Source: a virus
Direction: 5' to 3' (one strand)
DNA length: 64,000 nucleotides
Virus record (IMG/VR): IMGVR_UViG_3300036980_001087
Coordinates: 32,943-96,942 of that record
Shown here: one piece after another, positions 1-64,000 of the stretch
Layout of the letters: each line of letters starts with the position of its first letter
How positions within the stretch are numbered: the first letter of the stretch is position 1
Translations under genes and position numbers: made by a program
The notes under the pieces: generated by a model
The model's input: the letters and a program-made list of their open reading frames with translations, nothing else
Told to the model about the DNA's origin: nothing
The model's database searches: none

Positions 1-472
1 CACTACCATCTTCATTTGGATTAGTTAATATTTTAAAATCATAATTTTGTTTAATATAACCAACCCAAATATCCCCATTTGATCTTTGAGTTACTGCAAC
101 CTGATCAACAAGTTGACCAGTACCATATATATTTGAAGCTACTAAATAGGTTGTACCTTTTGTCCAACCACTACCATTCCAAGTAAATTTTACATAGTAT
201 ACATTCCAATAAGAACTAAAAGAAGTAAATACTAAAAATATATTACCGTCCGCGTCCATATGGCCCGCTGGATATCGTGCATTTGCTGCTGTAATGGCGG
301 TCCAAGATCCAAAAGATGTTCCTCCATTTGAAGACACACTATAATATAAATAGGTGCCCGCATAGGGAGAAAATTGAATTAAATAATCCCCATATCTAAA
401 TACCTGCCTACTTTCTCCTGAAAGACCGGAGGCAAGAGCAGAAGTAATATAACCTATAGCATGTGCGGCCAT
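1..472 (-). CDS. Virion-associated protein with sialidase-like repeats (partial)
   Basis: The gene starts at an ATG read leftward from 472 and runs off the left edge, so only about 157 N-terminal residues are visible. The stretch near residues 28-45 (YYSVSSNGGTSFGSW) and the following WNVYYVKF and WNGSGWT segments look like the Asp-box/BNR blades of sialidase-fold beta-propellers. Such propellers occur in phage tail-tip and receptor-binding proteins. The start overlaps the stop of the preceding gene by one base (TAATG), so the two are probably translationally coupled in the late operon. The enzymatic or binding role cannot be told from the fragment. Confidence 0.55.
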   Translation of the reverse strand, partial: MAAHAIGYITSALASGLSGESRQVFRYGDYLIQFSPYAGTYLYYSVSSNGGTSFGSWTAITAANARYPAGHMDADGNIFLVFTSFSSYWNVYYVKFTWNGSGWTKGTTYLVASNIYGTGQLVDQVAVTQRSNGDIWVGYIKQNYDFKILTNPNEDGS

Positions 473-897
473 TAATTATCCCCTATAGTAATATTTCCAT
501 CTTGATCTACTTGAAGTAATACTTTATGATTAATACCAGATTTATCATTATACTGATATCCGATAAAATATACGATGTTATGCCCAGATTCTAGTAACTC
601 CTGGGTAAGCTTTACTGTATGCCTTCTAAAAAATACCAATCTAATATTACTTTTCTCTTCCTGTAATTCTTTGCCTACATCCTGCTGTTGTGTATTAATA
701 AATAAAAGACCCCTGGTAAGATCAACTGTAATCTTCAGGGGTTTAATGCTGTGTACTATATAAAAAGAAACTAGATTGCTAGAATTTTCAAGAACTTCCT
801 TAAAAGGATGCTCTTTTCCATCTGCATCATATTGAGAAATCTCAGATCCATCTTTAAATGTTGCTGTCCAATGAAACTTTAGTTCTAGGTTTAGCAT
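472..897 (-). CDS. Hypothetical late (virion) protein
   Basis: 141 residues from the ATG at 897, chosen because GGGGAGGTAATTC sits just upstream. A longer reading from 927 has no such site. The N-terminal half (KFHWTATFKDGSEISQYD, then HPFKEV) is beta-rich and is followed by a lysine/glutamate helix. The C-terminus (VLLQVDQDGNITIGD) is beta-hairpin-like. The protein resembles small phage proteins that wrap a query on field or expression values, but I do not recognise the family with confidence. It lies among distal tail genes in the late operon, so a structural or assembly role is inferred from position only. Confidence 0.6.
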   Translation of the reverse strand: MLNLELKFHWTATFKDGSEISQYDADGKEHPFKEVLENSSNLVSFYIVHSIKPLKITVDLTRGLLFINTQQQDVGKELQEEKSNIRLVFFRRHTVKLTQELLESGHNIVYFIGYQYNDKSGINHKVLLQVDQDGNITIGDN

Positions 898-952
898 TGA
901 ATTACCTCCCCATTCATTAGCCATCATATTGGCTATTATTTACACCCTCTAC

Positions 953-1432
953 TTAAACTTCGTCGTACTGGAACGTAAATTCCTTCTGGTTTACTGCTCC
1001 TGCCGGAGTGCTTACGGTAGTTTGTAGTTGTAAGCAAATATAACGAGAGTAACCTGCTGCCGTAATTGTAGTTGTTCCAGCTGCAGAAAGAATTGCTAAT
1101 GCCGTACCTTCAGTAGTAGGAATAGTCGTAACTGCACGAGTTGAAGTAGTTTTAACTGGTTGAACATAAGATGTAACCTGATCCGCCTTAATGTCCTCTC
1201 CAGTAACATACGCACCAGCTGACTTCCAGAACTTCATATTAGAAATTTCAGTAAAAGTACCACTAAACTTAGCCTTAATATCTTTCTCATAACTATTATT
1301 TCCAGCTACGATAGGATAAGATGCGGGCGTAAGATTAGCGGCATCAGTATCACCAAAATTCATATTAGAAATTCCATCAGTTACTGTTTCCCCCGAGCCG
1401 TTAGCTTCACTCCATTGATAAGTGGCTGCCAT
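953..1432 (-). CDS. Probable virion structural protein
   Basis: 159 residues with a strong AAGGAGGTGAATAAAC leader. The sequence is rich in Thr, Ser, Ala and Gly with alternating hydrophobics (SGTFTEISNMKFWKSAGAY, then a Thr-rich middle and VNQKEFTFQYDEV at the end), typical of beta-sandwich virion proteins. It has no signal peptide, membrane segment or catalytic motif. Its place next to baseplate-like and tape-measure genes suggests a tail or decoration component. I recall similar short proteins in metagenomic siphophages near the tail tip, but the exact role is unknown. Confidence 0.65.
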   Translation of the reverse strand: MAATYQWSEANGSGETVTDGISNMNFGDTDAANLTPASYPIVAGNNSYEKDIKAKFSGTFTEISNMKFWKSAGAYVTGEDIKADQVTSYVQPVKTTSTRAVTTIPTTEGTALAILSAAGTTTITAAGYSRYICLQLQTTVSTPAGAVNQKEFTFQYDEV

Positions 1433-1434
1433 GT

Positions 1435-1851
1435 TTATTCACCTCCTTCTATAAGTTTATCTTGTTCATTATTTGTGCTTTGGTTTTTTTCTAGGTTTAC
1501 ATTTTCCGTACATTTTTTAACTCCTTTTCCTTCCTGATCTATATTTCGTCCACAAGATGGGCACTTAATGTAGCCCATCCCTTCTTCCATATAATTGCTA
1601 TATTTAAAATAGGCCAGGCAATGATCACACTGCACCATCTCTTCATCTTTTGGGGGAGGTATTCCCTTTATGAAATGAAGAAACTTATAATTAGCTCGAG
1701 TAATTTCAAAATCTTTCTTTTTATGTTCATCCCAAATACCATAACATTCACCTACAGCTGCTTTTGGATCCTTTCCCTCTTCATGTACTAATTGACGTAC
1801 ACATCTACTTATGAACGGATTCTTTTTTTCATTTGCTCTAGGTTTAGGCAT
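1435..1851 (-). CDS. Small phage protein with CxxC zinc ribbon
   Basis: 138 residues in two parts. Residues about 11-43 (FISRCVRQLVHEEGKDPKAA followed by VGECYGIW) match a short helical motif common in phage head or adaptor gene neighbourhoods, where a serine-arginine-cysteine turn precedes a paired helix ending in C-Y-x-I-W. The middle holds two CxxC pairs (CDHC and CPSC, 24 residues apart), a likely zinc ribbon. The tail is charged and probably disordered. It sits between two virion genes in the late operon with almost no spacing. Function unknown; a DNA- or protein-binding adaptor is plausible. Confidence 0.6.
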   Translation of the reverse strand: MPKPRANEKKNPFISRCVRQLVHEEGKDPKAAVGECYGIWDEHKKKDFEITRANYKFLHFIKGIPPPKDEEMVQCDHCLAYFKYSNYMEEGMGYIKCPSCGRNIDQEGKGVKKCTENVNLEKNQSTNNEQDKLIEGGE

Positions 1852-1852
1852 T

Positions 1853-2779
1853 TTAATATTCGTATGTTAATTTTAATTTAATTTTTAAAGAAACTCCACC
1901 AACAGTATCCGCATCATCTGGAATAGTCGCTCTAAGTTGTAAATATTTAGCATTATTATTCGGTATTGGATTAGAAAAAGATACTGGTTCCCCTCCACCA
2001 ATAGGGGTATAGTCCACAATTGCCTCATCTTTTATAGTATACTCATATTCTACATAAGGTAAAGCGGACACCAATGCGGTTCCTAAACCAATTAAGCCCG
2101 TATCAGCATTATATGTTCCACCTGTAAAATAGTTTGTTCCAGTTTTACTGGGATTATCCCAAACTCCAGTAATACCAGTAATTCTGGGGCAATGAGCTAC
2201 TGTAATTATTGTATTACTATTTTTAGTGGCCAGCTCTAAATCAATATGTTTGGTGGAAGAAATAATTCCACTAGATGCAATGCTGATCCATTGTTCAGCA
2301 TAAATAGTTTTACCATATTCGTCTAAATCTGGATTTATTTCTACAGTTATAACATCTAAATTACTTGGAGCTTTTCCATGTACATTATCCCCAAAATCTA
2401 TTTCTCCAGTAGTCATATTGCAAGTATAAACTTGTGCAGATTGTGCATAACTACTTAAAGAGCCTACTTGAGCCCATTTAGTGCCATTAACCAATATCTC
2501 TATGGTACTTAAGGGCATTAGACTAAGTTCATAATGTTGATTAACGGATCCATCACTAATATATTCTATTGTAACTGACATAGTTACTAATTCAATAGAT
2601 AAATTTCTAACATCGTCTGCTCCTAATATATTTCCCTTATCATTGTACAATAAAATATCATATGGAAGATCAACTACATGTCCTCCATAACAAATTCCAA
2701 AATCAATTGGAGTGGTTATAGTCCCAACTTCAACTGTAGGAGCATCATCCTTAAACATTTGTAAATTTGGAGTAGCCAT
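1853..2779 (-). CDS. Tail or baseplate protein with J-like motif
   Basis: 308 residues. The segment near residues 121-145 (TTGEIDFGDNVHGKAP, then DVITVEI) closely matches the signature of baseplate-J-like and other tail proteins, in which a G-x-I/V-x-FGDxxxGxxP strand is followed by an alternating V-T-V strand. The rest is beta-rich with many Thr, Asn and Gly. It directly follows the tape-measure gene in transcription order, the usual site for distal tail and tip proteins. It is shorter than a full J protein, so it is better called a tail protein sharing that module. It probably acts at the tail tip. Confidence 0.6.
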   Translation of the reverse strand: MATPNLQMFKDDAPTVEVGTITTPIDFGICYGGHVVDLPYDILLYNDKGNILGADDVRNLSIELVTMSVTIEYISDGSVNQHYELSLMPLSTIEILVNGTKWAQVGSLSSYAQSAQVYTCNMTTGEIDFGDNVHGKAPSNLDVITVEINPDLDEYGKTIYAEQWISIASSGIISSTKHIDLELATKNSNTIITVAHCPRITGITGVWDNPSKTGTNYFTGGTYNADTGLIGLGTALVSALPYVEYEYTIKDEAIVDYTPIGGGEPVSFSNPIPNNNAKYLQLRATIPDDADTVGGVSLKIKLKLTYEY

Positions 2780-2788
2780 AATTTTATC

Positions 2789-5700
2789 CTATTGAGTTTT
2801 ACCTGCCATTTTTAATCTAGCACGTTCTTCATTTAATGTATCAATCGATTCATATATCCTCATTCTTGCCTCTTGTAATCCATCTGCAGAAGTACTAAAG
2901 CCTGCCTCTAGATCATTTAATAGTGCATTCTGTGCAGCAATCATTCTATCCAATTGTAATAAAGTAGGCGTACTTGAGATCAATTGTGCATTTCGTCCTA
3001 GAGCAGGGGCATATGCTGCCATTTCTGCTACTCCTGGATTTAAAGCTGGACCTTTTGGAGGATTTAATCCAACTAACCATTTGGAAGTTATATCCGTTTC
3101 TTTATTTCCTCCACCTCTTGCCATTAATTCACCTAGTTTTGTTGCCCATGGAATTATTGATAATAATCCTGCTCCTACGGCCTTTCCTAAAGCAAATCCT
3201 AATGTTGCCATTGAAGTTAACAGCTCTTTATTTGAAAATACGCTCTGTAATACTCCCAATAATAAATTTCCAAATGCTGAAATTAATTGATCAAATGGCT
3301 TTGATTTAGCTATAGCAGTAAATACAGTTAAGAACGTAGAAGTTAATGCTTCTGCAATAGGAACAAGTAATGGTAAAATTATCTCCGCTAATTTTGAAAA
3401 ACCAGAAGCTAAATTATCACTAATTTTTGTTCCAAGATTGTGCTTTTCTTGCTGAGCCCCACCATTCAAAATTAAGTCCATATATTTTAAATAATCAGTC
3501 ATTGCTGGACCAACATAAGTATCTACTACACTCTTTAAAAGTTGGCCTGCTTTGTACAATCCTCCGAATAAGCCACCGGCGGTTTTCTTTCCACCTTCAT
3601 CTAAATTTAAAAATGCTTTATATTCTACGGCTAAGCCCTTTAGTGTATCCCTAATTATAGTAAAAAATGAAGTTTGTGCATCACCAGTAAGTAACATTCC
3701 CGCTATTCTAAATATAGCATCCCCAGCAGACATCGCTTGTTTATAAATGGTACCTAAATCTTTTGCTTCCTCTTTAAAGACTGAATCTAACTCCTTAGAT
3801 AGATCTAGAGGTTCCTGCAGGGCCTTAAACATTTCTCTTATGGACGCTACAGTTGCTCCACCAAGATACTGCCCTAATTGTCTAGCAAATGCTGGATTAT
3901 CCTGTAACTGTGAGCCTATGGTTCGTATAAAGTCATTAGCCGATTTAGGGGAAACTCCCTCTGCCATTGCACTATTTAATGCGGCAGATAGTTCTTCCCC
4001 TGCTGTATCAGATATTTCTTGTAACTTCTTTAATCTCGCTTGTTTACTACCAAAAGATCCGGTACCTGATCCTATTTTTTCTTGTAATTTAGATATTTTT
4101 TCTATTCTTTTAGATATAGAATCATAAGTAGTATTCCAAGCAGTGGCTGCTTTTCCTGCTCCTCCACCAAATAGATTCCCTGCTTGTCCCATAGAGGCCA
4201 ATACTGCTAGCCCCTTTTCATCAGGATTCATTAATTTTTCAATTGCTTGTCCAAATTGTACTAATTGTCTTGGCTGCTTTAATCCAACTTGGGCTAATTT
4301 TCCTGCTGATTCTAACACCCCTTTAAATTTTTCTTCTGCTGTTCCTGCTCCAGAAGCAAATGCGGGCATTAACCATTCGGCAATCATTCTTAATTCTTGA
4401 GAAGTAGCATTGGTATTTAACATAACCTTGGTCATATGGTTAGCTAAATTTGCTGCATTTTTATTGATATCTACTTTAAAAAACTGTGCTATCTCTAAGA
4501 AGGAATCATCTATTGAGGATACCTCTTCCCCAGTAATAATTGAATACTGTGTAATGGCTTTCATATAATCCGTTACTCCAGCAGTAGTACCGGCTATACG
4601 AATAAATCTTTGTTCTATTTTACCCATTACTTCCCACATTTCAGTGGACTGTCCTATATTTTCAACCATCGGGAGAGTGGCATTCTTTCGTGCTGTGCCT
4701 GCCTCCATTCCTCTAGCTACAAGAGGATAAATATTTAAAGATAATGTCCTTAATGTATCTTTTGCATTTTTTATTCCACCAGTAAGCCCCTTTATAAACA
4801 TTCCAGCCATAGATGACGTAATTTTAAAAGCTACTCCTGCGGCTGCACCCAATGTACCAAGTACTAGTGCTCCACCTATCATGGCTAATGCTGCTACTGG
4901 ATGGGCCATACCTAATTTTAAAGCAGAAGTAAGGGCACTTGTAAATAATTCTCCAGCTGCAGTTCCTGGAGATTTAAACCACATAACTGCATTAGAGAAT
5001 ACGTCCTTCATTGCTTTAACTGTGGCTTCGGCTTTATCTTTTGCTTTTTTACTTATTTCCTCTGGCTTTTCTTCTGGAGGAGTAGGCTCTTCTGGCTGTC
5101 CAGATGGAGTAATTGGAGGAGCAGGCGGAGGTGGAGGCGTAATGGCCCCTCCCCTAGCAACAAGATTAGCTGCAGCAAATTGATCAATTGGGGAGTGAGT
5201 AATTGATTGCATCTTTTGTATTAAAGACAACGCTCCAGCATTCGATCCCGTTGAGGAAGAAGTTGCAGCCTTTACGGTCTTTGTAATTCCCAAAGCTTCA
5301 GCTACAGCCAGGTCTGCCACAGCTTGACGCATTAAAATTAATGAATTTGTTACTGTAGGGGCTGCTGCTGCCGTTTTACCCGGAACTGGCTTTTCAAGCT
5401 CTTTAGTCATTCCTACTAAAGCATGTTCTGGCGCAGCTCTTTCTTTCATAAATCTTTGTAAATTAGCTATTTCATGGCTACGTTTAGAACGTAAACCAGA
5501 GGTCATTTGTGTATCTTTTGAAAGGGCAACTAAATAATCATTAGAGGCGGCTGCAAATTTAGTTAAATCTGTTTCTGTAGAGGTTCCCTTCTTAACCTTA
5601 TTAAATACAGAACGCATTGCCTTAACTGCAGATTGTTCTGCAGTAGAGGGCTTAGTAGCATTTCCTTCTAAGTCTAATTTAAGGGAAGAAAATATATGTC

Positions 5701-6079
5701 TTATTTCCCGCTCTAAAAGTTGCTGATTAGTCTTTAATTGATCATCACTCTTGGAGCCTTTTACTCCTTTGGGTCCTACTAAATCAGCAAATTTAGATTG
5801 AACTTTAGAGGGTTCAGGGAGGTTTGCCATTTTAGATGGATCAAATGCGTGCATGGATCCAAAATTAGCAAGGCTTTGCGCCTGCCTGGCACTAACTGCC
5901 TCTGTCATAATCTTAGTTTTTAATTCTGTTTTTTCTAGGGTAGAGGCCTGTCGTCCTAAAAATGCTTCAAGCTCCTTCAATTGTGTCTTAAAGGAGCTCT
6001 TATCTACTTTACCGGCCTGTAATGTAACATTTACAGGCTGAATAATTTCAATTGGGTTTGATTTTATTTGATCTGCCAC
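2789..6079 (-). CDS. Tail tape-measure protein
   Basis: The longest gene in the window (1096 residues), placed after the tail chaperones, as tape measures are. The N-terminal third is helical and Ala/Lys/Gln-rich. A proline-rich linker lies near residues 312-345, and hydrophobic helices near 390-425, 895-945 and 960-990 are of the kind ejected to span the host membrane. The middle is a long helical region. At about 0.15 nm per residue the length predicts a tail of roughly 160 nm (family rule, not measured). No lysozyme or peptidase motif is visible inside it. It overlaps the upstream gene by one base, so translation is coupled. Confidence 0.9.
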   Translation of the reverse strand: MADQIKSNPIEIIQPVNVTLQAGKVDKSSFKTQLKELEAFLGRQASTLEKTELKTKIMTEAVSARQAQSLANFGSMHAFDPSKMANLPEPSKVQSKFADLVGPKGVKGSKSDDQLKTNQQLLEREIRHIFSSLKLDLEGNATKPSTAEQSAVKAMRSVFNKVKKGTSTETDLTKFAAASNDYLVALSKDTQMTSGLRSKRSHEIANLQRFMKERAAPEHALVGMTKELEKPVPGKTAAAAPTVTNSLILMRQAVADLAVAEALGITKTVKAATSSSTGSNAGALSLIQKMQSITHSPIDQFAAANLVARGGAITPPPPPAPPITPSGQPEEPTPPEEKPEEISKKAKDKAEATVKAMKDVFSNAVMWFKSPGTAAGELFTSALTSALKLGMAHPVAALAMIGGALVLGTLGAAAGVAFKITSSMAGMFIKGLTGGIKNAKDTLRTLSLNIYPLVARGMEAGTARKNATLPMVENIGQSTEMWEVMGKIEQRFIRIAGTTAGVTDYMKAITQYSIITGEEVSSIDDSFLEIAQFFKVDINKNAANLANHMTKVMLNTNATSQELRMIAEWLMPAFASGAGTAEEKFKGVLESAGKLAQVGLKQPRQLVQFGQAIEKLMNPDEKGLAVLASMGQAGNLFGGGAGKAATAWNTTYDSISKRIEKISKLQEKIGSGTGSFGSKQARLKKLQEISDTAGEELSAALNSAMAEGVSPKSANDFIRTIGSQLQDNPAFARQLGQYLGGATVASIREMFKALQEPLDLSKELDSVFKEEAKDLGTIYKQAMSAGDAIFRIAGMLLTGDAQTSFFTIIRDTLKGLAVEYKAFLNLDEGGKKTAGGLFGGLYKAGQLLKSVVDTYVGPAMTDYLKYMDLILNGGAQQEKHNLGTKISDNLASGFSKLAEIILPLLVPIAEALTSTFLTVFTAIAKSKPFDQLISAFGNLLLGVLQSVFSNKELLTSMATLGFALGKAVGAGLLSIIPWATKLGELMARGGGNKETDITSKWLVGLNPPKGPALNPGVAEMAAYAPALGRNAQLISSTPTLLQLDRMIAAQNALLNDLEAGFSTSADGLQEARMRIYESIDTLNEERARLKMAGKTQ

Positions 6080-6366
6080 TATAAATTAACCTTTTGTCCA
6101 TTCTTAAGTTTATCAAGTTGTTCTTTAGTTGCTCCAAATTTCTTAGCCAACTTGACTAAATCTGTTACCGTGGTTTGTTTATTAGTGGGTGGGGGAAGTT
6201 CCTCTGCTTTAACTCCTTTTCTAATCATAATACAACGAATTAGGCCTGAGATTTCAGGCAGAGTTAAGTTCTGAATTGTTTCTATTGTCCAACCATATTC
6301 AGAAGCAAGTAAATCTATAACAGCAAAGGTATCTTCTAATTGTTTATAATCCACTAATTTTTGCAT
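6079..6366 (-). CDS. Tail assembly chaperone, second ORF
   Basis: 95 residues, lying between the first chaperone ORF and the tape measure, the standard position of the second tail assembly chaperone (G/GT-like pair). The sequence (FAVIDLLASEYGWTIETIQ, then LPEISGLI) resembles the compact helical domain found in such proteins. The ATG at 6366 is 12 bases past the stop of the first ORF, and the ribosome-binding site is weak. In many phages this ORF is reached by a frameshift from the first; here no clean slippery heptamer is seen (see rejected items). Confidence 0.6.
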   Translation of the reverse strand: MQKLVDYKQLEDTFAVIDLLASEYGWTIETIQNLTLPEISGLIRCIMIRKGVKAEELPPPTNKQTTVTDLVKLAKKFGATKEQLDKLKNGQKVNL

Positions 6367-6377
6367 AGCAGGACCTA

Positions 6378-6701
6378 TTATTTGCCCGCTATTAAATTAC
6401 TAAACGGGTCGTAGAAAGCAATATCAGAAATCTTCTTTAAGACTTCCCCATTCATAAACTCTTCCACGATCTCCCTGGTAATTTCCGGATTATTCTTGCT
6501 AACAATAAAAAAAGCCACATCTATTTGCATATTGATGTAGCTAGAGGCTAAATCTTCGGGCTTACCCTCTTTATACTGCCCAAGCATCTTTAAGTATTCG
6601 TTCTTCTCCTTAAAAGTAAAAGGACGAACCTTAATTTTAGTTCCGTTTAAAAGTTCGATCTCCTGAAAACCAAATTCAGTTACCCTAGCTTTATCTTCCA
6701 T
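6378..6701 (-). CDS. Tail assembly chaperone, first ORF
   Basis: 107 residues. The N-terminal beta segment (VTEFGFQEIELLNGTKIKVR) with PFTFKEKNEYL after it is the usual opening of siphophage tail assembly chaperones, followed by helices. It lies between the tail tube gene and the tape measure. A good AGAGGAG site precedes the ATG. It would bind the tape measure while the tube polymerises. The role is assigned by position plus sequence style, without a diagnostic catalytic motif. Confidence 0.65.
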   Translation of the reverse strand: MEDKARVTEFGFQEIELLNGTKIKVRPFTFKEKNEYLKMLGQYKEGKPEDLASSYINMQIDVAFFIVSKNNPEITREIVEEFMNGEVLKKISDIAFYDPFSNLIAGK

Positions 6702-6724
6702 TTTATATACTCCTCTACATTGTT

Positions 6725-6749
6725 AACTTGTTAATTAAGTTCACAAGTT
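6725..6749. repeat. 7-bp inverted repeat between tube and chaperone genes
   Basis: AACTTGT at 6725-6731 pairs with ACAAGTT at 6743-6749. On the top strand it is followed by TTTTT, so it has terminator form for rightward, antisense transcription. In the leftward direction of the genes it would be a plain hairpin without a U-tract. It could tune the ratio of tube to chaperone message; this is inference. Confidence 0.4.
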
Positions 6750-6791
6750 TTTCCCTGGTTTCCAATTTACGCCTCTACATGTGCGACTAAC

Positions 6792-7163
6792 TTAGGTCGC
6801 GTATGACTTACGTAATTCCAGTCTGTAAGTTATAAAGCCATCCTGAGTTGATGTGATCTCATAGTTGGTAGCTTTACAACGATTCAAAGTCAAGCCGGAA
6901 ATACCACGGGCCACATCAAAATCAGAAGCCTGCAGCTCAATGTCAACATAGCCATTAGAAAGAATATCCTCGATATCCTCTACTGACCACTCAACATAAT
7001 CCACGGAAATCGTGGTGGCTCTATTTCCTAACTCAACCTCTAACGGATCCGGAAACCCACCAGCATACATGTCCACAGGGCCACCATCGAAACGTACAGA
7101 AATACCGGTACATTTTCCGATGACTTCGGAACCAATGCTGATCTTACCAACGCTAAACTTCAT
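6792..7163 (-). CDS. Tail tube (major tail) protein
   Basis: 123 residues with a strong AGAGGAGGAAACT leader. The sequence is beta-rich with one central helix: KISIGSEVIGKCTGISVRF at the start, then ITYRLELRKSYAT at the end, as in the compact tube fold shared by siphophage and myophage tubes. It comes after the tail terminator and before the chaperones and tape measure, the canonical position. The gene has a higher GC content than its neighbours, as the capsid gene does, which fits high expression. A GTTTTCAAT element lies just upstream at 7203-7211. Confidence 0.75.
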   Translation of the reverse strand: MKFSVGKISIGSEVIGKCTGISVRFDGGPVDMYAGGFPDPLEVELGNRATTISVDYVEWSVEDIEDILSNGYVDIELQASDFDVARGISGLTLNRCKATNYEITSTQDGFITYRLELRKSYAT

Positions 7164-7202
7164 AGTTTCCTCCTCTTATGCTATGATTGTATTCCCTCAC
7201 AT

Positions 7203-7211
7203 ATTGAAAAC
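7203..7211 (-). promoter_or_regulatory. GTTTTCAAT late-strand element upstream of tail tube
   Basis: On the leftward strand the 9-mer GTTTTCAAT occurs 40 bases before the tube start, in the 107-base gap after the terminator gene. The same 9-mer occurs in the gaps at 14777 and 24573. Intergenic space on this strand is small, so the recurrence looks functional, perhaps a late promoter or RNA processing site. Confidence 0.4.
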
Positions 7212-7270
7212 GCCTAGAAAGGACAAATCTAATGATTTTTATTGAATATAAGTATTTACCCGAAAATGGG

Positions 7271-7690
7271 TTAAGTGGTCCGGCAGGCGTAAAACTCAAA
7301 GTCAATAAGGCCTACGTGGCATTGTGCAGAATCGTCAAAATCCATAGTAAAACTAGTTTTCCTAAGTCTATATACTACAGAGGTTAAGGTGTCATTTAGC
7401 TGGGATCCCTTTAAATCTAGTAAATTTATAATCCTTTTAGCTATATCTGTTGCTTTTTTTACCGGTGAGTCTATTCCAGCCTTCACATAAATCTCAATAG
7501 TTATAATGCCATTTTCATAGCCAGTTTCATCCGTTGCTCCCATAACTGTACCAACTGCAACAAGATACGATTCTACATCTCCACGAGTAAATCCTGCCTG
7601 AATAGGGGCACTATTAGCAGAAGAGGCGCCTAACAATGTGCGTAAAGTACTATCATTCTTTAACTCATCAATTATTGTCTCGGTTATCAT
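7271..7690 (-). CDS. Tail terminator / tail completion protein
   Basis: 139 residues. The start (MITETIIDELKNDSTLRTLL), a beta-strand pair ending GIITIEIYVK, then the helix KKATDIAKRIINLL and the closing strand IDFEFYA follow the alpha/beta layout of gpU/gp17-type tail terminators. It sits after the HK97 gp10-like gene and before the tube gene, which is where this gene lies in siphophages. It would cap the tail tube and join it to the head. Confidence 0.7.
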   Translation of the reverse strand: MITETIIDELKNDSTLRTLLGASSANSAPIQAGFTRGDVESYLVAVGTVMGATDETGYENGIITIEIYVKAGIDSPVKKATDIAKRIINLLDLKGSQLNDTLTSVVYRLRKTSFTMDFDDSAQCHVGLIDFEFYACRTT

Positions 7691-7702
7691 CTTTTCCTCT
7701 CC

Positions 7703-8365
7703 TTAGGCCCCAAATGAAAAATTAGGGGGATTTTCTCTTTTTTTTGTAGTCTGTACGTTTGTATCTCGGGCATCTCTATCTGTTAAATTAAGATTACCTA
7801 ATCCTAACTCTATTATAGTAGGTAAGTTACGTAAAATATACTGTGCGCCAAATTTCATATAGTGCACTGGCTTTATTCCCTTAACCCTTACTACTCCTCC
7901 CTTACCCCCGCGCCCTGCAATAAACACTTCTTTAAGCGTCTTTGTGCTATATTTTCTTCTTCCTCTAGCATATTTAGGAGGAGACTGTAGCTTTCTATAT
8001 CCTACAAAATGAATAGTTTTGCCTGCTTTAATTGTATGCTCTTTGGTTCCAGATTCAATATAGGGAGCATAAGGCACAGTATTTGCGGCCGGATAACCGG
8101 CATACATTCTAATTATAATATTTTTTGGAGTACTATGTACATGCACTATCTTAATTGAATTACGTAGCTTACCGCTCTTTTGTGGAACCTTTGGTTTAAC
8201 TACGGTCTCTTGTACATTTAGTACAAATCTATCAACAATTTCTTCTATTCGTTTATCAATTTTTCCAATTATATTAGACCCAACATATTTAGAAACTCTA
8301 CCTGAAATATGTTTATCTAATTGTGAATAAATAGCGGACGAGTCGATCTTTATTCTTCCAGCCAT
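7703..8365 (-). CDS. HK97 gp10-like head-tail protein
   Basis: 220 residues. The motif PQKSGKLRNSI near residues 60-70 and the YAPYIESGTKEHTI segment near 107-120 are the hallmarks of the HK97 gp10 family, which acts at the head-tail joint. The family is usually 110-150 residues. Here an insertion rich in Lys, Arg and Gly (positions about 125-160) and a C-terminal tail make it longer. It overlaps the head-closure gene by one base. Confidence 0.75.
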   Translation of the reverse strand: MAGRIKIDSSAIYSQLDKHISGRVSKYVGSNIIGKIDKRIEEIVDRFVLNVQETVVKPKVPQKSGKLRNSIKIVHVHSTPKNIIIRMYAGYPAANTVPYAPYIESGTKEHTIKAGKTIHFVGYRKLQSPPKYARGRRKYSTKTLKEVFIAGRGGKGGVVRVKGIKPVHYMKFGAQYILRNLPTIIELGLGNLNLTDRDARDTNVQTTKKRENPPNFSFGA

Positions 8366-8700
8366 TATTGCCTCACAATATAGAGCTTTATATGGTGGCC
8401 TTGCCCACCTTCATCTTCTACTCCAACTACTAAATAATAAATTGAGTCAATTAAAATTCTATCATTGGCCTGAACATCTACTGGATTTAAATAAAGTACA
8501 TTTTCAACCCAATAAGAAATTCCACCAACTGAAATTTCATACTTCTCATCATTTGGCTGCATACATACTGGAACTGTTGCGATAGTTATAGAGTGCACAG
8601 TATCCTCTTTTTCACCAAATGTATTTGGAGTGGTTGATTGAGCTGGCCGTAAAATAATTGCTGTTTTATTAAGTAAAGAATCAAATATTGAATCTGCCAT
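8365..8700 (-). CDS. Head closure protein
   Basis: 111 residues, all-beta. The opening (FDSLLNKTAIILRP) and the strand DRILIDSIYYLVVGVEDEGG near residues 80-100 match SPP1 gp16/HK97 gp9-type head-closure (stopper) proteins. It is located between the connector adaptor and gp10-like genes, as expected. It would seal the capsid connector after DNA packaging. Confidence 0.7.
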   Translation of the reverse strand: MADSIFDSLLNKTAIILRPAQSTTPNTFGEKEDTVHSITIATVPVCMQPNDEKYEISVGGISYWVENVLYLNPVDVQANDRILIDSIYYLVVGVEDEGGQGHHIKLYIVRQ

Positions 8701-8708
8701 ATTTACTC

Positions 8709-9299
8709 CTAAGAGGTTGATCCGGGCTCAAATGTTCCCTGCTTAATTAATACTACTAATTGATCAATGGATTGGCTAAAAGACATTTCTCCGCCCGACG
8801 CTGAAGAGTCAACGTGGTATTTAACCATAAAATCCCCAATCTTTTTAGTATCAATCACGCTGGTGTCTATTGTCCCCGGTTTAAATTTATTTAAAGTATC
8901 TATAGCTAGTAATGCTATAAAAAATTTTACTAAAGCTGGAAGAGTACTAGAGGTCCAACCTATGGTGTAGGATACTTTTACTTCAGTATCTTCTGCAATA
9001 GGTGCAGTTAATACTATAAGCTTACGGTCGGCCAAAAATTTATATTCTCCAGTAACTACTTCTGTATATTCTCCAGCGTCATAGCGCTGTTCTATTTTAG
9101 AAATTACAGCAAGTGGTTCATCTAATTCTAATAATTTAGCCTGGGACCACATGTAATAGGTCCTTATTTTATTCTCTAACTTTAGAAACCCTAAAAGCTC
9201 ATGGGCTCTGGCCTCAGCTATTTCCATAATAGAGTTTGGAAATAATTCAGCATCCAGTCCAGTTAACTCCTCCATGTAAGATGCTTGCACTAATGACAT
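8709..9299 (-). CDS. Head-tail connector (adaptor) protein
   Basis: 196 residues. Helical ends surround a beta insertion with KLLELDEPLAVISKIEQ and a VKVSYTIGW strand followed by helices, the layout of gp6/gp15-like adaptors that bind the portal ring. The preceding site is AGGAGGTAATT. It lies upstream of the head-closure gene in the same operon. The portal itself is not in the window. Confidence 0.65.
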   Translation of the reverse strand: MSLVQASYMEELTGLDAELFPNSIMEIAEARAHELLGFLKLENKIRTYYMWSQAKLLELDEPLAVISKIEQRYDAGEYTEVVTGEYKFLADRKLIVLTAPIAEDTEVKVSYTIGWTSSTLPALVKFFIALLAIDTLNKFKPGTIDTSVIDTKKIGDFMVKYHVDSSASGGEMSFSQSIDQLVVLIKQGTFEPGSTS

Positions 9300-9301
9300 A
9301 A

Positions 9302-9820
9302 TTACCTCCTAATTTTCTTTTTTTCAGTATTACTAAACAACCAGAAGTCCACAAATAATGGCTTTAGGTTTTTAGTTGTAATTAAATGCCTAATAAAGGC
9401 GTTAAAATTTACATGGTTTGATTTAAGCAAGTCCTGCTTAGAAATTACAAAAATTCCACAGTCCGCTATACGTTCATTATCAAAAATAAGATCCCCATTA
9501 GGCTCTACCCTCCAAGTTTTAGAGCCGCGTAACCTTTTAAGAAATACTGCATTTCCCGGTTGTTTACTTGCCAATGCCTCTATCTCCTTAATATTCCCAG
9601 GTAAAACTCTACATCCAAAAGACACTATAATCTGCTGTTCCTCAATGTGGTTACAGATTTCCCTCAATTTATCCATGGTCTTCTCTATGGTGCAGACAGG
9701 ATATTGAGATTCCATTCTAGTAAATACAAAATATTTTCTATCTAGTAATGATAGCAATGCTTTACCAAGAAAATCTACTTCTTGGTCCTGAGTATTAACA
9801 AAAACTATGACTACGGACAT
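9302..9820 (-). CDS. Hypothetical protein, weak nucleotidyltransferase-like fold
   Basis: 172 residues preceded by an AGGAGG site. It begins VVIVFVNTQDQ and has a central strand ending IIVSFGCRVLPGN, then an acidic turn and ADCGIFVISKQDLL, a pattern that recalls sugar-nucleotide transferases. No clear catalytic signature is present. It belongs to the accessory block between the capsid gene and the connectors that also holds the GT9 gene, so a glycan role is possible, but I cannot assign it. Confidence 0.5.
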   Translation of the reverse strand: MSVVIVFVNTQDQEVDFLGKALLSLLDRKYFVFTRMESQYPVCTIEKTMDKLREICNHIEEQQIIVSFGCRVLPGNIKEIEALASKQPGNAVFLKRLRGSKTWRVEPNGDLIFDNERIADCGIFVISKQDLLKSNHVNFNAFIRHLITTKNLKPLFVDFWLFSNTEKKKIRR

Positions 9821-9832
9821 TTGGTCCTCCTA

Positions 9833-10351
9833 TTATTGAAAACTAACTTTGCTTCCCTTTCTTAAATTATCTCCGGCCCACAAAGGTTGTAAGTTTGTAT
9901 AATGAAAACATTTACGTTGTTCTGCTGGTTTGCTCAAATCAAAAGAAGCACAGGGCCTTATATGGTCTACATGCCACTTCCCATAATTCCTCCAGGACAT
10001 GCCTGGTTTAAATTTAGATATAAGATGTTGTTTAAGTTGCTCTATGGAACAACCTAATAATTCTATAGTAGGGGCATCTTTTAAGGACATAGCTATATAG
10101 TTACTTACTCTTCTTCTTAAATTTTTAGTTAATTTAAAATTAATATCTGTTTTATACTTAATTCGTTGATATGCCACTGCCTTTGCATTTATTCTGTCTT
10201 TATTCTTTAAATACCACTTATGACTAAAATTTTTAAACTTGGGTAATAAGTTCTTTTTATGTTTTATATACCAACTATGTTGTAATTTTTTAATTTTTAA
10301 TCTATGTGTAGCTCTATAATTCCTAAGATATAAACTACGTGTTTTATCCAT
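9833..10351 (-). CDS. HNH homing endonuclease
   Basis: 172 residues. A basic N-terminus rich in Lys, Arg, Tyr and His is followed by LLGCSIEQLKQHL, a FKPGMSWRNYGKWHVDHIRP core carrying the HNH active-site histidines, and FHYTNLQPLWAGDN, in which the conserved Asn and the following strand complete the fold. It overlaps the end of the GT9 gene by 8 bases. It is one of four closely related copies in the window, two flanking the GT9 gene and two flanking the FEN nuclease gene. It probably acts as a self-spreading nuclease. Confidence 0.85.
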   Translation of the reverse strand: MDKTRSLYLRNYRATHRLKIKKLQHSWYIKHKKNLLPKFKNFSHKWYLKNKDRINAKAVAYQRIKYKTDINFKLTKNLRRRVSNYIAMSLKDAPTIELLGCSIEQLKQHLISKFKPGMSWRNYGKWHVDHIRPCASFDLSKPAEQRKCFHYTNLQPLWAGDNLRKGSKVSFQ

Positions 10352-11789
10352 TTTTTTTACGTTTTATTGAAAACGCCTTGATTTCCTTAATAAGTAGATC
10401 TGGTGTAAGTACTTTGGTACATGGAGGAGGGTTCCCTTTACGTACTATTGCAGCGCATTCCTTCCATGCCGCTACATCTTTAACCATCTGTCTATCATAA
10501 CAGGGCTTACATTTAAGTGGAGGATATAGGCTTCTAACTAAATTCTTGTGATGGGATACTCTAATGTCCGGATTAATGGTCGTAAACATAACTACACATG
10601 GCTTTTTAAATGCTAAGCCAATCCAGTAAATTCCCGTGTCCATTGATGCTATTTCATCACAGTTATAAACTACTGAGGCCCATTGCCTTATGTTTAATTT
10701 GCCCGTTAGGTTCTTAACATTTGGCCGCTCTAATAATTTTAATGGGGCCTGATCCATAACTATAACGTTATACCTTCCTAATCTATTTAATTTATTTAAT
10801 AATTCATCCCAGTATTCTCGTGGGTAGGACCGATTTTCACTCCCATTAGACATTAAACCTAATGCTAAATTTATTTTACTTGGGTCAATATATTGCCTAC
10901 CAAATTCTATTTCCTCTTCTGTTAATTGCATAACAGGAGTAAAATCTTCAATCTTTTTAACATCTACTCTAAGTAAATCACATATAGAGTCGATTCTACA
11001 ATTTAAATTACGGGTAATTCTGTAATCTTCTAGATTAGTGGCTAAAGTAAAATACCATAAGTAGTCTTTTATTTTTGGTAAGGCATTTAATTTTTCATGT
11101 TGCATTGAACATAATTCATGGGACGTTGAATATATTTTATTAATATAAGGATTATTTTTAAGTAGCTCTGCTCCTGCTTTTCTAACTATATAATCTATCT
11201 TCCACCCATTTTCAGCTAGATATTTTAATGGGATTGTAGTCATTAGAATGTCCCCTAATCCGCGATCTGCGCAATAAGATACTGTATCAAATAATAAAGT
11301 TTTCTGTGCTACTTCTGTAGACTCAACATGTAAAATTGGCTGTAATTCAGATAATATAGCGTCTACATTGGCTAAGGAATCAAATACAGGATCCACCCTC
11401 TTACAATTAAAATCATTTAATTTAGTAAATTTATTTGTAATTTCTAAAGTACTTTTGCCCGAATTAAAAGCTAAACAAAATTTGTGATAGTCTAAAAAAG
11501 CTGTAGGATTAAACCAGGCCCACTCAGAAACAACATACACAATTGATGGGTGTATAAGTATATTGCTAGGAAGTTCATCACAGAAATAAACTACTCCGAA
11601 ATTACGAGCTATAAGCTCTTGAATAAAAGATCTAGGAAACTTATCCCCTGCAATAATAGAACCAAAACCAAGAGCTAGTAAGGTTCCTTCTGGTTCAAAT
11701 ATAGTAGAAGAATTAGATGAGGCCAGTTGATTAGGTTGAATCTTGGAGGCGTAATGGATGGTATACTTCTCTGATATTAGCTTTAGCAT
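10344..11789 (-). CDS. Glycosyltransferase family 9-like protein
   Basis: 481 residues. The C-terminal two thirds carry the GT9 signature: GLGDILMTTIPLKYLAENGW near residues 175-195, then SMDTGIYWIGLAFKKPCV around 385, the region that binds the sugar-nucleotide donor in heptosyltransferases. The N-terminal 150 residues resemble a second, degenerate Rossmann domain. A Cys cluster near the C-terminus (CKPC and a later C) is unusual. It is flanked on both sides by HNH genes and lies in late genes, so it may modify the virion or host surface glycans. No signal or membrane segment is visible. Confidence 0.75.
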   Translation of the reverse strand: MLKLISEKYTIHYASKIQPNQLASSNSSTIFEPEGTLLALGFGSIIAGDKFPRSFIQELIARNFGVVYFCDELPSNILIHPSIVYVVSEWAWFNPTAFLDYHKFCLAFNSGKSTLEITNKFTKLNDFNCKRVDPVFDSLANVDAILSELQPILHVESTEVAQKTLLFDTVSYCADRGLGDILMTTIPLKYLAENGWKIDYIVRKAGAELLKNNPYINKIYSTSHELCSMQHEKLNALPKIKDYLWYFTLATNLEDYRITRNLNCRIDSICDLLRVDVKKIEDFTPVMQLTEEEIEFGRQYIDPSKINLALGLMSNGSENRSYPREYWDELLNKLNRLGRYNVIVMDQAPLKLLERPNVKNLTGKLNIRQWASVVYNCDEIASMDTGIYWIGLAFKKPCVVMFTTINPDIRVSHHKNLVRSLYPPLKCKPCYDRQMVKDVAAWKECAAIVRKGNPPPCTKVLTPDLLIKEIKAFSIKRKKNG

Positions 11790-11797
11790 CTTTACCC

Positions 11798-12331
11798 TTA
11801 TACTTTAAAAAATTTATTTTTCTTTAAATTATCTTTTGCCCATAAAGGTTGTAAATTAGTATAATGGAAACACTGTTTTTGTTTATCCGGCTTACTAAGA
11901 TCAAAAGAAGCACAGGGCCTAATATGATCTATGTGCCACTTACCATAATTGCTCCAGGACATACCAGGTTTGAATTGTTTCTCTAAATGCTGTTTAAGTT
12001 GTGAAATAGTACATCCTATTAAATTTAAAGTTACTGTAGTTTTAACGTTTCTTTTTAGTGCCCACCATATTCTACTTGATAAATAATGACGTAATTTAAA
12101 ATTTAAATCTCGTTCCCTTCTTAATTTACGTTTTAGATTTATTTCTTTTTTATGTATTTTATAATAAAATTTATCGGTTTTCTTGATTTGTTCCTGGTGG
12201 GTATTACGATATAACTTGTGGTGGGATTTAATTTTCTCTTTGTTTACCTGATAATATACGGCATGCTCGAGTTTATGTTTTTGTTTATGTAATGTATTAT
12301 ATTGTTTATTATAGCTTGTTCTATTAAACAT
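11798..12331 (-). CDS. HNH homing endonuclease
   Basis: 177 residues, paralogue of the gene at 9833. The first 100 residues are very basic and Tyr/His/Lys-rich (DNA-binding). The nuclease core is LIGCTISQLKQHLEKQFKPG, followed by SWSNYGKWHIDHIRP and HYTNLQPLWAKDN. It is the first gene after the capsid terminator hairpin and has a TAGAGG ribosome-binding site. It likely mobilises together with its GT9 neighbour. Confidence 0.85.
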   Translation of the reverse strand: MFNRTSYNKQYNTLHKQKHKLEHAVYYQVNKEKIKSHHKLYRNTHQEQIKKTDKFYYKIHKKEINLKRKLRRERDLNFKLRHYLSSRIWWALKRNVKTTVTLNLIGCTISQLKQHLEKQFKPGMSWSNYGKWHIDHIRPCASFDLSKPDKQKQCFHYTNLQPLWAKDNLKKNKFFKV

Positions 12332-12350
12332 CCCAACCTCTACATTAAAA

Positions 12351-12388
12351 TTAGGGCCGGAAAGACTTGTTAGCCCAACCGGCCCTAA
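12351..12388 (-). terminator. Terminator hairpin after the major capsid gene
   Basis: TTAGGGCCGG (12351-12360) pairs perfectly with CCGGCCCTAA (12379-12388), giving a 10-bp GC-rich stem. Read leftward the stem is followed by TTTTAA, so it has the form of an intrinsic terminator located 46 bases after the capsid stop codon. It would isolate the abundant capsid message from the GT9/HNH cassette. Confidence 0.65.
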
Positions 12389-12433
12389 GTTACTTTCTTC
12401 TAATTCTCACACATTTTACAGGGTAACTAAAGT

Positions 12434-13399
12434 TTAGCTACCAGATTTTTTGATCAGCGTGAGGCCAACGGCCTTATCGCTAGCGTTCTGAAGTGACCAT
12501 ACGAAGTCAATAACTTCAGCCATGATCAACAGGGTGGAGAACTGCTCTTCGATCAATTTCCGACGGAAGATTATGCTCCCTCTCTGTCCCAGCATAGCAC
12601 CATCAACGCGAGCCAAGATGGCAACTTCGCCAGAGTTCTTAGCTTCAAGAACGGAAGATTCCACAATCTTTACACCATGAATCAGGGGTAAAGAACCGCT
12701 GCGAGTAACACCTTTTTCAGCCACATTGTACGTTCCAACCTGGGCGATCTTGTCAGATCTGCGCAGTTTGTTAGCAAATGTGTTTGATGCAAAAAGAACC
12801 AACATGCCTCTATCCTGTCCGTAAACGCCCTGGCCCTTGATGGCGTCAGAGATTTTGTCTACGAGATCATCAGAATCGCCGTAAGTTACGGGAGTCTGGG
12901 CACATTTTCCGGAATCGTTGGCGATGGTGTAGATGCCATCAAACATATCAACGTAGGATCCGGTTCCAGCTTCAACACCGATCATCATGGCTCTCTCTTC
13001 GGCTCTTGCGAGGGTCAGAGTAAGGGATCTGCGAATGTAATTCGCGAGATCAACACCAGCGGTATCGAGGTCAGAGTCTAACAACTTGGTGAACGCGACT
13101 AACAACTGAGGTTCAAGAACGACTGATTTGGTCGCAAAACCAGTTTCACTGTTTCCGGTACGAATATCAACGCCGTAGGCAACTTTATACGCATTCACAT
13201 CATCACCAAACAGAATGCGAGGAACGCTCAATGAGCGACCAGCAACATTCAGGGTCTGGCAATAAGAACGCATAATATTAGCCTCTACCAACTCTTCGAT
13301 GATCTTGCTGGATACTTCCTTAGGCAGAAAATCATTAGCCGCAGAAACATTATCCGGAATAGCACCGAGGTCTGCACCTTTTAAAATATTGAATTCCAT
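12434..13399 (-). CDS. Major capsid protein (HK97 fold)
   Basis: 321 residues preceded by ACAGGAGGATACAAA. After a short N-arm it has the E-loop/P-domain layout of HK97 capsid proteins: PKEVSSKIIEELVEANIMRS, then the basic spine helix RRSLTLTLARAEERAMMIG, and a C-terminal strand-rich part. There is no long N-terminal delta domain; the scaffold seems to be carried by the adjacent protease gene. Codon use is more GC-rich than that of most neighbours, as in highly expressed genes. Residues 11-18 (LGAIPDNV) recur, with one change, in the protease-scaffold protein. Confidence 0.85.
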   Translation of the reverse strand: MEFNILKGADLGAIPDNVSAANDFLPKEVSSKIIEELVEANIMRSYCQTLNVAGRSLSVPRILFGDDVNAYKVAYGVDIRTGNSETGFATKSVVLEPQLLVAFTKLLDSDLDTAGVDLANYIRRSLTLTLARAEERAMMIGVEAGTGSYVDMFDGIYTIANDSGKCAQTPVTYGDSDDLVDKISDAIKGQGVYGQDRGMLVLFASNTFANKLRRSDKIAQVGTYNVAEKGVTRSGSLPLIHGVKIVESSVLEAKNSGEVAILARVDGAMLGQRGSIIFRRKLIEEQFSTLLIMAEVIDFVWSLQNASDKAVGLTLIKKSGS

Positions 13400-13424
13400 T
13401 TGTATCCTCCTGTTTTTGGTTTTA

Positions 13425-14756
13425 TTATTTTCCCTGCAAAACTTTCAAAAAGCCCTGCTCGGGTGTTACTACTTCTTTAACTTCTTTCACCGGCACCACA
13501 GCATCTTTATTGACTAAGGGGGTGCTTTTCGAGGGATCAACAACTACCTCTTTTACCTTAGCCTGCAAGGCGCCTAGATCCTTCGTTATCTGATTCAGTT
13601 GTTCCGTGATAGGAGCTTGATTCGCCTTTTCGATCTTCAAACCGTCTACTTCGGCAGTGAGGGATTTAATCATAGCCTCTTTCTCTTCCAACTGTTTCTG
13701 ATAATCGGCTCTAATAGCCTTTAATTCTTCTTCTGTATAAGTTCTAACTGCTACTACCTGTTCAGTTTCGGTAACTTTCAGCGCGTCATTTATTAAGGTT
13801 TCTTTGGTAGATTCTACCTTAGATTCCTGGGTAATGACAGCTTTGCCTTCTGTGACTTCCCTTGTGGTAACTATTTCAGCAGTCTCTTTGACTGTTTCAA
13901 CTACCACATTGGCAGGCGCTGGATCAGCAGGAGCTTCCTGCTTCACGACAGGTTCAACCGCAGGGTCAATTTTTACTTCCTCGGCCTTGACTTCTTCAGA
14001 TTTAACTTCTTCAACTACTGGGGCAGTAACTATTTCTTCCACCTTTACTTCTTCTACTGCAGTCTTTTCCACAACTACCTCCTCTGCTATAAGTTCTTTA
14101 GTTTCAGTAACTTCTACATCTTTTTTAGTAGTCACTGGTTTGGGTAATTTATCATCCTTTACTTCATCTGGAATTGCGCCTAAATTCTCAATCTGCTTTT
14201 CTTTAAATGTATCCTCTTGTCCAACAACATCTTGCAATGCTTTAGTTAAAGACTTATGTGCAAACTCAGCCCTACAATTGGCAGGCAATCCTACCACAGA
14301 CACTTCAAAAAGTTCCATCGAAGAGATCACATTTACGGGAGTTGCGGGCTTGGTCTTTAAATAGGGGAACCGGTGAATCGCCTCTGTAGGAGAAACCCTT
14401 TCCCCAGCGGTAAGCCTGCCCCCAATAGAGAACTTGCTAATTATTCCTTCTTCAATCTTTTTACGTAACTCCTCTTCCCACTGAGAGATATAGATTTTAA
14501 CCCATAGTCCCTGATTATCTACTTTAGCATCATCTAAGCGGCCGATTGCGCGGTTATAATCATGATTAAAGAAGACAGTATTTCCAAATTCTAATAGGCC
14601 AATAGCTGCCTCTTTGAGGGCATCAAGGACTATAATATCACCCTGGCGATCTAAGTCTTTAGTCGCCGCATATCCCTCGATGTAAAACCCCTTGCCTTCA
14701 TGGCCGGATTTTACGATATCTAAACTAAAATAAAAATCGTTTTTTAAAAGTGTCAT
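13425..14756 (-). CDS. Prohead protease fused to scaffold
   Basis: 443 residues from the ATG at 14756, chosen for the GAGAGGGAAC site. A longer reading from 14792 lacks one. The first 170 residues are an S78/U35 prohead protease: catalytic His in FFNHDYNRAIG, catalytic Ser in KFSIGGRL, and the MELFEVSVVGLPAN strand after it. Residues about 205-350 are a low-complexity Glu/Val/Lys repeat region, and the end is a coiled coil (EEELKAIRADYQKQLEEKEA), typical of scaffolding. Protease and scaffold are thus made as one chain, which explains the missing delta domain on the capsid protein. Confidence 0.85.
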   Translation of the reverse strand: MTLLKNDFYFSLDIVKSGHEGKGFYIEGYAATKDLDRQGDIIVLDALKEAAIGLLEFGNTVFFNHDYNRAIGRLDDAKVDNQGLWVKIYISQWEEELRKKIEEGIISKFSIGGRLTAGERVSPTEAIHRFPYLKTKPATPVNVISSMELFEVSVVGLPANCRAEFAHKSLTKALQDVVGQEDTFKEKQIENLGAIPDEVKDDKLPKPVTTKKDVEVTETKELIAEEVVVEKTAVEEVKVEEIVTAPVVEEVKSEEVKAEEVKIDPAVEPVVKQEAPADPAPANVVVETVKETAEIVTTREVTEGKAVITQESKVESTKETLINDALKVTETEQVVAVRTYTEEELKAIRADYQKQLEEKEAMIKSLTAEVDGLKIEKANQAPITEQLNQITKDLGALQAKVKEVVVDPSKSTPLVNKDAVVPVKEVKEVVTPEQGFLKVLQGK

Positions 14757-14776
14757 AGTTTGTTCCCTCTCTACTA

Positions 14777-14785
14777 ATTGAAAAC
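14777..14785 (-). promoter_or_regulatory. GTTTTCAAT late-strand element upstream of protease
   Basis: Read leftward, GTTTTCAATTAGTAGAGAGG lies 20 bases before the protease start, with the last part serving as ribosome-binding site. The first nine bases match the elements at 7203 and 24573. Candidate late promoter or processing site opening the head module. Confidence 0.4.
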
Positions 14786-14825
14786 ACCTCAAATCATGAA
14801 AGTTACAACTTTTTATTCTAATTCT

Positions 14826-15059
14826 TTAGTTTAATGCACTTCTAGCAGCCTGTCTTGCGGTGATTTCAGTCAGCTCATCAGAAGAAAATAAAGTCTGTTC
14901 TGGGTTATCAGTAACCCACTGCTGAAGTAATTTTTCAAGTAATTTTAATAATTTATAATCTGTAGCTCCTAATAGTTGATAATTTGAATCACATACATGT
15001 TCCGGATCATCACTATTAAATGTTTTACCACATTTAGTACATATGCCTTTATCTGCCAT
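14826..15059 (-). CDS. Small protein with N-terminal zinc motif
   Basis: 77 residues from the ATG at 15059. A GTG two codons earlier is less well spaced from the AAGGAG site. The N-terminus has CTKCGKTFNSDDPEHVC, a Cys/His zinc site of the C-x2-C-x12-C or C2HC type. The rest is helical and ends in AARSALN. It sits between the LamG-module gene and the protease gene. Comparable small zinc proteins occur in phage structural operons, but the function is unknown. Confidence 0.6.
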   Translation of the reverse strand: MADKGICTKCGKTFNSDDPEHVCDSNYQLLGATDYKLLKLLEKLLQQWVTDNPEQTLFSSDELTEITARQAARSALN

Positions 15060-15068
15060 GATCACTCC

Positions 15069-17483
15069 TTATAGTTTCTTTTTCAATATCCATAACTCAA
15101 CGTGAGTACCCGCTCCAAAGCCACCAGTTACTGAGGATCTTATGGGAATGATAGTTATATTGTCACTAGCATTATTCCAACTATGCCCACATAAACTAAC
15201 TCCGGTAACTGTAGTGGTACCTATTCCAGCACAGCTTTCAACTAATGCTACCCTAATATTCCCACTTTTTACATACATTAAACATTTAGAATACCCAAGT
15301 TGTCCAGAATTTGTAAAAGCAGAGTCCCCTAAATATATTTTGTCTTCTATTGTAGAGCGATTAGCGGATGCTGTTGTATTAATTCCATATAGTGATTGCC
15401 TTCCATAATTGGCTCCTATATCAGTATTAAAAATAAAATAATCTTGCATAGAGGCTTGTGCAGATACAGTCCTTACAATTAATTCATAAAGCGTATCTAT
15501 ATTTCCATTAAGATCGGTTAACACTATCTGTGTTCTTGCTCCCCCATAATCAGAAAATATTGGAGGGGTAAAATTTGAGGTCCATTTAGCTAGGCCCTTG
15601 GATATTCGATATTCATTAATATATCCCGTAATACCAGTTCCATTAGAGGCCACATATAGCGCCGCACCAATGTCTCCAAAAGTATTTGAACTTATTACCG
15701 TAGTAACAGTAACGTCCGTTAATTCGATCCCATTTAAATATGCTTTTAATGAAGTGCCATTCCTAACTATTGCTATATGGTGCCAAGTATTAGTCGTTAT
15801 TCCCGTATTATTCCAAGTATAGTCAGCCCTGGCAGTACTTGAATCTACCGCATAAAATCTTAATTCCCCATTTAAATTAAACCAACTACAAATACGATTA
15901 TTAGAATCGGCGTATTGATAATAAAAATATGAACCGTTCTGCAGGGAAGTAAACCTAATCCAAGTATCTATGGTAAAATCCCCGCTTCCAAAATTCCAAT
16001 CTGCAGAATCTGAAAGAGAAAGATATTGTCCACTCCCAGAAAAAGATATGGCACTTCCACACTCAGGAAATTTATATTGTGTAGTAGATAATGTAGTTCC
16101 TGAATTTGTAATTGTCTTTCCAGTAGCATCTGCAATAGCATCCCCATGTATCATTAACTTAGTGTATGCATCAAGTGTTGGAATGTCTATTTCTTTTGTT
16201 AATTGCATAATTCCTGCATTAATATTAGTTTTAATATTTAATTTTCCAGTCTTTACTCCTACAGTAGCAGCTTCTCCGGAGAGAGTACGTTTAAAAAGTA
16301 GTAAATGAGTACCTACTCCAATTGCTCCTGGTTGACTAGTAGCTAAAACTAAAGAGGTAATATTATCTACTACGTTATTCCAACTACGACCAATAAGAAC
16401 CACTCCAGTTACTGTAGTAGTAGATATATCATATGCAAATTTTTCAATTGATGTTCTAACTAGTCCAGATTTTGCTTGTAATATAATATCTGACATACTT
16501 ATTCTATTTAATGCTGCTGCTCCACCACCTAAATAAAATTCAGCCGCAGTAGACCTTACTGCTGCTGCAGCCGTGCTTATTCCAGATATATTTTGTCCCC
16601 CATAATTAGCAGCGGTAGAGTCGTTATTTGGGCGTAAATAACAACCACATGCTCCATCATATTTATTAACTAATCTACTTACTAATCTATACTCTTCGTC
16701 CACATCTCCGTTAAGTCCAGAGAATGTATAGGAATTTGTTATATAGGCCTCAGTAGGCGGAGTAAAGTTTGAGGTCCACCTTGCTATTCCTTTACTTACT
16801 CTAAATTCATCAATCCAACCATTAAAATAAGACTCCCAATAACCAAAACGTCCAATTTGAAATAATTGAGCAAAGTTATCTAATGTACAACTATATGAAC
16901 CTGCGTCTAAAGTTAATGCTTTACTAACCCCGTCTATAAACATATACCATGTATTTCCACTTCTTACTAAAGCAATATGATACCAAGTATTAACTACAGG
17001 AGTAAATGAACAATGGCATGTAATCCTAAAGGTTCCAAGATTATTAGCCATAAATATTAATGTATGTGAGGAATTATCATATCTTAGTCCATTGTAATAA
17101 TTAGTACCAAAATCCGCCTGGGACCAAATAGTTTCGATTCCTGCCAAAGATGCAAACCTAATCCAACAATCTGTTGTAAAACTACCAGAACCGAAATCCC
17201 ATGAAGCACTATCAGGTAAAGTTACGTAGTCCGAATCCCCATCTAATAATAATGATGCACTTCCAAATTTCTTTTGGGCAGTATCTAATTGAGCAGTACC
17301 ATTAAAAGTAAATGCTCCGGCTATATGGTCTGTATAAGCAGTAGCACCATCTGCTCCATCAAAGTGGGAGCATGTTTTATCATAGGAATCCACTGCATAT
17401 TCAACTAATTTTTCTTCTACTAGTTGCCACCCATCAAAGTGTAAATTTCCTAAAGAGGATTGGTTTAATTTTCCAATATCCAT
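15069..17483 (-). CDS. Virion protein with two LamG-like domains
   Basis: 804 residues. Two concanavalin/LamG jelly-roll domains are clear, near residues 45-250 and 440-655. Each has an FGSGSFTTDCWIRF or FGSGDFTIDTWIRF strand, a WYHIALVR/WHHIAIVR strand and a closing EFRVSKG/EYRISKG strand. Each is followed by a copy of a roughly 140-residue module with RSTxxxxYLG and a SWNNxxDNIT strand. LamG domains bind glycans, so this is probably a receptor-binding or decoration protein on the virion. It overlaps the next gene by one base. Confidence 0.8.
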   Translation of the reverse strand: MDIGKLNQSSLGNLHFDGWQLVEEKLVEYAVDSYDKTCSHFDGADGATAYTDHIAGAFTFNGTAQLDTAQKKFGSASLLLDGDSDYVTLPDSASWDFGSGSFTTDCWIRFASLAGIETIWSQADFGTNYYNGLRYDNSSHTLIFMANNLGTFRITCHCSFTPVVNTWYHIALVRSGNTWYMFIDGVSKALTLDAGSYSCTLDNFAQLFQIGRFGYWESYFNGWIDEFRVSKGIARWTSNFTPPTEAYITNSYTFSGLNGDVDEEYRLVSRLVNKYDGACGCYLRPNNDSTAANYGGQNISGISTAAAAVRSTAAEFYLGGGAAALNRISMSDIILQAKSGLVRTSIEKFAYDISTTTVTGVVLIGRSWNNVVDNITSLVLATSQPGAIGVGTHLLLFKRTLSGEAATVGVKTGKLNIKTNINAGIMQLTKEIDIPTLDAYTKLMIHGDAIADATGKTITNSGTTLSTTQYKFPECGSAISFSGSGQYLSLSDSADWNFGSGDFTIDTWIRFTSLQNGSYFYYQYADSNNRICSWFNLNGELRFYAVDSSTARADYTWNNTGITTNTWHHIAIVRNGTSLKAYLNGIELTDVTVTTVISSNTFGDIGAALYVASNGTGITGYINEYRISKGLAKWTSNFTPPIFSDYGGARTQIVLTDLNGNIDTLYELIVRTVSAQASMQDYFIFNTDIGANYGRQSLYGINTTASANRSTIEDKIYLGDSAFTNSGQLGYSKCLMYVKSGNIRVALVESCAGIGTTTVTGVSLCGHSWNNASDNITIIPIRSSVTGGFGAGTHVELWILKKKL

Positions 17484-19108
17484 TATGTTATCCTCCGGTA
17501 TAAATCTATCTGTGAACCAATTCCAATACCATTTGTTTGATCAGCTAAAATTACTAAAGAAGTAATATTATCGGCAGTATTATTCCAAGCTTGCCCCTCT
17601 ATTTTAAGCACAGAAACAGTAGTTCCGGATGTTCTATATTGCGCCTTTTGTATAACTGTACGAATATATCCAGCTTTAGCATATAAATTTAATTCTGAAA
17701 AAGATATATCCCCTAATGCTGCAGCTGCCGTTATAACAATACAATTATTTCCAGTTGTAGATCTACCTGCTCCAATAGTAGTATTGGCCCCATATAAAAT
17801 CTGTTGCCCATATGTATCTGTAGAAATATTATTTATTAATAATTTATAATTTGGGCCTCCATTATATCCATTAACTATTTTAACTCTAAGCATATATTCA
17901 ACATCAGTGTCCCCGTTTAAACAATAATTAAAAATATTCTCTGAAGTGGTTTGCGGAATAGTTGTACCTTCAATGCAGATTGCTCCGTCAATATAACCAG
18001 AAGTATCACCACTTATTACGCCAAGAAAACAATACACTTGTGTAGCAGAACTGTCAACCGTGCGTGTAACTGTAATCCATTCCCAGGTGGACCCACCTGT
18101 ATGCCAAGTGGATTCCGAAGTACCTACTCCATCTTCAATATATAATCTTACTCTCGTTGCTACTGTTGCATAAACCCAAGCGCCGAAAGTCACTGTTCTG
18201 CCCCTCCAATAGCTTATTCCCTTCTCCGCGTGAAATATATTATTTAGTTGTACGTTTGTTCCTGATCTTGTAAGTTTAGCAGAATAAGTGCCTATATTAA
18301 CTATGGTGCTTTCTTTTGCAATAATTGCACCAGCACCAGAAGTCGTCCAACCATCGGGGTCCGAAGAAGCGCCAGCTGACCAAGTCTCAAAATCAGAATT
18401 AGCTAAAAGATTACCATTAAGTCCTGAAATTATGATTGATGTGGCTGGAAGTGGAGTTATTGCAAACTGAACATTTTGAATAAAGCCATATATGGGATAA
18501 GTTCCTGCTTGATGACAATGATTAATTCCATAAAAATATCTATATTTTGTGGTGCTTAATCCAGATAAAGTTAATGTTGTTGCTACTTTATTTGTACGTT
18601 CTACATTAGTATAAAAATTACATATAGCCGTGTCTGCACCGGCTGCACGTATTACTCTTGCATAATAAGTTGTATCTGCAGAAAAAGCATAAGCCGTAGC
18701 ATCATAGGTAGCAAAATTTCCTCTTAATGCAACTGCTCTAATTCCTCCAGCTTCTTTATTAAGTCCAAATTGAATAGCTACTGAACTACCAGATACATCA
18801 TCTATAATATTGCTAAAGGCAATTCCAGAAAATCCTGCAGTAGAACAAGCAGTATCTATGCGCATTTCAAAATCTACATATATTCTATCAAAATAATCCG
18901 TGCCAAAATCTTTATATACGTAATCGTCTACGTTAGAAACATATCCAGACAAAGTAATTTTATTAGTCTCTACTGTTAATTTATTTTGAGTATTGACTAC
19001 AGTATATTCAGAAAAATTTTCTATTGGATTTAAGGTAAAGGGAATTGAATAGATTTTCTGCCAGACATTATTTAAAGAGCCTAAAGCTCTAAGGTTTCCT
19101 ATTTTCAT
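17483..19108 (-). CDS. Virion protein with carbohydrate-binding module
   Basis: 541 residues. The N-terminal 200 residues form a beta-sandwich. Residues about 230-380 look like a CBM4/9-type domain: LLANSDFETWSAGASSDPDG, then TYSAKLTRSG and VTFGAWVYA strands. The last 140 residues are a third copy of the module found twice in the downstream neighbour (GAGRSTTGN, later QAWNNTADNIT and IGIGSQIDLYRR). No transmembrane segment is seen. Probable tail-fibre or virion glycan-binding protein. Confidence 0.7.
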   Translation of the reverse strand: MKIGNLRALGSLNNVWQKIYSIPFTLNPIENFSEYTVVNTQNKLTVETNKITLSGYVSNVDDYVYKDFGTDYFDRIYVDFEMRIDTACSTAGFSGIAFSNIIDDVSGSSVAIQFGLNKEAGGIRAVALRGNFATYDATAYAFSADTTYYARVIRAAGADTAICNFYTNVERTNKVATTLTLSGLSTTKYRYFYGINHCHQAGTYPIYGFIQNVQFAITPLPATSIIISGLNGNLLANSDFETWSAGASSDPDGWTTSGAGAIIAKESTIVNIGTYSAKLTRSGTNVQLNNIFHAEKGISYWRGRTVTFGAWVYATVATRVRLYIEDGVGTSESTWHTGGSTWEWITVTRTVDSSATQVYCFLGVISGDTSGYIDGAICIEGTTIPQTTSENIFNYCLNGDTDVEYMLRVKIVNGYNGGPNYKLLINNISTDTYGQQILYGANTTIGAGRSTTGNNCIVITAAAALGDISFSELNLYAKAGYIRTVIQKAQYRTSGTTVSVLKIEGQAWNNTADNITSLVILADQTNGIGIGSQIDLYRRIT

Positions 19109-19111
19109 AGT

Positions 19112-19570
19112 TTACACCTGATAAATATAGCCCCAGGTTCCAGTTAAAGTACCATAAGAGGTAAGGTCTATTTCCACTGAATTAGTTGCTCCAGTTACTT
19201 CATCCGGAATGATCTGCTTATTATCATTATTAAAAATTGCAATAATAATGCAATATGGAGCGGAAAGACCTTTACTGTGGGTAATAGTAAGTTTACCTGC
19301 ACTTAAAGATGCATTGGTGAAGGTTCCTCTAGTGGCTGCTGCTCCTACCTGCTCTTCAGTTCCGGAACTATCTAATTTATAAAGTTTACTATCAGATTTA
19401 AAATAAAGTTTATTAGTTCCCGAAGATGGATTGGCTGGTGTTGAAATTTGGGTGCAGATCATTGCACCTAATACATTAATAGTTTTAAAGAATGCAGAAA
19501 GCCAGTTCTTTGCACTGGTTCCTATATTTCCTTCACCATCTGCGCGAGGTACAATATTTCTAGTGGCCAT
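19112..19570 (-). CDS. Tail-fibre-type protein
   Basis: 152 residues. The start MATRNIVPRADGEGNIGTSA, continuing NWLSAFF, is the characteristic N-terminal strand-turn of phage fibre proteins in which a graphical layout label such as G-N-I-G-T is followed by K-x-W. The C-terminal half is a small beta domain (YCIIIAIFNNDNKQIIPDE, then GTLTGTWGYIYQV). It lies among adsorption-type genes in the late operon. Likely a short fibre or an adaptor for longer ones. Confidence 0.65.
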   Translation of the reverse strand: MATRNIVPRADGEGNIGTSAKNWLSAFFKTINVLGAMICTQISTPANPSSGTNKLYFKSDSKLYKLDSSGTEEQVGAAATRGTFTNASLSAGKLTITHSKGLSAPYCIIIAIFNNDNKQIIPDEVTGATNSVEIDLTSYGTLTGTWGYIYQV

Positions 19571-19592
19571 CTTTACGCTCCTTGAATTGCAT

Positions 19593-19613
19593 GCATAACA
19601 GAGCTAGTTATGC
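19593..19613 (-). repeat. 7-bp inverted repeat at gene end
   Basis: GCATAAC (19593-19599) and GTTATGC (19607-19613) form a hairpin overlapping the stop codon of the next gene in transcription order. No U-tract follows in the leftward direction. It may affect messenger stability; its significance is uncertain. Confidence 0.3.
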
Positions 19614-20159
19614 TTTTGGTTGAATATCATCATTACCATCTAACTCATATACATCATCTATAATTCCATCAGTCTGTGGCTCAATATCCCCATTTATATC
19701 AATCTCAAACAATCCAGACTGCCCTAAATCTGTCCAGGTCTCACTATCCCCACCATTACTAATTTTCCATTTTAATTCATTTGCATCATACTTAATTGTT
19801 GGACAATAAGTCTGATTAGTTCTAGCTATAAAAGACTTATCATTTAATAAACTATCCCCTAAATAAAAATTATTATCCGATGATTTTGAAATCTCGGTCC
19901 ATACAGCGCCAGTATAAATGTAAAGTTTATCTGTGTCCTCAACCCAACAAATTAGTCCCTCTACTCTGGCCTTATATTCCCAGGTACTGTCGGTATATGT
20001 TGCTATATCTAATTTATGAGACTCCCAAACTCCAGTAGCATTACTAGGAATTAGGTACCTGTCTCCCTTATTAGGGCTAGTAGGTACGTCAGTAGACGCA
20101 CTTTTAACAGGCTGTTGCCAGGAGAACTGTTCTAGAGTTGGGACTTTATATCCTGCCAT
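19608..20159 (-). CDS. DUF2793-like virion protein
   Basis: 183 residues. The first 95 residues (SPNKGDRYLIPSNATGVWES, then a W/Y-rich strand pair ending ICWVEDTDKLYIYTGAVW) match the DUF2793-type N-terminal domain of phage tail and fibre proteins, here a paralogue of the N-terminus of the collagen-like gene at 21975. The C-terminus is acidic (DINGDIEPQTDG, ELDGNDDIQP). The paired N-terminal domains suggest that both proteins dock on the same virion site. Confidence 0.7.
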   Translation of the reverse strand: MAGYKVPTLEQFSWQQPVKSASTDVPTSPNKGDRYLIPSNATGVWESHKLDIATYTDSTWEYKARVEGLICWVEDTDKLYIYTGAVWTEISKSSDNNFYLGDSLLNDKSFIARTNQTYCPTIKYDANELKWKISNGGDSETWTDLGQSGLFEIDINGDIEPQTDGIIDDVYELDGNDDIQPKA

Positions 20160-20183
20160 TTTATTCTATTCAATTAGTCAAAG

Positions 20184-21911
20184 TTATTTCCATGCCTCAG
20201 GAATAGAAGCAGCATTACTAAATCTTGCCGCAACTTGCCATCCAGAGAAGCAGTCCGTTTTTATAGGAGTTGCTGTTCCAAAATCATAATTCCATAGATC
20301 TGGGGCTTCTCCTTGTATTCCGGTCCAATCAGCATTATCATGGAAACAATTTGTAAAAATAACTTCTTGGTTTAAAAATCTTGTATCCTCATCTCCCTCA
20401 TCACAAAAAATACGAGCATTAACTTGTAATTTCTTACCATATGAAAGGGCCTGTTCAAAATTAGTAGCAAGCGTATTATATTTAAATAATCCCTCAGGTA
20501 GTGTAGCTAAATCATAACATTGTATAAACGCATATCCAAAACTTAAAGCTTTAGTATTATATCTAAATAAATCAGTAGGCAGAGAGGTAATCCCTGAATT
20601 ACCAAAAGCACTATCAAAATACTCTACTTCTGTATTATATTTAAAAATATCCGCAGGAATAGTGGTTAAGTCTGGACAAACACAGAATACTCCCCAAAAA
20701 TCATTTACAATAATATTATATTTAAATAAATTAGCAGGAATAGAGGTTATTTTAGTACAACTAAAAGAACCACCAAAAGTAGTAACTTTTGTATTGTATT
20801 TAAAAATATTCTCGTTTATTGATACTATCCCTGTATTATAAAATACATTACTTAAATCCCACACTTCTGTATTATACTTAAACAATTCCTCAGGAATTGA
20901 TGTTATATTTTCACAATTAAAAAATAAACCAGCAAAATCTTCTGCTAAAACTAACGTATCCAATAGGTGTTCTGGTATTTCTGTTAATCCAGTACAATCA
21001 GAAAATGCATTATAAAATATTCTTGCATTTATATTATACTTAAATATATTTACTGGAATTGAAGTTAAAGATGTGCATTCAGAAAATATAGTATTAAAAT
21101 CTTCAGCTAATGTATTATATTTAAAAAGGTCTTCAGGTATTGATGTTAATCCAGTACATCCACTAAATACTCCAACAAAATTTATTGCATCTATATTATA
21201 CTTAAAAAGATCCTCAGGTATTGATTTTAATCTACTACATCTACTAAATGTTTCTGTAAAATCAGCTCCCGTATAATATTTAAAAAGTCGCTTAGGTATA
21301 TACTCTAAAGATTTACAATTATAAAACATTTTAGTATAATTTGTTAAAGCAGAAAGATTGGCCATAGTGCTATCTAAAGTAATAAGATTAGTACAATCTC
21401 CAAAATTCAATTTAGTTAAGCCTACAGTACCTACCACATCCCCAACTCTTGTAATCATCTTTTTAGAAAGATCATGTCCTACATAAACGAAATAGGTTTC
21501 CCAGTTAGCTCCTGTAGTGGGTTCATTTTCAGGTCTATGTTCCTCTTCCAAAATACATTCGTAAATATCTCCGTTGTCCAGAGTTATCCTATCTCCAACT
21601 AAATAATTTGAACTAAACCCAACTGGAGAATCCCAATGTATTAAATCTGGAGCTTGGTTGAAGTCTAATATTGTACATTGCCCAATAATAACTATAATTT
21701 TAGGTGTTGCATTTAAATAAGTATGGCTTATATCTTCATCATCATAAGAAGTAATTGTTGCTATGGCTGATCCGTCCCCCCAATTTACAGTAAAATCATA
21801 AGTACCATCTTCATGTAATGGGAGAGTAAATTTATAATCATCTACTGGAGTAATATATAATTTTATTCTATTTGTACTTGGGTCTATTTTAGTTGGTAAT
21901 GGACTAGACAT
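20184..21911 (-). CDS. BspA-like leucine-rich repeat virion protein
   Basis: 575 residues. Residues about 30-75 look like a PKD-type beta domain (FTVNWGDGS, later DISHTYLNA). Residues about 105-150 resemble a small carbohydrate-binding insert (LVGDRITLDNGDIYECIL and ANWETYF). From about 185 on there are around a dozen repeats of 24 residues with consensus LTSIPEDLFKYNTxAxxFxx and a following FxxC, the BspA/DUF285 type of leucine-rich repeat used by bacterial surface adhesins. In the late operon this is probably an adsorption protein. It has no signal peptide, which fits a virion component rather than a secreted adhesin. Confidence 0.75.
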   Translation of the reverse strand: MSSPLPTKIDPSTNRIKLYITPVDDYKFTLPLHEDGTYDFTVNWGDGSAIATITSYDDEDISHTYLNATPKIIVIIGQCTILDFNQAPDLIHWDSPVGFSSNYLVGDRITLDNGDIYECILEEEHRPENEPTTGANWETYFVYVGHDLSKKMITRVGDVVGTVGLTKLNFGDCTNLITLDSTMANLSALTNYTKMFYNCKSLEYIPKRLFKYYTGADFTETFSRCSRLKSIPEDLFKYNIDAINFVGVFSGCTGLTSIPEDLFKYNTLAEDFNTIFSECTSLTSIPVNIFKYNINARIFYNAFSDCTGLTEIPEHLLDTLVLAEDFAGLFFNCENITSIPEELFKYNTEVWDLSNVFYNTGIVSINENIFKYNTKVTTFGGSFSCTKITSIPANLFKYNIIVNDFWGVFCVCPDLTTIPADIFKYNTEVEYFDSAFGNSGITSLPTDLFRYNTKALSFGYAFIQCYDLATLPEGLFKYNTLATNFEQALSYGKKLQVNARIFCDEGDEDTRFLNQEVIFTNCFHDNADWTGIQGEAPDLWNYDFGTATPIKTDCFSGWQVAARFSNAASIPEAWK

Positions 21912-21929
21912 ACTACTCCTTATTTAATA

Positions 21930-21958
21930 GGGAGGATCCCAAAAAATGGGATCCTCCC
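21930..21958 (-). repeat. 12-bp perfect hairpin between collagen-like and LRR genes
   Basis: GGGAGGATCCCA (21930-21941) pairs with TGGGATCCTCCC (21947-21958) around a 5-base loop, between the collagen-like gene and the LRR gene. Read leftward no U-run follows the stem, although the loop is U-rich. Candidate attenuator, RNase-processing stop or weak terminator. Confidence 0.5.
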
Positions 21959-21974
21959 CGATTATTTCTTTAAA

Positions 21975-23741
21975 TTATCCGTCTATAAGCAAGCACTTAT
22001 AATCGGCATCATACACTGCACCGGGACCGGTCTCACCTTGAAAACCCTGGTTACCCTGGTCGCCCTGGTCTCCCTTTACTCCTTGGAAGCCTTGAGTTCC
22101 CTGGTCTCCTTGGTCACCTTGTGCTCCAGTGTCGCCCTGAGGCCCTTGAGCTCCAGTTGCACCTTGTGCGCCTTGATCTCCCTGAGGACCAACATCTCCA
22201 ACGTCTCCTGTTCTTGCAAAAGTAATTAAAATATCAGCAAGATTTGAAAAGGCAGTTAAAGATCCAGAAACATATGCACATGCAACAGTATCATACCCAG
22301 ACTTATCAGTAATTCCTCCAATAGTAAAGAGTGCAAACTGAGAAGCATCAGTTTTAAGGGAGATCTTAAAATGTCCCTTAATTGTGCTGGTGGATCCTGC
22401 TATTGTGTGCAAGAATGTTTCTATATTGGTGCTATTATCATCAACATCATCAATATGCATTGACGTTGCCAATGATAAGTCATCATTATCAAACTTTAAT
22501 TTTCCGGCTCCAGGATCAGTGTCATCATTATCCGTACTAAAGGTATAATCAAAAGTTTCTCCTCCAAAAGATCCTTGAGCGCCTTGCGCACCTTGATCTC
22601 CTTGGTCACCTTTGGCTCCCTGAAATCCTTGGGTGCCCTGATTTCCTTGAAAACCTTGGTTTCCCTGATCCCCTTGGTCACCTTGATCACCTTTGGCTCC
22701 TTCATCCCCTTGGTCGCCTTGAGGCCCTTGGGCTCCTGTTTCTCCCTGGTCGCCTTGATTACCTTGATTTCCCTTTTCCACAAATAGTTCCCAAAATAAG
22801 GGATCAACTGTAGGTTCCTCGTCAGTTGTGGCTTGAATACAAACGTATCCACTGCCATTATATTCAACACAATCATTAATACTATATACTCCCGAAACCC
22901 ATGTGCCTTTCCATACAAATCCTTCAGCATCTGCTCCTGTGGCGCCTGTTACTCCTTGAAATCCTTGAGGACCCTGAGCTCCGGTTTCACCTTGGTCTCC
23001 CTGGAAACCTTGGTCACCCTGTGCACCCGCGTCACCTTGAAAGCCTTGATTGCCCTGGTCACCCTGGTAACCCATTTCACCCTGGGGCCCATCATTTCCT
23101 TGAAATCCCTGATCTCCAGTTTCACCATCAGCTCCCTTAACAGCCATTACTTCCCAATAAGCTGTATCAACCGTGGGTTCTTCATCTGTAGTAGCTTGAA
23201 TACAAATAAAACTACTACTAAAATACTCTACAACATCATTAACAGCGTAAACTCCTGCAACCCAAGGACCTTTCCAGGTAAATCCAAGTCCCTGATATCC
23301 CTGGTCTCCTTGGAAGCCTTTAGCTCCCTGGACTCCCTGATTACCTTGATCTCCTTGGGGTCCTTGATCTCCTTGAAAACCTTGATCCCCCTGGTCCCCT
23401 TGAGTTCCTTGAGGTCCATCTTCACCTTGAGGGCCTTGGTCACCTTGTGGCCCTACTACGTCTCTAGCTTCCCAAACACCCCCTATAACATACAAAAATT
23501 CTTGAGTTGCCATATTCCATACTTGCCATCCATCTTCTGGAATATCATAGGTCCATGTTACAGGGCCAACTCCTGTACAAGTTGCAATCCAATTATCCTT
23601 ATCTGCCCATATTCCCGTCGCTCCAACACCAATTATATGACGATCTCCCTTATCGGGGGTGGAGTCAGGAGTTACAAGTACATCAAGGACTGGAGGTTGC
23701 CATGAAAATGTCTCTAAAACTGGTATTCTATACTGTGCCAT
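21975..23741 (-). CDS. Collagen-like virion fibre protein
   Basis: 588 residues. A DUF2793-like N-terminal domain (PDKGDRHIIGVGATGIW) is followed by long Gly-X-Y tracts dominated by GDQGxQG and GPQG triplets. They are interrupted twice by a 45-residue module (WKGPWVAGVYAVNDVVEYF and WKGTWVSGVYSINDCVEYN, each ending near PTVD and W) that resembles a CBM5/12 chitin-type binding domain. A beta domain of about 120 residues interrupts the last tract. The triplets are rich in Asp and Gln and nearly free of Pro. Probably a trimeric fibre of the virion. The repeats create many long spurious reading frames on the other strand. Confidence 0.8.
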   Translation of the reverse strand: MAQYRIPVLETFSWQPPVLDVLVTPDSTPDKGDRHIIGVGATGIWADKDNWIATCTGVGPVTWTYDIPEDGWQVWNMATQEFLYVIGGVWEARDVVGPQGDQGPQGEDGPQGTQGDQGDQGFQGDQGPQGDQGNQGVQGAKGFQGDQGYQGLGFTWKGPWVAGVYAVNDVVEYFSSSFICIQATTDEEPTVDTAYWEVMAVKGADGETGDQGFQGNDGPQGEMGYQGDQGNQGFQGDAGAQGDQGFQGDQGETGAQGPQGFQGVTGATGADAEGFVWKGTWVSGVYSINDCVEYNGSGYVCIQATTDEEPTVDPLFWELFVEKGNQGNQGDQGETGAQGPQGDQGDEGAKGDQGDQGDQGNQGFQGNQGTQGFQGAKGDQGDQGAQGAQGSFGGETFDYTFSTDNDDTDPGAGKLKFDNDDLSLATSMHIDDVDDNSTNIETFLHTIAGSTSTIKGHFKISLKTDASQFALFTIGGITDKSGYDTVACAYVSGSLTAFSNLADILITFARTGDVGDVGPQGDQGAQGATGAQGPQGDTGAQGDQGDQGTQGFQGVKGDQGDQGNQGFQGETGPGAVYDADYKCLLIDG

Positions 23742-23810
23742 TTTGTTTCTCCTTTATTATATTACTTCTAAAACAAAGCTCAGAACCCTCTGAGTAATCT
23801 ACACATATAC

Positions 23811-24056
23811 TTATGGTTCAGTTACAACATATGCTTTAAACGGGGCTACATACTCCATAACCCTCGGAATTGCTAGTGGATCAGCATGCACATGGCTATT
23901 TGGATCTACTGGGCCCGCTGCTCCTTGCGGACCTTGTGGTCCAGTTGCCCCAGATGTAGTTATTCCTACCCTAATAATTTCAACCTCATTCATTGTAATA
24001 TGAATAGGTTGGGCTTCTGTTATTGTTACAAATATTTGATCAGTACTATCTGGCAT
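23811..24056 (-). CDS. Short virion protein with collagen-like stretch
   Basis: 81 residues. It opens with a beta segment (IFVTITEAQPIHITMNEVEI) and has one short Gly-X-Y tract (GATGPQGPQGAAGP), then a His-containing turn and a C-terminal strand. It lies between the BppU-like gene and the long collagen-like fibre in the same late operon. Probably a linker or trimerisation component. Confidence 0.6.
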   Translation of the reverse strand: MPDSTDQIFVTITEAQPIHITMNEVEIIRVGITTSGATGPQGPQGAAGPVDPNSHVHADPLAIPRVMEYVAPFKAYVVTEP

Positions 24057-24060
24057 ATAA

Positions 24061-24411
24061 TTAAGAAGTACGTTTTGTAGCGTCTGCGTTAAAAGTAATT
24101 ACTCCTGCAACTATGGTCTCTACTACTGTCCCATGTTTAATCTGGATATCATAATAATAATCACCCAGTAAATTAGTATCTGCTGGAAGTAAATTTATGG
24201 TTGTCTTTCCATGGGTAGGATCTGTGTGCACAGTAATGGTTTTTACTATTTGAGCATGTGTATCGTCGGCAGCCTCTAAGTTATCTGTAACTGTGAAGAA
24301 TACAGTCCATCCAGTTATATCTTTAGCCACTCCAGAGCCATCTGTAAACTCTAATAAATAAGACTTACTATCTCCCCTGGTAATTTCTAAATTTTCACTT
24401 TGAACAGACAT
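24061..24411 (-). CDS. BppU-like virion protein
   Basis: 116 residues. It has an ITRGDSKSYLLEF start, DITGWTVFFTVTD, a DPTHGKTTINLLPAD turn and a YYYDIQIKHGTVVETIVAGV strand. These match the N-terminal beta-sandwich of BppU/upper-baseplate proteins and related fibre anchors. It is the first gene of the leftward block. It would anchor adsorption fibres to the tail. The leader upstream carries a GTTTTCAAT element at 24573-24581. Confidence 0.65.
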   Translation of the reverse strand: MSVQSENLEITRGDSKSYLLEFTDGSGVAKDITGWTVFFTVTDNLEAADDTHAQIVKTITVHTDPTHGKTTINLLPADTNLLGDYYYDIQIKHGTVVETIVAGVITFNADATKRTS

Positions 24412-24572
24412 AACTCCACCTCTATGTTTAAAATTTTAGCTCGCTACCTATCTTACTTATTTCAGCCCTAACTAGGGTCAATGAAAAGGATCAAGTCCCG
24501 TTGCAGAAGGCCCTGTCATGAACAGGATTTTCGGCAGCAAGCTGAATCTAATAATTCTCTTTTTCCTCTATA

Positions 24573-24581
24573 ATTGAAAAC
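24573..24581 (-). promoter_or_regulatory. GTTTTCAAT late-strand element in divergent region
   Basis: Read leftward: GTTTTCAATTATAGAGGAAA, 162 bases before the first late gene. It aligns with the copies at 14777 and 7203 over the first nine to twelve bases. It could be the start point for the whole leftward block. Confidence 0.4.
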
Positions 24582-24664
24582 TACTCTATATATAATAATT
24601 GGGTAATAAAACCTCTTTATTTTAAAGGGGTTGCGCCTAACTTTATTATCTGTAAAAACAGGCC

Positions 24665-24675
24665 CCCTCCGGGGT
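24665..24675. repeat. CCCCTCCGGGG hairpin
   Basis: CCCC and GGGG arms around TCC, within a GC-rich patch of an AT-rich gap. The same 11 bases, in the opposite orientation, occur in the gap near 36517. Its role is unknown; possibly a structured RNA or protein-binding site. Confidence 0.35.
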
Positions 24676-24681
24676 CCCCTC

Positions 24682-24725
24682 ATTAAGCAATCTTAAGCCC
24701 CCTTTCTACAACCGGGTTGCTTAAT
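24682..24725. repeat. 9-bp inverted repeat in divergent region
   Basis: ATTAAGCAA at 24682-24690 and TTGCTTAAT at 24717-24725 pair perfectly across 26 bases. It could be a binding site for a dimeric regulator or part of a leader structure. Confidence 0.45.
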
Positions 24726-24851
24726 TTGCTTATTAGGGACTCTTTATTCAAGGCATATACCCCCTTTCAAGCTTAGATACTATAACCACCTATATTAATT
24801 GCGCTCAAATACTATTCATGTCTAACATTTAAGCACAAACTAATTCTACAA

Positions 24852-24869
24852 ATAGATAAAATTATCTAT
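24852..24869. repeat. 18-bp palindrome, probable operator
   Basis: ATAGATAA and TTATCTAT arms are separated by AA. It lies in the divergent region with two further palindromes at 24891-24900 (AGGGTACCCT) and 24909-24919 (TCCCTAAGGGA) close by. The arrangement resembles operator sites, but the cognate protein is unknown. Confidence 0.4.
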
Positions 24870-25124
24870 ATACAGAATCCTACTTACGGGAGGGTACCCT
24901 TAAATAAGTCCCTAAGGGATCCTAAAATAGGCCCAGTTAAGGCTAGGGAGCTTATTGCAGCCCCTAATTAGAGATACTAGTGCCAGGGTAAGGTTTGAAA
25001 ATTCATTAGTAGGTAAGTTCAAGATGGATGATACTATGTAAATTTAAAATATAATTCCATTTGTAAAGATACTAACCTATTGATATATAACAACTTACAA
25101 CAACAAAATATTTTACTTATTTAT

Positions 25125-25152
25125 TTGACAAAACAATTTTTTGTGCTATACT
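25125..25152 (+). promoter_or_regulatory. Early sigma-70-like promoter
   Basis: TTGACA (25125-25130), a 16-base spacer and TATACT (25147-25152) with an extended -10 TGC directly before. It is followed by an A-rich leader containing GTTGCC and GGCAAC arms and then the first early gene at 25251. It is the strongest of a set of similar promoters at 37173, 39814, 41253 and 59920. Confidence 0.75.
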
Positions 25153-25250
25153 TTCTATGTTGCCAAAACAACAAAAAAACAAAAAAACAGGCAACCAGCA
25201 AGGCTATATTATAACCCAACCCAAAGCAACAAAACAGAAAGGATATTACT

Positions 25251-25544
25251 ATGAAAACGCTCATAGAGCAAAAATACAAGTATATATACCAAGACGATAG
25301 AGCAACCCGCAGGACACACCAGTTTGAATACTGGGAAGCCGTAGAAGAAGAGAAAATTGAGATAGAAAACTTCGTGAAGAAGTTAGATAACAATATAGAA
25401 GACAAGTGGTTACAAGACTACCTCAAGAATTACTACCAAGTGCCAGCACTTGACGGACAGACTAATGTAGACTATATGATAGCGAGATGTGAGAGATTAT
25501 ACACTTGGGAAGAGATGGAACACTCTTGGAAGAGCAAGAAGTAA
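25251..25544 (+). CDS. Early hypothetical protein, acidic helical
   Basis: 97 residues, the first gene after the early promoter. It is highly charged and helix-rich (EAVEEEKIEIENFVKKLDNN), with aromatic residues scattered through it. No known motif. Small acidic first-transcribed phage proteins are often host-takeover factors, but nothing in the sequence proves that here. Confidence 0.65.
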   Translation: MKTLIEQKYKYIYQDDRATRRTHQFEYWEAVEEEKIEIENFVKKLDNNIEDKWLQDYLKNYYQVPALDGQTNVDYMIARCERLYTWEEMEHSWKSKK

Positions 25545-25570
25545 AGCAACCAATGAGGAGGGCAGTAGTT

Positions 25571-25771
25571 ATGAAGAAAGAGAAAGACAGACCAGCAAGC
25601 AAGTTTGAAGAAGAATACGCAAAGTTTACAGGATGTAAGAGGGAAGAACCAAGACAGCACAAGCAGTACATACATCTAAGGTATACACTCGGATGGATCA
25701 CCATAAGTATATACAGATTAGGGCAGAGGTTTAGCGTAAGACTTGAGATAGCAAGAGGATGGAATAACTAA
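25571..25771 (+). CDS. Early hypothetical small basic protein
   Basis: 66 residues from the ATG at 25571, which follows GAGGAGGG at good spacing. Upstream in-frame ATGs are less well placed. The first half is Lys/Glu-rich; the second half (YTLGWITISIYRLGQRFS) is beta-like and basic. Function unknown. Confidence 0.55.
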   Translation: MKKEKDRPASKFEEEYAKFTGCKREEPRQHKQYIHLRYTLGWITISIYRLGQRFSVRLEIARGWNN

Positions 25772-25781
25772 GGAGGACAAG

Positions 25782-25865
25782 ATGAATAAGACAATGGTAT
25801 GGAGATGGAAGTTAGCGACTATCGAAGCGGGAGTGGACCATCTAATAGACTGGAGGACAGAATGA
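25782..25865 (+). CDS. Micro-protein (27 residues)
   Basis: Starts MNKTMVWRWKLATIEAG and ends WRTE after AAGGAGGACAAG. Its stop overlaps the next start as ATGA, which supports real translation coupling. Too short to classify. Confidence 0.5.
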   Translation: MNKTMVWRWKLATIEAGVDHLIDWRTE

Positions 25866-26074
25866 TTACCAAGATCATCGAGCCGAGAATGTTTGTAAGT
25901 AGCACTGGGGTAAAGAGTTTCGATATTGTCCAGCTTACCAAGTATGGCACACGCACAATATCCAGAGCAACACTTGCTTCAGGCTTAGACTTCAACCAGG
26001 CAGTAACCTATGCGGAAGGCATAGCCAAGGAAGTAAGCACATACCAAGCGATGAAAGGAGACCACAATGTATAA
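25862..26074 (+). CDS. Early hypothetical protein
   Basis: 70 residues. The ATG at 25862 was chosen because GGAGG lies five bases before and the ATGA overlap links it to the micro-gene. The sequence (DIVQLTKYGTRTISRATLA, then a C-terminal helix) has a beta-then-helix pattern. It overlaps the next gene. No family recognised. Confidence 0.6.
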   Translation: MITKIIEPRMFVSSTGVKSFDIVQLTKYGTRTISRATLASGLDFNQAVTYAEGIAKEVSTYQAMKGDHNV

Positions 26075-26393
26075 GTTAAGCGCAATGGGTAGACTCAATT
26101 CACATTCACGCAAGGTCCAGATCTGTTCACCTAAGATGATGGCCCTTAAGTATAAGATGACCAAGAGTGCCTGTGAAGTTCCACCTAAGTTCGACACCGA
26201 CTGGATGCTCGAGTCTCTTAGGAGATTAAAGAAGAATGGTAACATACCGGAGCAATGGATGGACCAGAATAGAAAGACACCGGCTGAAGTGCAGAGATCA
26301 GCGAGAGTGCTACACTTTCACGGATCATATGCTGGAGATGGTAACAAGATCAAGGGCTGGGACAAGCTGAATGGAATGGTAGTTCCAACATAG
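26067..26393 (+). CDS. Early hypothetical basic protein
   Basis: 108 residues preceded by AAAGGAGACCACA. Rich in Lys, Arg and Met, with a helical middle (WMLESLRRLKKNGNIPEQWM) and a His-containing C-terminal part. No known domain. It belongs to the first early transcript. Confidence 0.6.
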   Translation: MYKLSAMGRLNSHSRKVQICSPKMMALKYKMTKSACEVPPKFDTDWMLESLRRLKKNGNIPEQWMDQNRKTPAEVQRSARVLHFHGSYAGDGNKIKGWDKLNGMVVPT

Positions 26394-26402
26394 GAGGAGA
26401 AG

Positions 26403-26471
26403 ATGTTAGAGCTTATAGGGTTAATTATACTATTACCCTTGGCAATATGGATTGCCAATACACTACCATAA
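26403..26471 (+). CDS. Single-pass membrane micro-protein (22 residues)
   Basis: A GGAGGAGAAG site precedes an ORF coding for MLELIGLIILLPLAIWIANT and two more residues, almost entirely one hydrophobic helix. Its strong ribosome-binding site and tight packing with its neighbours support it. A membrane-active early peptide is possible. Confidence 0.5.
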   Translation: MLELIGLIILLPLAIWIANTLP

Positions 26472-26481
26472 GGAGGAGCCT

Positions 26482-26568
26482 ATGCATTGGTCCACAGGAG
26501 TAGTAATAGTATTTGTAACCTTGAAGGTATTGCTGATACTAGGGTTAGTAGCGGCACTATTCTTCTAA
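26482..26568 (+). CDS. Single-pass membrane micro-protein (28 residues)
   Basis: Directly follows the previous micro-gene with AAGGAGGAGCCT. It is hydrophobic throughout after MHWSTG, with GLVAALFF at the end. Two membrane micro-proteins in tandem suggest a membrane-acting pair; function unknown. Confidence 0.5.
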   Translation: MHWSTGVVIVFVTLKVLLILGLVAALFF

Positions 26569-26583
26569 TAAAAGGAGCCGGAG

Positions 26584-26760
26584 ATGGCACAGGTAAAAGT
26601 GCTGGTCAATGATGGTGCGAGTAAAAGGAAAGAAGTAGAAGCAGAGCTGCTACAAACTAGAGCCACTACACTCTTGGTAAGATTGCCTGACGGAAAGGTA
26701 ATCACCAGAAAAAAGAAAAGAGATCTGCCTAACTCGGAGGTGTCTAATGGCAAAGCGTAA
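26584..26760 (+). CDS. Early hypothetical protein, small
   Basis: 58 residues after AAAGGAGCCGGAG. It starts MAQVKVLVNDGASKRKEVEA and continues with a beta strand pair and a basic RKKKRD stretch. It overlaps the next gene by 14 bases. Possibly a small nucleic-acid-binding beta-barrel; unproven. Confidence 0.55.
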   Translation: MAQVKVLVNDGASKRKEVEAELLQTRATTLLVRLPDGKVITRKKKRDLPNSEVSNGKA

Positions 26761-26965
26761 TAGAAACCACGACATCGTTGAAGAGCTTTACTTCTCACAC
26801 GATAATCCGGATGCATATCGTGAGAAGATAGATCCTGAAGTAAGCTTACTCAATACCATCATCAATGATGGAGAAGAAAGCGCAAGGGAAGTATTTGGGG
26901 ACGACAAGGTAGATCGTGCCCTGGTAAGAAACCATCTTGCTCGGAGTTACAATCCGAACATATAG
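26747..26965 (+). CDS. Early hypothetical protein, acidic
   Basis: 72 residues after CTCGGAGGTGTCTA. The middle is acidic and helical (LLNTIINDGEESAREVFGDD). No motif recognised. It is part of the first early gene train. Confidence 0.6.
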   Translation: MAKRNRNHDIVEELYFSHDNPDAYREKIDPEVSLLNTIINDGEESAREVFGDDKVDRALVRNHLARSYNPNI

Positions 26966-26976
26966 AGGAGGCTAAG

Positions 26977-27159
26977 ATGGAAAAGAAAATTGAGATGATA
27001 AAAGCAAGGTTGAGATTAGCAGAGGATCACCTCTTTAACTACACTTCTCATATGTCAGAGTGTGATAGAACAGAACACCACATCTTTGAGGAGGCAATTG
27101 TAGGATTAAGAAAAGAGATAGCGGTCCTTAAATGGACGCTTAAGGTCCTGGGGGGCTAA
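26977..27159 (+). CDS. Coiled-coil small protein
   Basis: 60 residues, almost all helix (MIKARLRLAEDHLF and IVGLRKEIAVLKWTLKVLGG) with a His/Glu-rich turn between. The stop abuts the ATG of the methyltransferase gene. Probably dimeric. Function unknown. Confidence 0.6.
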   Translation: MEKKIEMIKARLRLAEDHLFNYTSHMSECDRTEHHIFEEAIVGLRKEIAVLKWTLKVLGG

Positions 27160-27708
27160 ATGACTTGGAAAGAGTTTTATAAGTCTAGAGTAACAAGTGT
27201 AGAATATGAAAATTACTTTATAGATAAATATTCTATATTCTTGGATACTCTAGACTGCCAAGTAGGAAAGTCTTTTCTGGAAGTGGGATGTGGCACAGGG
27301 CTAGTTACTAAGCTAATCTATCATCCAAAAAGAACATTCACTCTTATGGATAATGATAGAGCAATGTTAGGACTAGCAAAGAATAGGTTACAGCCATTGC
27401 CCATATCTTATATCTGTAAAGATATTAGAGCTCCATTACATCAGCATTATGATGTAATATATTCTCACGGAGTGCTAGAACATTTATCTTTAACAGAATG
27501 TAAGAGGATCATACGCAATCAACTATCAGTAAGTAATACGCTAGTGCATTATGTTCCTACTGATGGCTATAACGAGCCTAGCTTTGGAGATGAAAATTTA
27601 TTAGCCAAAGAGGTATGGGATGGTGCACTATACCCAACAAAGAGTATAGCCTTTAATGGGTTTAAAGACTTGCTCTTAATCTGGGAGAAAGGAAAAGATG
27701 GGACTTAA
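27160..27708 (+). CDS. SAM-dependent methyltransferase
   Basis: 182 residues, class I Rossmann type. Motif I is LEVGCGTGL near residue 42, an acidic end of strand 2 lies at TLMDNDRAM, and YSHGVLEHLSLTE is a post-I motif of the UbiE/type-11 kind. Small enough to be a catalytic core alone. The substrate cannot be read from the sequence. It overlaps the following gene by 11 bases. Confidence 0.8.
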   Translation: MTWKEFYKSRVTSVEYENYFIDKYSIFLDTLDCQVGKSFLEVGCGTGLVTKLIYHPKRTFTLMDNDRAMLGLAKNRLQPLPISYICKDIRAPLHQHYDVIYSHGVLEHLSLTECKRIIRNQLSVSNTLVHYVPTDGYNEPSFGDENLLAKEVWDGALYPTKSIAFNGFKDLLLIWEKGKDGT

Positions 27709-27928
27709 AGAGAATCAAGAGAAGCAAAAGACCAGGCACGATGTGATCTTGATATTTGGGAACAATACGGTCAATAGAGAGGGTGAAGTCTATGTGCCTG
27801 TAATTGGAGACGAAGTACAAACTCCTCTCTGTAGAGGTAAGATTATATGGAGAGAGAAAACTCCATCTGGCTGGAGAGTAGGAGTGAAATTGCCTGATAG
27901 TTTCGTTCCATCAGGAACGTTAGACTAG
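27698..27928 (+). CDS. Early hypothetical beta protein
   Basis: 76 residues, ribosome-binding site GAAAGGAAAAG inside the methyltransferase end. After a charged start, strands such as GEVYVPVIGDEVQT and GWRVGVKLPD suggest a small SH3-like barrel. No known family. Confidence 0.55.
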   Translation: MGLKENQEKQKTRHDVILIFGNNTVNREGEVYVPVIGDEVQTPLCRGKIIWREKTPSGWRVGVKLPDSFVPSGTLD

Positions 27929-27936
27929 GAGGGAAT

Positions 27937-28149
27937 ATGAGTTATGATGAAGATCGCTATAGTGAACTTCCTCCTGAAGGTAAGGAGTTAGTGGATGCTC
28001 TTGTTGCGGATAGTCTTAAGCGCCTTATGAAACAAGCTGGTATAGAGGGCACAGAGGACGTATTCCGGAGAGTATATAAAGAACAACCTATCATTCTAAA
28101 TCGCTTTCAGGAGATTTATGATAGGCTAATAGGGAGGATAAAGAAATGA
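27937..28149 (+). CDS. Early hypothetical helical protein
   Basis: 70 residues after AGGAGGGAAT. Helical throughout, with GKELVDALVADSLKRLMKQA and a C-terminal EIYDRLIGRIKK. Ends in an ATGA overlap with the next gene. Unassigned. Confidence 0.6.
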   Translation: MSYDEDRYSELPPEGKELVDALVADSLKRLMKQAGIEGTEDVFRRVYKEQPIILNRFQEIYDRLIGRIKK

Positions 28150-28367
28150 TCTTTACAGGAGTAAGATATATTCTATTTAACGGAGATCACAAGAATATAG
28201 TTTCAGATTCTAAATCTGATTCTATGGAACGCAATACACTCTCTGGAATAGAAAAAGTTAGAAGGTTACATATTGCTGATGATCTTTTTTATACCAAAGG
28301 TAGGATAAAAGAGGTAATCATCAAAACAACTGATGGTAAAAAATTTATAATTCCATCAGGAATATAG
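28146..28367 (+). CDS. Early hypothetical protein
   Basis: 73 residues starting at the ATGA junction. Mixed alpha/beta with a C-terminal strand pair (KEVIIKTTDGKKFIIPSGI). No recognisable domain. Confidence 0.55.
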   Translation: MIFTGVRYILFNGDHKNIVSDSKSDSMERNTLSGIEKVRRLHIADDLFYTKGRIKEVIIKTTDGKKFIIPSGI

Positions 28368-28375
28368 GAGGAAAA

Positions 28376-28486
28376 ATGAGACACTTCATCAACTTCTTGA
28401 ACTTCGTGTATCGTCACACAATCAGAAGTAGGGATTATAGAAGCATAGCAAGAGTAATAGGTTTAGGTATAGAGATCTATTACTAG
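28376..28486 (+). CDS. Micro-protein (36 residues), basic
   Basis: Begins MRHFINFLNFVYRHTIR after GGAGGAAAA. Basic and aromatic, possibly an amphipathic membrane-associated helix. Supported by its ribosome-binding site and fit between neighbours. Confidence 0.5.
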   Translation: MRHFINFLNFVYRHTIRSRDYRSIARVIGLGIEIYY

Positions 28487-28497
28487 AAAGGAAAGAA

Positions 28498-28755
28498 ATG
28501 GACCTAGAAATTAAATGTTCAGCCTATAAGTGCCATTGCACTATGGGAGTGCACGATGAGACCTATTGTGCAGATTGCTACAACGAACAAGGAAATCAGC
28601 TAGAGGAGTTTAAGAAAGACAACGAGACTAAAGAGGCTGATATAGATTCACTAAAATATACAATAGAGGCTTTAGAATTAAAGATCAGCGATCTAAAGGA
28701 AGTAATAAAGAACTGCACAACTTGCTCAGCTATTCTAGTAGCTAAAAACCTATAG
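28498..28755 (+). CDS. Zinc-binding coiled-coil protein
   Basis: 85 residues. The N-terminus has CSAYKCHCTMGVHDETYCAD followed by C, a Cys/His zinc cluster. The C-terminal part is a coiled coil (IDSLKYTIEALELKISDLKE) that ends in a further C-x2-C. It probably dimerises. It belongs to the zinc-rich early set. Function unknown. Confidence 0.6.
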   Translation: MDLEIKCSAYKCHCTMGVHDETYCADCYNEQGNQLEEFKKDNETKEADIDSLKYTIEALELKISDLKEVIKNCTTCSAILVAKNL

Positions 28756-28766
28756 AGAGGAGAAAA

Positions 28767-28997
28767 ATGCTAATCTATGTTAAATCCCCATATAAACAAC
28801 ATACCTTAATACTGGGGAAAATCCAGGAAATAACATATACCTTTGGTAAAGCTTATCCTTGGCGGATCAAAGTAGTTTGTCAAGAGAATAGTGGACTAGA
28901 AATTAATGTGGGGAGTATAATTACCTGCGTATCATTACGTGCCTTAAGCTTTATTAGACTAAGAAAGGAGAAAACGTGGAACGTAAGGAGTTTATAA
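28767..28997 (+). CDS. Early hypothetical beta protein
   Basis: 76 residues after GAGAGGAGAAAA. Alternating strands (ILGKIQEITYTFGKAYPW) and a C-terminal basic tail that overlaps the next start. Unassigned. Confidence 0.55.
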   Translation: MLIYVKSPYKQHTLILGKIQEITYTFGKAYPWRIKVVCQENSGLEINVGSIITCVSLRALSFIRLRKEKTWNVRSL

Positions 28998-29338
28998 TTG
29001 AATTGCTAGCGCTACAAATGGAGGATGAGAAAATCGTTCTAGTAACAAAAGCGGGTTATCCTGAATCAACTGAGGAAGAAATCAAGAATCAACTGGCAGT
29101 AGCTAAGTCAGAAATTAGAAAGGAGGAAAAAGACCAACCAGATAAGATCATTGATCCTATTGAAAAATCTGATGTTCCTACTATACACCATATTTTGATC
29201 GGAGGGTTGAGAGAAAACAAAACCAACTCACAGCTCTTGGATGATCTGAAGAAACATCATTCAACCGTAGACGAAAAGAAATTGAAACAACGAGTCTACG
29301 AATATCGCTATCACTATAATCACGGTAAGATCAAATAA
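28976..29338 (+). CDS. Early hypothetical protein, two repeated helical units
   Basis: 120 residues with a GTG start at 28976 after AAAGGAGAAAAC. Two similar segments, one near residues 5-45 and one near 65-115, each holding a helix-turn-helix-like pattern (AGYPESTEEEIKNQLAVAKS; ENKTNSQLLDDLKKHH). They could be paired DNA-binding helices or an internal duplication. No family identified. Confidence 0.55.
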   Translation: MERKEFIIELLALQMEDEKIVLVTKAGYPESTEEEIKNQLAVAKSEIRKEEKDQPDKIIDPIEKSDVPTIHHILIGGLRENKTNSQLLDDLKKHHSTVDEKKLKQRVYEYRYHYNHGKIK

Positions 29339-29361
29339 TCCACCATAACATAGGAGGACCT

Positions 29362-29682
29362 ATGATCCAACTCGACTGGAAAGTCTTTGCCTGGTTTGTC
29401 TTGGCATTGGCTATCCTAAAGGGTATCATTACGGGCTTAACCAATCTGTATACCTACATTTACAAGGGAGGATATACGCTTGGTAGAAAGCAAATGGAAA
29501 GTGAAGATACAACCCAGTTACTCAAAGCAATTCAGGATGTTAAAACCGAGATGCCGGAGTCTGAACTTGCTTTAGTATTACTCTGGAGTAAACTGGTAGG
29601 AGCAGAAACAAAGAGCACTAAAGAAAAAGAAAAGGAACCAATTGGATTTGGACCAGCAAAAAAGGAGGAAAAGAATGCGTAG
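29362..29682 (+). CDS. Membrane-anchored helical protein
   Basis: 106 residues. One transmembrane helix near residues 6-27 (VFAWFVLALAILKGIITGL) is followed by a charged helical tail ending in Lys/Glu-rich sequence that overlaps the start of the MoxR gene. It may tether the MoxR/VWA pair at the membrane; this is inferred from adjacency only. Confidence 0.6.
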   Translation: MIQLDWKVFAWFVLALAILKGIITGLTNLYTYIYKGGYTLGRKQMESEDTTQLLKAIQDVKTEMPESELALVLLWSKLVGAETKSTKEKEKEPIGFGPAKKEEKNA

Positions 29683-30748
29683 TATTTCACACGATGAATT
29701 AAAGAGCGCGTTAAAGAAGTCTTACTTCAGTAGAGTAACAGCCTTTATATGGGGAGCTACTGGAATAGGAAAGTCAGAAACCGTAAGACAGGCTTGCCGG
29801 GAATTAGCTAAGGACCTCAAGCTTCAATATGCTGAGGGCGGAGAGCCGGAAGAGGGAAAGTTCACCGTAATAGACCAGAGGTTATCCCAGATGGACCCGT
29901 CAGATCTTAGAGGTCTGCCATATGTAACTAAAGATGGTAAGACTGGATGGGCGTATCCAAGCTGGTTACCTACTAAGGGCAAGGGAATATTACTTCTAGA
30001 TGAAGTCAATCTTGCGCCTCCTCTGGTTCAGTCTTCAGCATATCAGCTCGTATTAGATGGAAAGCTTGGAGATTATACTCTACCAGAAGGATGGGGAATA
30101 ATCGCAGCCGGTAATAGGGCTGAGGATAAAGCCTATACCTTCGAGCTTGCCGGTCCATTATGTAATAGGTTCGTGCATATGGAACTGGCTTGTCCACCTA
30201 TAGCGGACTGGACCACCTGGGCAATTGAGAACCAGGTAGATTCAAGAATAATCACCTTCTTGAATTATAAACCTCAGCATCTGTTCAAGTTCGATAGCAA
30301 ATTGAAAGAGAAAGCATTTCCTACGCCTAGATCGTGGGCGAGATATTGCTCTCCTCTAATCAAGGATGTTGTCGACAATACAGAGCTCTTAATCCTGATG
30401 GGATCAGCCATAGGAGAGGGCGTTGCTACGGAATGCGTAGCCTATCTGAAACTTACCAAGCAGATTGATCTTAAGGATATCTTAGAGCATCCTGAGAAAG
30501 CTGCCGATATCAAGGGGATTGATGTAAGATATTCCCTGGTAAGTGCCTTATCAGAACTCGTCAAGAAGGACACCAAGACCACGCTACCAAAAGTATGTAA
30601 GGTTGCGGAGCACTTCGAGGCTGAGTTTGCTATCTTACTTCTGAGATTCATCAAGGTCAATGTTCCGAAATTACTTGAGTTCATTCAGAAGGATAAGAGC
30701 GTTGCGGATGTCTACAAGAAATATATGAAGTATGTAATGGTTGAATAA
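29675..30748 (+). CDS. MoxR-family AAA+ ATPase
   Basis: 357 residues from the ATG at 29675, chosen for the AAAGGAGGAAAAGA site. Walker A is GATGIGKS (27-34), Walker B is GILLLDEVN (104-112) and sensor 1 lies in AAGNRAED near 150. These features, together with the companion VWA-type gene 15 bases downstream, place it in the MoxR/RavA-like group that remodels target complexes. In phages such pairs are uncommon and of unknown substrate. It is likely a hexamer working with the next gene product. Confidence 0.85.
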   Translation: MRSISHDELKSALKKSYFSRVTAFIWGATGIGKSETVRQACRELAKDLKLQYAEGGEPEEGKFTVIDQRLSQMDPSDLRGLPYVTKDGKTGWAYPSWLPTKGKGILLLDEVNLAPPLVQSSAYQLVLDGKLGDYTLPEGWGIIAAGNRAEDKAYTFELAGPLCNRFVHMELACPPIADWTTWAIENQVDSRIITFLNYKPQHLFKFDSKLKEKAFPTPRSWARYCSPLIKDVVDNTELLILMGSAIGEGVATECVAYLKLTKQIDLKDILEHPEKAADIKGIDVRYSLVSALSELVKKDTKTTLPKVCKVAEHFEAEFAILLLRFIKVNVPKLLEFIQKDKSVADVYKKYMKYVMVE

Positions 30749-30762
30749 CCTAAGGAGGTATA

Positions 30763-31959
30763 ATGAACCAAGAAGCTAAGGATAAGATAATCAAAGCGAG
30801 GGTTGCGCTTCAGAAGACACATCCTTTCTTCTCTTATCTTGCTCTTCATCTTCAGCCTACCGAGGTAGAAGCCAAAGTGGTTCCTACCTTGGGGGTTGAC
30901 AATCAAGGGAATCTTTATTATAATCCCGAGTTTGTCAATAAGATGACACAGGATGAAGTTAAGGGAGTGGTATGTCACGAGGTTATGCATATAGCCCTTG
31001 AGCATCTTAAAGGCTTAAAGGGCAAGGACGCTAAAGTTAGCAATGTTGCTCAGGATATTGTAATCAATGATATTATCCTGGAAAATCAACTTCAGCTTCC
31101 TAGGGAAGGATTACTTCCTCATAACCACGAGATAACGATCAATGGTAATATCAAGATCGTAAAGATAGACAAGAAGCCTTGGGAGCAAGTCTATCACGAA
31201 TTGGAAAAGAAACTTCCTAAGGAAAAAGTATATGGCTTTGATGAGCATATGCGAGGTAATGGAGATGGTAAAGATGATCCTAAAGATGGTAAGGGTCCAG
31301 CAGAAGGTAAAGACTGGAAGCAAATCATCAATGAGGGTTATGCTTATGCCAAGCTTCAAGGTAAGGCTCCGGCTGGAATGGATAGGTATGTAGAAGAACT
31401 CAACTATCCGAAATTAAACTGGAGGCAGATGTTACAGAAGTTCATAGTAAGAGAGATTCCATATGACTTCTGCTATACTAGACCATCTAAGCGATCTCTT
31501 GCTTGTGGTGTATTTATGCCTAGCGTTACAAGAGAGAGCCTAGAGATTGGAGTGGCACTTGATACTTCAGGTTCAATGTCACCTAAGGATCTGAAAGAGT
31601 GTCTAAGTGAAACCGTAGGAATAGTCAAGGCTTATAGCAATGTGAAACTTACGGTAGTAACTTGTGATGCTGAAGTTCACACAGTAGGAGAGGTTACTTC
31701 TGAGGAAGATGTAGCCAATCTTGAGATCAAGGGTGGTGGAGGAACTGACTTCATCCCAGTCTTTAAGTGGGTAGAAGAGAATAAGCCACAGATGAGACTG
31801 CTGATATTCTTCACGGATGGGTTTGGTTCTTTCCCTAATGATGCTCCACAGGTCAAGACACTCTGGTGTATTACACAGGGTGGACTGGAGCTAGACAAAA
31901 TACCCTTCGGAGAAAGGGTTAATCTAGACTTTAGAGATAAAGAAGAGGAGCAAGAATGA
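30763..31959 (+). CDS. VWA-like protein with HExxH metallopeptidase-like domain
   Basis: 398 residues. The N-terminal 120 residues hold VCHEVMHIALEHLK (HExxH, His72/Glu73/His76) and NVAQDIVIND with a third ligand, as in the DUF2201 metallopeptidase-like domain. A Gly/Lys-rich linker follows. The C-terminal part starts at about residue 264 with VALDTSGSMS (MIDAS motif) and GGGGTDFIPVF, a VWA-like fold. This is the standard partner of a MoxR ATPase. Both zinc and MIDAS residues look intact, so it may bind or cleave a specific host protein. Confidence 0.85.
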   Translation: MNQEAKDKIIKARVALQKTHPFFSYLALHLQPTEVEAKVVPTLGVDNQGNLYYNPEFVNKMTQDEVKGVVCHEVMHIALEHLKGLKGKDAKVSNVAQDIVINDIILENQLQLPREGLLPHNHEITINGNIKIVKIDKKPWEQVYHELEKKLPKEKVYGFDEHMRGNGDGKDDPKDGKGPAEGKDWKQIINEGYAYAKLQGKAPAGMDRYVEELNYPKLNWRQMLQKFIVREIPYDFCYTRPSKRSLACGVFMPSVTRESLEIGVALDTSGSMSPKDLKECLSETVGIVKAYSNVKLTVVTCDAEVHTVGEVTSEEDVANLEIKGGGGTDFIPVFKWVEENKPQMRLLIFFTDGFGSFPNDAPQVKTLWCITQGGLELDKIPFGERVNLDFRDKEEEQE

Positions 31960-32219
31960 ATAATGAATTGGGAGTATTCCTAAAGATGGGGCATTACTAT
32001 CGATGGATTTACTCCCCTAATGCCGTATTCCAAGCAAAACTATGCACCTTTTGTAATGGCAAGAATGTTACAAATTATAATAAGTGCATATTTGCGGGGA
32101 AGGGTGAGATAAGAGTACTGGGGATGACTGGATGTCTTGATCAAAGCCACTCCCTAGTAGAGATCACAGAACAAGAGTATGAAGCTAGAAGGCTAGCAAA
32201 AGCCGTGGAGGAACTGTGA
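31956..32219 (+). CDS. Small zinc-binding protein with shared C-terminal tail
   Basis: 87 residues, start overlapping the previous stop (ATGA). It has CTFCNGKN, then further Cys residues (NKC, GC), giving a likely four-Cys site. The C-terminus EITEQEYEARRLAKAVEEL carries the tail motif found in about nineteen small early proteins here. Function unknown. Confidence 0.6.
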   Translation: MNNELGVFLKMGHYYRWIYSPNAVFQAKLCTFCNGKNVTNYNKCIFAGKGEIRVLGMTGCLDQSHSLVEITEQEYEARRLAKAVEEL

Positions 32220-32473
32220 AAGAACATATTATGGAGAACGGAGACTTAGCAACTGTAAATAGGTGGCACTTACAATTACAAGATTGTATAGTTAAGATTG
32301 TTGACTGTACAATGCCAGCTAATATCCTAGTTAGGGTAATGGTTCCTAAAGATGATGATACCTGGTATGCTAGGTTTCCAACTTGGTATGTACACTTTGA
32401 TGCTCTGGAAGTAATATCCGATCCTAGAAAAGTAGACCAACTTGAGGCAGAGATTTGCTTCAAGAACCTTTAA
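32216..32473 (+). CDS. Early hypothetical protein, beta-rich
   Basis: 85 residues from GTG at 32216, which overlaps the previous stop (GTGA) and follows GGAGGAACT. Mostly strands (HLQLQDCIVKIVDCT, WYARFPTWYVHFDAL), ending ICFKNL. Similar in build to other small early beta proteins. Unassigned. Confidence 0.55.
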   Translation: MKEHIMENGDLATVNRWHLQLQDCIVKIVDCTMPANILVRVMVPKDDDTWYARFPTWYVHFDALEVISDPRKVDQLEAEICFKNL

Positions 32474-32482
32474 GGAGGAAGG

Positions 32483-32749
32483 ATGAAACAAAATAACAAA
32501 GAACCAATGTTTGATGAGAACGAAGCCTATGTCAGAGAAAGGGATGGCAAAAGGCTTATCTTGGTAGTGCGTAAGTGTGACCAATGTCCTCCTGAAATGA
32601 CCTGTGATTATTGTAGGCAGATGTTGGTAGACGCACAGACCAAAGAAAAGTTTCCGGAATGTGTCTATCGTGAGAGAAAGTTATCTCTAGATGGATATAG
32701 AACTTGTCCGGCTAGTGAAATAGGGGCTCTAATCTTGGAGAATCTATGA
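32483..32749 (+). CDS. Small zinc-binding protein
   Basis: 88 residues after TAAGGAGGAAGG. Cys spacing KCDQCPPEMTCDYCRQ plus later Cys residues suggests a compact zinc site. The end ASEIGALILENL is a loose relative of the shared C-terminal tail. Ends in an ATGA overlap with the next gene. Confidence 0.55.
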   Translation: MKQNNKEPMFDENEAYVRERDGKRLILVVRKCDQCPPEMTCDYCRQMLVDAQTKEKFPECVYRERKLSLDGYRTCPASEIGALILENL

Positions 32750-33021
32750 AATATGTTGACCAAATCTGCATAACTAGAGGAGGTAAAGGTACACTTAAGT
32801 CTGGAATACGTAGGGAAGTCTGGAAAGTATACTTAGGAGGAGAGGGGGAACATCCTTATTGTGTAACCTTTCTTGGCTGGTATTCTTCTAGGGATGGTTT
32901 TATTTCCTATACGGGTAGAATTCCATATAAAAGAGGATTTCGTTCCGCTGAGGAAATTAAGAAAAGAGTAAGGTTAGCATCTAAACAAGAAAAACTAACA
33001 ATAGAATTAGCACACTACTAA
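32746..33021 (+). CDS. Early hypothetical protein with shared C-terminal tail
   Basis: 91 residues. The body is beta-rich and Gly/Arg-rich (WKVYLGGEGEHPYCVTFLGW). The end RLASKQEKLTIELAHY fits the shared C-terminal tail pattern. No other motif. Confidence 0.55.
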   Translation: MKYVDQICITRGGKGTLKSGIRREVWKVYLGGEGEHPYCVTFLGWYSSRDGFISYTGRIPYKRGFRSAEEIKKRVRLASKQEKLTIELAHY

Positions 33022-33035
33022 GGAGGTGATTAGTT

Positions 33036-33875
33036 ATGAGAGTAGACCAGAAAGAAATAAAGAAGTATCAAGCCTTGAATAGAAAGCTTAATACTTTCTG
33101 CTTGTTACAAAACGAGTTACAATTCAAGAATACCTATGATCCTAAGTTTAAGAATATACTTATGTGTTCAGCCTCTAAGCTGGTAGGATGTGAGGCTAAG
33201 ATCAAGATCAATCCTAGGGTTGAAGGCGAATCTAGGTATAATAGTAAGGAGTATGTTCTTACACGGCAAGGAATTAAAGAGAGCTTTGGTTATAATGGTG
33301 ACTTTAAGGCTAGGTTCATTCAATACTCTGGCTGGATTGCGGACTATGTCAGCGAGTATGAAGTTACAGCTGGTTTAGTCAAGCTACTCCAGAGTAAAGA
33401 GTGTCAAAGTCCAGAGGCACTTAGACTACATCTTCAAGCAAGAGAAGACATTAGTAAACTTGGTATTGAAGATGAAAACTATGCAGTTCACGTTCAGTCT
33501 AATAAGGTCTTTAGTGTATTTGGAAATATAGAAGCAGGGGAACAAGACAAAGAGGACAAGACCACTGAACTAATATTAACTACAAGTAGTGGCTGGTCTT
33601 CTAAAGCTCTTTCTCTCTGCACTCCTGGCTCAGTTAGTCTTTCCAAAAATATGTATCGTGGAAAGAGTTATGATGGAAATGTTATTCTGGGATTGTCCAG
33701 TATGGCAACTTTCATAGAGTTCCTTAGGATTTCTGAAGAGCCTACTTATACCCAGATAATGGACTTGCTTCAGGAACATATTACCAAGTGTCAGGCTCAC
33801 ATAAAAGCGAAGCAGGCTGCCTTAGATGTAGTTACAAATAAGTATGGGCAGTATTTGGTATTCAAAGAGTTATAA
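33036..33875 (+). CDS. Early protein, paralogue A of a duplicated family
   Basis: 279 residues. It shares a scattered but ordered set of motifs with the gene at 35277: YDPKFKNILMCSASKLVGC near residues 33-51, FGYNGDFK near 83, FLRISEEPTY near 228 and ALDVVTNKYGQYL near the C-terminus. The middle differs and contains charged linkers. The last residues (VFKEL) are also similar in the partner (CYKEL). No catalytic motif or known domain is visible. The two genes probably arose by duplication and then diverged; role unknown. Confidence 0.65.
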   Translation: MRVDQKEIKKYQALNRKLNTFCLLQNELQFKNTYDPKFKNILMCSASKLVGCEAKIKINPRVEGESRYNSKEYVLTRQGIKESFGYNGDFKARFIQYSGWIADYVSEYEVTAGLVKLLQSKECQSPEALRLHLQAREDISKLGIEDENYAVHVQSNKVFSVFGNIEAGEQDKEDKTTELILTTSSGWSSKALSLCTPGSVSLSKNMYRGKSYDGNVILGLSSMATFIEFLRISEEPTYTQIMDLLQEHITKCQAHIKAKQAALDVVTNKYGQYLVFKEL

Positions 33876-33890
33876 AAGAAAGGAGGACTA

Positions 33891-34169
33891 ATGATGTTCG
33901 GATTAAATGTAACAATATTTAAATGGGAAAAATATACTCAACTACAAAAAGACGGAACTATAAAGGAGAAATTCTGGAAAGGCAACTGTTCTAACTGTAA
34001 AAAGCAAATACCTAGTGGAGTAATGATAGTAACCCAAGCCTATGGCAACCGGTTTGGTGGTGGTATCCATAAGTATTGTCCTACTTGTTCTGAGGCTGGG
34101 ATAAAAGAACTTAAGGAAGCTACCAAGAACATAAAATTCCGAGCCAAGATAGGCTGGGATAACTTTTAA
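33891..34169 (+). CDS. Small zinc-ribbon protein
   Basis: 92 residues after AAAGGAGGACTA. Zinc ligands are CSNCKKQIPSGV and CPTCSEAGIKEL, with a His-Lys-Tyr just before the second pair. Basic C-terminus. Typical small phage zinc ribbon of unknown role. Confidence 0.6.
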   Translation: MMFGLNVTIFKWEKYTQLQKDGTIKEKFWKGNCSNCKKQIPSGVMIVTQAYGNRFGGGIHKYCPTCSEAGIKELKEATKNIKFRAKIGWDNF

Positions 34170-34185
34170 CTAAAGGAGGCTAGTA

Positions 34186-34473
34186 ATGAAAAGACCAGCA
34201 AAAGTAACGCTTCAAAGAGCAGTCAAGTTATTAAGGGCTACCAATGGAACAGTCTTCCGTGCCACATTCGTGAAGAGAACAGACGGCACCGTAAGAAACT
34301 TGGTAGGCAGGCTTGATGTGACCAAGGGCATCACAGGTAAGGGAATGGCGTATGACCCTTTCGATAAAGGACTTATGACAGTCTACGACTTCCAGAAGAA
34401 AGGGTTCAGGATGGTGAATCTCGAATCCTTAACAGAGATCTGTGTGAAAGGACATACCTATGCGATTAAGTAA
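34186..34473 (+). CDS. Conserved phage WYL/SH3-like beta-barrel protein
   Basis: 95 residues. It begins KVTLQRAVKLLRATNGTVFR and continues ATFVKRTDGTVRNLVGRL, then YDPFDKGLMTVYDFQKKGFR and MVNLESLTEI, a pattern I recall from many phage proteins of about 80-100 residues with a WYL-like beta fold. Such proteins are presumed to bind nucleic acid or small ligands. Codon use is more GC-rich than that of the neighbours. Confidence 0.7.
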   Translation: MKRPAKVTLQRAVKLLRATNGTVFRATFVKRTDGTVRNLVGRLDVTKGITGKGMAYDPFDKGLMTVYDFQKKGFRMVNLESLTEICVKGHTYAIK

Positions 34474-34702
34474 GTATTACACTCAAGATGGGGGAAATGT
34501 GTATACAATTAGAAAAATGAAAGGACCAGGTCTTAAGAATTGGAGAGTTACTTATAAGGGTAGGTTCTTTAAAAATGGGGAAGAGTTTGATACGGGCCTT
34601 GATGGTCCACATTATGACTATTATAACTTTGCGGATATTCGAAAGCACCTATATCCCATTACTAAAAAACAACTTATGATTTTAGTATTAAAACACTACT
34701 AA
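34460..34702 (+). CDS. Early hypothetical protein with shared C-terminal tail
   Basis: 80 residues, overlapping the previous gene. A beta region with aromatics (NWRVTYKGRFFKNGEEF) is followed by the tail YPITKKQLMILVLKHY. No known domain. Confidence 0.55.
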   Translation: MRLSKYYTQDGGNVYTIRKMKGPGLKNWRVTYKGRFFKNGEEFDTGLDGPHYDYYNFADIRKHLYPITKKQLMILVLKHY

Positions 34703-34711
34703 GGAGGCATT

Positions 34712-34897
34712 ATGGAACAAGACTTGATTCTAGGATTCAAAGAACTTAGACGCAAGATCTGGGAAGGAATGTCAATAACAGAACTGTACCAAGTAAAGAA
34801 TAGCAGGCTGGAGATGCTTGATTCAGGTATGCATATCGATAAAAAAGATTTGGAAGAGATTAACAGGGAGTTAAGAAAGAGAGGGGAAAATGTCTGA
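34712..34897 (+). CDS. Early hypothetical helical protein
   Basis: 61 residues after TAAGGAGGCATT. Helical, with the end EINRELRKRGENV. It overlaps the start of the next small gene. Unassigned. Confidence 0.55.
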   Translation: MEQDLILGFKELRRKIWEGMSITELYQVKNSRLEMLDSGMHIDKKDLEEINRELRKRGENV

Positions 34898-35048
34898 ACC
34901 ATATGCTAGAACCAAGATACCAATTGAGACCTTGATGGACGAAGCTTATGCTTGGTGGGAAAGTAAACTAGACCACGAGAAACAAAATATGTATTTAGAG
35001 TTGTATATGAAAGCGAAGAATATAGGACCAGAAGAAGTTCAATACTAA
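34890..35048 (+). CDS. Early hypothetical small protein
   Basis: 52 residues, starting MSEPYARTKIPIETLMDEAY and then WWESKLDHEK, with GAGGGGAAA before it. Helical and acidic. Unassigned but well supported by spacing. Confidence 0.5.
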   Translation: MSEPYARTKIPIETLMDEAYAWWESKLDHEKQNMYLELYMKAKNIGPEEVQY

Positions 35049-35058
35049 GGAGGTTAAG

Positions 35059-35280
35059 ATGGCAAAGAGTACCAAGTTCAAGAAAGGTGAGTACGCGATT
35101 CAGATCAATGCCCCTATGGATAACTGCTTGGTAAAGATTCTAGACACACCTCGAGATGGGGCCGTGTGGCATGAGCACCTAAATAGTAATAGGCCAGATA
35201 CCGGGATCGTGAATGAGAAGTTCATTAGGCGAGCTACCAAGAAAGAAATTCTAATCCACGCCGTAAGAAAGGAGTATTGA
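35059..35280 (+). CDS. Early hypothetical protein with shared C-terminal tail
   Basis: 73 residues after TAAGGAGGTTAAG. A beta-like body (YAIQINAPMDNCLVKILD) and the end RRATKKEILIHAVRKEY. Ends in an ATGATG overlap with paralogue B. Confidence 0.55.
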   Translation: MAKSTKFKKGEYAIQINAPMDNCLVKILDTPRDGAVWHEHLNSNRPDTGIVNEKFIRRATKKEILIHAVRKEY

Positions 35281-36152
35281 TGATATTTCCAAGAGAAGAA
35301 AAGTTGAAGTATGAGAAGCTTCAGCGCTTGCTGGATAATCTTAAGGAGACCTGTAAGAAGTTGGAGATAAGTACCTACTATGATGAGAAGTTTATTACCA
35401 TAATCAAATGTGCATCTCAGAAGTTAGTCGGATGTACCGACGAGTTGCCCATAATGGTGGACTCTAGCAATCCTAAGGGGGTATACCAACTTAGAAGAAA
35501 GGGTCTAGTAATTCAGTTCGGATATTCAGGAGATCGTTATAAAATACCTGATTACAATTACTTATCAAAGATTATTATAGGCCCACATTCTGAGAGAGAA
35601 GATAATCGGGGATTCTTTAAGAAGTTTAGTACTGCACTACAAAGTCTCCAATCTCGGGCCCAGAATCCAGCTGGAGTTGGGATCCTCCTACAAGCGCTAC
35701 AAGATATCAAGGCTACCAAGTTCTATAAAAATACTGATGGTTGGTCATCTAATACTTCAGATCTAGCAATCGAAGGCAGTAGGCCCTTGGTAGTTCCTCT
35801 AGAAATACAAGCGTCTGAAGAAATTGAAGAAGAAAGAGAACGTGACTTTTATGATGATGCATCTTTAACCTGTTCAGTATCAGCTAGTAAGGTACTAGTT
35901 AACTTAAAGTATGATGAGTTGGAGCTTAAGTTTCTGAATGCTGGTACAAAGAAAGAGGAAGGATTCATAATAAAAGAAAGGATATGTTTATCTGATTATA
36001 TTCGGATCTCTGAACCGGCAACGTATGACTACATTACCAAGTTGATTCTTGATCTGACTGCTCAGGTAAACGCAAAGGTATCTAAAGAAGCTGCACATCT
36101 AGACGTGGTCCTGGAAAAGTATGGGCACTTCTTATGCTACAAAGAACTCTAG
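35277..36152 (+). CDS. Early protein, paralogue B of a duplicated family
   Basis: 291 residues. It matches the gene at 33036 in YDEKFITIIKCASQKLVGC near residues 35-53, FGYSGDRYK near 81, YIRISEPATYDYI and HLDVVLEKYGHFL near the end. The region from about 175 to 235 is acidic and lacks a counterpart. As with paralogue A, no enzyme motif is seen. Conserved Cys and aromatic positions suggest a structured N-terminal and C-terminal pair of lobes. Confidence 0.65.
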   Translation: MMIFPREEKLKYEKLQRLLDNLKETCKKLEISTYYDEKFITIIKCASQKLVGCTDELPIMVDSSNPKGVYQLRRKGLVIQFGYSGDRYKIPDYNYLSKIIIGPHSEREDNRGFFKKFSTALQSLQSRAQNPAGVGILLQALQDIKATKFYKNTDGWSSNTSDLAIEGSRPLVVPLEIQASEEIEEERERDFYDDASLTCSVSASKVLVNLKYDELELKFLNAGTKKEEGFIIKERICLSDYIRISEPATYDYITKLILDLTAQVNAKVSKEAAHLDVVLEKYGHFLCYKEL

Positions 36153-36164
36153 AGAGGAGGATAT

Positions 36165-36437
36165 GTGAAAGCGAGCACGTATGAGGTAGGAGATGTAGTG
36201 GCTTTTAAAAGGGGAAAAGTAGTAAAAATATTAAGGGTTTCTAAAGTCTATCCTTGTGATGGAGAATGCGCGATAAGGGGTCAAAGGGAAGACGCCTGTA
36301 GACATTGTGATAAAAATTTCTACACAGGGATAATCCTAGCGGGGAAGGAGGGGACGCATAAAGGGAATCAAAGAAACTTAGCTGGATGTTTCACAAGTAA
36401 GCTGACGGAGGAAGAGTCGTTATACTATTCTTTTTAG
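36165..36437 (+). CDS. Small Cys-rich protein with shared C-terminal tail
   Basis: 90 residues with a GTG start four bases after AGGAGG. It has an SH3-like start (YEVGDVVAFKRGKVVKILR) and a Cys cluster (PCDGECAIRG, then CRHCDKN). The end SKLTEEESLYYSF fits the shared tail. Followed by the palindrome-rich gap. Confidence 0.6.
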   Translation: MKASTYEVGDVVAFKRGKVVKILRVSKVYPCDGECAIRGQREDACRHCDKNFYTGIILAGKEGTHKGNQRNLAGCFTSKLTEEESLYYSF

Positions 36438-36473
36438 TACATATATCACACTATATAAAAGAATATAAGACAC

Positions 36474-36499
36474 AAGTACTTTATATTTATAAAGTACTT
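36474..36499. repeat. 26-bp near-perfect palindrome
   Basis: Arms AAGTACTTTATA (36474-36485) and TATAAAGTACTT (36488-36499) are perfect inverted copies separated by TT. The AGTACT core recurs a few bases later. Likely binding site of a dimeric protein or a cruciform. Confidence 0.6.
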
Positions 36500-36570
36500 A
36501 ATAAGTACTATATATTCCCCGGAGGGGCCCCTAAGATATATTATATACCAAATTTAGGGTATATGTAAGT

Positions 36571-36590
36571 ACCAAGTAAAAATACTTGGT
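36571..36590. repeat. 8-bp hairpin with AAAA loop
   Basis: ACCAAGTA and TACTTGGT flank AAAA. It lies 37 bases before the next gene start and is preceded by an AT-rich stretch. Possible attenuator or operator. Confidence 0.45.
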
Positions 36591-36627
36591 TCCGAGCCCA
36601 TGCGGCGCGAGTAAAGGAGGTTACATA

Positions 36628-36981
36628 ATGAGTAAAGCTGTACGTAAGAATGCTAAGTGGTACTTGGTAGATATCCCTGAGGACATGGTCCTTACGCCGG
36701 ATCTACCGCGGAGACAACGGGCCTTCAGAGGCAGGCGTTGTAATAAGTGTGGAGTCCCAATCATTGCAGGTGAAGAGCACTTGGCTATGTTCTTTAAGAC
36801 TGATCGCTTCTTCATGATGCGCCATAACCTATGTTGTATCTGTGGGTTAGAGCAATTAAAGGAGAATGCCATAAGGGCGCAGGCACTATATACCTATGTT
36901 ACAGAACAGATCAAATCTGTAACTAAGTATATCAAAATAAAGAACTTAGAGTTAAAACGTGATGTACACAACCACATCTAG
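36628..36981 (+). CDS. Zinc-ribbon protein
   Basis: 117 residues from the ATG at 36628 after AAAGGAGGTTACATA. A longer frame from 36586 has no site. It is basic near the start, with RGRRCNKCGVPIIAGE, a His-containing stretch and LCCICGLEQLKE forming a two-pair zinc ribbon. The end is helical. It follows the palindrome-rich gap, so a DNA-binding regulator acting there is possible. Confidence 0.6.
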   Translation: MSKAVRKNAKWYLVDIPEDMVLTPDLPRRQRAFRGRRCNKCGVPIIAGEEHLAMFFKTDRFFMMRHNLCCICGLEQLKENAIRAQALYTYVTEQIKSVTKYIKIKNLELKRDVHNHI

Positions 36982-37170
36982 GGCCCCAAGGAGGCGCGAT
37001 TCTGCAGCGGCTGAGGTAAGAGTAGGGTCCTACCAAGAACGTACACCAGGGACCCGGGATCCTGCAGGCAAAGGGCCCTTTTACAGGGAGGTGCCAAGTG
37101 AGGAAATGAGCATCAATAATATTGGAGCAATAGGAATTAAGCTTAAATACTGCATTCTAGATAAGAATTT
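36982..37170. other. GC-rich, palindrome-dense gap
   Basis: About 190 bases that differ sharply in composition from their surroundings. It has several six-base palindromes in quick succession (GGGCCC twice, CTGCAG twice, CCCGGG, GGATCC) and an AAAGGGCCCTTT near 37070. An open frame from 36959 crosses it but has no ribosome-binding site. It may encode a structured RNA or be a recent insertion. Confidence 0.4.
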
Positions 37171-37172
37171 AC

Positions 37173-37201
37173 TTGACAAATTACAAATTATATGTTATAC
37201 T
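37173..37201 (+). promoter_or_regulatory. Sigma-70-like promoter
   Basis: TTGACA (37173-37178), a 17-base spacer and TATACT (37196-37201) preceded by TGT. The next gene starts at 37220 after AAAGGAG. It matches the promoters at 25125 and 39814 almost exactly. Confidence 0.75.
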
Positions 37202-37219
37202 TAACAAAAGGAGTTTAAT

Positions 37220-37447
37220 ATGGCAAAAGGAAGACATAAACTTTGTGGTCAGATAAGAGGTTCAAAGCTGGAATTCGTTAGTACTTTAGGAACTCACTTT
37301 GATAATAACTGTATTGAGCTTACTATTAATGATGAGCCCTACAGGCTGGACGTAGAAGAGCTTCTACCCATCCTAAAGCGCTGTACCTTCGACGCCGAGA
37401 CTGCTCGGGTCCATACGTACTTAAGTAACCCAAAATTAAGGAGGTAA
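37220..37447 (+). CDS. Small hypothetical protein
   Basis: 75 residues right after its promoter. Beta-rich (KLCGQIRGSKLEFVSTLGTH), then an acidic LDVEELLPILKRC helix. It is the first gene of the Gp88-containing unit. Unassigned. Confidence 0.55.
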   Translation: MAKGRHKLCGQIRGSKLEFVSTLGTHFDNNCIELTINDEPYRLDVEELLPILKRCTFDAETARVHTYLSNPKLRR

Positions 37448-37448
37448 T

Positions 37449-38021
37449 ATGTTGGTAAGTAGAGGGAATCACAAACTTGGTACTGATACTTTGATCCTAA
37501 ATATAACTAGCGCAATGGATTGCATGTCCCGGAAGCTTGGCCTTTGTAAGATAGGGACCAAGTGCTATGCCATGAAGGCCGAGCGCATGTACAAAGCAGT
37601 CCTGCCTTACAGGCGTAGACAGACCGAGTACTGGGACCAGAACCATCCGGCCACGATTGCAATGGATCTCTGGGGGGAGATTCATAAGGGTACTACCAAG
37701 TCCAGAATTAAGTACATCCGGATCTCAGAAGCAGGAGACTTCAGGAGCCAAGCAGATGTGGACAAGTTGATAAAAATAGCAGAAATACTTGGTGCTCTTG
37801 ATGTTACGTTATACGGATACACGGCCCGTAGAGACCTGGCCTTTGGTAAGTGCCCGAGCAACCTGATCATGAATGGTTCGGGATTTATGATTCACAATAG
37901 CTTCACGGCCGTACCTAAAGCTAGTCTAGCCCAGCACAAGGTTACGTGCGCGGGGAACTGCCGGGGATGCAACCTTTGTAAGATCCGCGGTAAACTGGCC
38001 ATCAAAGTGGGGATACATTAA
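37449..38021 (+). CDS. Gp88-like protein
   Basis: 190 residues. The N-terminal GNHKLGTDTLILNITSAMDC, then LCKIGTKCYAMKAERMYK, and a later KYIRISEAGDF strand match the phage Gp88 family, which has conserved Cys residues and an R-x-S-x-x-G-D-F motif. C-terminal Cys residues (CAGNCRGCNLC) are close together and could bind an iron-sulfur cluster or zinc. Family members are found in mycobacteriophages and other phages; their biochemical function is unknown to me. Confidence 0.75.
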   Translation: MLVSRGNHKLGTDTLILNITSAMDCMSRKLGLCKIGTKCYAMKAERMYKAVLPYRRRQTEYWDQNHPATIAMDLWGEIHKGTTKSRIKYIRISEAGDFRSQADVDKLIKIAEILGALDVTLYGYTARRDLAFGKCPSNLIMNGSGFMIHNSFTAVPKASLAQHKVTCAGNCRGCNLCKIRGKLAIKVGIH

Positions 38022-38260
38022 TGGCTACTAAAAAACGTAAAGATATGTGGGAGCCCATTAAAGGGTGGGTCATATGTAGAGGCCACTTAACTTGTAATTC
38101 CAGAGGCAGGTGTAAACATATGAAACTGCATAAATGGGTAAAGAGTGAGCCAAAGGATCCCAATGCAAAGGGTTGTTACTGTAGTCCCAATCCTAATCAT
38201 GCAAACTCCTGCAACTGTGTGCCCATGACTAAGGAGCAACTGCTATTGGAGGCCTATTAA
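38021..38260 (+). CDS. Cys/His mini-protein family member 1
   Basis: 79 residues. It contains ICRGHLTCNSRGRCKHMKLH, the C-x-H-x3-H signature found in seven mini-proteins of this window, then additional Cys residues (GCYCSPNPN, SCNC). The end VPMTKEQLLLEAY is the shared C-terminal tail. Probably a zinc-stabilised small effector. Its TAATG overlap with member 2 indicates co-translation. Confidence 0.65.
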   Translation: MATKKRKDMWEPIKGWVICRGHLTCNSRGRCKHMKLHKWVKSEPKDPNAKGCYCSPNPNHANSCNCVPMTKEQLLLEAY

Positions 38261-38433
38261 TGGCTAAAATCTGTCCAAGGTATAAGTACTGTCCTAAAAA
38301 GTTTAGTGCTAGATGTGGTTGTAGTGTGGTCCATAAATGGAATTGTGAGGAAGATGAATGTGATCACTACCTCAAATTGAAGATAGTATGTCGTGAAGCT
38401 ACACCAGAAGAAGTAATGTTAAGTGACTTTTAA
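38260..38433 (+). CDS. Cys/His mini-protein family member 2
   Basis: 57 residues: MAKICPRYKYCPKKFSARCG then CSVVHKW, where the first His of the signature is replaced by Cys (C-x-C-x3-H). Further Cys pairs are in WNCEEDECDH. The tail is REATPEEVMLSDF. The ORF is supported by the one-base overlap with member 1. Confidence 0.65.
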   Translation: MAKICPRYKYCPKKFSARCGCSVVHKWNCEEDECDHYLKLKIVCREATPEEVMLSDF

Positions 38434-38444
38434 TAGGAGGAATA

Positions 38445-38654
38445 ATGGACCTAAGGATTTGCCCTAGTGCGCTAAGAGGAACCTGTAAATCTGAGTACTG
38501 TCCCCATAAGGCCCTTCATAAAGAGGTAGAGTCCTTCACTACATGGGAGAAGTGTAATTATGAGGGGAAGATGTCCTATGGTTGTCCTGCTTGTAAATAT
38601 TTAAAGGACTTACCTAAGAAAACCAGATTAAAGTTAATAGTCAAGGAGTATTAA
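38445..38654 (+). CDS. Cys/His mini-protein family member 3
   Basis: 69 residues after AGGAGGAATA. It has RICPSALRGTC then YCPHKALHKE (C-x-H-x3-H), a later C-x2-C and the tail DLPKKTRLKLIVKEY. Overlaps member 4 by one base. Confidence 0.65.
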   Translation: MDLRICPSALRGTCKSEYCPHKALHKEVESFTTWEKCNYEGKMSYGCPACKYLKDLPKKTRLKLIVKEY

Positions 38655-38839
38655 TGGAAAAACTAATCTGTCCACGCGCTGGAACTTGTTGTGATGATGC
38701 TCTCTGTAAGCATAAGCGGCCACATATACCTAATGATTATTGTAATGCTACCACCCATGTCTGTACATATAACTGCTGTGAAGCTACTCCTGAATTACTG
38801 GAGAAGATAGAAGCAGAGAAGATAGTAACTAATTTCTAA
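38654..38839 (+). CDS. Cys/His mini-protein family member 4
   Basis: 61 residues: LICPRAGTCCDDALCKHKRPH with C-x-H-x3-H, then VCTYNCC and the tail EATPELLEKIEAEKIVTNF. Overlaps member 3 as TAATG. Confidence 0.65.
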   Translation: MEKLICPRAGTCCDDALCKHKRPHIPNDYCNATTHVCTYNCCEATPELLEKIEAEKIVTNF

Positions 38840-38851
38840 ATAATTATTAAG

Positions 38852-38869
38852 CACTTTGAGAAAGGTGCG
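38852..38869 (+). repeat. 7-bp hairpin with GAGA tetraloop
   Basis: GCACTTT and AAGGTGC flank GAGA after the mini-protein gene. No U-tract follows, so it is probably a processing or stability hairpin rather than an intrinsic terminator. Confidence 0.4.
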
Positions 38870-38896
38870 TTAGCAGAGAACGGAAGGAGAATTTAT

Positions 38897-38980
38897 ATGT
38901 TCACCTCAATTATTATCTTATTTGCCTTAATTACTTGGTTTTTAATCCTCTATTGCTTAATTTACTTACTATTACAATGA
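38897..38980 (+). CDS. Membrane micro-protein (27 residues)
   Basis: MFTSIIILFALITWFLILY and a short hydrophobic rest, after GGAAGGAGAATTTAT. It ends in an ATGA overlap with the following membrane-protein gene at 38977, which argues that the pair is translated together. Confidence 0.55.
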   Translation: MFTSIIILFALITWFLILYCLIYLLLQ

Positions 38981-39282
38981 TGTTAATTACCCGTATATTC
39001 TGTTTTATTAGTGATAATTACCTTATTCCTATGCTTTTAATCTTATTAGGGTTATGTATTCTCCTTTCTTATTTAGAGATAAATAGGGGTAAATTAGTCA
39101 AAATGGGTAATATAGTCTATGATATTGAGGGTGGATATATAGGTATGATAGATAGTTTTGTAGATATGGATGGCTTTGTTAGGCTTACAAATAATAGAGG
39201 GGCATTTTGGTATATAGATATTAGGAAGCTTAGAAGATTAACCCCTAAAGAAAGGTTTGATTATTATGTCCAATCTCTTTGA
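38977..39282 (+). CDS. Membrane protein with SH3-like tail
   Basis: 101 residues from the ATG at 38977. A hydrophobic hairpin near residues 3-34 (two helices around SDNYLIP) is followed by a strand-rich domain (NIVYDIEGGYIGMIDSF) and the shared C-terminal tail RRLTPKERFDYYVQSL. Probably anchored at the cytoplasmic membrane. Function unknown. Confidence 0.6.
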   Translation: MMLITRIFCFISDNYLIPMLLILLGLCILLSYLEINRGKLVKMGNIVYDIEGGYIGMIDSFVDMDGFVRLTNNRGAFWYIDIRKLRRLTPKERFDYYVQSL

Positions 39283-39517
39283 AGTAGGTATGTGGGTAAA
39301 GGATATGAGCAAGGGGCAGATAGGTAAGATAACTGATATAGGCAAAGAGCTGATTACTTTAGAAGTTACCTATCCTTATATAGTATGCCCTCTCATTCTT
39401 GGAATCACTTATTGCCAAGACAATAGGGGAATTGTTCAGTCTTGGAGAGCTTGGGTTTGGGATATTGAGCCACTTACAGAACAGGAAAAGTTGCGACTAA
39501 TGGTGGAGAAACTATAA
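39266..39517 (+). CDS. Early hypothetical protein with shared C-terminal tail
   Basis: 83 residues; the ATG at 39266 is preferred to a TTG at 39257. An SH3-like beta start (VGMWVKDMSKGQIGKITDIG) precedes the tail EPLTEQEKLRLMVEKL. Overlaps the previous gene by 17 bases and the next by one. Confidence 0.6.
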   Translation: MSNLFEVGMWVKDMSKGQIGKITDIGKELITLEVTYPYIVCPLILGITYCQDNRGIVQSWRAWVWDIEPLTEQEKLRLMVEKL

Positions 39518-39750
39518 TGTTAAAGAGAGGAACTTTATTATACCATAAGGTTTTAGGGAAATATGGCATTGTTTCTAAGAGATGGTCAGTAACTAATCCA
39601 GAGAAGGATGAAGATGGGTTGGGAGATATGTATATGGTAAGGCCCATTGAGAAAGAGGACAGATATTGTCCACACATTTGGAGTGAAGGACTTTGTTATG
39701 AAGTAGTGAATGAAGATGAGCAGATGGCAGTATTATTAAAGATGCTTTAA
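39517..39750 (+). CDS. Early hypothetical protein with shared C-terminal tail
   Basis: 77 residues starting MLKRGTLLYHKVLGKYGIVS, an SH3-like segment, ending NEDEQMAVLLKML. It follows its neighbour as TAATG. Together with the two preceding genes it gives three similar small beta proteins in a row, possibly duplicated. Confidence 0.6.
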   Translation: MLKRGTLLYHKVLGKYGIVSKRWSVTNPEKDEDGLGDMYMVRPIEKEDRYCPHIWSEGLCYEVVNEDEQMAVLLKML

Positions 39751-39813
39751 GCTTAATTGCTATTGATGGCTATAGTAATTACTCTCAAATCGCTAATAAT
39801 CTAAAAGAAAAAC

Positions 39814-39842
39814 TTGACAAACAGCAATTTATATGTTATACT
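39814..39842 (+). promoter_or_regulatory. Sigma-70-like promoter
   Basis: TTGACA (39814-39819), a 17-base spacer, TATACT (39837-39842) preceded by TGT. The flanks match the 37173 promoter over the -10 and downstream (ATATGTTATACTTAACA). The next gene starts at 39861. Confidence 0.75.
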
Positions 39843-39860
39843 TAACACAAGGAGGAAACT

Positions 39861-40160
39861 ATGAGTGATTTAGTAAATAGTGAATCAATTAAAGCAAAAA
39901 ATATCCGTAAACATATTGATGAGATAAGCTTATTGGGCGGAATACTTTATGGATATTATCGCCAATTAAAAGAAACAATTACCAGAAAAACACAGGACAT
40001 TGATAGTGATAAAAGACGGCTCAGAGATATAATTATCTCAATCCGATCTGGACAAACGAGTGTTCAAAAAGAAAAAGCTGTACTTATTGAAACCAAAGAT
40101 GTATTAAAAAAGTGCTATAGAATAGACGTTGATGCGCTTGAAACTGCGGAGGAGTTATAA
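39861..40160 (+). CDS. Early hypothetical helical protein
   Basis: 99 residues after ACAAGGAGGAAACT. Coiled-coil-like (LKETITRKTQDIDSDKRRLR and KEKAVLIETKDVLKKCY). Its end overlaps the next start as TAATG. Unassigned. Confidence 0.6.
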   Translation: MSDLVNSESIKAKNIRKHIDEISLLGGILYGYYRQLKETITRKTQDIDSDKRRLRDIIISIRSGQTSVQKEKAVLIETKDVLKKCYRIDVDALETAEEL

Positions 40161-40390
40161 TGTCTAAGCCAGAAATACATTTAGTTGAAAATAGGACATT
40201 TGTAGGGATTATTGCTTGTTCTAAATGTGGCTATGAGTGTGTTTGGATATCAAAGAACTGGAATGAGGGGAAGTGTAAAAGGTGCGGAAGTCCAACCCGC
40301 AACCTTATTACAGCTTGTTCTTCGGGAAGTAAACGCCCCCTTGACCAAACAATCCAAAGCTATATTAGAGGACTGAGAGGCACGATATGA
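40160..40390 (+). CDS. Zinc-ribbon protein
   Basis: 76 residues. CSKCGYECVWISKNWNEGKC then KRCGS gives two zinc knuckles, followed by a basic tail. Ends in an ATGA overlap with the next gene. Confidence 0.6.
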   Translation: MSKPEIHLVENRTFVGIIACSKCGYECVWISKNWNEGKCKRCGSPTRNLITACSSGSKRPLDQTIQSYIRGLRGTI

Positions 40391-40749
40391 CCACTATGAT
40401 TAGCAGTAGTATAGAAAATAAAGCAAAACAATTAGATGAGTTACTTACTAAATTAGATTATAAAACTAAAGAGCCATTTATGCCTTATTCAAAAGTTGTA
40501 ATTTTTGAAAATGGGCAATTTATTAGGGCTGTCTTTGTAGAATATAATGTTAAATGTAAAATGAATGGAAAAAATAAACACTTGTGTAAAGCCTGTCCTG
40601 GCAGTATGAAATTTGTAGGGATAGATAGGCCGAGAGACTTATTTTATTTATCTGGATGTAATACAGCTACTTGGGATAATGCACACCGCAGAGTATTCTT
40701 AGTGGATGATCCCATTGTGGATTTAATTAGAATTAATTTTAACTTCTAA
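40387..40749 (+). CDS. Early hypothetical Cys-containing protein
   Basis: 120 residues. It opens with a helix, then VVIFENGQFIRAVFVEYNVK with three Cys close together (KCKMNGKNKHLCKAC) and a beta end. A zinc-stabilised small domain is likely. Unassigned. Confidence 0.55.
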   Translation: MTTMISSSIENKAKQLDELLTKLDYKTKEPFMPYSKVVIFENGQFIRAVFVEYNVKCKMNGKNKHLCKACPGSMKFVGIDRPRDLFYLSGCNTATWDNAHRRVFLVDDPIVDLIRINFNF

Positions 40750-40760
40750 AGGAGGCCCAA

Positions 40761-40967
40761 ATGACACGAAAAGTATTTGAGGTAGGGGACAGGGTAGTAA
40801 CAAGAGATTTAGAGGGGACTATATCGGAAGTCGTTAATTCACATAAAGTTATGGTGAATTGGATTGACTCCTTAATTATAGGAAATACTTACTTAGAAAG
40901 TAAGTTGTTAAAGTGGGATGAAGAAATGAAAGTTTGGGATGTTAAACAGGGGAGGAATTATGTATAA
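40761..40967 (+). CDS. Early hypothetical SH3-like protein
   Basis: 68 residues after AAAGGAGGCCCAA. KVFEVGDRVVTRDLEGTISE is a typical SH3-type barrel opening. Overlaps the next gene by 8 bases. Unassigned. Confidence 0.55.
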   Translation: MTRKVFEVGDRVVTRDLEGTISEVVNSHKVMVNWIDSLIIGNTYLESKLLKWDEEMKVWDVKQGRNYV

Positions 40968-41247
40968 TGTAGTCAGAGCAGAAGTTCTATCAGCGTTGTT
41001 TGTGAAAAGCTTTTTAGCAGTATGGGTAGGATTAGTTGTTATGTCTATCATTGTAATCTGTGGAATTTATATTAAGGATTATCTTGATAGAAAACAAGCA
41101 AGAGAAATAATTGTGATTGAAGAAGGAGAAACAGTTGTGCCGTGTACTGTTTGTGGTGAAGCTTGTAATAAGATAGAAGTTAAGAAGGTTAAAAGAACTA
41201 AAAAACCAGTAAGTAAAAAGAAGAATAAGGCAAAGAAAAGCAAATAA
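40960..41247 (+). CDS. Membrane protein with basic tail
   Basis: 95 residues from the ATG at 40960 after GGGGAGGAATT. One transmembrane helix near residues 16-40 (LAVWVGLVVMSIIVICGIYI), then PCTVCGEAC (zinc or disulfide) and a Lys/Arg-rich tail of some twenty residues. It could tether nucleic acid at the membrane; inferred from charge only. Confidence 0.6.
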   Translation: MYNVVRAEVLSALFVKSFLAVWVGLVVMSIIVICGIYIKDYLDRKQAREIIVIEEGETVVPCTVCGEACNKIEVKKVKRTKKPVSKKKNKAKKSK

Positions 41248-41252
41248 CTTGG

Positions 41253-41280
41253 TGGATTATTTTTAGAAATATGCTATACT
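41253..41280 (+). promoter_or_regulatory. Promoter for early collagen-like gene
   Basis: TGGATT (41253-41258), a 16-base spacer and TATACT (41275-41280) preceded by TGC. The sequence around it matches the promoter at 59920 (TTGGT, GATTATTTT, AAATATG, TATACTT), so the two form a subtype with a weak -35 and an extended -10. Confidence 0.6.
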
Positions 41281-41308
41281 TTAACTGACAAAACAAAGGA
41301 GGAAGTAA

Positions 41309-42202
41309 ATGGCAAGACGTAAAGTAAAGAAGTTGAATAAGTTTTTGGTATTTTTAAAGGAATATAGCTATCCAATAATTGTGGGTATTATATTATTGGG
41401 CTGTATTTTATTTGCTGGATCCTTGGCTCATGCCTGTACTGGCCCGAATTGCTCACCTGATAGCGCAGTCTATGATACTAATAATGGACAGGCTGGACAG
41501 ATACTTGTTAATAATGGGTGTGCCGATTCTGGTAATAAAGAATTGGGAACTTGGACTAATCCTTCTGATATCCCTGGATTAAAGGGGGACAAAGGCGATA
41601 AGGGTGATAAGGGGGCAACAGGTGCGCAAGGAATACAAGGAATTAAAGGTGAGAAGGGAGATCAGGGAGAAAAAGGCAATCAGGGTTTTGTAGGAAATAA
41701 TGGTAAAGATGGCACTAATGGAATTGATGGTAAGGATGGAAAAGACGGGGCTGTCGGAGCTAAAGGAGATCAGGGAGATATGGGATTACCTGGAACACCG
41801 GGAGCCGAAGGAGAAAAAGGAGATAAAGGGGAGCAGGGTATTCAAGGAATAAAGGGTGTTGATTTTGACCCGGCTACTCTTAATGAACAAAATAGTAAAC
41901 TTGATAATATGAACTCCCGTATTAACAAGTTAGAAAGAACCCAGTATGTATTTCAGGGAGAGGTTAGGTTATTTGATACTCGCAAATGGACAGGAAAACC
42001 TTTTGTGCGATACAATATTCAAAGGCACAAGGTGGATACCGTGGGCTTTATACTCACCTATAAAATGGGTAAGAGCTATGAAGAACGCCAGATGGAGTTA
42101 TTGAATAAGCGACTTGATCGGTTGGAAAAGGAACAACCTGCTGTAATTGAAAAGGTTTATAATGCTGATGGGACATTAAGGCAGATTTCCATTCATGAAT
42201 AA
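41309..42202 (+). CDS. Secreted collagen-like protein
   Basis: 297 residues. A basic start, a hydrophobic stretch near 19-35 (PIIVGIILLGCILFAGSLAH) and an AHA-C junction form a signal peptide. Cys residues follow. Residues about 90-185 are Gly-X-Y triplets rich in GDKG, GEKG and GIDGKDG. The end has a coiled coil (SRINKLERTQYVFQG), antiparallel strands (RLFDTRKWTGKPFVRYNIQR and VGFILTYKMG) and a second coil. This build resembles trimeric outer-membrane-anchored stalk proteins. It is transcribed with early genes from its own promoter, so it is probably displayed by the infected cell rather than being a virion part. Confidence 0.75.
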   Translation: MARRKVKKLNKFLVFLKEYSYPIIVGIILLGCILFAGSLAHACTGPNCSPDSAVYDTNNGQAGQILVNNGCADSGNKELGTWTNPSDIPGLKGDKGDKGDKGATGAQGIQGIKGEKGDQGEKGNQGFVGNNGKDGTNGIDGKDGKDGAVGAKGDQGDMGLPGTPGAEGEKGDKGEQGIQGIKGVDFDPATLNEQNSKLDNMNSRINKLERTQYVFQGEVRLFDTRKWTGKPFVRYNIQRHKVDTVGFILTYKMGKSYEERQMELLNKRLDRLEKEQPAVIEKVYNADGTLRQISIHE

Positions 42203-42239
42203 ACTGTGCACCAACACAGCAGGAAAGTAACAAGAAGGG

Positions 42240-42257
42240 CGGGGGCTACGGCCCCCG
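42240..42257 (+). terminator. GC hairpin with UACG loop after collagen-like gene
   Basis: C-GGGGGC (42240-42246), loop TACG, GCCCCC-G (42251-42257). This is a seven-pair GC stem closed by a UNCG-type tetraloop, exceptionally stable. The following bases are not a U-run, so it may terminate inefficiently or block exonucleases. Confidence 0.5.
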
Positions 42258-42276
42258 TCTCTAACCTGGAGAACAA

Positions 42277-42516
42277 ATGATAGTTGCCAATCCTGGAAAG
42301 TTAGCCACCTTATTACAAATTATACGCATCTGCACTAAAGTAATTGGTTGGTGCTTATGGTGTTTTTTAATAGGGTGGGCTCTTGTTAATATGTTATTCT
42401 TTAAAAGAAAGAATTGGGACATCATTACAAAAGGGTTTCTTCTATTTGCCGGTAGTAAGTTCCTGACTAACGCATTAAAACCAAAGAGGAGTAAATTATG
42501 CCTACATATAAAGTAA
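42277..42516 (+). CDS. Membrane protein
   Basis: 79 residues after CCTGGAGAACAA. One or two hydrophobic helices (IGWCLWCFLIGWALVNMLFF and ITKGFLLFAGSKFLTN) and a basic end. It overlaps the following small gene. A holin-like role is possible but unproven. Confidence 0.55.
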   Translation: MIVANPGKLATLLQIIRICTKVIGWCLWCFLIGWALVNMLFFKRKNWDIITKGFLLFAGSKFLTNALKPKRSKLCLHIK

Positions 42517-42659
42517 TACGAATTGAAAAAGTATCACAGAATAAAAAGGACAGAAAGATTATAACCACCGTGCTAAGACATTCAGCTCAGTTAGAAAAAG
42601 ACTTGAATAAAGTAGTTTCTAAACATCGTAAGGCAGTTGAAATAAAGGTGGAGGGCTAA
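42498..42659 (+). CDS. Small basic protein
   Basis: 53 residues starting MPTYKVIRIEKVSQNKKDRK after AGAGGAGTAAATT. A beta strand and a basic helix. The stop abuts the start of the GT2 gene. Unassigned. Confidence 0.55.
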   Translation: MPTYKVIRIEKVSQNKKDRKIITTVLRHSAQLEKDLNKVVSKHRKAVEIKVEG

Positions 42660-43877
42660 ATGAAGATCAGCATATTCACACCAACACATAACCCAAAATA
42701 TTTACAGGAGGCCTATGATTCAATTAAGAATCAGGCCTTTGATGAGTGGGTTATAGTAGCCAACAATACCAAAATACCTAACTTTAATGATTCACGTGTA
42801 AAGGTATTTGAATATAATGATGTCCATTTTGTTGGAGCATTAAAGAAAGTTGCGTGTGGATATTGCACGGGGGACATCTTGGTTGAACTAGACCACGATG
42901 ATCTTCTTACGGAAGATGCCATTGAAGAGATCCGTCTAGCATTTGAAGATCCAGATGTTGGTTTCGTACATTCAAATGCGACAAATTTTAAAGATAATTT
43001 TCAACCTACTCCTATATATAGCTCGGCTTATGGCTGGAAATACCGTCCCTTTCTATATAAAGGACATAAGCTGGATGAATACATTGCGTTTCCTTCTACT
43101 CCAGCTAGTGTATCTCGTATTTGGTATTGTCCTAATCATGTTCGGGCTTGGAGAAAAGATGCATACATAAAGGCTGGTGGACACGCAGAGGATATGCGTG
43201 TATTAGATGACCAGGATTTAATTGCCAGAACATATTTAGTTACTGAATTTAAGCATATAGATAAATGCCTATATCTGTATAGAATTACAGGAGAAAATAC
43301 TTGGATCAAACACAATGCTGAAATTCAGAATAACGTTTATAGAATTTATGATAAGTATATTTTTAAGATTGTAGAAAAGTGGGCGGATGAGAATAAATTT
43401 CTAAAGTTGGATTTAGGAGGAAGATTTAATTGTCCTCTTGGGTATAAAAGTGTGGATTTAAAGGGGGCAGATTATAATTTTGATCTAACCAAAGTATGGC
43501 CCATTAAAGATAATTCTGTGGGCGTTCTTAGGGCGCAAGATATTCTGGAGCATCTTAAAGATCCAATTCACGTGATGAAAGAGGCGCATAGAGTGTTGGT
43601 ACCAGGGGGATATTTTATGATTAATGTTCCCAGTACTGATGGAAGGGGAGCCTTTCAAGATCCAACCCACGTTAGTTACTGGAATGAGAATAGTTTTTGG
43701 TATTATACCAAGCACGATCAGGCAAGATTTATTGATACTCCTGTTAGATTTCAAACAATGAGGCTGTATAGCAGTAATCCAAATGAGCATTGTAAAGCCA
43801 ATTATATTTGTTATGTAACGGCCCACCTAATAGCATTAAAGGGACAGCCAAGACAACCAGGACTTATTGAAATCTAA
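42660..43877 (+). CDS. GT2 glycosyltransferase fused to methyltransferase
   Basis: 405 residues. The N-terminal 240 residues are a GT-A fold family 2 enzyme: ISIFTPTHNPKYLQEAYDSI at the start, VELDHDDLLTED near 76-87 with the metal-binding acidic motif, and WRKDAYIKAGGHAEDM with DDQDLI further on. The C-terminal part (about 245-385) is a class I methyltransferase-like domain with LDLGGRFNCPLGYKSVDL, LRAQDILEHLKDP and MINVPSTDGRGAFQDPTHVS, known from sugar-modifying phage and bacterial proteins. The fusion suggests one protein that adds and methylates a sugar. Confidence 0.8.
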   Translation: MKISIFTPTHNPKYLQEAYDSIKNQAFDEWVIVANNTKIPNFNDSRVKVFEYNDVHFVGALKKVACGYCTGDILVELDHDDLLTEDAIEEIRLAFEDPDVGFVHSNATNFKDNFQPTPIYSSAYGWKYRPFLYKGHKLDEYIAFPSTPASVSRIWYCPNHVRAWRKDAYIKAGGHAEDMRVLDDQDLIARTYLVTEFKHIDKCLYLYRITGENTWIKHNAEIQNNVYRIYDKYIFKIVEKWADENKFLKLDLGGRFNCPLGYKSVDLKGADYNFDLTKVWPIKDNSVGVLRAQDILEHLKDPIHVMKEAHRVLVPGGYFMINVPSTDGRGAFQDPTHVSYWNENSFWYYTKHDQARFIDTPVRFQTMRLYSSNPNEHCKANYICYVTAHLIALKGQPRQPGLIEI

Positions 43878-43886
43878 GGAGGGCAT

Positions 43887-44087
43887 ATGAAAATTAAAAC
43901 TTTAAATAAGAAACAGCCTGACCCAGCAACATCTTTAGTGCTTATATGCTCTACCTTAATTCATTTAAGTAGTCAAAAGAGCCTATCTAAGGATGATAAA
44001 TTATCTCTAGCCTATTTAGGTGCAATGGGAATGATACACACGGCAAAGTTAGCCCGAGAAAATAGGAGACTAAAAAGTGGCAAATAA
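43887..44087 (+). CDS. Small hypothetical protein
   Basis: 66 residues after AAGGAGGGCAT. Helical (LSLAYLGAMGMIHTAKLARE) with a basic end that overlaps the RecA-like start. Unassigned. Confidence 0.5.
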   Translation: MKIKTLNKKQPDPATSLVLICSTLIHLSSQKSLSKDDKLSLAYLGAMGMIHTAKLARENRRLKSGK

Positions 44088-44715
44088 AAACTTTATGTCT
44101 ACTGGACTACTTGAACTAGATAAAGCTCTTGGGGGAGGATTAATTCCAGGAAGATTTATTGAAGTTTATGGTGGGGTTGGAGTAGGCAAAAGCCTAATGT
44201 GCCTAGAGATAATTAGAGCATTGCAGGCGCAAGAGAAAGAAGTTTTATATGTGGATGCGGATCAATCATTCGATCCAATTCATGCATCAAAAGTTGGAGT
44301 AAATTTAAAAACTTTAGCCCTAGCCCGTATTCAGTCTGGAGATTTAGATGGATTATTGGATGCGTGTAATGAGTATGATGTAATTATCATTGATCCAATT
44401 ATAGGTTTGGATGGACCCGAACAAATTGTGGACTTCTTTGTAAGGAACTTAGAAACTTTAAGTAATTCTCGTGCTTGTTTTATATTGACAAATCAATTAC
44501 GAGTTAATCTTGGAAGAGGAAATTGTATAGCTCCGTTGGGGACTACCTTCCATCATTTTATTTCAGTTAGAATATTATTATCCAAGAAGGAAGTATTAAA
44601 GAATAAAACTGGACTTCTTGGATATAAATTATATTGTGATGTAATAAAGAATAAACTTGCCCCTATGTTAGGGGGATTTGAAATGACGATACCATATAAA
44701 ACGGAGGCTATATGA
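44077..44715 (+). CDS. RecA/RadA-like recombination ATPase (short)
   Basis: 212 residues with a GTG start at 44077 after AGGAG. STGLLELDKALGGGLIPGRF, the Walker A GGVGVGKS (32-39), the Walker B YDVIIIDPI and FILTNQLRVNLG near 135-146 are RecA-core motifs. It is much shorter than cellular RecA (about 350), with no C-terminal domain and a reduced N-terminal oligomerisation segment. Together with the RuvB-like neighbour it suggests phage-encoded strand exchange and branch processing. Confidence 0.75.
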   Translation: MANKNFMSTGLLELDKALGGGLIPGRFIEVYGGVGVGKSLMCLEIIRALQAQEKEVLYVDADQSFDPIHASKVGVNLKTLALARIQSGDLDGLLDACNEYDVIIIDPIIGLDGPEQIVDFFVRNLETLSNSRACFILTNQLRVNLGRGNCIAPLGTTFHHFISVRILLSKKEVLKNKTGLLGYKLYCDVIKNKLAPMLGGFEMTIPYKTEAI

Positions 44716-45533
44716 AATTTGTAGGCTTGAAACATATCCTCTATGAACTTAAATTAGTGGCTGAGAGCCGCAAGCCCTTTCCACATACCCTATTTAAAGG
44801 ACCTCGTGGGTGTGGTAAAACTGTATTAAGCAGGGAAATAGGGATAATTACTGGGCAGAGATTGATTGAATTGAATGCTCCAGCTTTAGACAAAAAGAGG
44901 ATGTATGTTACACTTTTAAATATGAAGGCAAATGACATCCTCTTTATTGATGAAATACATAGGCTTAATCCAGTAGTAGAAGAAATACTATATCAGCCCT
45001 TAGAATCTAAAACATTAACTATTCCCATAGGGGGAAGATTAGCAACTATAAAGTTTGTTCCCTTTACTTTGATAGGAGCAACTACCAGACCAGCTTTAAT
45101 AACTAAGCCATTACTATCTAGAATACATTTAACTATTGATATTCCTCCCTATACAACTAGGGACTTAGCTAGAATTATTCAGGGCAAGTACCAAGTTAGT
45201 AACAGGGACGCGCTAGATGTAGCAAGATATACCTTAGTACCAAGAGAAGCCTTAAACTTAGCCGGAAGAGTACTTGCTTTAAATATGGGGGTAGAGAAAG
45301 GATTGTCCTTCCTTAATTTTAAAAGTGGACTTTCTGCCGATGAACGTTTATATTTAAAGCAATTAGCCCAGGGGGATCAGCACTCAATTCAATCTTTAGC
45401 AAGTGGAATGCAGTTTGAGCTCGACTCTATTACATTCCTTGAGGATAGGTTATTTAAACTCGGATATATTGAAGTAACAAATAAGGGACGACAACTTACC
45501 GCATATGGTATGGCAAAAGTAAGGAGCCTATAA
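44712..45533 (+). CDS. RuvB-like Holliday junction ATPase
   Basis: 273 residues. FKGPRGCGKT (Walker A, about 28-37), DILFIDEIHRL (Walker B, 75-85), LIGATTRP (sensor 1) and SRIH (arginine finger) all match RuvB. The C-terminal quarter has a winged-helix-like end (LEDRLFKLGYIEVTNKGRQL). Slightly shorter than bacterial RuvB because the N-terminus is trimmed. No RuvA or RuvC is visible in the window. Confidence 0.85.
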   Translation: MKFVGLKHILYELKLVAESRKPFPHTLFKGPRGCGKTVLSREIGIITGQRLIELNAPALDKKRMYVTLLNMKANDILFIDEIHRLNPVVEEILYQPLESKTLTIPIGGRLATIKFVPFTLIGATTRPALITKPLLSRIHLTIDIPPYTTRDLARIIQGKYQVSNRDALDVARYTLVPREALNLAGRVLALNMGVEKGLSFLNFKSGLSADERLYLKQLAQGDQHSIQSLASGMQFELDSITFLEDRLFKLGYIEVTNKGRQLTAYGMAKVRSL

Positions 45534-46621
45534 TGATATTTTCAATGCTCTATGCTAAAGCAAGTAATGGTAAGATAAAGATGTGGTCTATCACTGCCGA
45601 AGGCAATACTATGATAATTCGTAGTGGCTACGAAGGTGGGAAGATGGCAGAGCAAAGAAAGACTATTACTGGAAAGAATATAGGTAAAGCAAATGAAACA
45701 TCAGCCGAAGAACAGTGCCACTTAGAATGTAAATCGAAGTGGAATAAAAAGATAGATGAGCAGTATACTGAAAATAGAAATAATATTAAAGAGTATGGAG
45801 AACAAAAAGTATTACTTCCAATGTTGGCCTTGAACTTTAGAGACCGAGAGCATGATATTAAATTTCCTTGCTATGTCCAACCTAAACTTAATGGGGTACG
45901 ATGTATCTATCAAGGAGATAAGTTTATATCACGTAAAGGAAAAGAATATACAACACTTAACCATCTCGCCATAGAATTAAAGGAACTTGGTATTACTATG
46001 CCGGATGGAGAGATCTATGTGCATGGGATGGCCTTTCAAGAGATAATTCGTAGGGTAAAGAAAGACCGTGGCGTAAAGACCCAGGCTTTAGAGTATTGGA
46101 TTTATGATCAAGTCAATGAACACAAGTTTAAAGCACGTAATGATGAGATCAGTAATAGATTTAAGGATTATTTTATTCAGGCCCCTAGCATCAGGAAGTG
46201 CAAGATAAAATATGTTGAGACTGTTTTAGTTAATTCTAAAGAAGAGATTAAACAATGGCATGATAAGTTTGTACAGCAGGGATTTGAAGGGGTAATCATT
46301 CGTAATGTGGATGGATTATATAAAGTGAAACACCGTTCTCAGGATCTTCAGAAATATAAAGAATTCTTTGATGCTGAGTTTGAGATTGTAGGTTATCACG
46401 AAGGAACTGGAACTGATGATGGAACAGTTATATTTGAAGTAAAGACTAAAAAAGGACAGGTATTTAGTGTCCGCCCTAGAGGAACACATGAAGTAAGATC
46501 AGAATATTTGGAAGATATTGATAGTATTATTGGAAAAGAACTTACAGTTAGGTATCAAAATCTTAGTGAGGAAGGAATTCCAATTTTTCCAGTTGGAATA
46601 TCTATTAGAGACTATGAATAA
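45533..46621 (+). CDS. ATP-dependent DNA ligase
   Basis: 362 residues. The first 90 residues look like a WGR-type accessory domain (KASNGKIKMWSITAEG, then IRSGYEGGKMAEQRKTITG). The catalytic core has motif I QPKLNGVR with Lys118, then DGEIYVHGM (motif III-like), EGVIIRNVDG (motif IV) and KHRSQDLQKYKEFFD (motif V); the OB part has RPRGTHEVR. Usual architecture for phage ligases. It follows RuvB with a one-base overlap. Confidence 0.85.
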   Translation: MIFSMLYAKASNGKIKMWSITAEGNTMIIRSGYEGGKMAEQRKTITGKNIGKANETSAEEQCHLECKSKWNKKIDEQYTENRNNIKEYGEQKVLLPMLALNFRDREHDIKFPCYVQPKLNGVRCIYQGDKFISRKGKEYTTLNHLAIELKELGITMPDGEIYVHGMAFQEIIRRVKKDRGVKTQALEYWIYDQVNEHKFKARNDEISNRFKDYFIQAPSIRKCKIKYVETVLVNSKEEIKQWHDKFVQQGFEGVIIRNVDGLYKVKHRSQDLQKYKEFFDAEFEIVGYHEGTGTDDGTVIFEVKTKKGQVFSVRPRGTHEVRSEYLEDIDSIIGKELTVRYQNLSEEGIPIFPVGISIRDYE

Positions 46622-46796
46622 AAGAATGATCTGCAAACATAGAACTGAGAAGTGTGTAAGGACAGAATGTGTACATCGTGTACCACACGAAGAGATGCTA
46701 GGTACATGTGGTAGAAAAGCATGTGGCCATGCCTTTAATCCAAAAGCACATTGTAAAGTACTAACTAAAACAGAGTTAATTATGGAAGTTTACTAA
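46614..46796 (+). CDS. Cys/His mini-protein family member 5
   Basis: 60 residues from the ATG at 46614, which overlaps the ligase stop and gives the MNKRMIC start like its relatives (MEKLIC, MEKYIC). It has ECVHRVPHEE (C-x-H-x3-H), two further Cys pairs and the tail KVLTKTELIMEVY. Ribosome-binding site weak, so coupled to the ligase. Confidence 0.6.
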   Translation: MNKRMICKHRTEKCVRTECVHRVPHEEMLGTCGRKACGHAFNPKAHCKVLTKTELIMEVY

Positions 46797-46806
46797 GGAG
46801 GTTACA

Positions 46807-47100
46807 ATGAACGATCCAATTATTGAACAAGATAAGAGTAATCCTTTCACTGAACAAGCCCCAGAACAAGTGGGTTTAGATTTAAAGTGCCCCGGTTGTG
46901 GTAATGCTTTAACTATGACAGATAAAGGTTTAGTGTGCCCTGTCTGTGAAAATGACCGTAAATTAGTAGTGCGTAGAAATTGGTTAGGTCTATATAAAGT
47001 TATTGAGTCACAGAATGTATTCTGTGAAGGCTATTTAACTATTCAACAATGTGAAGAGTTAACTAATAAGGGAGTAAAAATACATGTCCTCTATTCCTAG
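46807..47100 (+). CDS. Zinc-ribbon protein
   Basis: 97 residues after TAAGGAGGTTACA. CPGCGNALTMTDKGLVCPVC is a classical two-knuckle zinc ribbon near residues 28-47. The C-terminal part is mixed. It overlaps the next gene. Unassigned. Confidence 0.6.
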   Translation: MNDPIIEQDKSNPFTEQAPEQVGLDLKCPGCGNALTMTDKGLVCPVCENDRKLVVRRNWLGLYKVIESQNVFCEGYLTIQQCEELTNKGVKIHVLYS

Positions 47101-47299
47101 CCCCTGGAAAGCGTATCTTTGCCAAGTTTATCCATATGGAACCAAAGAGGTTGTAGTCTTACTAATGAATGAGCCAAGTAGATTATTTAACTATACTACA
47201 GGTAAATTTATACATATTGATGAAATTGGACCACGTGTTGTTAAAGAAGTAGGGATGCCTAAAGATGTAATGGATAAATTATTAGTATCCTATTACTAA
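47084..47299 (+). CDS. Small hypothetical protein with shared C-terminal tail
   Basis: 71 residues. The first part is beta-like (AYLCQVYPYGTKEVVVLLM) and the end is VGMPKDVMDKLLVSYY, a variant of the shared tail. Overlaps the previous gene by 17 bases. Confidence 0.55.
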   Translation: MSSIPSPWKAYLCQVYPYGTKEVVVLLMNEPSRLFNYTTGKFIHIDEIGPRVVKEVGMPKDVMDKLLVSYY

Positions 47300-47309
47300 G
47301 GAGGAGTAA

Positions 47310-48212
47310 ATGAATCTAAATGGTACAATTCAAATAGTAAAGGGCTTGATTGACCTACCGCATAATAAGTTTAATCTTAGTAATTATAGATTTATATTGG
47401 AGGATAAGGTGCCTTATATAAATTTTGAAAGTATGCCTTCCGATTCTCCTATACAGTTAATGTCCGGACGAAATTATAATTCTGGATTAATTAGAATACT
47501 TCCCCGTAAAGTTTCCGATCAAGGTAATATCTATATCATAGGCAAAGGAATTCTTTTTGATTCTGGAGGCCTAGACCTAAAAAGAAGTATGGTGGACATG
47601 TCAAATGATAAAGCGGGCATGCTTATTGCAGTAGCAATAGCTGATTATTTTCACGATGCCCCTAAGGGAGTATTTGCTTGTTGCCCCGTTACTACCAACT
47701 TTGTACAAAACAGTTTGATAATTCCCGGAGATATATTAACTATTGGTAAAAAGGAAGTAAAGATTACTAATACAGATGCAGAGGGTAGATTAATTCTTGC
47801 CGAGGCACTAACTGCTTGTAAATTACAGAAAAAAGATATCGTAATTACCATTGCTACTCTTACTGGAGCTGTGGAAGGAGCAATAGATAAGCGGGCCACT
47901 GGGGTATTTGGTACTAATGATGTATTAGTTAATCAGTATCTTACTGCAGCTACTCAAGTTAAAGAATTAGCTTGGAGACTACCCCTTTGGGCGGATCTTG
48001 AAAAAGCATATTATAAGGGAAATAAAATTAAGAATTATGTTAAAGAAATTAAGGCTGGTGCTACAGAGGCTGCTTTATTTGTAAAACAATTTGTTCCGTA
48101 TCCTGAAAATTGGATCCACTTAGATATCGCAGCTTCTGCATTTGATAAAAATAATAAAGCAAATGGAGTACCAATTAAATCCTTAGTAAGATTTATTGAA
48201 AATTTAAAATAA
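47310..48212 (+). CDS. M17-type leucyl aminopeptidase, catalytic domain
   Basis: 300 residues after TAAGGAGGAGTAA. GKGILFDSGGLDLKRSMVDM and NTDAEGRLILAEAL are the M17 signatures. The metal and catalytic residues Lys79, Asp84, Lys91, Asp100, Asp156, Glu158 and Arg160 are all present. Cellular enzymes have about 480-500 residues with an N-terminal domain; here only the catalytic lobe remains. Cytoplasmic hexamers remove N-terminal residues from peptides. Unusual in a phage. Confidence 0.85.
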   Translation: MNLNGTIQIVKGLIDLPHNKFNLSNYRFILEDKVPYINFESMPSDSPIQLMSGRNYNSGLIRILPRKVSDQGNIYIIGKGILFDSGGLDLKRSMVDMSNDKAGMLIAVAIADYFHDAPKGVFACCPVTTNFVQNSLIIPGDILTIGKKEVKITNTDAEGRLILAEALTACKLQKKDIVITIATLTGAVEGAIDKRATGVFGTNDVLVNQYLTAATQVKELAWRLPLWADLEKAYYKGNKIKNYVKEIKAGATEAALFVKQFVPYPENWIHLDIAASAFDKNNKANGVPIKSLVRFIENLK

Positions 48213-48213
48213 A

Positions 48214-48441
48214 ATGTCTAAGCATAAGAAAATTTGTCCTAAAGTATTAAACGGAGATTGCCCATTTGGGGATGAACGGGGAGCATGTTACCACGCTAAA
48301 CTACATATGGATGCCCAGGAACAATGCGAGGATAATGGTATTTCTGGAGATCCCAATGATTCACGACAGTGTGGTAGTTGTATATCTTACGCTAAATTAT
48401 CTAAAAATGATAAGTTAAAAGTAATGTTAATGGAGTTATGA
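48214..48441 (+). CDS. Cys/His mini-protein family member 6
   Basis: 75 residues. KKICPKVLNGDCPFGDERG then ACYHAKLHMD (C-x-H-x3-H), further Cys (CEDNG, QCGSC) and the tail AKLSKNDKLKVMLMEL. Ribosome-binding site weak. Its stop overlaps member 7. Confidence 0.65.
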   Translation: MSKHKKICPKVLNGDCPFGDERGACYHAKLHMDAQEQCEDNGISGDPNDSRQCGSCISYAKLSKNDKLKVMLMEL

Positions 48442-48641
48442 TGGAAAAATATATTTGCCCTAAATATAAAACATGTACTGCAGTGTGTGACCACCAAGTA
48501 GTGCATGAGTATGGAGAAACGTGTACATATAGTTGTAGGCCCGAGAAGGAGGTTGATGGGACTACTATTCAAGAGGAGGAGTATCAAAAAGTACAATGTA
48601 GAAAAGCAACAGAAGAGGAAATTATTGAATCCAGTTATTAA
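48438..48641 (+). CDS. Cys/His mini-protein family member 7
   Basis: 67 residues from ATGATG. KYICPKYKTCTAVCDHQVVH carries the C-x-H-x3-H signature; then Cys residues and the tail RKATEEEIIESSY. It sits next to a GGTATATAATATA element that follows its stop. Confidence 0.65.
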   Translation: MMEKYICPKYKTCTAVCDHQVVHEYGETCTYSCRPEKEVDGTTIQEEEYQKVQCRKATEEEIIESSY

Positions 48642-48642
48642 G

Positions 48643-48660
48643 TTGGTATATAATATATAG
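48643..48660 (+). promoter_or_regulatory. TATAAT-type promoter candidate
   Basis: TTGGTATATAATATATAG starts two bases after the stop of the preceding gene. A TTGAAT box 18 bases upstream of TATAAT fits a sigma-70 promoter. The GGTATATAATATA core is repeated at 55924 and 58979. Confidence 0.45.
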
Positions 48661-48685
48661 TAAGGAACACTAAATAGGAGGAAAG

Positions 48686-48844
48686 ATGATTAATTTAACA
48701 AAAGAACAGATCAAACTTGGTTGTAAAGCAGTAAGTATTATAGTCGCCGTGGTTGGTTTAGGGATTATATTTAAAACTAGCCCTATAGCTGTAATCTTAG
48801 TAGTAGTTGGAGCAGCGGGATTTTACTTTACAGACAAAGCTTAA
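48686..48844 (+). CDS. Two-helix membrane protein (52 residues)
   Basis: MINLTKEQIKLGCKAVSIIV begins a hydrophobic helix, a KTSP turn is followed by a second helix (IAVILVVVGAAGFYF), and the end is charged. Supported by AGGAGGAAAG. A hairpin of this type is compatible with a holin or antiholin; unproven. Confidence 0.55.
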   Translation: MINLTKEQIKLGCKAVSIIVAVVGLGIIFKTSPIAVILVVVGAAGFYFTDKA

Positions 48845-48857
48845 CTCGGAGGAGCCA

Positions 48858-49922
48858 ATGTCACGTGTATTTAAAAGCATTCTTGCTGGGTTAATAGTTA
48901 TTATTCTTGCTGCTAATGCAAAATTTACAATGGGAGTAAATAATAGGCTCAGCTTTATTGACCAAGGCCAAAGTATCATAACCTATGACCTTGACGTGCT
49001 TAATAAAAACCTCCTTAATACTAATAATAATGTATTGGAGGGCACTAAAGCCACGTTTGAATTAAATAAAGTTATGGTTAAGATTATGCAAGCAATAGAT
49101 GGTAATAGCGTAGAGAGGGACAATCAATTAACAATTCAATTAGATCAATTAGTCCAGTCTCTTGCTAAAGAAATTAAACTTAATAAAATACGTGATGCAT
49201 ATTTAGCACAAGTAACAAATTTTATTCTTAAAAGTAATAGAGACGAGGCCATGTCTCAAGAATTATTTGACAGAGAAATCGAAGGCGTAAGGAAATTAAT
49301 TGCTCAATCTGAAGATGCAGCTAGACTAGGAAAAGAAGTAATAGAACATAATATAATGTTATGTAATATAATGCTTTATAATAATGAAGAAGGAACGCAG
49401 GGATCAGGAATTACAGTAAAATTACAGGATAAATTTTATATTCTATCTGCTGCACACTTGGTATCTAATAAAGACCAAATATTACAGTTAGTAGAAAATG
49501 GAATTACTATCTGTGATGTGCGTGTGGTTAGGTGGGATACACAAACAGATTTACTCTTATTGGAAACCGTGGATCCTGAAATCCAGCCTAGGGTTTGGAC
49601 TACAATTGCAAAAAATGAACCACAAAAGGGAGTAGAGTCCATCTATGTATGTGGTAATCCAATTGGGCTAGAGGACGTATTAAGTACTGCCAGGGTTATA
49701 AAATTTACAGGTGCCTTCTTTTATTACCTTGATCATAGTTACTTTGGATCCTCTGGTGGTGGAATATTCAATATGGCTGGAGAATTAATTGGGACCATCT
49801 CTCATTTAATTGCAGTTGATCCTACTCCCCCAGGAATTGTGACACAACGCTCACCTATGTTTGTAATTCATGGAGCAGTACGAACACAGGCGATCCATAA
49901 ATTCTTGGAAGGACTAGAGTAA
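48858..49922 (+). CDS. Membrane-anchored trypsin-like serine protease
   Basis: 354 residues from the ATG at 48858 after CTCGGAGGAGCCA. One N-terminal transmembrane helix near 8-24 (ILAGLIVIILAANAKF), then a long helical coiled segment (about 40-165), then a chymotrypsin-fold domain: GSGITVKLQDKFYILSAAHL with the catalytic His, DTQTDLLLLETV with Asp, and YFGSSGGGIFN with Ser. The coil may form a stalk in the periplasm or at the outer surface of the membrane. A host-defence or superinfection role is possible. Confidence 0.8.
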   Translation: MSRVFKSILAGLIVIILAANAKFTMGVNNRLSFIDQGQSIITYDLDVLNKNLLNTNNNVLEGTKATFELNKVMVKIMQAIDGNSVERDNQLTIQLDQLVQSLAKEIKLNKIRDAYLAQVTNFILKSNRDEAMSQELFDREIEGVRKLIAQSEDAARLGKEVIEHNIMLCNIMLYNNEEGTQGSGITVKLQDKFYILSAAHLVSNKDQILQLVENGITICDVRVVRWDTQTDLLLLETVDPEIQPRVWTTIAKNEPQKGVESIYVCGNPIGLEDVLSTARVIKFTGAFFYYLDHSYFGSSGGGIFNMAGELIGTISHLIAVDPTPPGIVTQRSPMFVIHGAVRTQAIHKFLEGLE

Positions 49923-50521
49923 TGGAAAATATAATTACCCCAGAATTTCAGGAATTTAAAAAGATCCCTAGATTTAGTAGGGATATAATTATTACTGAAA
50001 AACTGGATGGGACCAATGGTGTAATTTATATTGGTGAAACTGGAGAATTTCTGGTAGGATCAAGGTCCAGATGGATTACACCAACAGATGATAATCATGG
50101 TTTTGCTAGATGGGCCTATGATAATAAAGAAGAGTTATTAAAATTAGGTCCTGGATGGCATTATGGAGAATGGTGGGGTAGTGGAGTAAATAGAGGATAT
50201 GGACTTATTAAAGGGGAAAAAAGATTTTCTCTTTTTAATTCTGGGCGATGGGTAAAGAAAACCGCTGACAACATCTCCCCGCTTGGGGAGAAACAAGAAT
50301 ATTGCCCTGATTGTTGTTATGTTGTGCCTATTTTATACCAGGGTATATTCCATTCAACTATGATCTTTAATGCCTTAGGTATTTTGGAAGAGAAGGGAAG
50401 TTTAGCTTCTCCAGGATTTATGAATCCGGAGGGGATAGTTATTTATCATGTTGCTGCAAGACAATATTTTAAAAAGACTATTAAAAATGACGACATGCAT
50501 AAAGGTGAAATAAGTGGCTAA
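49922..50521 (+). CDS. RNA ligase (Rnl2-like)
   Basis: 199 residues. ITEKLDGTNG is motif I with Lys27 as the nucleotidylated residue. GEWWGSG is motif IIIa-like, PEGIVIYH is motif IV and FKKTIKND is motif V. It has no C-terminal specificity domain beyond the core. It probably seals breaks made in tRNA or other RNA, as T4-type ligases do. It starts as TAATG after the protease gene. Confidence 0.8.
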   Translation: MENIITPEFQEFKKIPRFSRDIIITEKLDGTNGVIYIGETGEFLVGSRSRWITPTDDNHGFARWAYDNKEELLKLGPGWHYGEWWGSGVNRGYGLIKGEKRFSLFNSGRWVKKTADNISPLGEKQEYCPDCCYVVPILYQGIFHSTMIFNALGILEEKGSLASPGFMNPEGIVIYHVAARQYFKKTIKNDDMHKGEISG

Positions 50522-51110
50522 GTATTGCACACACTGTAAACGAACTAGAGATATAAAGTTTTTCTCTAAAACTAAAACTGAGAAGGACGGACATCAATAT
50601 GTTTGTAAGCAGTGTGTTGCAATATATAAAAGAGCACATTATAAAAAGAACCGTGTAAAATTATTAGAACAACATAAAAAGTATTATGTATTACATAGGA
50701 ACGAACGTATTTTATCTGCCAAAAACTATACTAGTAAACATCAGGAGCAACGAAAAGTGTATGTCCGTCAATGGCATAGAGAAATGTGCCATACTAATAT
50801 AAATTATCATATATTACAAAACCTTCGGAGACGACTTAACCATGCCTTACATGGCGCTTTAAAGGCCACGAATACAGTAAGTTTACTTGGTTGTTCTATT
50901 GAGCAGTTAAAACAGCACCTTGAGAAACAATTTAAACCCGGCATGACTTGGAATAATTACGGTAGGGTTGGTTGGGTAATTGACCACATTAAACCCTGTG
51001 TTAGTTTTAATTTTATTAACCCAGAAGAACAAAAGAAGTGTTTCCACTATACTAATTTACAACCTCTATGGTATGTAGATAATCTTAGAAAAGGCAAACA
51101 TGCAAGATAA
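50514..51110 (+). CDS. HNH homing endonuclease with zinc finger
   Basis: 198 residues with a GTG start overlapping the ligase stop. The N-terminus has CTHCKRTRDI and a second Cys pair (VCKQC). The nuclease core is LLGCSIEQLKQHLEKQFKPG, then WVIDHIKPC and HYTNLQPLWYVDN. The 'WVIDHI' form differs slightly from the other three copies. Its end overlaps the FEN gene, which it may invade. Confidence 0.85.
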   Translation: MAKYCTHCKRTRDIKFFSKTKTEKDGHQYVCKQCVAIYKRAHYKKNRVKLLEQHKKYYVLHRNERILSAKNYTSKHQEQRKVYVRQWHREMCHTNINYHILQNLRRRLNHALHGALKATNTVSLLGCSIEQLKQHLEKQFKPGMTWNNYGRVGWVIDHIKPCVSFNFINPEEQKKCFHYTNLQPLWYVDNLRKGKHAR

Positions 51111-51879
51111 ACAAATTCTCTGCATTGATTTTAGTGAGCTCTTCTTCAGTTCAATATTTGGCTGGAGAAGAGCTTGTCAAATGGGCAATAAGTTACCATT
51201 AGAATTTATGGTACTTAAGAAGTTATTTTCCTATTGCAAAGCATTTCCAGGTAGAGAAATATATATCATGTGTGATGGTACAAAGACCTGGCGTAAAGAA
51301 GTATATCCTGAATATAAAGCACAACGTAAAGAACAGAGGGATAAGTATGAAGATCTAGACTGGACTGATCTTTTTGCTAGATATGGCCAGATGATTAGTG
51401 CCATAGAGAACTTCACTCCTATGCTTACTTTTAGGGACGATATACTTGAGGCTGATGATCTTGAGGCCATCTTAGCTAAGGATGGGGAAGACCTTATTAT
51501 CTTTTCATCTGATAAAGACCTTAACCAATTAACTACTTATTCCAATCTTAAACTAGTATCTCCTAAAGGTAAAAAAGTAAAGGGTAAATTTGTTTTTAAA
51601 GTTGTGGAGGATCCGCTTAAAGAACTAGATAAACTTGTGATGAAGGGGGATCGTTGTGATAATGTTCCACGTGCTTCTTCCGAAGCACAGAGAATGATAA
51701 ATAATAAAATAGTTAACCTCATTAATCTACCTAAAAATATTGAGGATAGATGTAGAGCAGTACTTAATCAAAAAAGATGTAAATCCCCTGACTTAATTGG
51801 CTTTTGTAACCTTTACCGGTGGGATTTCGTAGGCATTGAATTAAAGAGAATTTATCCTGGGTATTTTAAAAATGAATAA
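51100..51879 (+). CDS. FEN-like 5'-3' exonuclease
   Basis: 259 residues. The acidic core shows LCIDFSELFF, IYIMCDGTKTWRKEVYPEYK with KAQRKEQRDK (arch), EADDLEAILA, FSSDKDLNQL and MKGDRCDNVPRA, matching T4 RNase H/FEN-type enzymes that remove RNA primers and flaps. The helix-hairpin-helix region follows. It is bracketed by two HNH genes, with overlaps of 11 and 8 bases, so the intact enzyme lies between selfish elements. Confidence 0.85.
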   Translation: MQDKQILCIDFSELFFSSIFGWRRACQMGNKLPLEFMVLKKLFSYCKAFPGREIYIMCDGTKTWRKEVYPEYKAQRKEQRDKYEDLDWTDLFARYGQMISAIENFTPMLTFRDDILEADDLEAILAKDGEDLIIFSSDKDLNQLTTYSNLKLVSPKGKKVKGKFVFKVVEDPLKELDKLVMKGDRCDNVPRASSEAQRMINNKIVNLINLPKNIEDRCRAVLNQKRCKSPDLIGFCNLYRWDFVGIELKRIYPGYFKNE

Positions 51880-52459
51880 TAGACAACAATACATGCAAAT
51901 TTGGAGAAACCTGCATAGTACACACATTAAAATGTATGGATTACATTATCGTAAGACACATAAAGTAACAATACAGAAATATAGACTGAAGCATAAAGGT
52001 GAATATTATAAATTACATAAAAAAGAACATCAACTATGGGCAAAGGCCTATTATAAAAGTCGTTCTGATTACTTTAAGAGACTCCAGAGTAAGTATCAAA
52101 AGACACACAAAGTACAGTATAATAAATACCGTAGAGAACGAAGAATTGATGACATTAATTTTAAATTAAGATATTATTTAAGTAATCGTATTAGAGGATG
52201 TTTAAAACTTAAATATAAATTTACACATTTTAACAATCTACTTGGTTGTTCTGTAGAACAACTTAAACAACACTTAGAACAACAATTTAAACCAGGTATG
52301 TCTTGGGAGAATTACGGTTATTATGGTTGGCATATAGATCATATTAGGCCCTGTGCTTCTTTTGATCTTAGTAAGCCAGATAAACAAAAACAGTGTTTCC
52401 ATTATACTAACTTGCAACCTTTGTGGGCAAAAGATAATATGTCAAAGGGAAGTCGTTAA
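51872..52459 (+). CDS. HNH homing endonuclease
   Basis: 195 residues, start overlapping the FEN stop. A very basic Lys/Tyr/His-rich first 100 residues; nuclease core LLGCSVEQLKQHLEQQFKPG, WHIDHIRPCASFDLS and FHYTNLQPLWAKDN. Closest to the copy at 11798. Adjacent to the FEN gene on its downstream side. Confidence 0.85.
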   Translation: MNNRQQYMQIWRNLHSTHIKMYGLHYRKTHKVTIQKYRLKHKGEYYKLHKKEHQLWAKAYYKSRSDYFKRLQSKYQKTHKVQYNKYRRERRIDDINFKLRYYLSNRIRGCLKLKYKFTHFNNLLGCSVEQLKQHLEQQFKPGMSWENYGYYGWHIDHIRPCASFDLSKPDKQKQCFHYTNLQPLWAKDNMSKGSR

Positions 52460-52466
52460 CTATATC

Positions 52467-52745
52467 ATGAAGACAAAAATATTAAAATATAAAAAGGGAG
52501 ATATTTATAAACATAAAGATAATTTTGGGAAGGCTGAATATTTTATTGTTCGTCCTTGCACCTATTGTACCATGGGATTTTGTGAAATAGCAGTAGCTAA
52601 ACAAACTAAAAAGGAATTAGAGTGTAGGGGATTAGGCTTATATGTACTAGATAGACAAGATTGGATCTCTACTTGTTCTAATTCCCCATATCACCATGAA
52701 ATGACTAAAGTAACTGAAGCTGAAAAGCTACTAATCGGATATTAA
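52467..52745 (+). CDS. Small Cys-containing protein with shared C-terminal tail
   Basis: 92 residues from the ATG at 52467. YKKGDIYKHKDNFGKAEYFI is SH3-like, PCTYCTMGFC is a Cys cluster and the end is TKVTEAEKLLIGY. The weak ribosome-binding site suggests coupling to the upstream HNH gene. Confidence 0.55.
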   Translation: MKTKILKYKKGDIYKHKDNFGKAEYFIVRPCTYCTMGFCEIAVAKQTKKELECRGLGLYVLDRQDWISTCSNSPYHHEMTKVTEAEKLLIGY

Positions 52746-52746
52746 T

Positions 52747-53031
52747 ATGGTAGAATTAAAACAATATAAAGTTTCGTTTGAAGTACTCTGTAATTGTTCA
52801 GATAACCGTACTATTAAAGGTCTATTGGGGCATTTTGAACGTACTAATCCACAGGAACACGGGAAAGGCACCATATATAAATATATTTGTTCTAAATGTG
52901 GACAGGTACACCTCACCTTAGAACATTATACCTGTACTTTGGTACTAGATATTAATAGCACTGATAAATTGTGTAGCCATTGTACCGGTTTAATTATGCA
53001 ATTAAATCTTGCTGAATATGGAGGTGCTTGA
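52747..53031 (+). CDS. Zinc-binding protein
   Basis: 94 residues. Several Cys/His clusters (CNCSDNRT, CSKCGQVH, CSHCTG) and beta strands between suggest a compact zinc domain. Its last stop codon overlaps the start of the deformylase gene (TGATG). Confidence 0.6.
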   Translation: MVELKQYKVSFEVLCNCSDNRTIKGLLGHFERTNPQEHGKGTIYKYICSKCGQVHLTLEHYTCTLVLDINSTDKLCSHCTGLIMQLNLAEYGGA

Positions 53032-53471
53032 TGTCCGTTAGACCAATTGTAACCGATCGTAGAGAATTATCTAGGCCTTGTGGAAAAGTACTTGATGGAG
53101 AAGATATTTCCCAAATCATTCAGGACCTAAAAGATACATTTGAGCCTCTTAAGGGACGTGGCTTTGGATTAGCTGCCAATCAGATTGGCTATAATAAAGC
53201 AGTGGCCTATATAGTTTTTGCTGGGCAAGAGTATATTATTATAAATCCTATAAAGTTAGAGGCTAGGATGCCCATTCCATTTAAGGAGGGCTGCTTTAGT
53301 TTTAGTGGACTTGAGATCAAGACCTCCCGTTATAATTACTTTAAAATTAAACATGGACTAGGAGAAGGAAAGGAAGAGGAGTTTAAGGGTCTATTAGGGA
53401 TAGTTGTGCAGCACGAGGTAGATCATTTAAATGGCATAACTTTATTTCAAAGACGCTGGAGAGCTAAATAA
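53031..53471 (+). CDS. def: Peptide deformylase
   Basis: 146 residues from the ATG at 53031. All three family motifs are intact: GFGLAANQIG (44-53), EGCFSF (86-91, metal-binding Cys88) and QHEVDHLNG (His128, Glu129, His132). Shorter than cellular enzymes at the C-terminus. It removes the formyl group from nascent proteins. Peptide deformylases are known in some marine phages; here it lies next to membrane-protein and transporter genes. Confidence 0.9.
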   Translation: MSVRPIVTDRRELSRPCGKVLDGEDISQIIQDLKDTFEPLKGRGFGLAANQIGYNKAVAYIVFAGQEYIIINPIKLEARMPIPFKEGCFSFSGLEIKTSRYNYFKIKHGLGEGKEEEFKGLLGIVVQHEVDHLNGITLFQRRWRAK

Positions 53472-53917
53472 TGATAATACTTAAAGTATTTATTTGGATG
53501 ATTGTATTGGCCTTATTACATGCGCTCCAAGAGACCCAAATCGAAGGAAGAAATGGTTGGGCTAGGCACCTACCTACCTTTCAGATCAATGTATTTTTTT
53601 ATAAGTTCTTAGGCGGAAAGCCCTTAACTGGGTACCATCTTTATATGCTTTTATTATTTATTACTATTTTCCATGGGGTATTTTTATTTCAAATTTGGAG
53701 TTGGCGATTAGAGATGTTAATATTTGGTTTCTTTTCTATATATTTTGTAATTGAGGATTTCTTATTTTTTGTAGTTAATCCTCACTATAGTTTAAGAAAT
53801 TTTAAAAAAGGGAATATTGAGTGGCATAAACGTTGGTTCTGGGGATTACCTTATACTTATTGGTGGGGATTAATTATTGGAACTGCTCTATTGCTGTGTG
53901 GAGGCCAAGTAAAATGA
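53471..53917 (+). CDS. Multi-pass membrane protein
   Basis: 148 residues with four or so hydrophobic helices (FIWMIVLALLHALQ, YMLLLFITIFHGVFLF, IFGFFSIYFVIEDFLFF, YWWGLIIGTALLLC). Polar residues HALQETQIEGRNGW and EWHKRWFWG sit between helices and look conserved. I have seen this layout in uncharacterised bacterial membrane proteins. Function unknown. Overlaps the deformylase gene as TAATG. Confidence 0.65.
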   Translation: MIILKVFIWMIVLALLHALQETQIEGRNGWARHLPTFQINVFFYKFLGGKPLTGYHLYMLLLFITIFHGVFLFQIWSWRLEMLIFGFFSIYFVIEDFLFFVVNPHYSLRNFKKGNIEWHKRWFWGLPYTYWWGLIIGTALLLCGGQVK

Positions 53918-54273
53918 AGAATTTAGGATGTCATAATTGTAAATGGGCAAGGTCCTCTGGGGACGTGGGTGACTTTTTTAGGTGGTTATTTAAATTACCC
54001 AAAAGTTATCCTCGCTGTGCTTTAAATACAAAACATCCTTTATTTAAGCAACAAGATAGGGATCATCGCGGTTTATTATTAGATAAACCTAAAAATTTTG
54101 GACTCTTAAAAGCAATAGTGGACAAATTAGATGATCACCGGGATTATTGGGATTCAGATTGTGGGCTTAATTCTAATTTTGAATGCCCTTGTTTTCATAA
54201 ACAGTTTACTAAAATTACCCAACAGGAGTTAGAGGATTTACTTATACGCTTAAAAGTGGAGTTTAGCTTATGA
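53914..54273 (+). CDS. Cys-rich protein with shared C-terminal tail
   Basis: 119 residues from the ATG at 53914. It has GCHNCKWARS and a later C-x-C-x2-H near the end, plus basic and acidic stretches. The end TQQELEDLLIRLKVEFSL fits the shared tail. Function unknown. Confidence 0.6.
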   Translation: MKNLGCHNCKWARSSGDVGDFFRWLFKLPKSYPRCALNTKHPLFKQQDRDHRGLLLDKPKNFGLLKAIVDKLDDHRDYWDSDCGLNSNFECPCFHKQFTKITQQELEDLLIRLKVEFSL

Positions 54274-54590
54274 CAAGTGCCAATAGATTTTGGTTAGCTT
54301 GGACAATACTTATCCTTTTATGGGCTTTTTTATGCACTAGTAATATTTTTGCTATGACATTTAAAGAATATATTAATCAGCCAATTACTATTACAGAGAC
54401 TAAGGGAGAATTGAGATTAAAGTGGCATAATTTTTTTGGTTGTGATTTATTTAAGCCTTATTTTGCAATCAAAGATCTAGAAGATTCCTTTACTGTATTC
54501 ACAGCATTAGATCTCGGAAGATTAAAGGGGCGATTGCATTTTGGAAATAACTATAAGTCGATAGAATATAAATTTAAATATGAATTCTAA
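54270..54590 (+). CDS. Secreted small protein
   Basis: 106 residues with an N-terminal signal peptide (WLAWTILILLWAFLCTSNIF, then an A before M). The mature part is beta-rich with LRLKWHNFFGCDLFKPYF. It overlaps the transporter gene. It may be exported to the periplasm or cell surface. Confidence 0.6.
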   Translation: MTSANRFWLAWTILILLWAFLCTSNIFAMTFKEYINQPITITETKGELRLKWHNFFGCDLFKPYFAIKDLEDSFTVFTALDLGRLKGRLHFGNNYKSIEYKFKYEF

Positions 54591-55731
54591 AGTTAGATTA
54601 GTCTTTGGATTATCTATACTTACATATTTTATTCAGGGGGTTGAGGGCCTCCCAGGACAAAGTTTATTTGTCTTTATGAAGACAAAGCTAGGCATGACTC
54701 CACAAGCAATCATGTGGTTTGGTACATTTATAGGCATAGCCTGGCTTATAAAGCCAATCATAGGTGCCTTAATAGACAAACTATTTGGAAAGAAATGGTG
54801 GTATTTTGGGGCCGTCCTGCTAAGTATGGGCGCATGTGCTCTTTTAGCTAGATTAAGCCTTCCAATCGTGCTCCTAGGCTGTTTGTTAGCCCTTTTAAGC
54901 ACGGCTGCCAGCATTAGGGACATTTCGGTAGACGGAATAGCAGTTTGTTCAGGTAAGACTGAGGGCATTTGTGATAAATTACAATCTGTGCAGTGGATTG
55001 CAGTAACTATTGGAGGTCTCTTGGTAGGTATCGGGGGAGGACTTATAGCACAGTACCTACCTTACCAAGTGGGATTTGCAATACTTATTCCTCTATATGC
55101 AATAGCTGGAATGTTAATACTTAAATATAAACCTGAACAAAAAGAATGCCAAGTTACAATGCATTCAGTAATACAACTATTTAAAGATAAACGATTTATA
55201 TTAACTTGTCTTTTTATATTTCTTTATAAATATAGTCCGTCCTTTGGCACGCCCTTAGGCTTTATTATAAGGGATAAATTTCATTGGTCAGAAATTTTTA
55301 TTGGCGTACTTGGTACAATAACTGCAGTAACTAGTATCATCGGAGCCTTAATATATTATAGGGTATCTAAAAGAATAGATGCAAAAAAATGGATCACTAT
55401 TTCAATTTGGTTAGGGGCCATTACTACATTATTTTATCTTTATTATACTCGTTATACTGCAATAGGTTATGATGTTGTGTTTAGTTTAACTGGAATGTTT
55501 TTTCATTTAATAATTATGACATTCATGGCTGAGAATTCAGTTACCGGCCTAGAGACCACTTCTTTTGCTACACTATGTGCCATAAGTAATTTAGCAGGTA
55601 CAGCAGGAAGCGCTTCAGGAGCATTGTTACTTCCCATCATAGGCTTACCTGGATTAATTATTCTATCAGCATCCACATCATTTCTTTGTCTACCATTAGT
55701 ACCAATTATATTTAAGAAGAGTAATGTTTAA
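54580..55731 (+). CDS. MFS-type transporter, BT1 (folate-biopterin) group-like
   Basis: 383 residues with about eleven or twelve hydrophobic helices. It opens YFIQGVEGLPGQSLFVFMKT and has IRDISVDGIAVCSG with LQSVQWIAVTIGG further on, close to the pattern conserved in folate/biopterin transporters. The middle loop is charged and short. Transporter genes are rare in phages. It starts within the previous gene and is followed by a small gene with a 1-8 base overlap. The substrate is inferred by family resemblance only. Confidence 0.7.
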   Translation: MNSKVRLVFGLSILTYFIQGVEGLPGQSLFVFMKTKLGMTPQAIMWFGTFIGIAWLIKPIIGALIDKLFGKKWWYFGAVLLSMGACALLARLSLPIVLLGCLLALLSTAASIRDISVDGIAVCSGKTEGICDKLQSVQWIAVTIGGLLVGIGGGLIAQYLPYQVGFAILIPLYAIAGMLILKYKPEQKECQVTMHSVIQLFKDKRFILTCLFIFLYKYSPSFGTPLGFIIRDKFHWSEIFIGVLGTITAVTSIIGALIYYRVSKRIDAKKWITISIWLGAITTLFYLYYTRYTAIGYDVVFSLTGMFFHLIIMTFMAENSVTGLETTSFATLCAISNLAGTAGSASGALLLPIIGLPGLIILSASTSFLCLPLVPIIFKKSNV

Positions 55732-55921
55732 GTATAAATTTATGATTGGAGATCTTGTTTCCTCCTGTCCCCACAATACTAGGGAAAACTTTATGCCAGG
55801 AGTTGGAGAGATAAAGTTGATTCTTAAACTAGATCAAACAGAGAAACTTTACATCTGTGAACATAATGATAAATATTATATGTACACAGAAGAACAAATA
55901 TATTTATATGATCCGTACTAA
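55724..55921 (+). CDS. Small hypothetical protein
   Basis: 65 residues with an SH3-like start (YKFMIGDLVSSCPHN). It overlaps the transporter by 8 bases and ends just before a GGTATATAATATA element. Unassigned. Confidence 0.5.
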   Translation: MFKYKFMIGDLVSSCPHNTRENFMPGVGEIKLILKLDQTEKLYICEHNDKYYMYTEEQIYLYDPY

Positions 55922-55940
55922 TTGGTATATAATATAGGAT
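55922..55940 (+). promoter_or_regulatory. TATAAT-type element, copy 2
   Basis: TTGGTATATAATATAGGAT directly after the stop codon, 11 bases before the next gene. Shares GGTATATAATATA with 48643 and 58977. The -35 region is poor, so it is less certain. Confidence 0.4.
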
Positions 55941-55950
55941 AGGAGGATGT

Positions 55951-56124
55951 ATGAGTGAAAAATTACTATTAAAATTAATGTGTTTGATATTTGGCCTAAC
56001 TACGTGTTTATTATTTTTATTAATGGGCTGTGGCACTTTAAGTCAGTATGATATTGATTCAGCTCGGGGACGTATTGATAGAGATACAGAGCCCCAAGCA
56101 CCATTCACTATTCCTGGAAAATAA
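55951..56124 (+). CDS. Small lipoprotein
   Basis: 57 residues after AGGAGGATGT. Hydrophobic N-terminus with a lipobox-like LLMGC (Cys27), then a polar stretch and a C-terminal EPQAPFTIPGK. The layout resembles small outer-membrane spanins or surface lipoproteins in phages. Not proven. Confidence 0.6.
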   Translation: MSEKLLLKLMCLIFGLTTCLLFLLMGCGTLSQYDIDSARGRIDRDTEPQAPFTIPGK

Positions 56125-56125
56125 A

Positions 56126-56293
56126 ATGTGGAGAGTTGGAGTATTATTGAAAAATGGAATACCTAAGGCGGAAACTTTTCCTACTAGGGAAGCAGCCGAT
56201 GAATGGGTATTAACTTTAATAGAAACAGAAGGGGTAAATTTAGTTAGATATAAAAATCTAGAGACTGGAGAAACTTCAGAGGAGAAATTTTAA
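56126..56293 (+). CDS. Small hypothetical protein
   Basis: 55 residues from the ATG at 56126, two bases after the lipoprotein stop. WRVGVLLKNGIPKAETFPTR and a C-terminal acidic tail. Unassigned. Confidence 0.5.
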   Translation: MWRVGVLLKNGIPKAETFPTREAADEWVLTLIETEGVNLVRYKNLETGETSEEKF

Positions 56294-56521
56294 ATGGGCC
56301 AGAGAAGTGATTGTTGTAATGCAAAAGTAAAAATAGTAGGTGAAACTGATCCACATTATGTTTGTCGTAGGTGTAAACAGGTCTGTCATGTTATAATGAA
56401 AGTACGGCAAGAATGGGGACTTGATCCTAGTACAAAGATAATTCCTACTAAAAAGCGAAATAAAAGAACAAGACTAACTCCCAAAGAAGAGAGGGAGATT
56501 ATGCGAGATCTATTATATTAG
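56294..56521 (+). CDS. Zinc-ribbon protein with shared C-terminal tail
   Basis: 75 residues. SDCCNAKVKIVGE, then YVCRRCKQVC, a zinc ribbon, a basic KKRNKRT linker, and the tail TRLTPKEEREIMRDLLY. The tail is the clearest instance of the shared C-terminal pattern, which here follows a zinc domain and a basic linker. Confidence 0.6.
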   Translation: MGQRSDCCNAKVKIVGETDPHYVCRRCKQVCHVIMKVRQEWGLDPSTKIIPTKKRNKRTRLTPKEEREIMRDLLY

Positions 56522-56529
56522 GAGGGAAT

Positions 56530-57231
56530 ATGAATGAGCTTATTGTAGCAGTCATTGGAGTAGGAAGTGCAATATTGGGGGCATTGTTGTTCCCTATCAT
56601 TAAAAGCTTTATAATTTCTGCCGGAGCTAAAGTAGTTAAGGAGAAATTGGGGGTTGAGGTTAAAAATACATATACAGGAAGTACTTTATTGGCAAAAATT
56701 AAATATGATCTTCAGCCCATAAAGTTTTTAACTACCTCCATACGTACCTTAGCCCTTGCTGCTGCAATAGCAGGAGCAGTATATGGTATTGGTTTTTGGC
56801 GTGGACAAGTTAATAAACCAGTACACTTTGATCTTCAAGGTAAAGAGGCAACTATTAAACTTAACGAACATTTCCTTAAGATTTTTTCTGATGGGACTGC
56901 AAAAGTATTAGATAAAGAGGGAAAAGTGCTTAAAGTAATTAGCCCTAAAGATATACCTGAGTTGGAAAGAGAGTTAAGGCCAATAGGCTTTGAGTTTAAG
57001 CCCGTAATGGTTACTGGTTTAGGAGTAGGGACTTCTCTTAAATATGAGGCCGGGTTAGGGGTATCAGTATTTAAGTTTAATAAGTTTTCACTTAATGCTT
57101 TTATCACCAATGGTGGTGGTTATGTGGGCCCAAGTTATAGATTAACTCCTAACTTTGATGCTTTAGTTGGTATAGGGAAAGGCTATCAAATGGACACCCG
57201 CGTATTTGCAGGAGGAAGGTGGAAATTTTAA
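56530..57231 (+). CDS. Membrane protein with outer-membrane-like C-terminus
   Basis: 233 residues after GGAGGGAAT. Two N-terminal hydrophobic helices (near 4-24 and 67-88) and a soluble middle (KEATIKLNEHFLKIFSDGTA). The last 75 residues alternate strands rich in Gly/Tyr/Phe (KYEAGLGVSVFKFNKF, later GPSYRLTPNFDALVGIG) and end RVFAGGRWKF, with the C-terminal aromatic residue typical of outer-membrane strands. A hybrid of inner-membrane and beta-type parts is odd. Confidence 0.6.
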   Translation: MNELIVAVIGVGSAILGALLFPIIKSFIISAGAKVVKEKLGVEVKNTYTGSTLLAKIKYDLQPIKFLTTSIRTLALAAAIAGAVYGIGFWRGQVNKPVHFDLQGKEATIKLNEHFLKIFSDGTAKVLDKEGKVLKVISPKDIPELERELRPIGFEFKPVMVTGLGVGTSLKYEAGLGVSVFKFNKFSLNAFITNGGGYVGPSYRLTPNFDALVGIGKGYQMDTRVFAGGRWKF

Positions 57232-57404
57232 TGCGTCCTAATTATGTTGAAATTATATCTAAAGGCTTAGTAGCTCAAGGCTATATAGAGAAGGGCGGAA
57301 GTGATGTATTTAGGCTCTTAGTAGATCCAAAGACTGGACAGCATATAAAAGTTTTTTACTCAGACTATAATCTTCAGGCAGAAGTAATAGTAAGGGAGAG
57401 CTAG
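57231..57404 (+). CDS. Small hypothetical protein
   Basis: 57 residues from the ATG at 57231 (TAATG overlap). YVEIISKGLVAQGYIEKGG and a beta end (HIKVFYSDYNLQAEVIVRE). Similar in style to the small SH3-like proteins but without the tail. Unassigned. Confidence 0.5.
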   Translation: MRPNYVEIISKGLVAQGYIEKGGSDVFRLLVDPKTGQHIKVFYSDYNLQAEVIVRES

Positions 57405-57405
57405 T

Positions 57406-57993
57406 ATGGATATTTCAACAGTACTTAATGGAATTAAAGCTATACCTTCTACTACTACCGTAGAAGAGTGTATGCTACTTTATTCTTATGTTAAACAATT
57501 AGAACCAAATGCTATAATTGTAGAATTAGGCACTGGATTAGGTAGAACTACGGCCGCTATGGCTTATGCATGTATAGGCTCTAGTAGAAAAATTTATACC
57601 ATAGATAATTATTCCCAGGCCACTAGATTTACACAAGTGGTTAAGTCAGATTGGTCACTGACTGCAGCACAAGAGAATTTAAAAAGACTAAACTTAGATG
57701 AGCATGTTGTTTTTTTAAATTATACTACTACAGATCCAGCCCTGTTAACAATAATACCTACCCCAATTGATATGGTATTTATAGATGCAACCCATACTTA
57801 CCAGGAAGTCGTAAATGATATTAATTTTTGGAAAGCCGTACTTAGAATGAATGGAATAATGTGTGGCCACGATTGGGGCCTAGAGTGCTCAGATGGAAGA
57901 GAAGTAATTAAAGCAGTAGCAGATACAGTATTAGACCCTGCACATAACTTTGAAGTGCAGCATAAAATATGGAAATGTAGGAGATACTGGTAA
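57406..57993 (+). CDS. SAM-dependent methyltransferase (type-24-like)
   Basis: 195 residues. VELGTGLGRTT (motif I, near 45-55), KIYTIDNYSQ (acidic strand 2), IDMVFIDATHTYQEVVNDIN and GIMCGHDWG match the Methyltransf_24 subgroup often found with sugar-modification genes. It precedes the pyruvyl transferase gene with a one-base overlap, so both likely act on the same glycan. Confidence 0.8.
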   Translation: MDISTVLNGIKAIPSTTTVEECMLLYSYVKQLEPNAIIVELGTGLGRTTAAMAYACIGSSRKIYTIDNYSQATRFTQVVKSDWSLTAAQENLKRLNLDEHVVFLNYTTTDPALLTIIPTPIDMVFIDATHTYQEVVNDINFWKAVLRMNGIMCGHDWGLECSDGREVIKAVADTVLDPAHNFEVQHKIWKCRRYW

Positions 57994-58979
57994 TGGTTTA
58001 CGCCTTTGGTGCTTATGGTACTAATAATATTGGGGATGAAGCTATATTTGCTGGATTAAAGCATGAATATCCAGACGCAATACAAATATATGTAAACAAG
58101 CCCTGGTCCTGGTCCCCAACCGCAAATCTTCCCATATGGTATGCAGATTTTCTTACAGGAGTGTGTAAATTTACTAAAGAGGACACCCTTATAATTGGTG
58201 GTGGTGGATTATTGCACAGCCTTAAGGCCGTAAATGACTATTATACAATGGCCTCTTTAGTAACTGAAGCGGGAGGTAAAGTTTTAATTGAAGGTATTGG
58301 GGCTGAGGGAATTCAATCTAGCTACAAAGATATTGTTAAGCAACTTTTAAGTCTGGCTAGCCATATCTCTGTTAGAACTACTACATCTAAAGACTTATTA
58401 CAGCCATTAACCAAAAATAAAATAGACGTGCGTAAAGACTTTGCATATTCTATGGCTACAAAATCTAATACTCCTGGTCCCCTATCAACACAACGGTATA
58501 TTGGAATTGTGGTTGGTGGGGCCGAAGATTTACATGTTTATGATGAACTTAGCAACTTATTAGCAAAGTATACAGTTGGACCAGAGCATTATAATTTTTT
58601 ATTGATACCTCATTCAATTTCTTATACAAATCCAATGAATAATGATCTATTAATCTTCCAGTATTTATGGTCTAATTGTAATATTTATCATGCTAAACGT
58701 GAGGAACGAATTTATATTTTAGATTATACTCCACATGATCCAGAAGAGGCCCTTAATTTATACAAGGATTTAATGCTTGGATGTATTGGATGGAGATATC
58801 ACTCTTTAATATTTAGTGAGATGGCCAATGTTCCAATGCTATTAGCTGCACCTACATTTAAGAACATGGCCTATGTTAAAGACGTTAAAAGATCCAACTT
58901 AATTGTAAAGCAGAGCAATGAAACTTTAGAGCAGGCATTTAATAATTTTATACCATTACTTGCAGTTCAACAATTTTAG
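57993..58979 (+). CDS. Polysaccharide pyruvyl transferase-like protein
   Basis: 328 residues. FGAYGTNNIGDEAIFAGL at the start, TLIIGGGGLLHSL near 67-79 and GWRYHSLIFSEMANVPML near 268-285 are the three landmarks of the pyruvyl transferase (CsaB/WcaK) family. It would add a ketal-linked pyruvate to a cell-envelope or capsid-associated glycan. Co-transcribed with the methyltransferase. Confidence 0.75.
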   Translation: MVYAFGAYGTNNIGDEAIFAGLKHEYPDAIQIYVNKPWSWSPTANLPIWYADFLTGVCKFTKEDTLIIGGGGLLHSLKAVNDYYTMASLVTEAGGKVLIEGIGAEGIQSSYKDIVKQLLSLASHISVRTTTSKDLLQPLTKNKIDVRKDFAYSMATKSNTPGPLSTQRYIGIVVGGAEDLHVYDELSNLLAKYTVGPEHYNFLLIPHSISYTNPMNNDLLIFQYLWSNCNIYHAKREERIYILDYTPHDPEEALNLYKDLMLGCIGWRYHSLIFSEMANVPMLLAAPTFKNMAYVKDVKRSNLIVKQSNETLEQAFNNFIPLLAVQQF

Positions 58980-58995
58980 GTATATAATATATGGT
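58977..58995 (+). promoter_or_regulatory. TATAAT-type element, copy 3
   Basis: TAGGTATATAATATATGG overlaps the stop codon of the pyruvyl transferase gene and the start codon of the next. TTGCAG 17 bases before TATAAT could be a -35. It is one of three copies. Confidence 0.4.
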
Positions 58996-59221
58996 AGTAG
59001 CAGATTTTAATTTAGATATTACTAGTGCATTACAAACTTTAACTGCTTTAGTTAAATTTCCTGGAGGACATTGTCATAAGGTACATATTTTTACTAGTCC
59101 ATCAGAATTAAATATAGCTACTCCTTTTTTTGATGTACTTTATATAGATGGAATACGTAAGAACATAGCACAAGGGCGGATTAACAAATTAAAAGACCAA
59201 ATAATTAACCTGGGAGGGTAA
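58991..59221 (+). CDS. Short methyltransferase-like protein
   Basis: 76 residues starting inside the GGTATATAATATA element with only a weak TAGG site. The segment FFDVLYIDGIRKN resembles the catalytic region of the type-24 methyltransferases, but motif I is missing, so it could be a fragment or a separate small domain. Coding is uncertain. Confidence 0.4.
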   Translation: MVVADFNLDITSALQTLTALVKFPGGHCHKVHIFTSPSELNIATPFFDVLYIDGIRKNIAQGRINKLKDQIINLGG

Positions 59222-59223
59222 AG

Positions 59224-59661
59224 ATGGAAGGAATACTGCAAGAATTAAGCGGGGAGTTGGTTCGTATCGATTCAAAATGGTATAAAGTTGCTTCACCTCA
59301 GTACGTGCCTAAAGAAATGGGCATTAAGGTTTCTTTTAGTACTGATGATGCGGATCCGGGAATGATTAAGTTTATCAAGGCCTTTGTAGCCGGAGAAGGC
59401 AAGCCTACTACTAAACCTTATGTTAAAAAAGCGTATGGCCAGGCAAAAGCAGAGCCCGCCTCAGGAGGAGCTACCCCTGGTCCTAAATCTACCGGTTATG
59501 GTAGTGAGGCCGACGTTAAGGGTAAAGAAGTGGGTTGTGCTATTGGTGCTGCTGCACAGATATTATCCGGTAGTGGTGAAGCACCTTCAGTTATTCTTGT
59601 TAAGATGAAGCAGCTGGTCGAAGGGCTCTTAGCAATATCGAAGGAATTTAAAGTTAAATAA
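59224..59661 (+). CDS. Early-strand hypothetical protein, possible ssDNA-related
   Basis: 145 residues after GGGAGGGTAAAG. A short beta N-terminus (LSGELVRIDSKWYKVASPQY), a Gly/Ala/Pro/Lys-rich linker and a C-terminal helical domain (GKEVGCAIGAAAQILSGSGE and MKQLVEGLLAISKEF). I recall similar linker-plus-helix proteins in phages but cannot name the family. Confidence 0.55.
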   Translation: MEGILQELSGELVRIDSKWYKVASPQYVPKEMGIKVSFSTDDADPGMIKFIKAFVAGEGKPTTKPYVKKAYGQAKAEPASGGATPGPKSTGYGSEADVKGKEVGCAIGAAAQILSGSGEAPSVILVKMKQLVEGLLAISKEFKVK

Positions 59662-59662
59662 A

Positions 59663-59911
59663 ATGGAAAAACAAATAACTATAAGAGTATGTGATAGATG
59701 TACTTGTAAAAAGCCGAGACGTGCAGTTATTAGATGCATTATATGTCAAAGAGATGTCTGTTCTGAACATAGAAGTTGGAATGATTTCTTTGATGGCCTT
59801 TGTAGTGAATGTAGTACTGCTATAGAGGAGCTTAAGCCTGCACAAAAGGCACAAGTACAAAAACAAATAGCAGACATACTCGCGCCTATTATAGTTGTAC
59901 ATAAGTTATAA
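59663..59911 (+). CDS. Zinc-finger protein
   Basis: 82 residues. VCDRCTCKKP, RCIICQRDVCSEH and LCSECS give about eight ligands for one or two zinc ions, in a pattern like a cross-brace (RING-like) domain. The C-terminus is helical. The gene is followed by a promoter. Confidence 0.6.
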   Translation: MEKQITIRVCDRCTCKKPRRAVIRCIICQRDVCSEHRSWNDFFDGLCSECSTAIEELKPAQKAQVQKQIADILAPIIVVHKL

Positions 59912-59919
59912 ATACTTGG

Positions 59920-59947
59920 TTGATTATTTTGGTAAATATGTTATACT
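59920..59947 (+). promoter_or_regulatory. Promoter of the sigma-like gene unit
   Basis: TTGATT (59920-59925), a 16-base spacer and TATACT (59942-59947) preceded by TGT. It opens a two-gene unit that ends in an intrinsic terminator at 60534. Same subtype as the promoter at 41253. Confidence 0.65.
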
Positions 59948-59966
59948 TATACTGGAGGAAAAGAGA

Positions 59967-60134
59967 ATGAAGATTCAAGGAAGCTCACCTACAAGCATCA
60001 TAAAGAATGGCTTTTTCCAGGGAAAGAACTCAATACAGGTCTTTCTTATGGTTAAAGACCAATATCCTCATTATGATGATAAGAAGTTGAGAAAATTGAT
60101 CTCCGTTCTTAAGAGCAAGTTTATCAAAAAATAG
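59967..60134 (+). CDS. Small basic protein upstream of sigma-like gene
   Basis: 55 residues from the ATG at 59967 after GGAGGAAAAGAGA. MKIQGSSPTSIIKNGFFQG and a basic helix end (KLRKLISVLKSKFIKK). It could be a DNA-binding or partner peptide of the next gene product. Unassigned. Confidence 0.55.
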   Translation: MKIQGSSPTSIIKNGFFQGKNSIQVFLMVKDQYPHYDDKKLRKLISVLKSKFIKK

Positions 60135-60142
60135 GAGGACTT

Positions 60143-60514
60143 ATGAGTACAAAGACAGTTGACTCTATTGTCTCCGCTCTCCAGTCTAAGAAGGGGATTA
60201 GTAATAAGGACTATCAGAGGGTATATAGGGTGTGTAAGAAGGTATCAAGTAAAGTGTTTAATCAATATGGCATGAATTCCATTGTACATAATCCCCACCT
60301 TAAAGAAGAAATTATTGAGGACGTAGCTACTATGTCTTTAGTAAAATCTATTAAGGGATTTAATCCAGAGAAGAAGGCTAAGTTCTTTACTTATTACTAT
60401 AATAAAGCAAGATCAGCTACTAGAGTGCATGCTATGAAGTGCCATCGCAGGTACCATTTGATTAATGCAAGTAGTCTGGATGCTTTTAATGATAAGGAAT
60501 CACAAGAGGACTAA
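60143..60514 (+). CDS. Sigma-70 region-2-like protein
   Basis: 123 residues. The central stretch LKEEIIEDVATMSLVKSIKG, then FNPEKKAKFFTYYYNKAR and SATRVHAMKCHRRYH, resembles sigma-factor region 2: the E-E-I/L-x-x-x-A helix, the F-x-P-E-K...F-x-T-Y core of 2.2-2.3 and a basic 2.4-like helix. No region 4 is present. It is made from its own promoter and ends at a terminator. It may redirect RNA polymerase to late promoters. The assignment is tentative. Confidence 0.55.
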   Translation: MSTKTVDSIVSALQSKKGISNKDYQRVYRVCKKVSSKVFNQYGMNSIVHNPHLKEEIIEDVATMSLVKSIKGFNPEKKAKFFTYYYNKARSATRVHAMKCHRRYHLINASSLDAFNDKESQED

Positions 60515-60533
60515 GCAAGAACTAATAAATAAG

Positions 60534-60550
60534 AAGCCCAACGGGCTTTT
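60534..60550 (+). terminator. Intrinsic terminator after sigma-like gene
   Basis: AAGCCC-AAC-GGGCTTTT: a six-pair stem with a U-tract, 20 bases after the stop codon. It closes the sigma-like transcription unit before the SLOG/primase genes. Confidence 0.7.
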
Positions 60551-60561
60551 AGATAGGATAT

Positions 60562-60933
60562 ATGCGTTTACTAATTTGTGGTGATAGGAATTGGACAAAC
60601 AAGGAATTAATCTTAGATGTTGTACGAGCAATAAGACCTAAGCCTAAAGTGATTATTAGTGGTGGTGCACAAGGTGCAGATAAATTAGCTGCTGAAGTAG
60701 CTATAGAATTAAAGATTCCATTGCAAGAATTTCTAGCTAAATGGGAACAATTTGGTAAAGCGGCAGGACCAATCCGAAATCAAACTATGTTACGGGAAGG
60801 ACAGCCTACATTAGTTATTGCATTCCATGATGATATAAAAAATTCAAAAGGAACTGCACATATGCTTTATATCGCTAAATATAATAAAATTAAAACTCGT
60901 CTATACACTACGAAAGGTTTAGTCAATGATTAA
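60562..60933 (+). CDS. DUF2493/SLOG-family protein
   Basis: 123 residues. MRLLICGDRNWTNKELILDV at the start and IISGGAQGADKLAAEVA near 30-50 are the hallmarks of the YspA-type SLOG domain (Rossmann-like, nucleotide-binding). Small enough to be just the domain. It probably binds or processes a nucleotide. It overlaps the primase-helicase start. Confidence 0.75.
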   Translation: MRLLICGDRNWTNKELILDVVRAIRPKPKVIISGGAQGADKLAAEVAIELKIPLQEFLAKWEQFGKAAGPIRNQTMLREGQPTLVIAFHDDIKNSKGTAHMLYIAKYNKIKTRLYTTKGLVND

Positions 60934-63166
60934 AAATCTAGGAGAAACCATAGAGGCCCTCAAGCCCCATCTTAAAAAGTACCTTCTTGCTAAAGGCACC
61001 CAATTTAAAGGCAGACTATTCCAATGTCCCAATAGGAATGCTCACCGTAACCAGGATGTCAAGCCGGGATGTAATTTCCTAGATAAGGACGAAAGTAAAT
61101 TTTATTGTTATGTCTGTGGTGCCACTGGGGATATCTTTGATGCAGTACATCTACTTGAAAATAGGCAAGTTACAGGTGCCGGATTTCACGATACAGTAGA
61201 GTATTTATGCAAGATAACTAAAGTGCCTTATGCCTTGGCCGAGGATACTCCTGAGTCTCAATTCATGCAGGAAGTTGAATCTTTCCTTGATGCTCTTGTT
61301 TCTAGGGCACATACAAATCTTAAAAATTTAGTAACTACTGAACCTACCCATCCAGCAGTAAAATTATTACAGACTAAGGGGTGGTTAGGAAGTGTTGATA
61401 CTTATAGGTTAGGGATTATCCAGGCAGTAAAAGAGCCCAAAGTTCAGAAATTAAAGGACGTATGCAATTTTTTAAACCTTAACTTGAATGATCTAGTCAA
61501 TGGAATTATTATTCCTATTGAATTTAAGCATAAGTTAATAGGGTTTCAGATTAGAGCCACAGAATTAAATACTTTAAGTGGGATGAAATATAAGACTTAT
61601 CTTTCCACTAATAAAGGGCTCTTTAATCTTGATAATATTGATCCTTCCCAAACCGTTTATATGGTGGAAGGGGCATCTTCCATTATTGTAATGCACAATT
61701 ATGGCCTTGATAACGCTGTAGCTACCTTAGGTAATGGAATTAATGATGCTCACTATGAGGCCCTTATTACTAAAGATATTAAAGATGTCTGCTTAATGTA
61801 TGATAATGATGATGGTGGAGACATTGGTAGAAAACGTGCCTGCGAGACATTTGTAGGAAAGAATGAGATCAAGCTTAGTTTTAAATTACTTACTAAAGAA
61901 AATGATCCTGCAGATTTCTTATTAGCCAACCATAAATTTGATGAATTACCTACTCTTAGTTTATGGGATTATCTTTTGCATAAGGGGTATAAGGAATTAA
62001 TGTTAAAGTATGTGGCTGCTCAACAGGATTTAATTGATAAAGAGCGCCTGGTAGGCATCTTATCAAAAGAGTTGGATGTAACCAAAGCCGTATTAATGGA
62101 AGAGATCCATAAATATGAGAGCACTTTAAGTGAAGTTCCTACCATCATGTCACTTAAAGAAAAGGAATCCATCATTGAGACAATCAATAGTTTTGAGAAG
62201 TGGGCCTGGAGTAGAGGAGAGCTCCTTGGAATTAAATCTTTTGATTGTTTTGATAAAAGTTTTGATGGATTACAGGAAGGTTTGATCTTGGTAGGTGGTG
62301 CGCCTAACGTAGGGAAGTCTGCTCTAACCACTTCAATAGCCTGTAGAATTATGGAAACTACAGCCAATGCTTATATTATTTATTTAAGTATTGATGATTC
62401 TGCTATCATTACCACAGCAAGATTTCTTGCTAATCTATCTGGTATTCCTATTAATATAGTCTCCAATCCCAAACATAGGATTGTTGACAATAAATATTAT
62501 ACGGATGCAGAAAAGAAAGACTTAATGGTTCGCAGGGAGAAGGCTCTGGAATATATGCGTAAGCATGTAGCTGTATTTAATTTGAAAGACGCCTCCAGTG
62601 GTTATACAATAGAGTACCTTAATACTTTATTTAAATCACTTGAGCCCATAATTAAGGATAAGAAGGTAGTTTTAATAGTGGATAATCTGCACAAGCTTCG
62701 CAGCCTTAAAGAATACAAAAGTGATAAGTCTTTAGTAGATTCAGTGTGTAATAATCTAAAGATACTTTCTGGAATTTATAAATGTCCTGTAATTGCTACA
62801 GTGGAGCATACTAAGGCCTCAATTCAATTAGGAGAAATTGGTGGATCAGCTATAAAAGAATCTTCGTCTTTGCATTATGATGCTAATTTAATATTAACTG
62901 TAGTTGTGAAGCAGGTAGTAGGCGCATTTAAATTAATCGACGTCATGGTTAGTAAGAATAAAATGAGCACCTTTATAGGGGCAATGCCTTTTAGATTATA
63001 TCCTGATCAGTCTAAAATGGAAGAATGTGGTGCCACGCAAGGTAACTTTGGAACTAATTTAGGAGGGCAAGATGGACCAGCAGATAAAATGGAAGGTACT
63101 GGAACGACAGATAAACTTAATCAAGACTCCAGAGATTCAACAGTTTGTGAAGGAGACCCTAAATAA
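60926..63166 (+). CDS. Primase-helicase
   Basis: 746 residues. A CHC2-like zinc finger (Cys34, His40, Cys61, Cys64), then a Toprim region with MVEGASSI near 244 and LMYDNDDGGDIG near 289, then a RecA-type helicase domain with VGGAPNVGKSALTT (Walker A, about 453-466), YLSIDDS, VVLIVDNLH (Walker B, near 580) and VIATVEHTKA. Architecture is that of T7 gp4 or similar phage primase-helicases. It primes and unwinds DNA at the fork. Its C-terminal 95 bases overlap the HD gene. Confidence 0.9.
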   Translation: MIKNLGETIEALKPHLKKYLLAKGTQFKGRLFQCPNRNAHRNQDVKPGCNFLDKDESKFYCYVCGATGDIFDAVHLLENRQVTGAGFHDTVEYLCKITKVPYALAEDTPESQFMQEVESFLDALVSRAHTNLKNLVTTEPTHPAVKLLQTKGWLGSVDTYRLGIIQAVKEPKVQKLKDVCNFLNLNLNDLVNGIIIPIEFKHKLIGFQIRATELNTLSGMKYKTYLSTNKGLFNLDNIDPSQTVYMVEGASSIIVMHNYGLDNAVATLGNGINDAHYEALITKDIKDVCLMYDNDDGGDIGRKRACETFVGKNEIKLSFKLLTKENDPADFLLANHKFDELPTLSLWDYLLHKGYKELMLKYVAAQQDLIDKERLVGILSKELDVTKAVLMEEIHKYESTLSEVPTIMSLKEKESIIETINSFEKWAWSRGELLGIKSFDCFDKSFDGLQEGLILVGGAPNVGKSALTTSIACRIMETTANAYIIYLSIDDSAIITTARFLANLSGIPINIVSNPKHRIVDNKYYTDAEKKDLMVRREKALEYMRKHVAVFNLKDASSGYTIEYLNTLFKSLEPIIKDKKVVLIVDNLHKLRSLKEYKSDKSLVDSVCNNLKILSGIYKCPVIATVEHTKASIQLGEIGGSAIKESSSLHYDANLILTVVVKQVVGAFKLIDVMVSKNKMSTFIGAMPFRLYPDQSKMEECGATQGNFGTNLGGQDGPADKMEGTGTTDKLNQDSRDSTVCEGDPK

Positions 63167-63644
63167 TACCCCTGATTATTTCTTTAAAGCCTGGGCATCT
63201 TCTACTGGCAAATATCATCCAGCTTGTACTTGTGTAGATGGTGGGCTTGTAAGGCACGTTCGTAGGGCAACATATATTGCCAATCGTTTATGTGAGGGTT
63301 GGGGTTTATTTGATTTAAGTAGAGATATAGTTTTGGCTGCGATTATTATCCATGATATAGCCAAGGTACCTTCCGGTGGTAATTATGCTGAGTATGAAAA
63401 TCATCCCATACATGCTCAAAAATATTTTGCAGTAATGGAAGTCAGTGACTCTTTTCCTGTGGAGAAGGCCTTTCCTGTGCAAACTGGAATTACAAATGCT
63501 GTAATTCATCATATGGGAAGGTGGACCCCAAAGAGTGTGGCCAAGCCCATTGAATCCTATACATTAACAGAATTAGCAGTTTATACTGCCGACTATATGG
63601 CAACCACTAAAGATTTAGTTACTCCGGAGGACACGCTTGAATAA
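63072..63644 (+). CDS. HD-domain phosphohydrolase
   Basis: 190 residues, start inside the primase-helicase gene after GGAGGGCAAG. GLVRHVRRA with His62, IIHDIAK with His94-Asp95, NHPIH and a C-terminal TADYMA with Asp complete the metal-binding set of an HD-superfamily hydrolase. The 95-base overlap in a different frame is unusually long. A nucleotidase or a phosphodiesterase for defence signals is possible. Confidence 0.8.
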   Translation: MDQQIKWKVLERQINLIKTPEIQQFVKETLNNTPDYFFKAWASSTGKYHPACTCVDGGLVRHVRRATYIANRLCEGWGLFDLSRDIVLAAIIIHDIAKVPSGGNYAEYENHPIHAQKYFAVMEVSDSFPVEKAFPVQTGITNAVIHHMGRWTPKSVAKPIESYTLTELAVYTADYMATTKDLVTPEDTLE

Positions 63645-64000
63645 ACAGGAACTAGAGCAAAGAATCCGCGCGTTAGACCCCTGGTTTGAGTATATTCAAT
63701 TTCCTTTTGGGTTAGAATCAAGGCCATGTCAAGATATTCAGCATGAAGTTTATAATCATCCCATATCTTTAGCTGCTAGAGTAGAAAAATTATTGCCCTC
63801 TAATAGCGTACAGGATAAAATGATTTTAGATATGGGGTGTAATGGGGGTTACTTTACCTATCTTTATGCAAAGAATGGTGCAATCGTAGATGCAATGGAT
63901 TTAAACCCTAGATATGTGGAGCAAACCAAATTAGTAAGGGACGTCTTTGGAGGAGAATTTACAAGACCGGTAACTGTTTCACAAGCAAATATAGAGTCTT
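63637..64000 (+). CDS. SAM-dependent methyltransferase (partial)
   Basis: Starts with TTG at 63637, after a well-spaced GGAGGACACGC and overlapping the HD stop, and runs off the right edge (about 121 residues visible). ILDMGCNGGYFTYLYAKNGA near 67-86 and VDAMDLNPRYVEQTK are motif I and strand 2 of class I methyltransferases (CmoB-like family). The substrate is unknown. Confidence 0.7.
   Translation, partial: MNKQELEQRIRALDPWFEYIQFPFGLESRPCQDIQHEVYNHPISLAARVEKLLPSNSVQDKMILDMGCNGGYFTYLYAKNGAIVDAMDLNPRYVEQTKLVRDVFGGEFTRPVTVSQANIES

Follow-up and report, generated by a model that had tools for sequence, protein, structure and literature searches.

A putative minimal sigma factor and three classes of promoter-like elements in a virus genome

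The two-gene unit and the one relative found

Two short genes lie in tandem behind a host-type promoter sequence in the window, i.e., the 64,000-nt stretch of DNA analysed here, which spans positions 32943-96942 of a virus record with 96,942 bases. The first codes for a basic protein of 55 aa, the second for a protein of 123 aa with similarity to sigma factors (Table 1). The two ends of the record have an overlap of about 823 bases, 92% identical; thus, the record is probably near complete. The viral collection contains one syntenic relative, the 95,374-base contig G001. Scans of the viral contigs with the sigma-like protein, its alignment, the primase-helicase, the capsid protein, the DNA polymerase and the class M motif described below returned solely G001 and one fragment of 7 kb, which carries a polymerase 28% identical. 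Genome contigs searched with the capsid query contained no relatives. In the annotated phage collection neither the capsid protein nor the DNA of the locus found a match; the sigma-like protein had weak local matches and the primase-helicase remote ones. Enterocloster phage PMBT24 was considered as a close relative and rejected, since its matching protein is a sigma factor of the ordinary kind, in which both region 2 and region 4 are present. Evidence from conservation is thin because it comes from a single relative, and the two genomes share ancestry and are not independent.

Both reading frames, taken as genes in the first-pass annotation of this DNA, are indeed real genes. Each is kept in G001, and the differences between the two genomes fall preferentially on the third positions of codons (30 of 58 in the 55-aa gene, 67 of 123 in the 123-aa gene). 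Translation of the two genes appears to be coupled, since the 55-aa gene has its stop codon within the Shine-Dalgarno sequence of the 123-aa gene. Family searches with the 55-aa protein gave no match. Its descent from a common ancestor with another protein of the window was considered and discarded, since the best paralog candidate reached only E 0.5. Speculatively, the 55-aa protein may be a co-transcribed partner and possible co-factor with a gp33-like role.

The promoter ahead of the unit, TTGATT-N16-TATACT, is real, though not by the statistics of a single match: 8 promoter-like matches were found in the region against 16.9 in shuffled sequences, i.e., a lone match is not above chance. Its reality follows from conservation in G001 and from the recurrence of TGYTATACTT in the window. 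The intergenic stretch of G001 keeps TTGATTATTTT and ATGTTATACTT, that is, both hexamers and the extended -10 TG, and the flanking bases differ. Presumably this promoter drives the 55-aa and the 123-aa genes.

The downstream end of the unit presents another picture. The hairpin AAGCCC-AAC-GGGCTT is genuine and rare by chance, yet it is not the perfect intrinsic terminator it was taken for. The tail on the + strand has only a short, interrupted T run (TTTTAGAT, the last two stem bases included), the match of a terminator scan falls on the - strand, and the fold is unremarkable (z -0.76). G001 has no such hairpin; there, the stop codon of the sigma-like gene overlaps the start codon of the next gene. 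A terminator as a conserved feature is therefore rejected. Of the isolated unit described earlier, the promoter of its own remains and the closed downstream end does not; probably the unit runs on into the replication genes.

Table 1. Features of the two-gene unit and promoter-like elements in the window. Numbers in brackets are positions in the relative G001.
Feature	Position	Strand	Remarks
Class E promoter TTGATT-N16-TATACT, extended -10 TG	59920..59948	+	kept in G001; one of five sites of this class in the genome
55-aa basic protein, pI 10.2	59967..60134	+	60% identity to homolog in G001; no family match
123-aa putative sigma protein, region 2 only, pI 9.7	60143..60514	+	64% identity to homolog in G001
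Inverted repeat AAGCCC-AAC-GGGCTT	60534..60548	.	weak + strand terminator candidate; absent from G001
Class E TTGACA-N16-TATACT, head of rightward arm	25125..25153	+	kept in G001
Class E TTGACA-N17-TATACT	37173..37202	+	
Class E TTGACA-N17-TATACT	39814..39843	+	
Class E, shares GATTATTTT...ATATGYTATACTT with promoter of the unit	41254..41281	+	
Class M TTGGTATATAATATA	48643..48657	+	kept in G001 (15980)
Class M TTGGTATATAATATA	55922..55936	+	kept in G001 (22676)
Class M TAGGTATATAATATA	58977..58991	+	about 1.2 kb upstream of sigma-like gene; kept in G001 (25824)
Class L GTTTTCAAT, head of leftward arm	24573..24581	-	same place in G001 (86195)
Class L, upstream of prohead protease gene (then major capsid protein)	14777..14785	-	same place in G001 (78571)
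Class L, 3' end of 481-aa gene	10366..10374	-	next gene 23 b on; same region in G001 (74710)
Class L GTTTTCAATAATAGGAGG	9835..9843	-	23 b ahead of 172-aa gene 9302-9820; no exact counterpart in G001
Class L, upstream of 123-aa gene 6792-7163, neck/tail region	7203..7211	-	variant GTCTTCAAT in G001 (71980)

Similarity of the 123-aa protein to sigma factors

The family libraries point to sigma in both genomes. Among Pfam families the 123-aa protein matches a single one, Sigma70_r2 (PF04542), with 15.7 bits and E 0.013, short of the curated cut-off of 24 bits; indeed no score reached its curated cut-off. The homolog in G001 likewise matches Sigma70_r2. In NCBIfam the window protein matches four families and the G001 homolog twelve, every one of them sigma (best E for the window protein 5.4e-4). 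In six-frame scans of both genomes PHROG 351, 'RNA polymerase sigma factor', reached E 4.7e-5 with the window reading frame and 1.1e-4 with its homolog, and neither this profile nor Sigma70_r2 matched anything else. With phmmer, 8b3z, a sigma factor of RNA polymerase, was retrieved from the PDB at E 0.008. The alignments place the core, EEIIEDVATMSLVKSIKGFNPEKKAKFFTYYYNKAR, in regions 2.1-2.3. The similarity is below threshold, yet exclusive, in the register of these regions and common to the protein and its homolog. As a yardstick, five gp55 proteins were scored on Sigma70_r2: T4 gp55 obtained 13.1 bits, two others 18.3 and 18.8, and two remained below detection. A proven sigma factor, T4 gp55, scores lower than the 123-aa protein, and a sub-threshold score is therefore normal for sigma factors this divergent. 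The region-2-like features reported from the letters alone are borne out in this way. Overall the first-pass view of the unit is partly confirmed and now stands on firmer footing. On these family matches the 123-aa protein is very probably a sigma factor.

Roughly residues 24-104 correspond to regions 2.1-2.4, followed by a short acidic tail, NASSLD(A/E)(F/Y), which is kept in both homologs. Sigma70_r4, i.e., region 4, had no match above cut-off in either genome. AlphaFold models computed from one and from two sequences are all-helical and poor (pLDDT 47 and 61), and with Foldseek neither found a sigma structure in the PDB or among viral models. No structural match to a sigma factor was obtained because the models are poor, and such matches as were returned are meaningless. 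The best match lies in regions 2.2-2.3, the promoter-recognising region 2.4 aligns poorly and the scores are weak, as would befit a degenerate region-2 domain that inhibits or appropriates the polymerase by sitting on its beta-prime clamp helices and itself recognises no promoter. However, the basic helix in the position of region 2.4 (residues 88-104) is partly kept (R90, T93, R94, H96, R102, R103), and the late-specific element described below needs a reader. We consider such an inhibitor improbable.

A sigma factor confined to region 2 had been thought unusual. It is not without precedent: there are T4 gp55 and phiEco32 gp36, the latter lacking region 4. In T4 gp55 similarity to sigma factors is confined to domain 2; with 185 aa it was the smallest member of the sigma family as of 2010, it has conserved N- and C-terminal segments including a tail that binds the sliding clamp, and it works with gp33 and the clamp gp45 as partners (PMC2988020). 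The 123-aa protein shares with it the small size, the similarity restricted to domain 2, the weak profile scores and, probably, a late switch via the host core polymerase. It is shorter still, a ranking which refers to the 2010 statement (PMC2988020). When aligned to a gp55 profile with hhalign, the segments of regions 2.1-2.2 are in register at E 0.011, a value for a single comparison, with a probability of only 3.8%. The N-terminal motif of gp55 (invariant Y10, V11) is absent from both homologs. Searches of both genomes with two families of sliding clamps gave no match, the second search lacking a good positive control. Late promoters of the gp55 family read TATAAATA, whereas the late element here is GTTTTCAAT. 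We do not file the protein with gp55 because the N-terminal motif is missing, the promoter differs and a sliding clamp was not found.

The gp36 protein of phiEco32 has no region 4 and uses a single element from which transcripts start 6-8 b downstream; its promoters, tAATGTAtA, serve middle and late genes, and early genes are transcribed via host sigma70 (PMC8948821). From this description it is like the 123-aa protein in that region 4 is undetected, the elements are single without a -35 and early genes are host-type. It differs in using one element for middle and late genes, whereas here these two elements are distinct. Phages of the phiEco32 type were not among the matches of the sigma-like protein in the annotated phage collection. 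SPO1 has a cascade of gp28 and gp33/gp34, phage-coded specificity factors which define early, middle and late classes of two-part promoters. Going by this general description, the likeness to the present genome lies in the early, middle and late classes and the difference in the two-part promoters that the SPO1 factors use.

Three classes of promoter-like elements

Comparing the upstream regions of both genomes yielded three classes. Class E consists of TTGACA or TTGATT and TGYTATACTT at a distance of 16-17 b, a two-part promoter of the host sigma70 type. Its sites precede rightward genes, the sigma unit among them. In the window TGYTATACTT occurs five times versus 0.56 expected, every time on the + strand; each of the two genomes has five copies, all rightward and none in late regions. 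Because the promoter of the unit belongs to this host-type early class, the 123-aa protein should precede the late genes. The sites at 41254-41281 and 59920-59948 have in common an unusually long conserved block, GATTATTTT...ATATGYTATACTT, which G001 likewise carries at two distinct loci. The block may be an operator besides being a promoter.

Class M ('middle') is a strict single element, TTGGTATATAATATA, ahead of rightward genes that include those for replication and recombination. Six sense-strand sites are present per genome in matching places. A TATAAT/TATATA box of host-like appearance is part of the element; in the majority of copies the sequence is TG-N-TATATA, which resembles an extended -10. 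One antisense site occurs in both genomes (window 36537-36551, - strand; G001 3013, - strand). It lies within the rightward arm, is followed by a GC-rich hairpin and is a possible promoter of an antisense or small RNA. A conserved -35 element was detected at neither class M nor class L sites.

Class L is the 9-bp element GTTTTCAAT, found ahead of the portal gene and of the leftward units for prohead protease/capsid, neck and tail. The window genome has seven exact copies, each on the sense strand of a late region, and none elsewhere (0.28 expected). In G001 the late regions contain five copies and one variant, GTCTTCAAT; another two copies are strays outside these regions. In an unbiased count of the 9-mers up to 60 b ahead of genes, GTTTTCAAT was the most frequent for late genes, with nine occurrences versus none for early genes. 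The element was discovered and counted in the same data, a circularity which is softened by a test across genomes: with a weight matrix derived from one genome, six late sites are the top six matches in the other. Some late genes with upstream gaps have no GTTTTCAAT element. We infer that GTTTTCAAT and TTGGTATATAATATA are promoters.

The spacing of class L deserves attention. Several copies are a mere 21-29 b from start codons, immediately 5' of the Shine-Dalgarno sequence, as one would expect if GTTTTCAAT were an operator, or a signal acting in late mRNAs at the RNA level, and had nothing to do with the sigma similarity. Yet other copies are 43-48 b upstream, the copy that precedes the first long leftward gene of the window genome is 170 b away from it, and the element keeps to one strand and to late regions. 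We regard an operator or RNA signal as rather unlikely compared with a promoter.

The stretch that separates the first leftward gene from the first late element (24411-24581) is a conserved block. It matched no Rfam family at gathering score; in G001 it contains an open reading frame of 43 aa, which in the window genome is interrupted by an in-frame stop.

A possible switch to late genes

Which of the two single elements would the 123-aa protein read? For host sigma70 the second base of the -10 box has to be an A. Class L is without this A-11, whereas class M holds a TATAAT/TATATA box, and for this reason we favour class L over class M. That GTTTTCAAT sites are the targets of the 123-aa protein is, on balance, probable. 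The earlier suggestion that the protein could drive the leftward late genes has gained a late-specific element in both genomes; recognition of this element by the protein is the inferred part of it.

The opposite assignment, in which the region-2-only sigma factor reads class M TTGGTATATAATATA and another factor serves the late GTTTTCAAT, has its own merits. Class M, too, is a single element without a conserved -35 and extremely strict, and one of its sites lies upstream of the sigma-like gene (Table 1). T4 gp55 uses an AT-rich single element. So does phiEco32 gp36 (PMC8948821). Against this, the host sigma could suffice for class M with its host-like, mostly TG-N-TATATA box, and class L, without such a box, is the class most in need of a new specificity factor. 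A search for a phage-coded single-subunit RNA polymerase, a candidate reader of class M, gave no match, and control genomes were equally silent in that search. We judge class M as the target of the 123-aa protein to be unlikely, albeit the most serious competitor.

Alternatively, one phage sigma factor might serve the middle and late classes, its preference being shifted by the 55-aa protein or by some further factor. In phiEco32 a single element allows gp36 to serve middle and late promoters alike (PMC8948821). In the present genomes class M and class L sites have, in some cases, common flanks (GGTA before, TAGTAGG after), and the 55-aa protein is co-encoded with the sigma-like protein. The cores of the two classes, however, differ (TATAATATA versus GTTTTCAA), and the common 3' flank may be a mere Shine-Dalgarno sequence. 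The chances of a single factor for both classes appear slim.

We therefore return to class L as the target and propose the following sequence of events. Host RNA polymerase with the host primary sigma factor would read class E promoters early and thus supply both proteins of the unit. Through region 2.2, the 123-aa protein would bind the beta-prime clamp helices of the host core polymerase. The resulting holoenzyme is predicted to open single-element promoters with the core GTTTTCAAT, and a -35 element would not be needed because the protein has no region 4. The portal gene and the leftward operons for capsid and tail, all behind GTTTTCAAT, would then be switched on, bringing packaging, capsid and tail genes into expression. 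That a minimal, region-2-only sigma factor and its 55-aa partner redirect the host polymerase to GTTTTCAAT late promoters has, in our estimation from the genomic evidence, somewhat better than an even chance. A two-piece system, composed of the 123-aa factor with a translationally coupled 55-aa partner and a 9-bp GTTTTCAAT, operating without region 4, -35 element or sliding clamp within three promoter classes, is put forward tentatively and is rather doubtful.

Sigma factors normally need several domains. Should the 123-aa factor be sufficient to open promoters specifically, it would set the lower limit of what recognising and melting a promoter takes, and it would be a compact orthogonal transcription tool. 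The early-to-late switch would be compact and is testable. Equally testable is the map of gene timing which the three motif classes provide for a phage lineage to which none of the annotated phage records searched is closely related.

The long open reading frames scanned resemble replication, packaging or tail proteins, or remain without assignment. Four related proteins resembling HNH homing endonucleases are distributed across both arms (9833-10351, 11798-12331, 50514-51110, 51872-52459); the two that were scanned had no Pfam match. The primase-helicase of G001 (L002 6729-11285) has two intein-like insertions which are absent from the window copy (60926-63166). A methyltransferase and a polysaccharide pyruvyl transferase form a pair (57406-58979) directly upstream of the class M site that precedes the sigma unit. 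A phage-coded membrane transporter of the BT1/MFS type (54580-55731) is kept in G001. Further, the window codes for a leucyl aminopeptidase (M17; 47310-48212) and a peptide deformylase (53028-53471), possibly a set for protein maturation.
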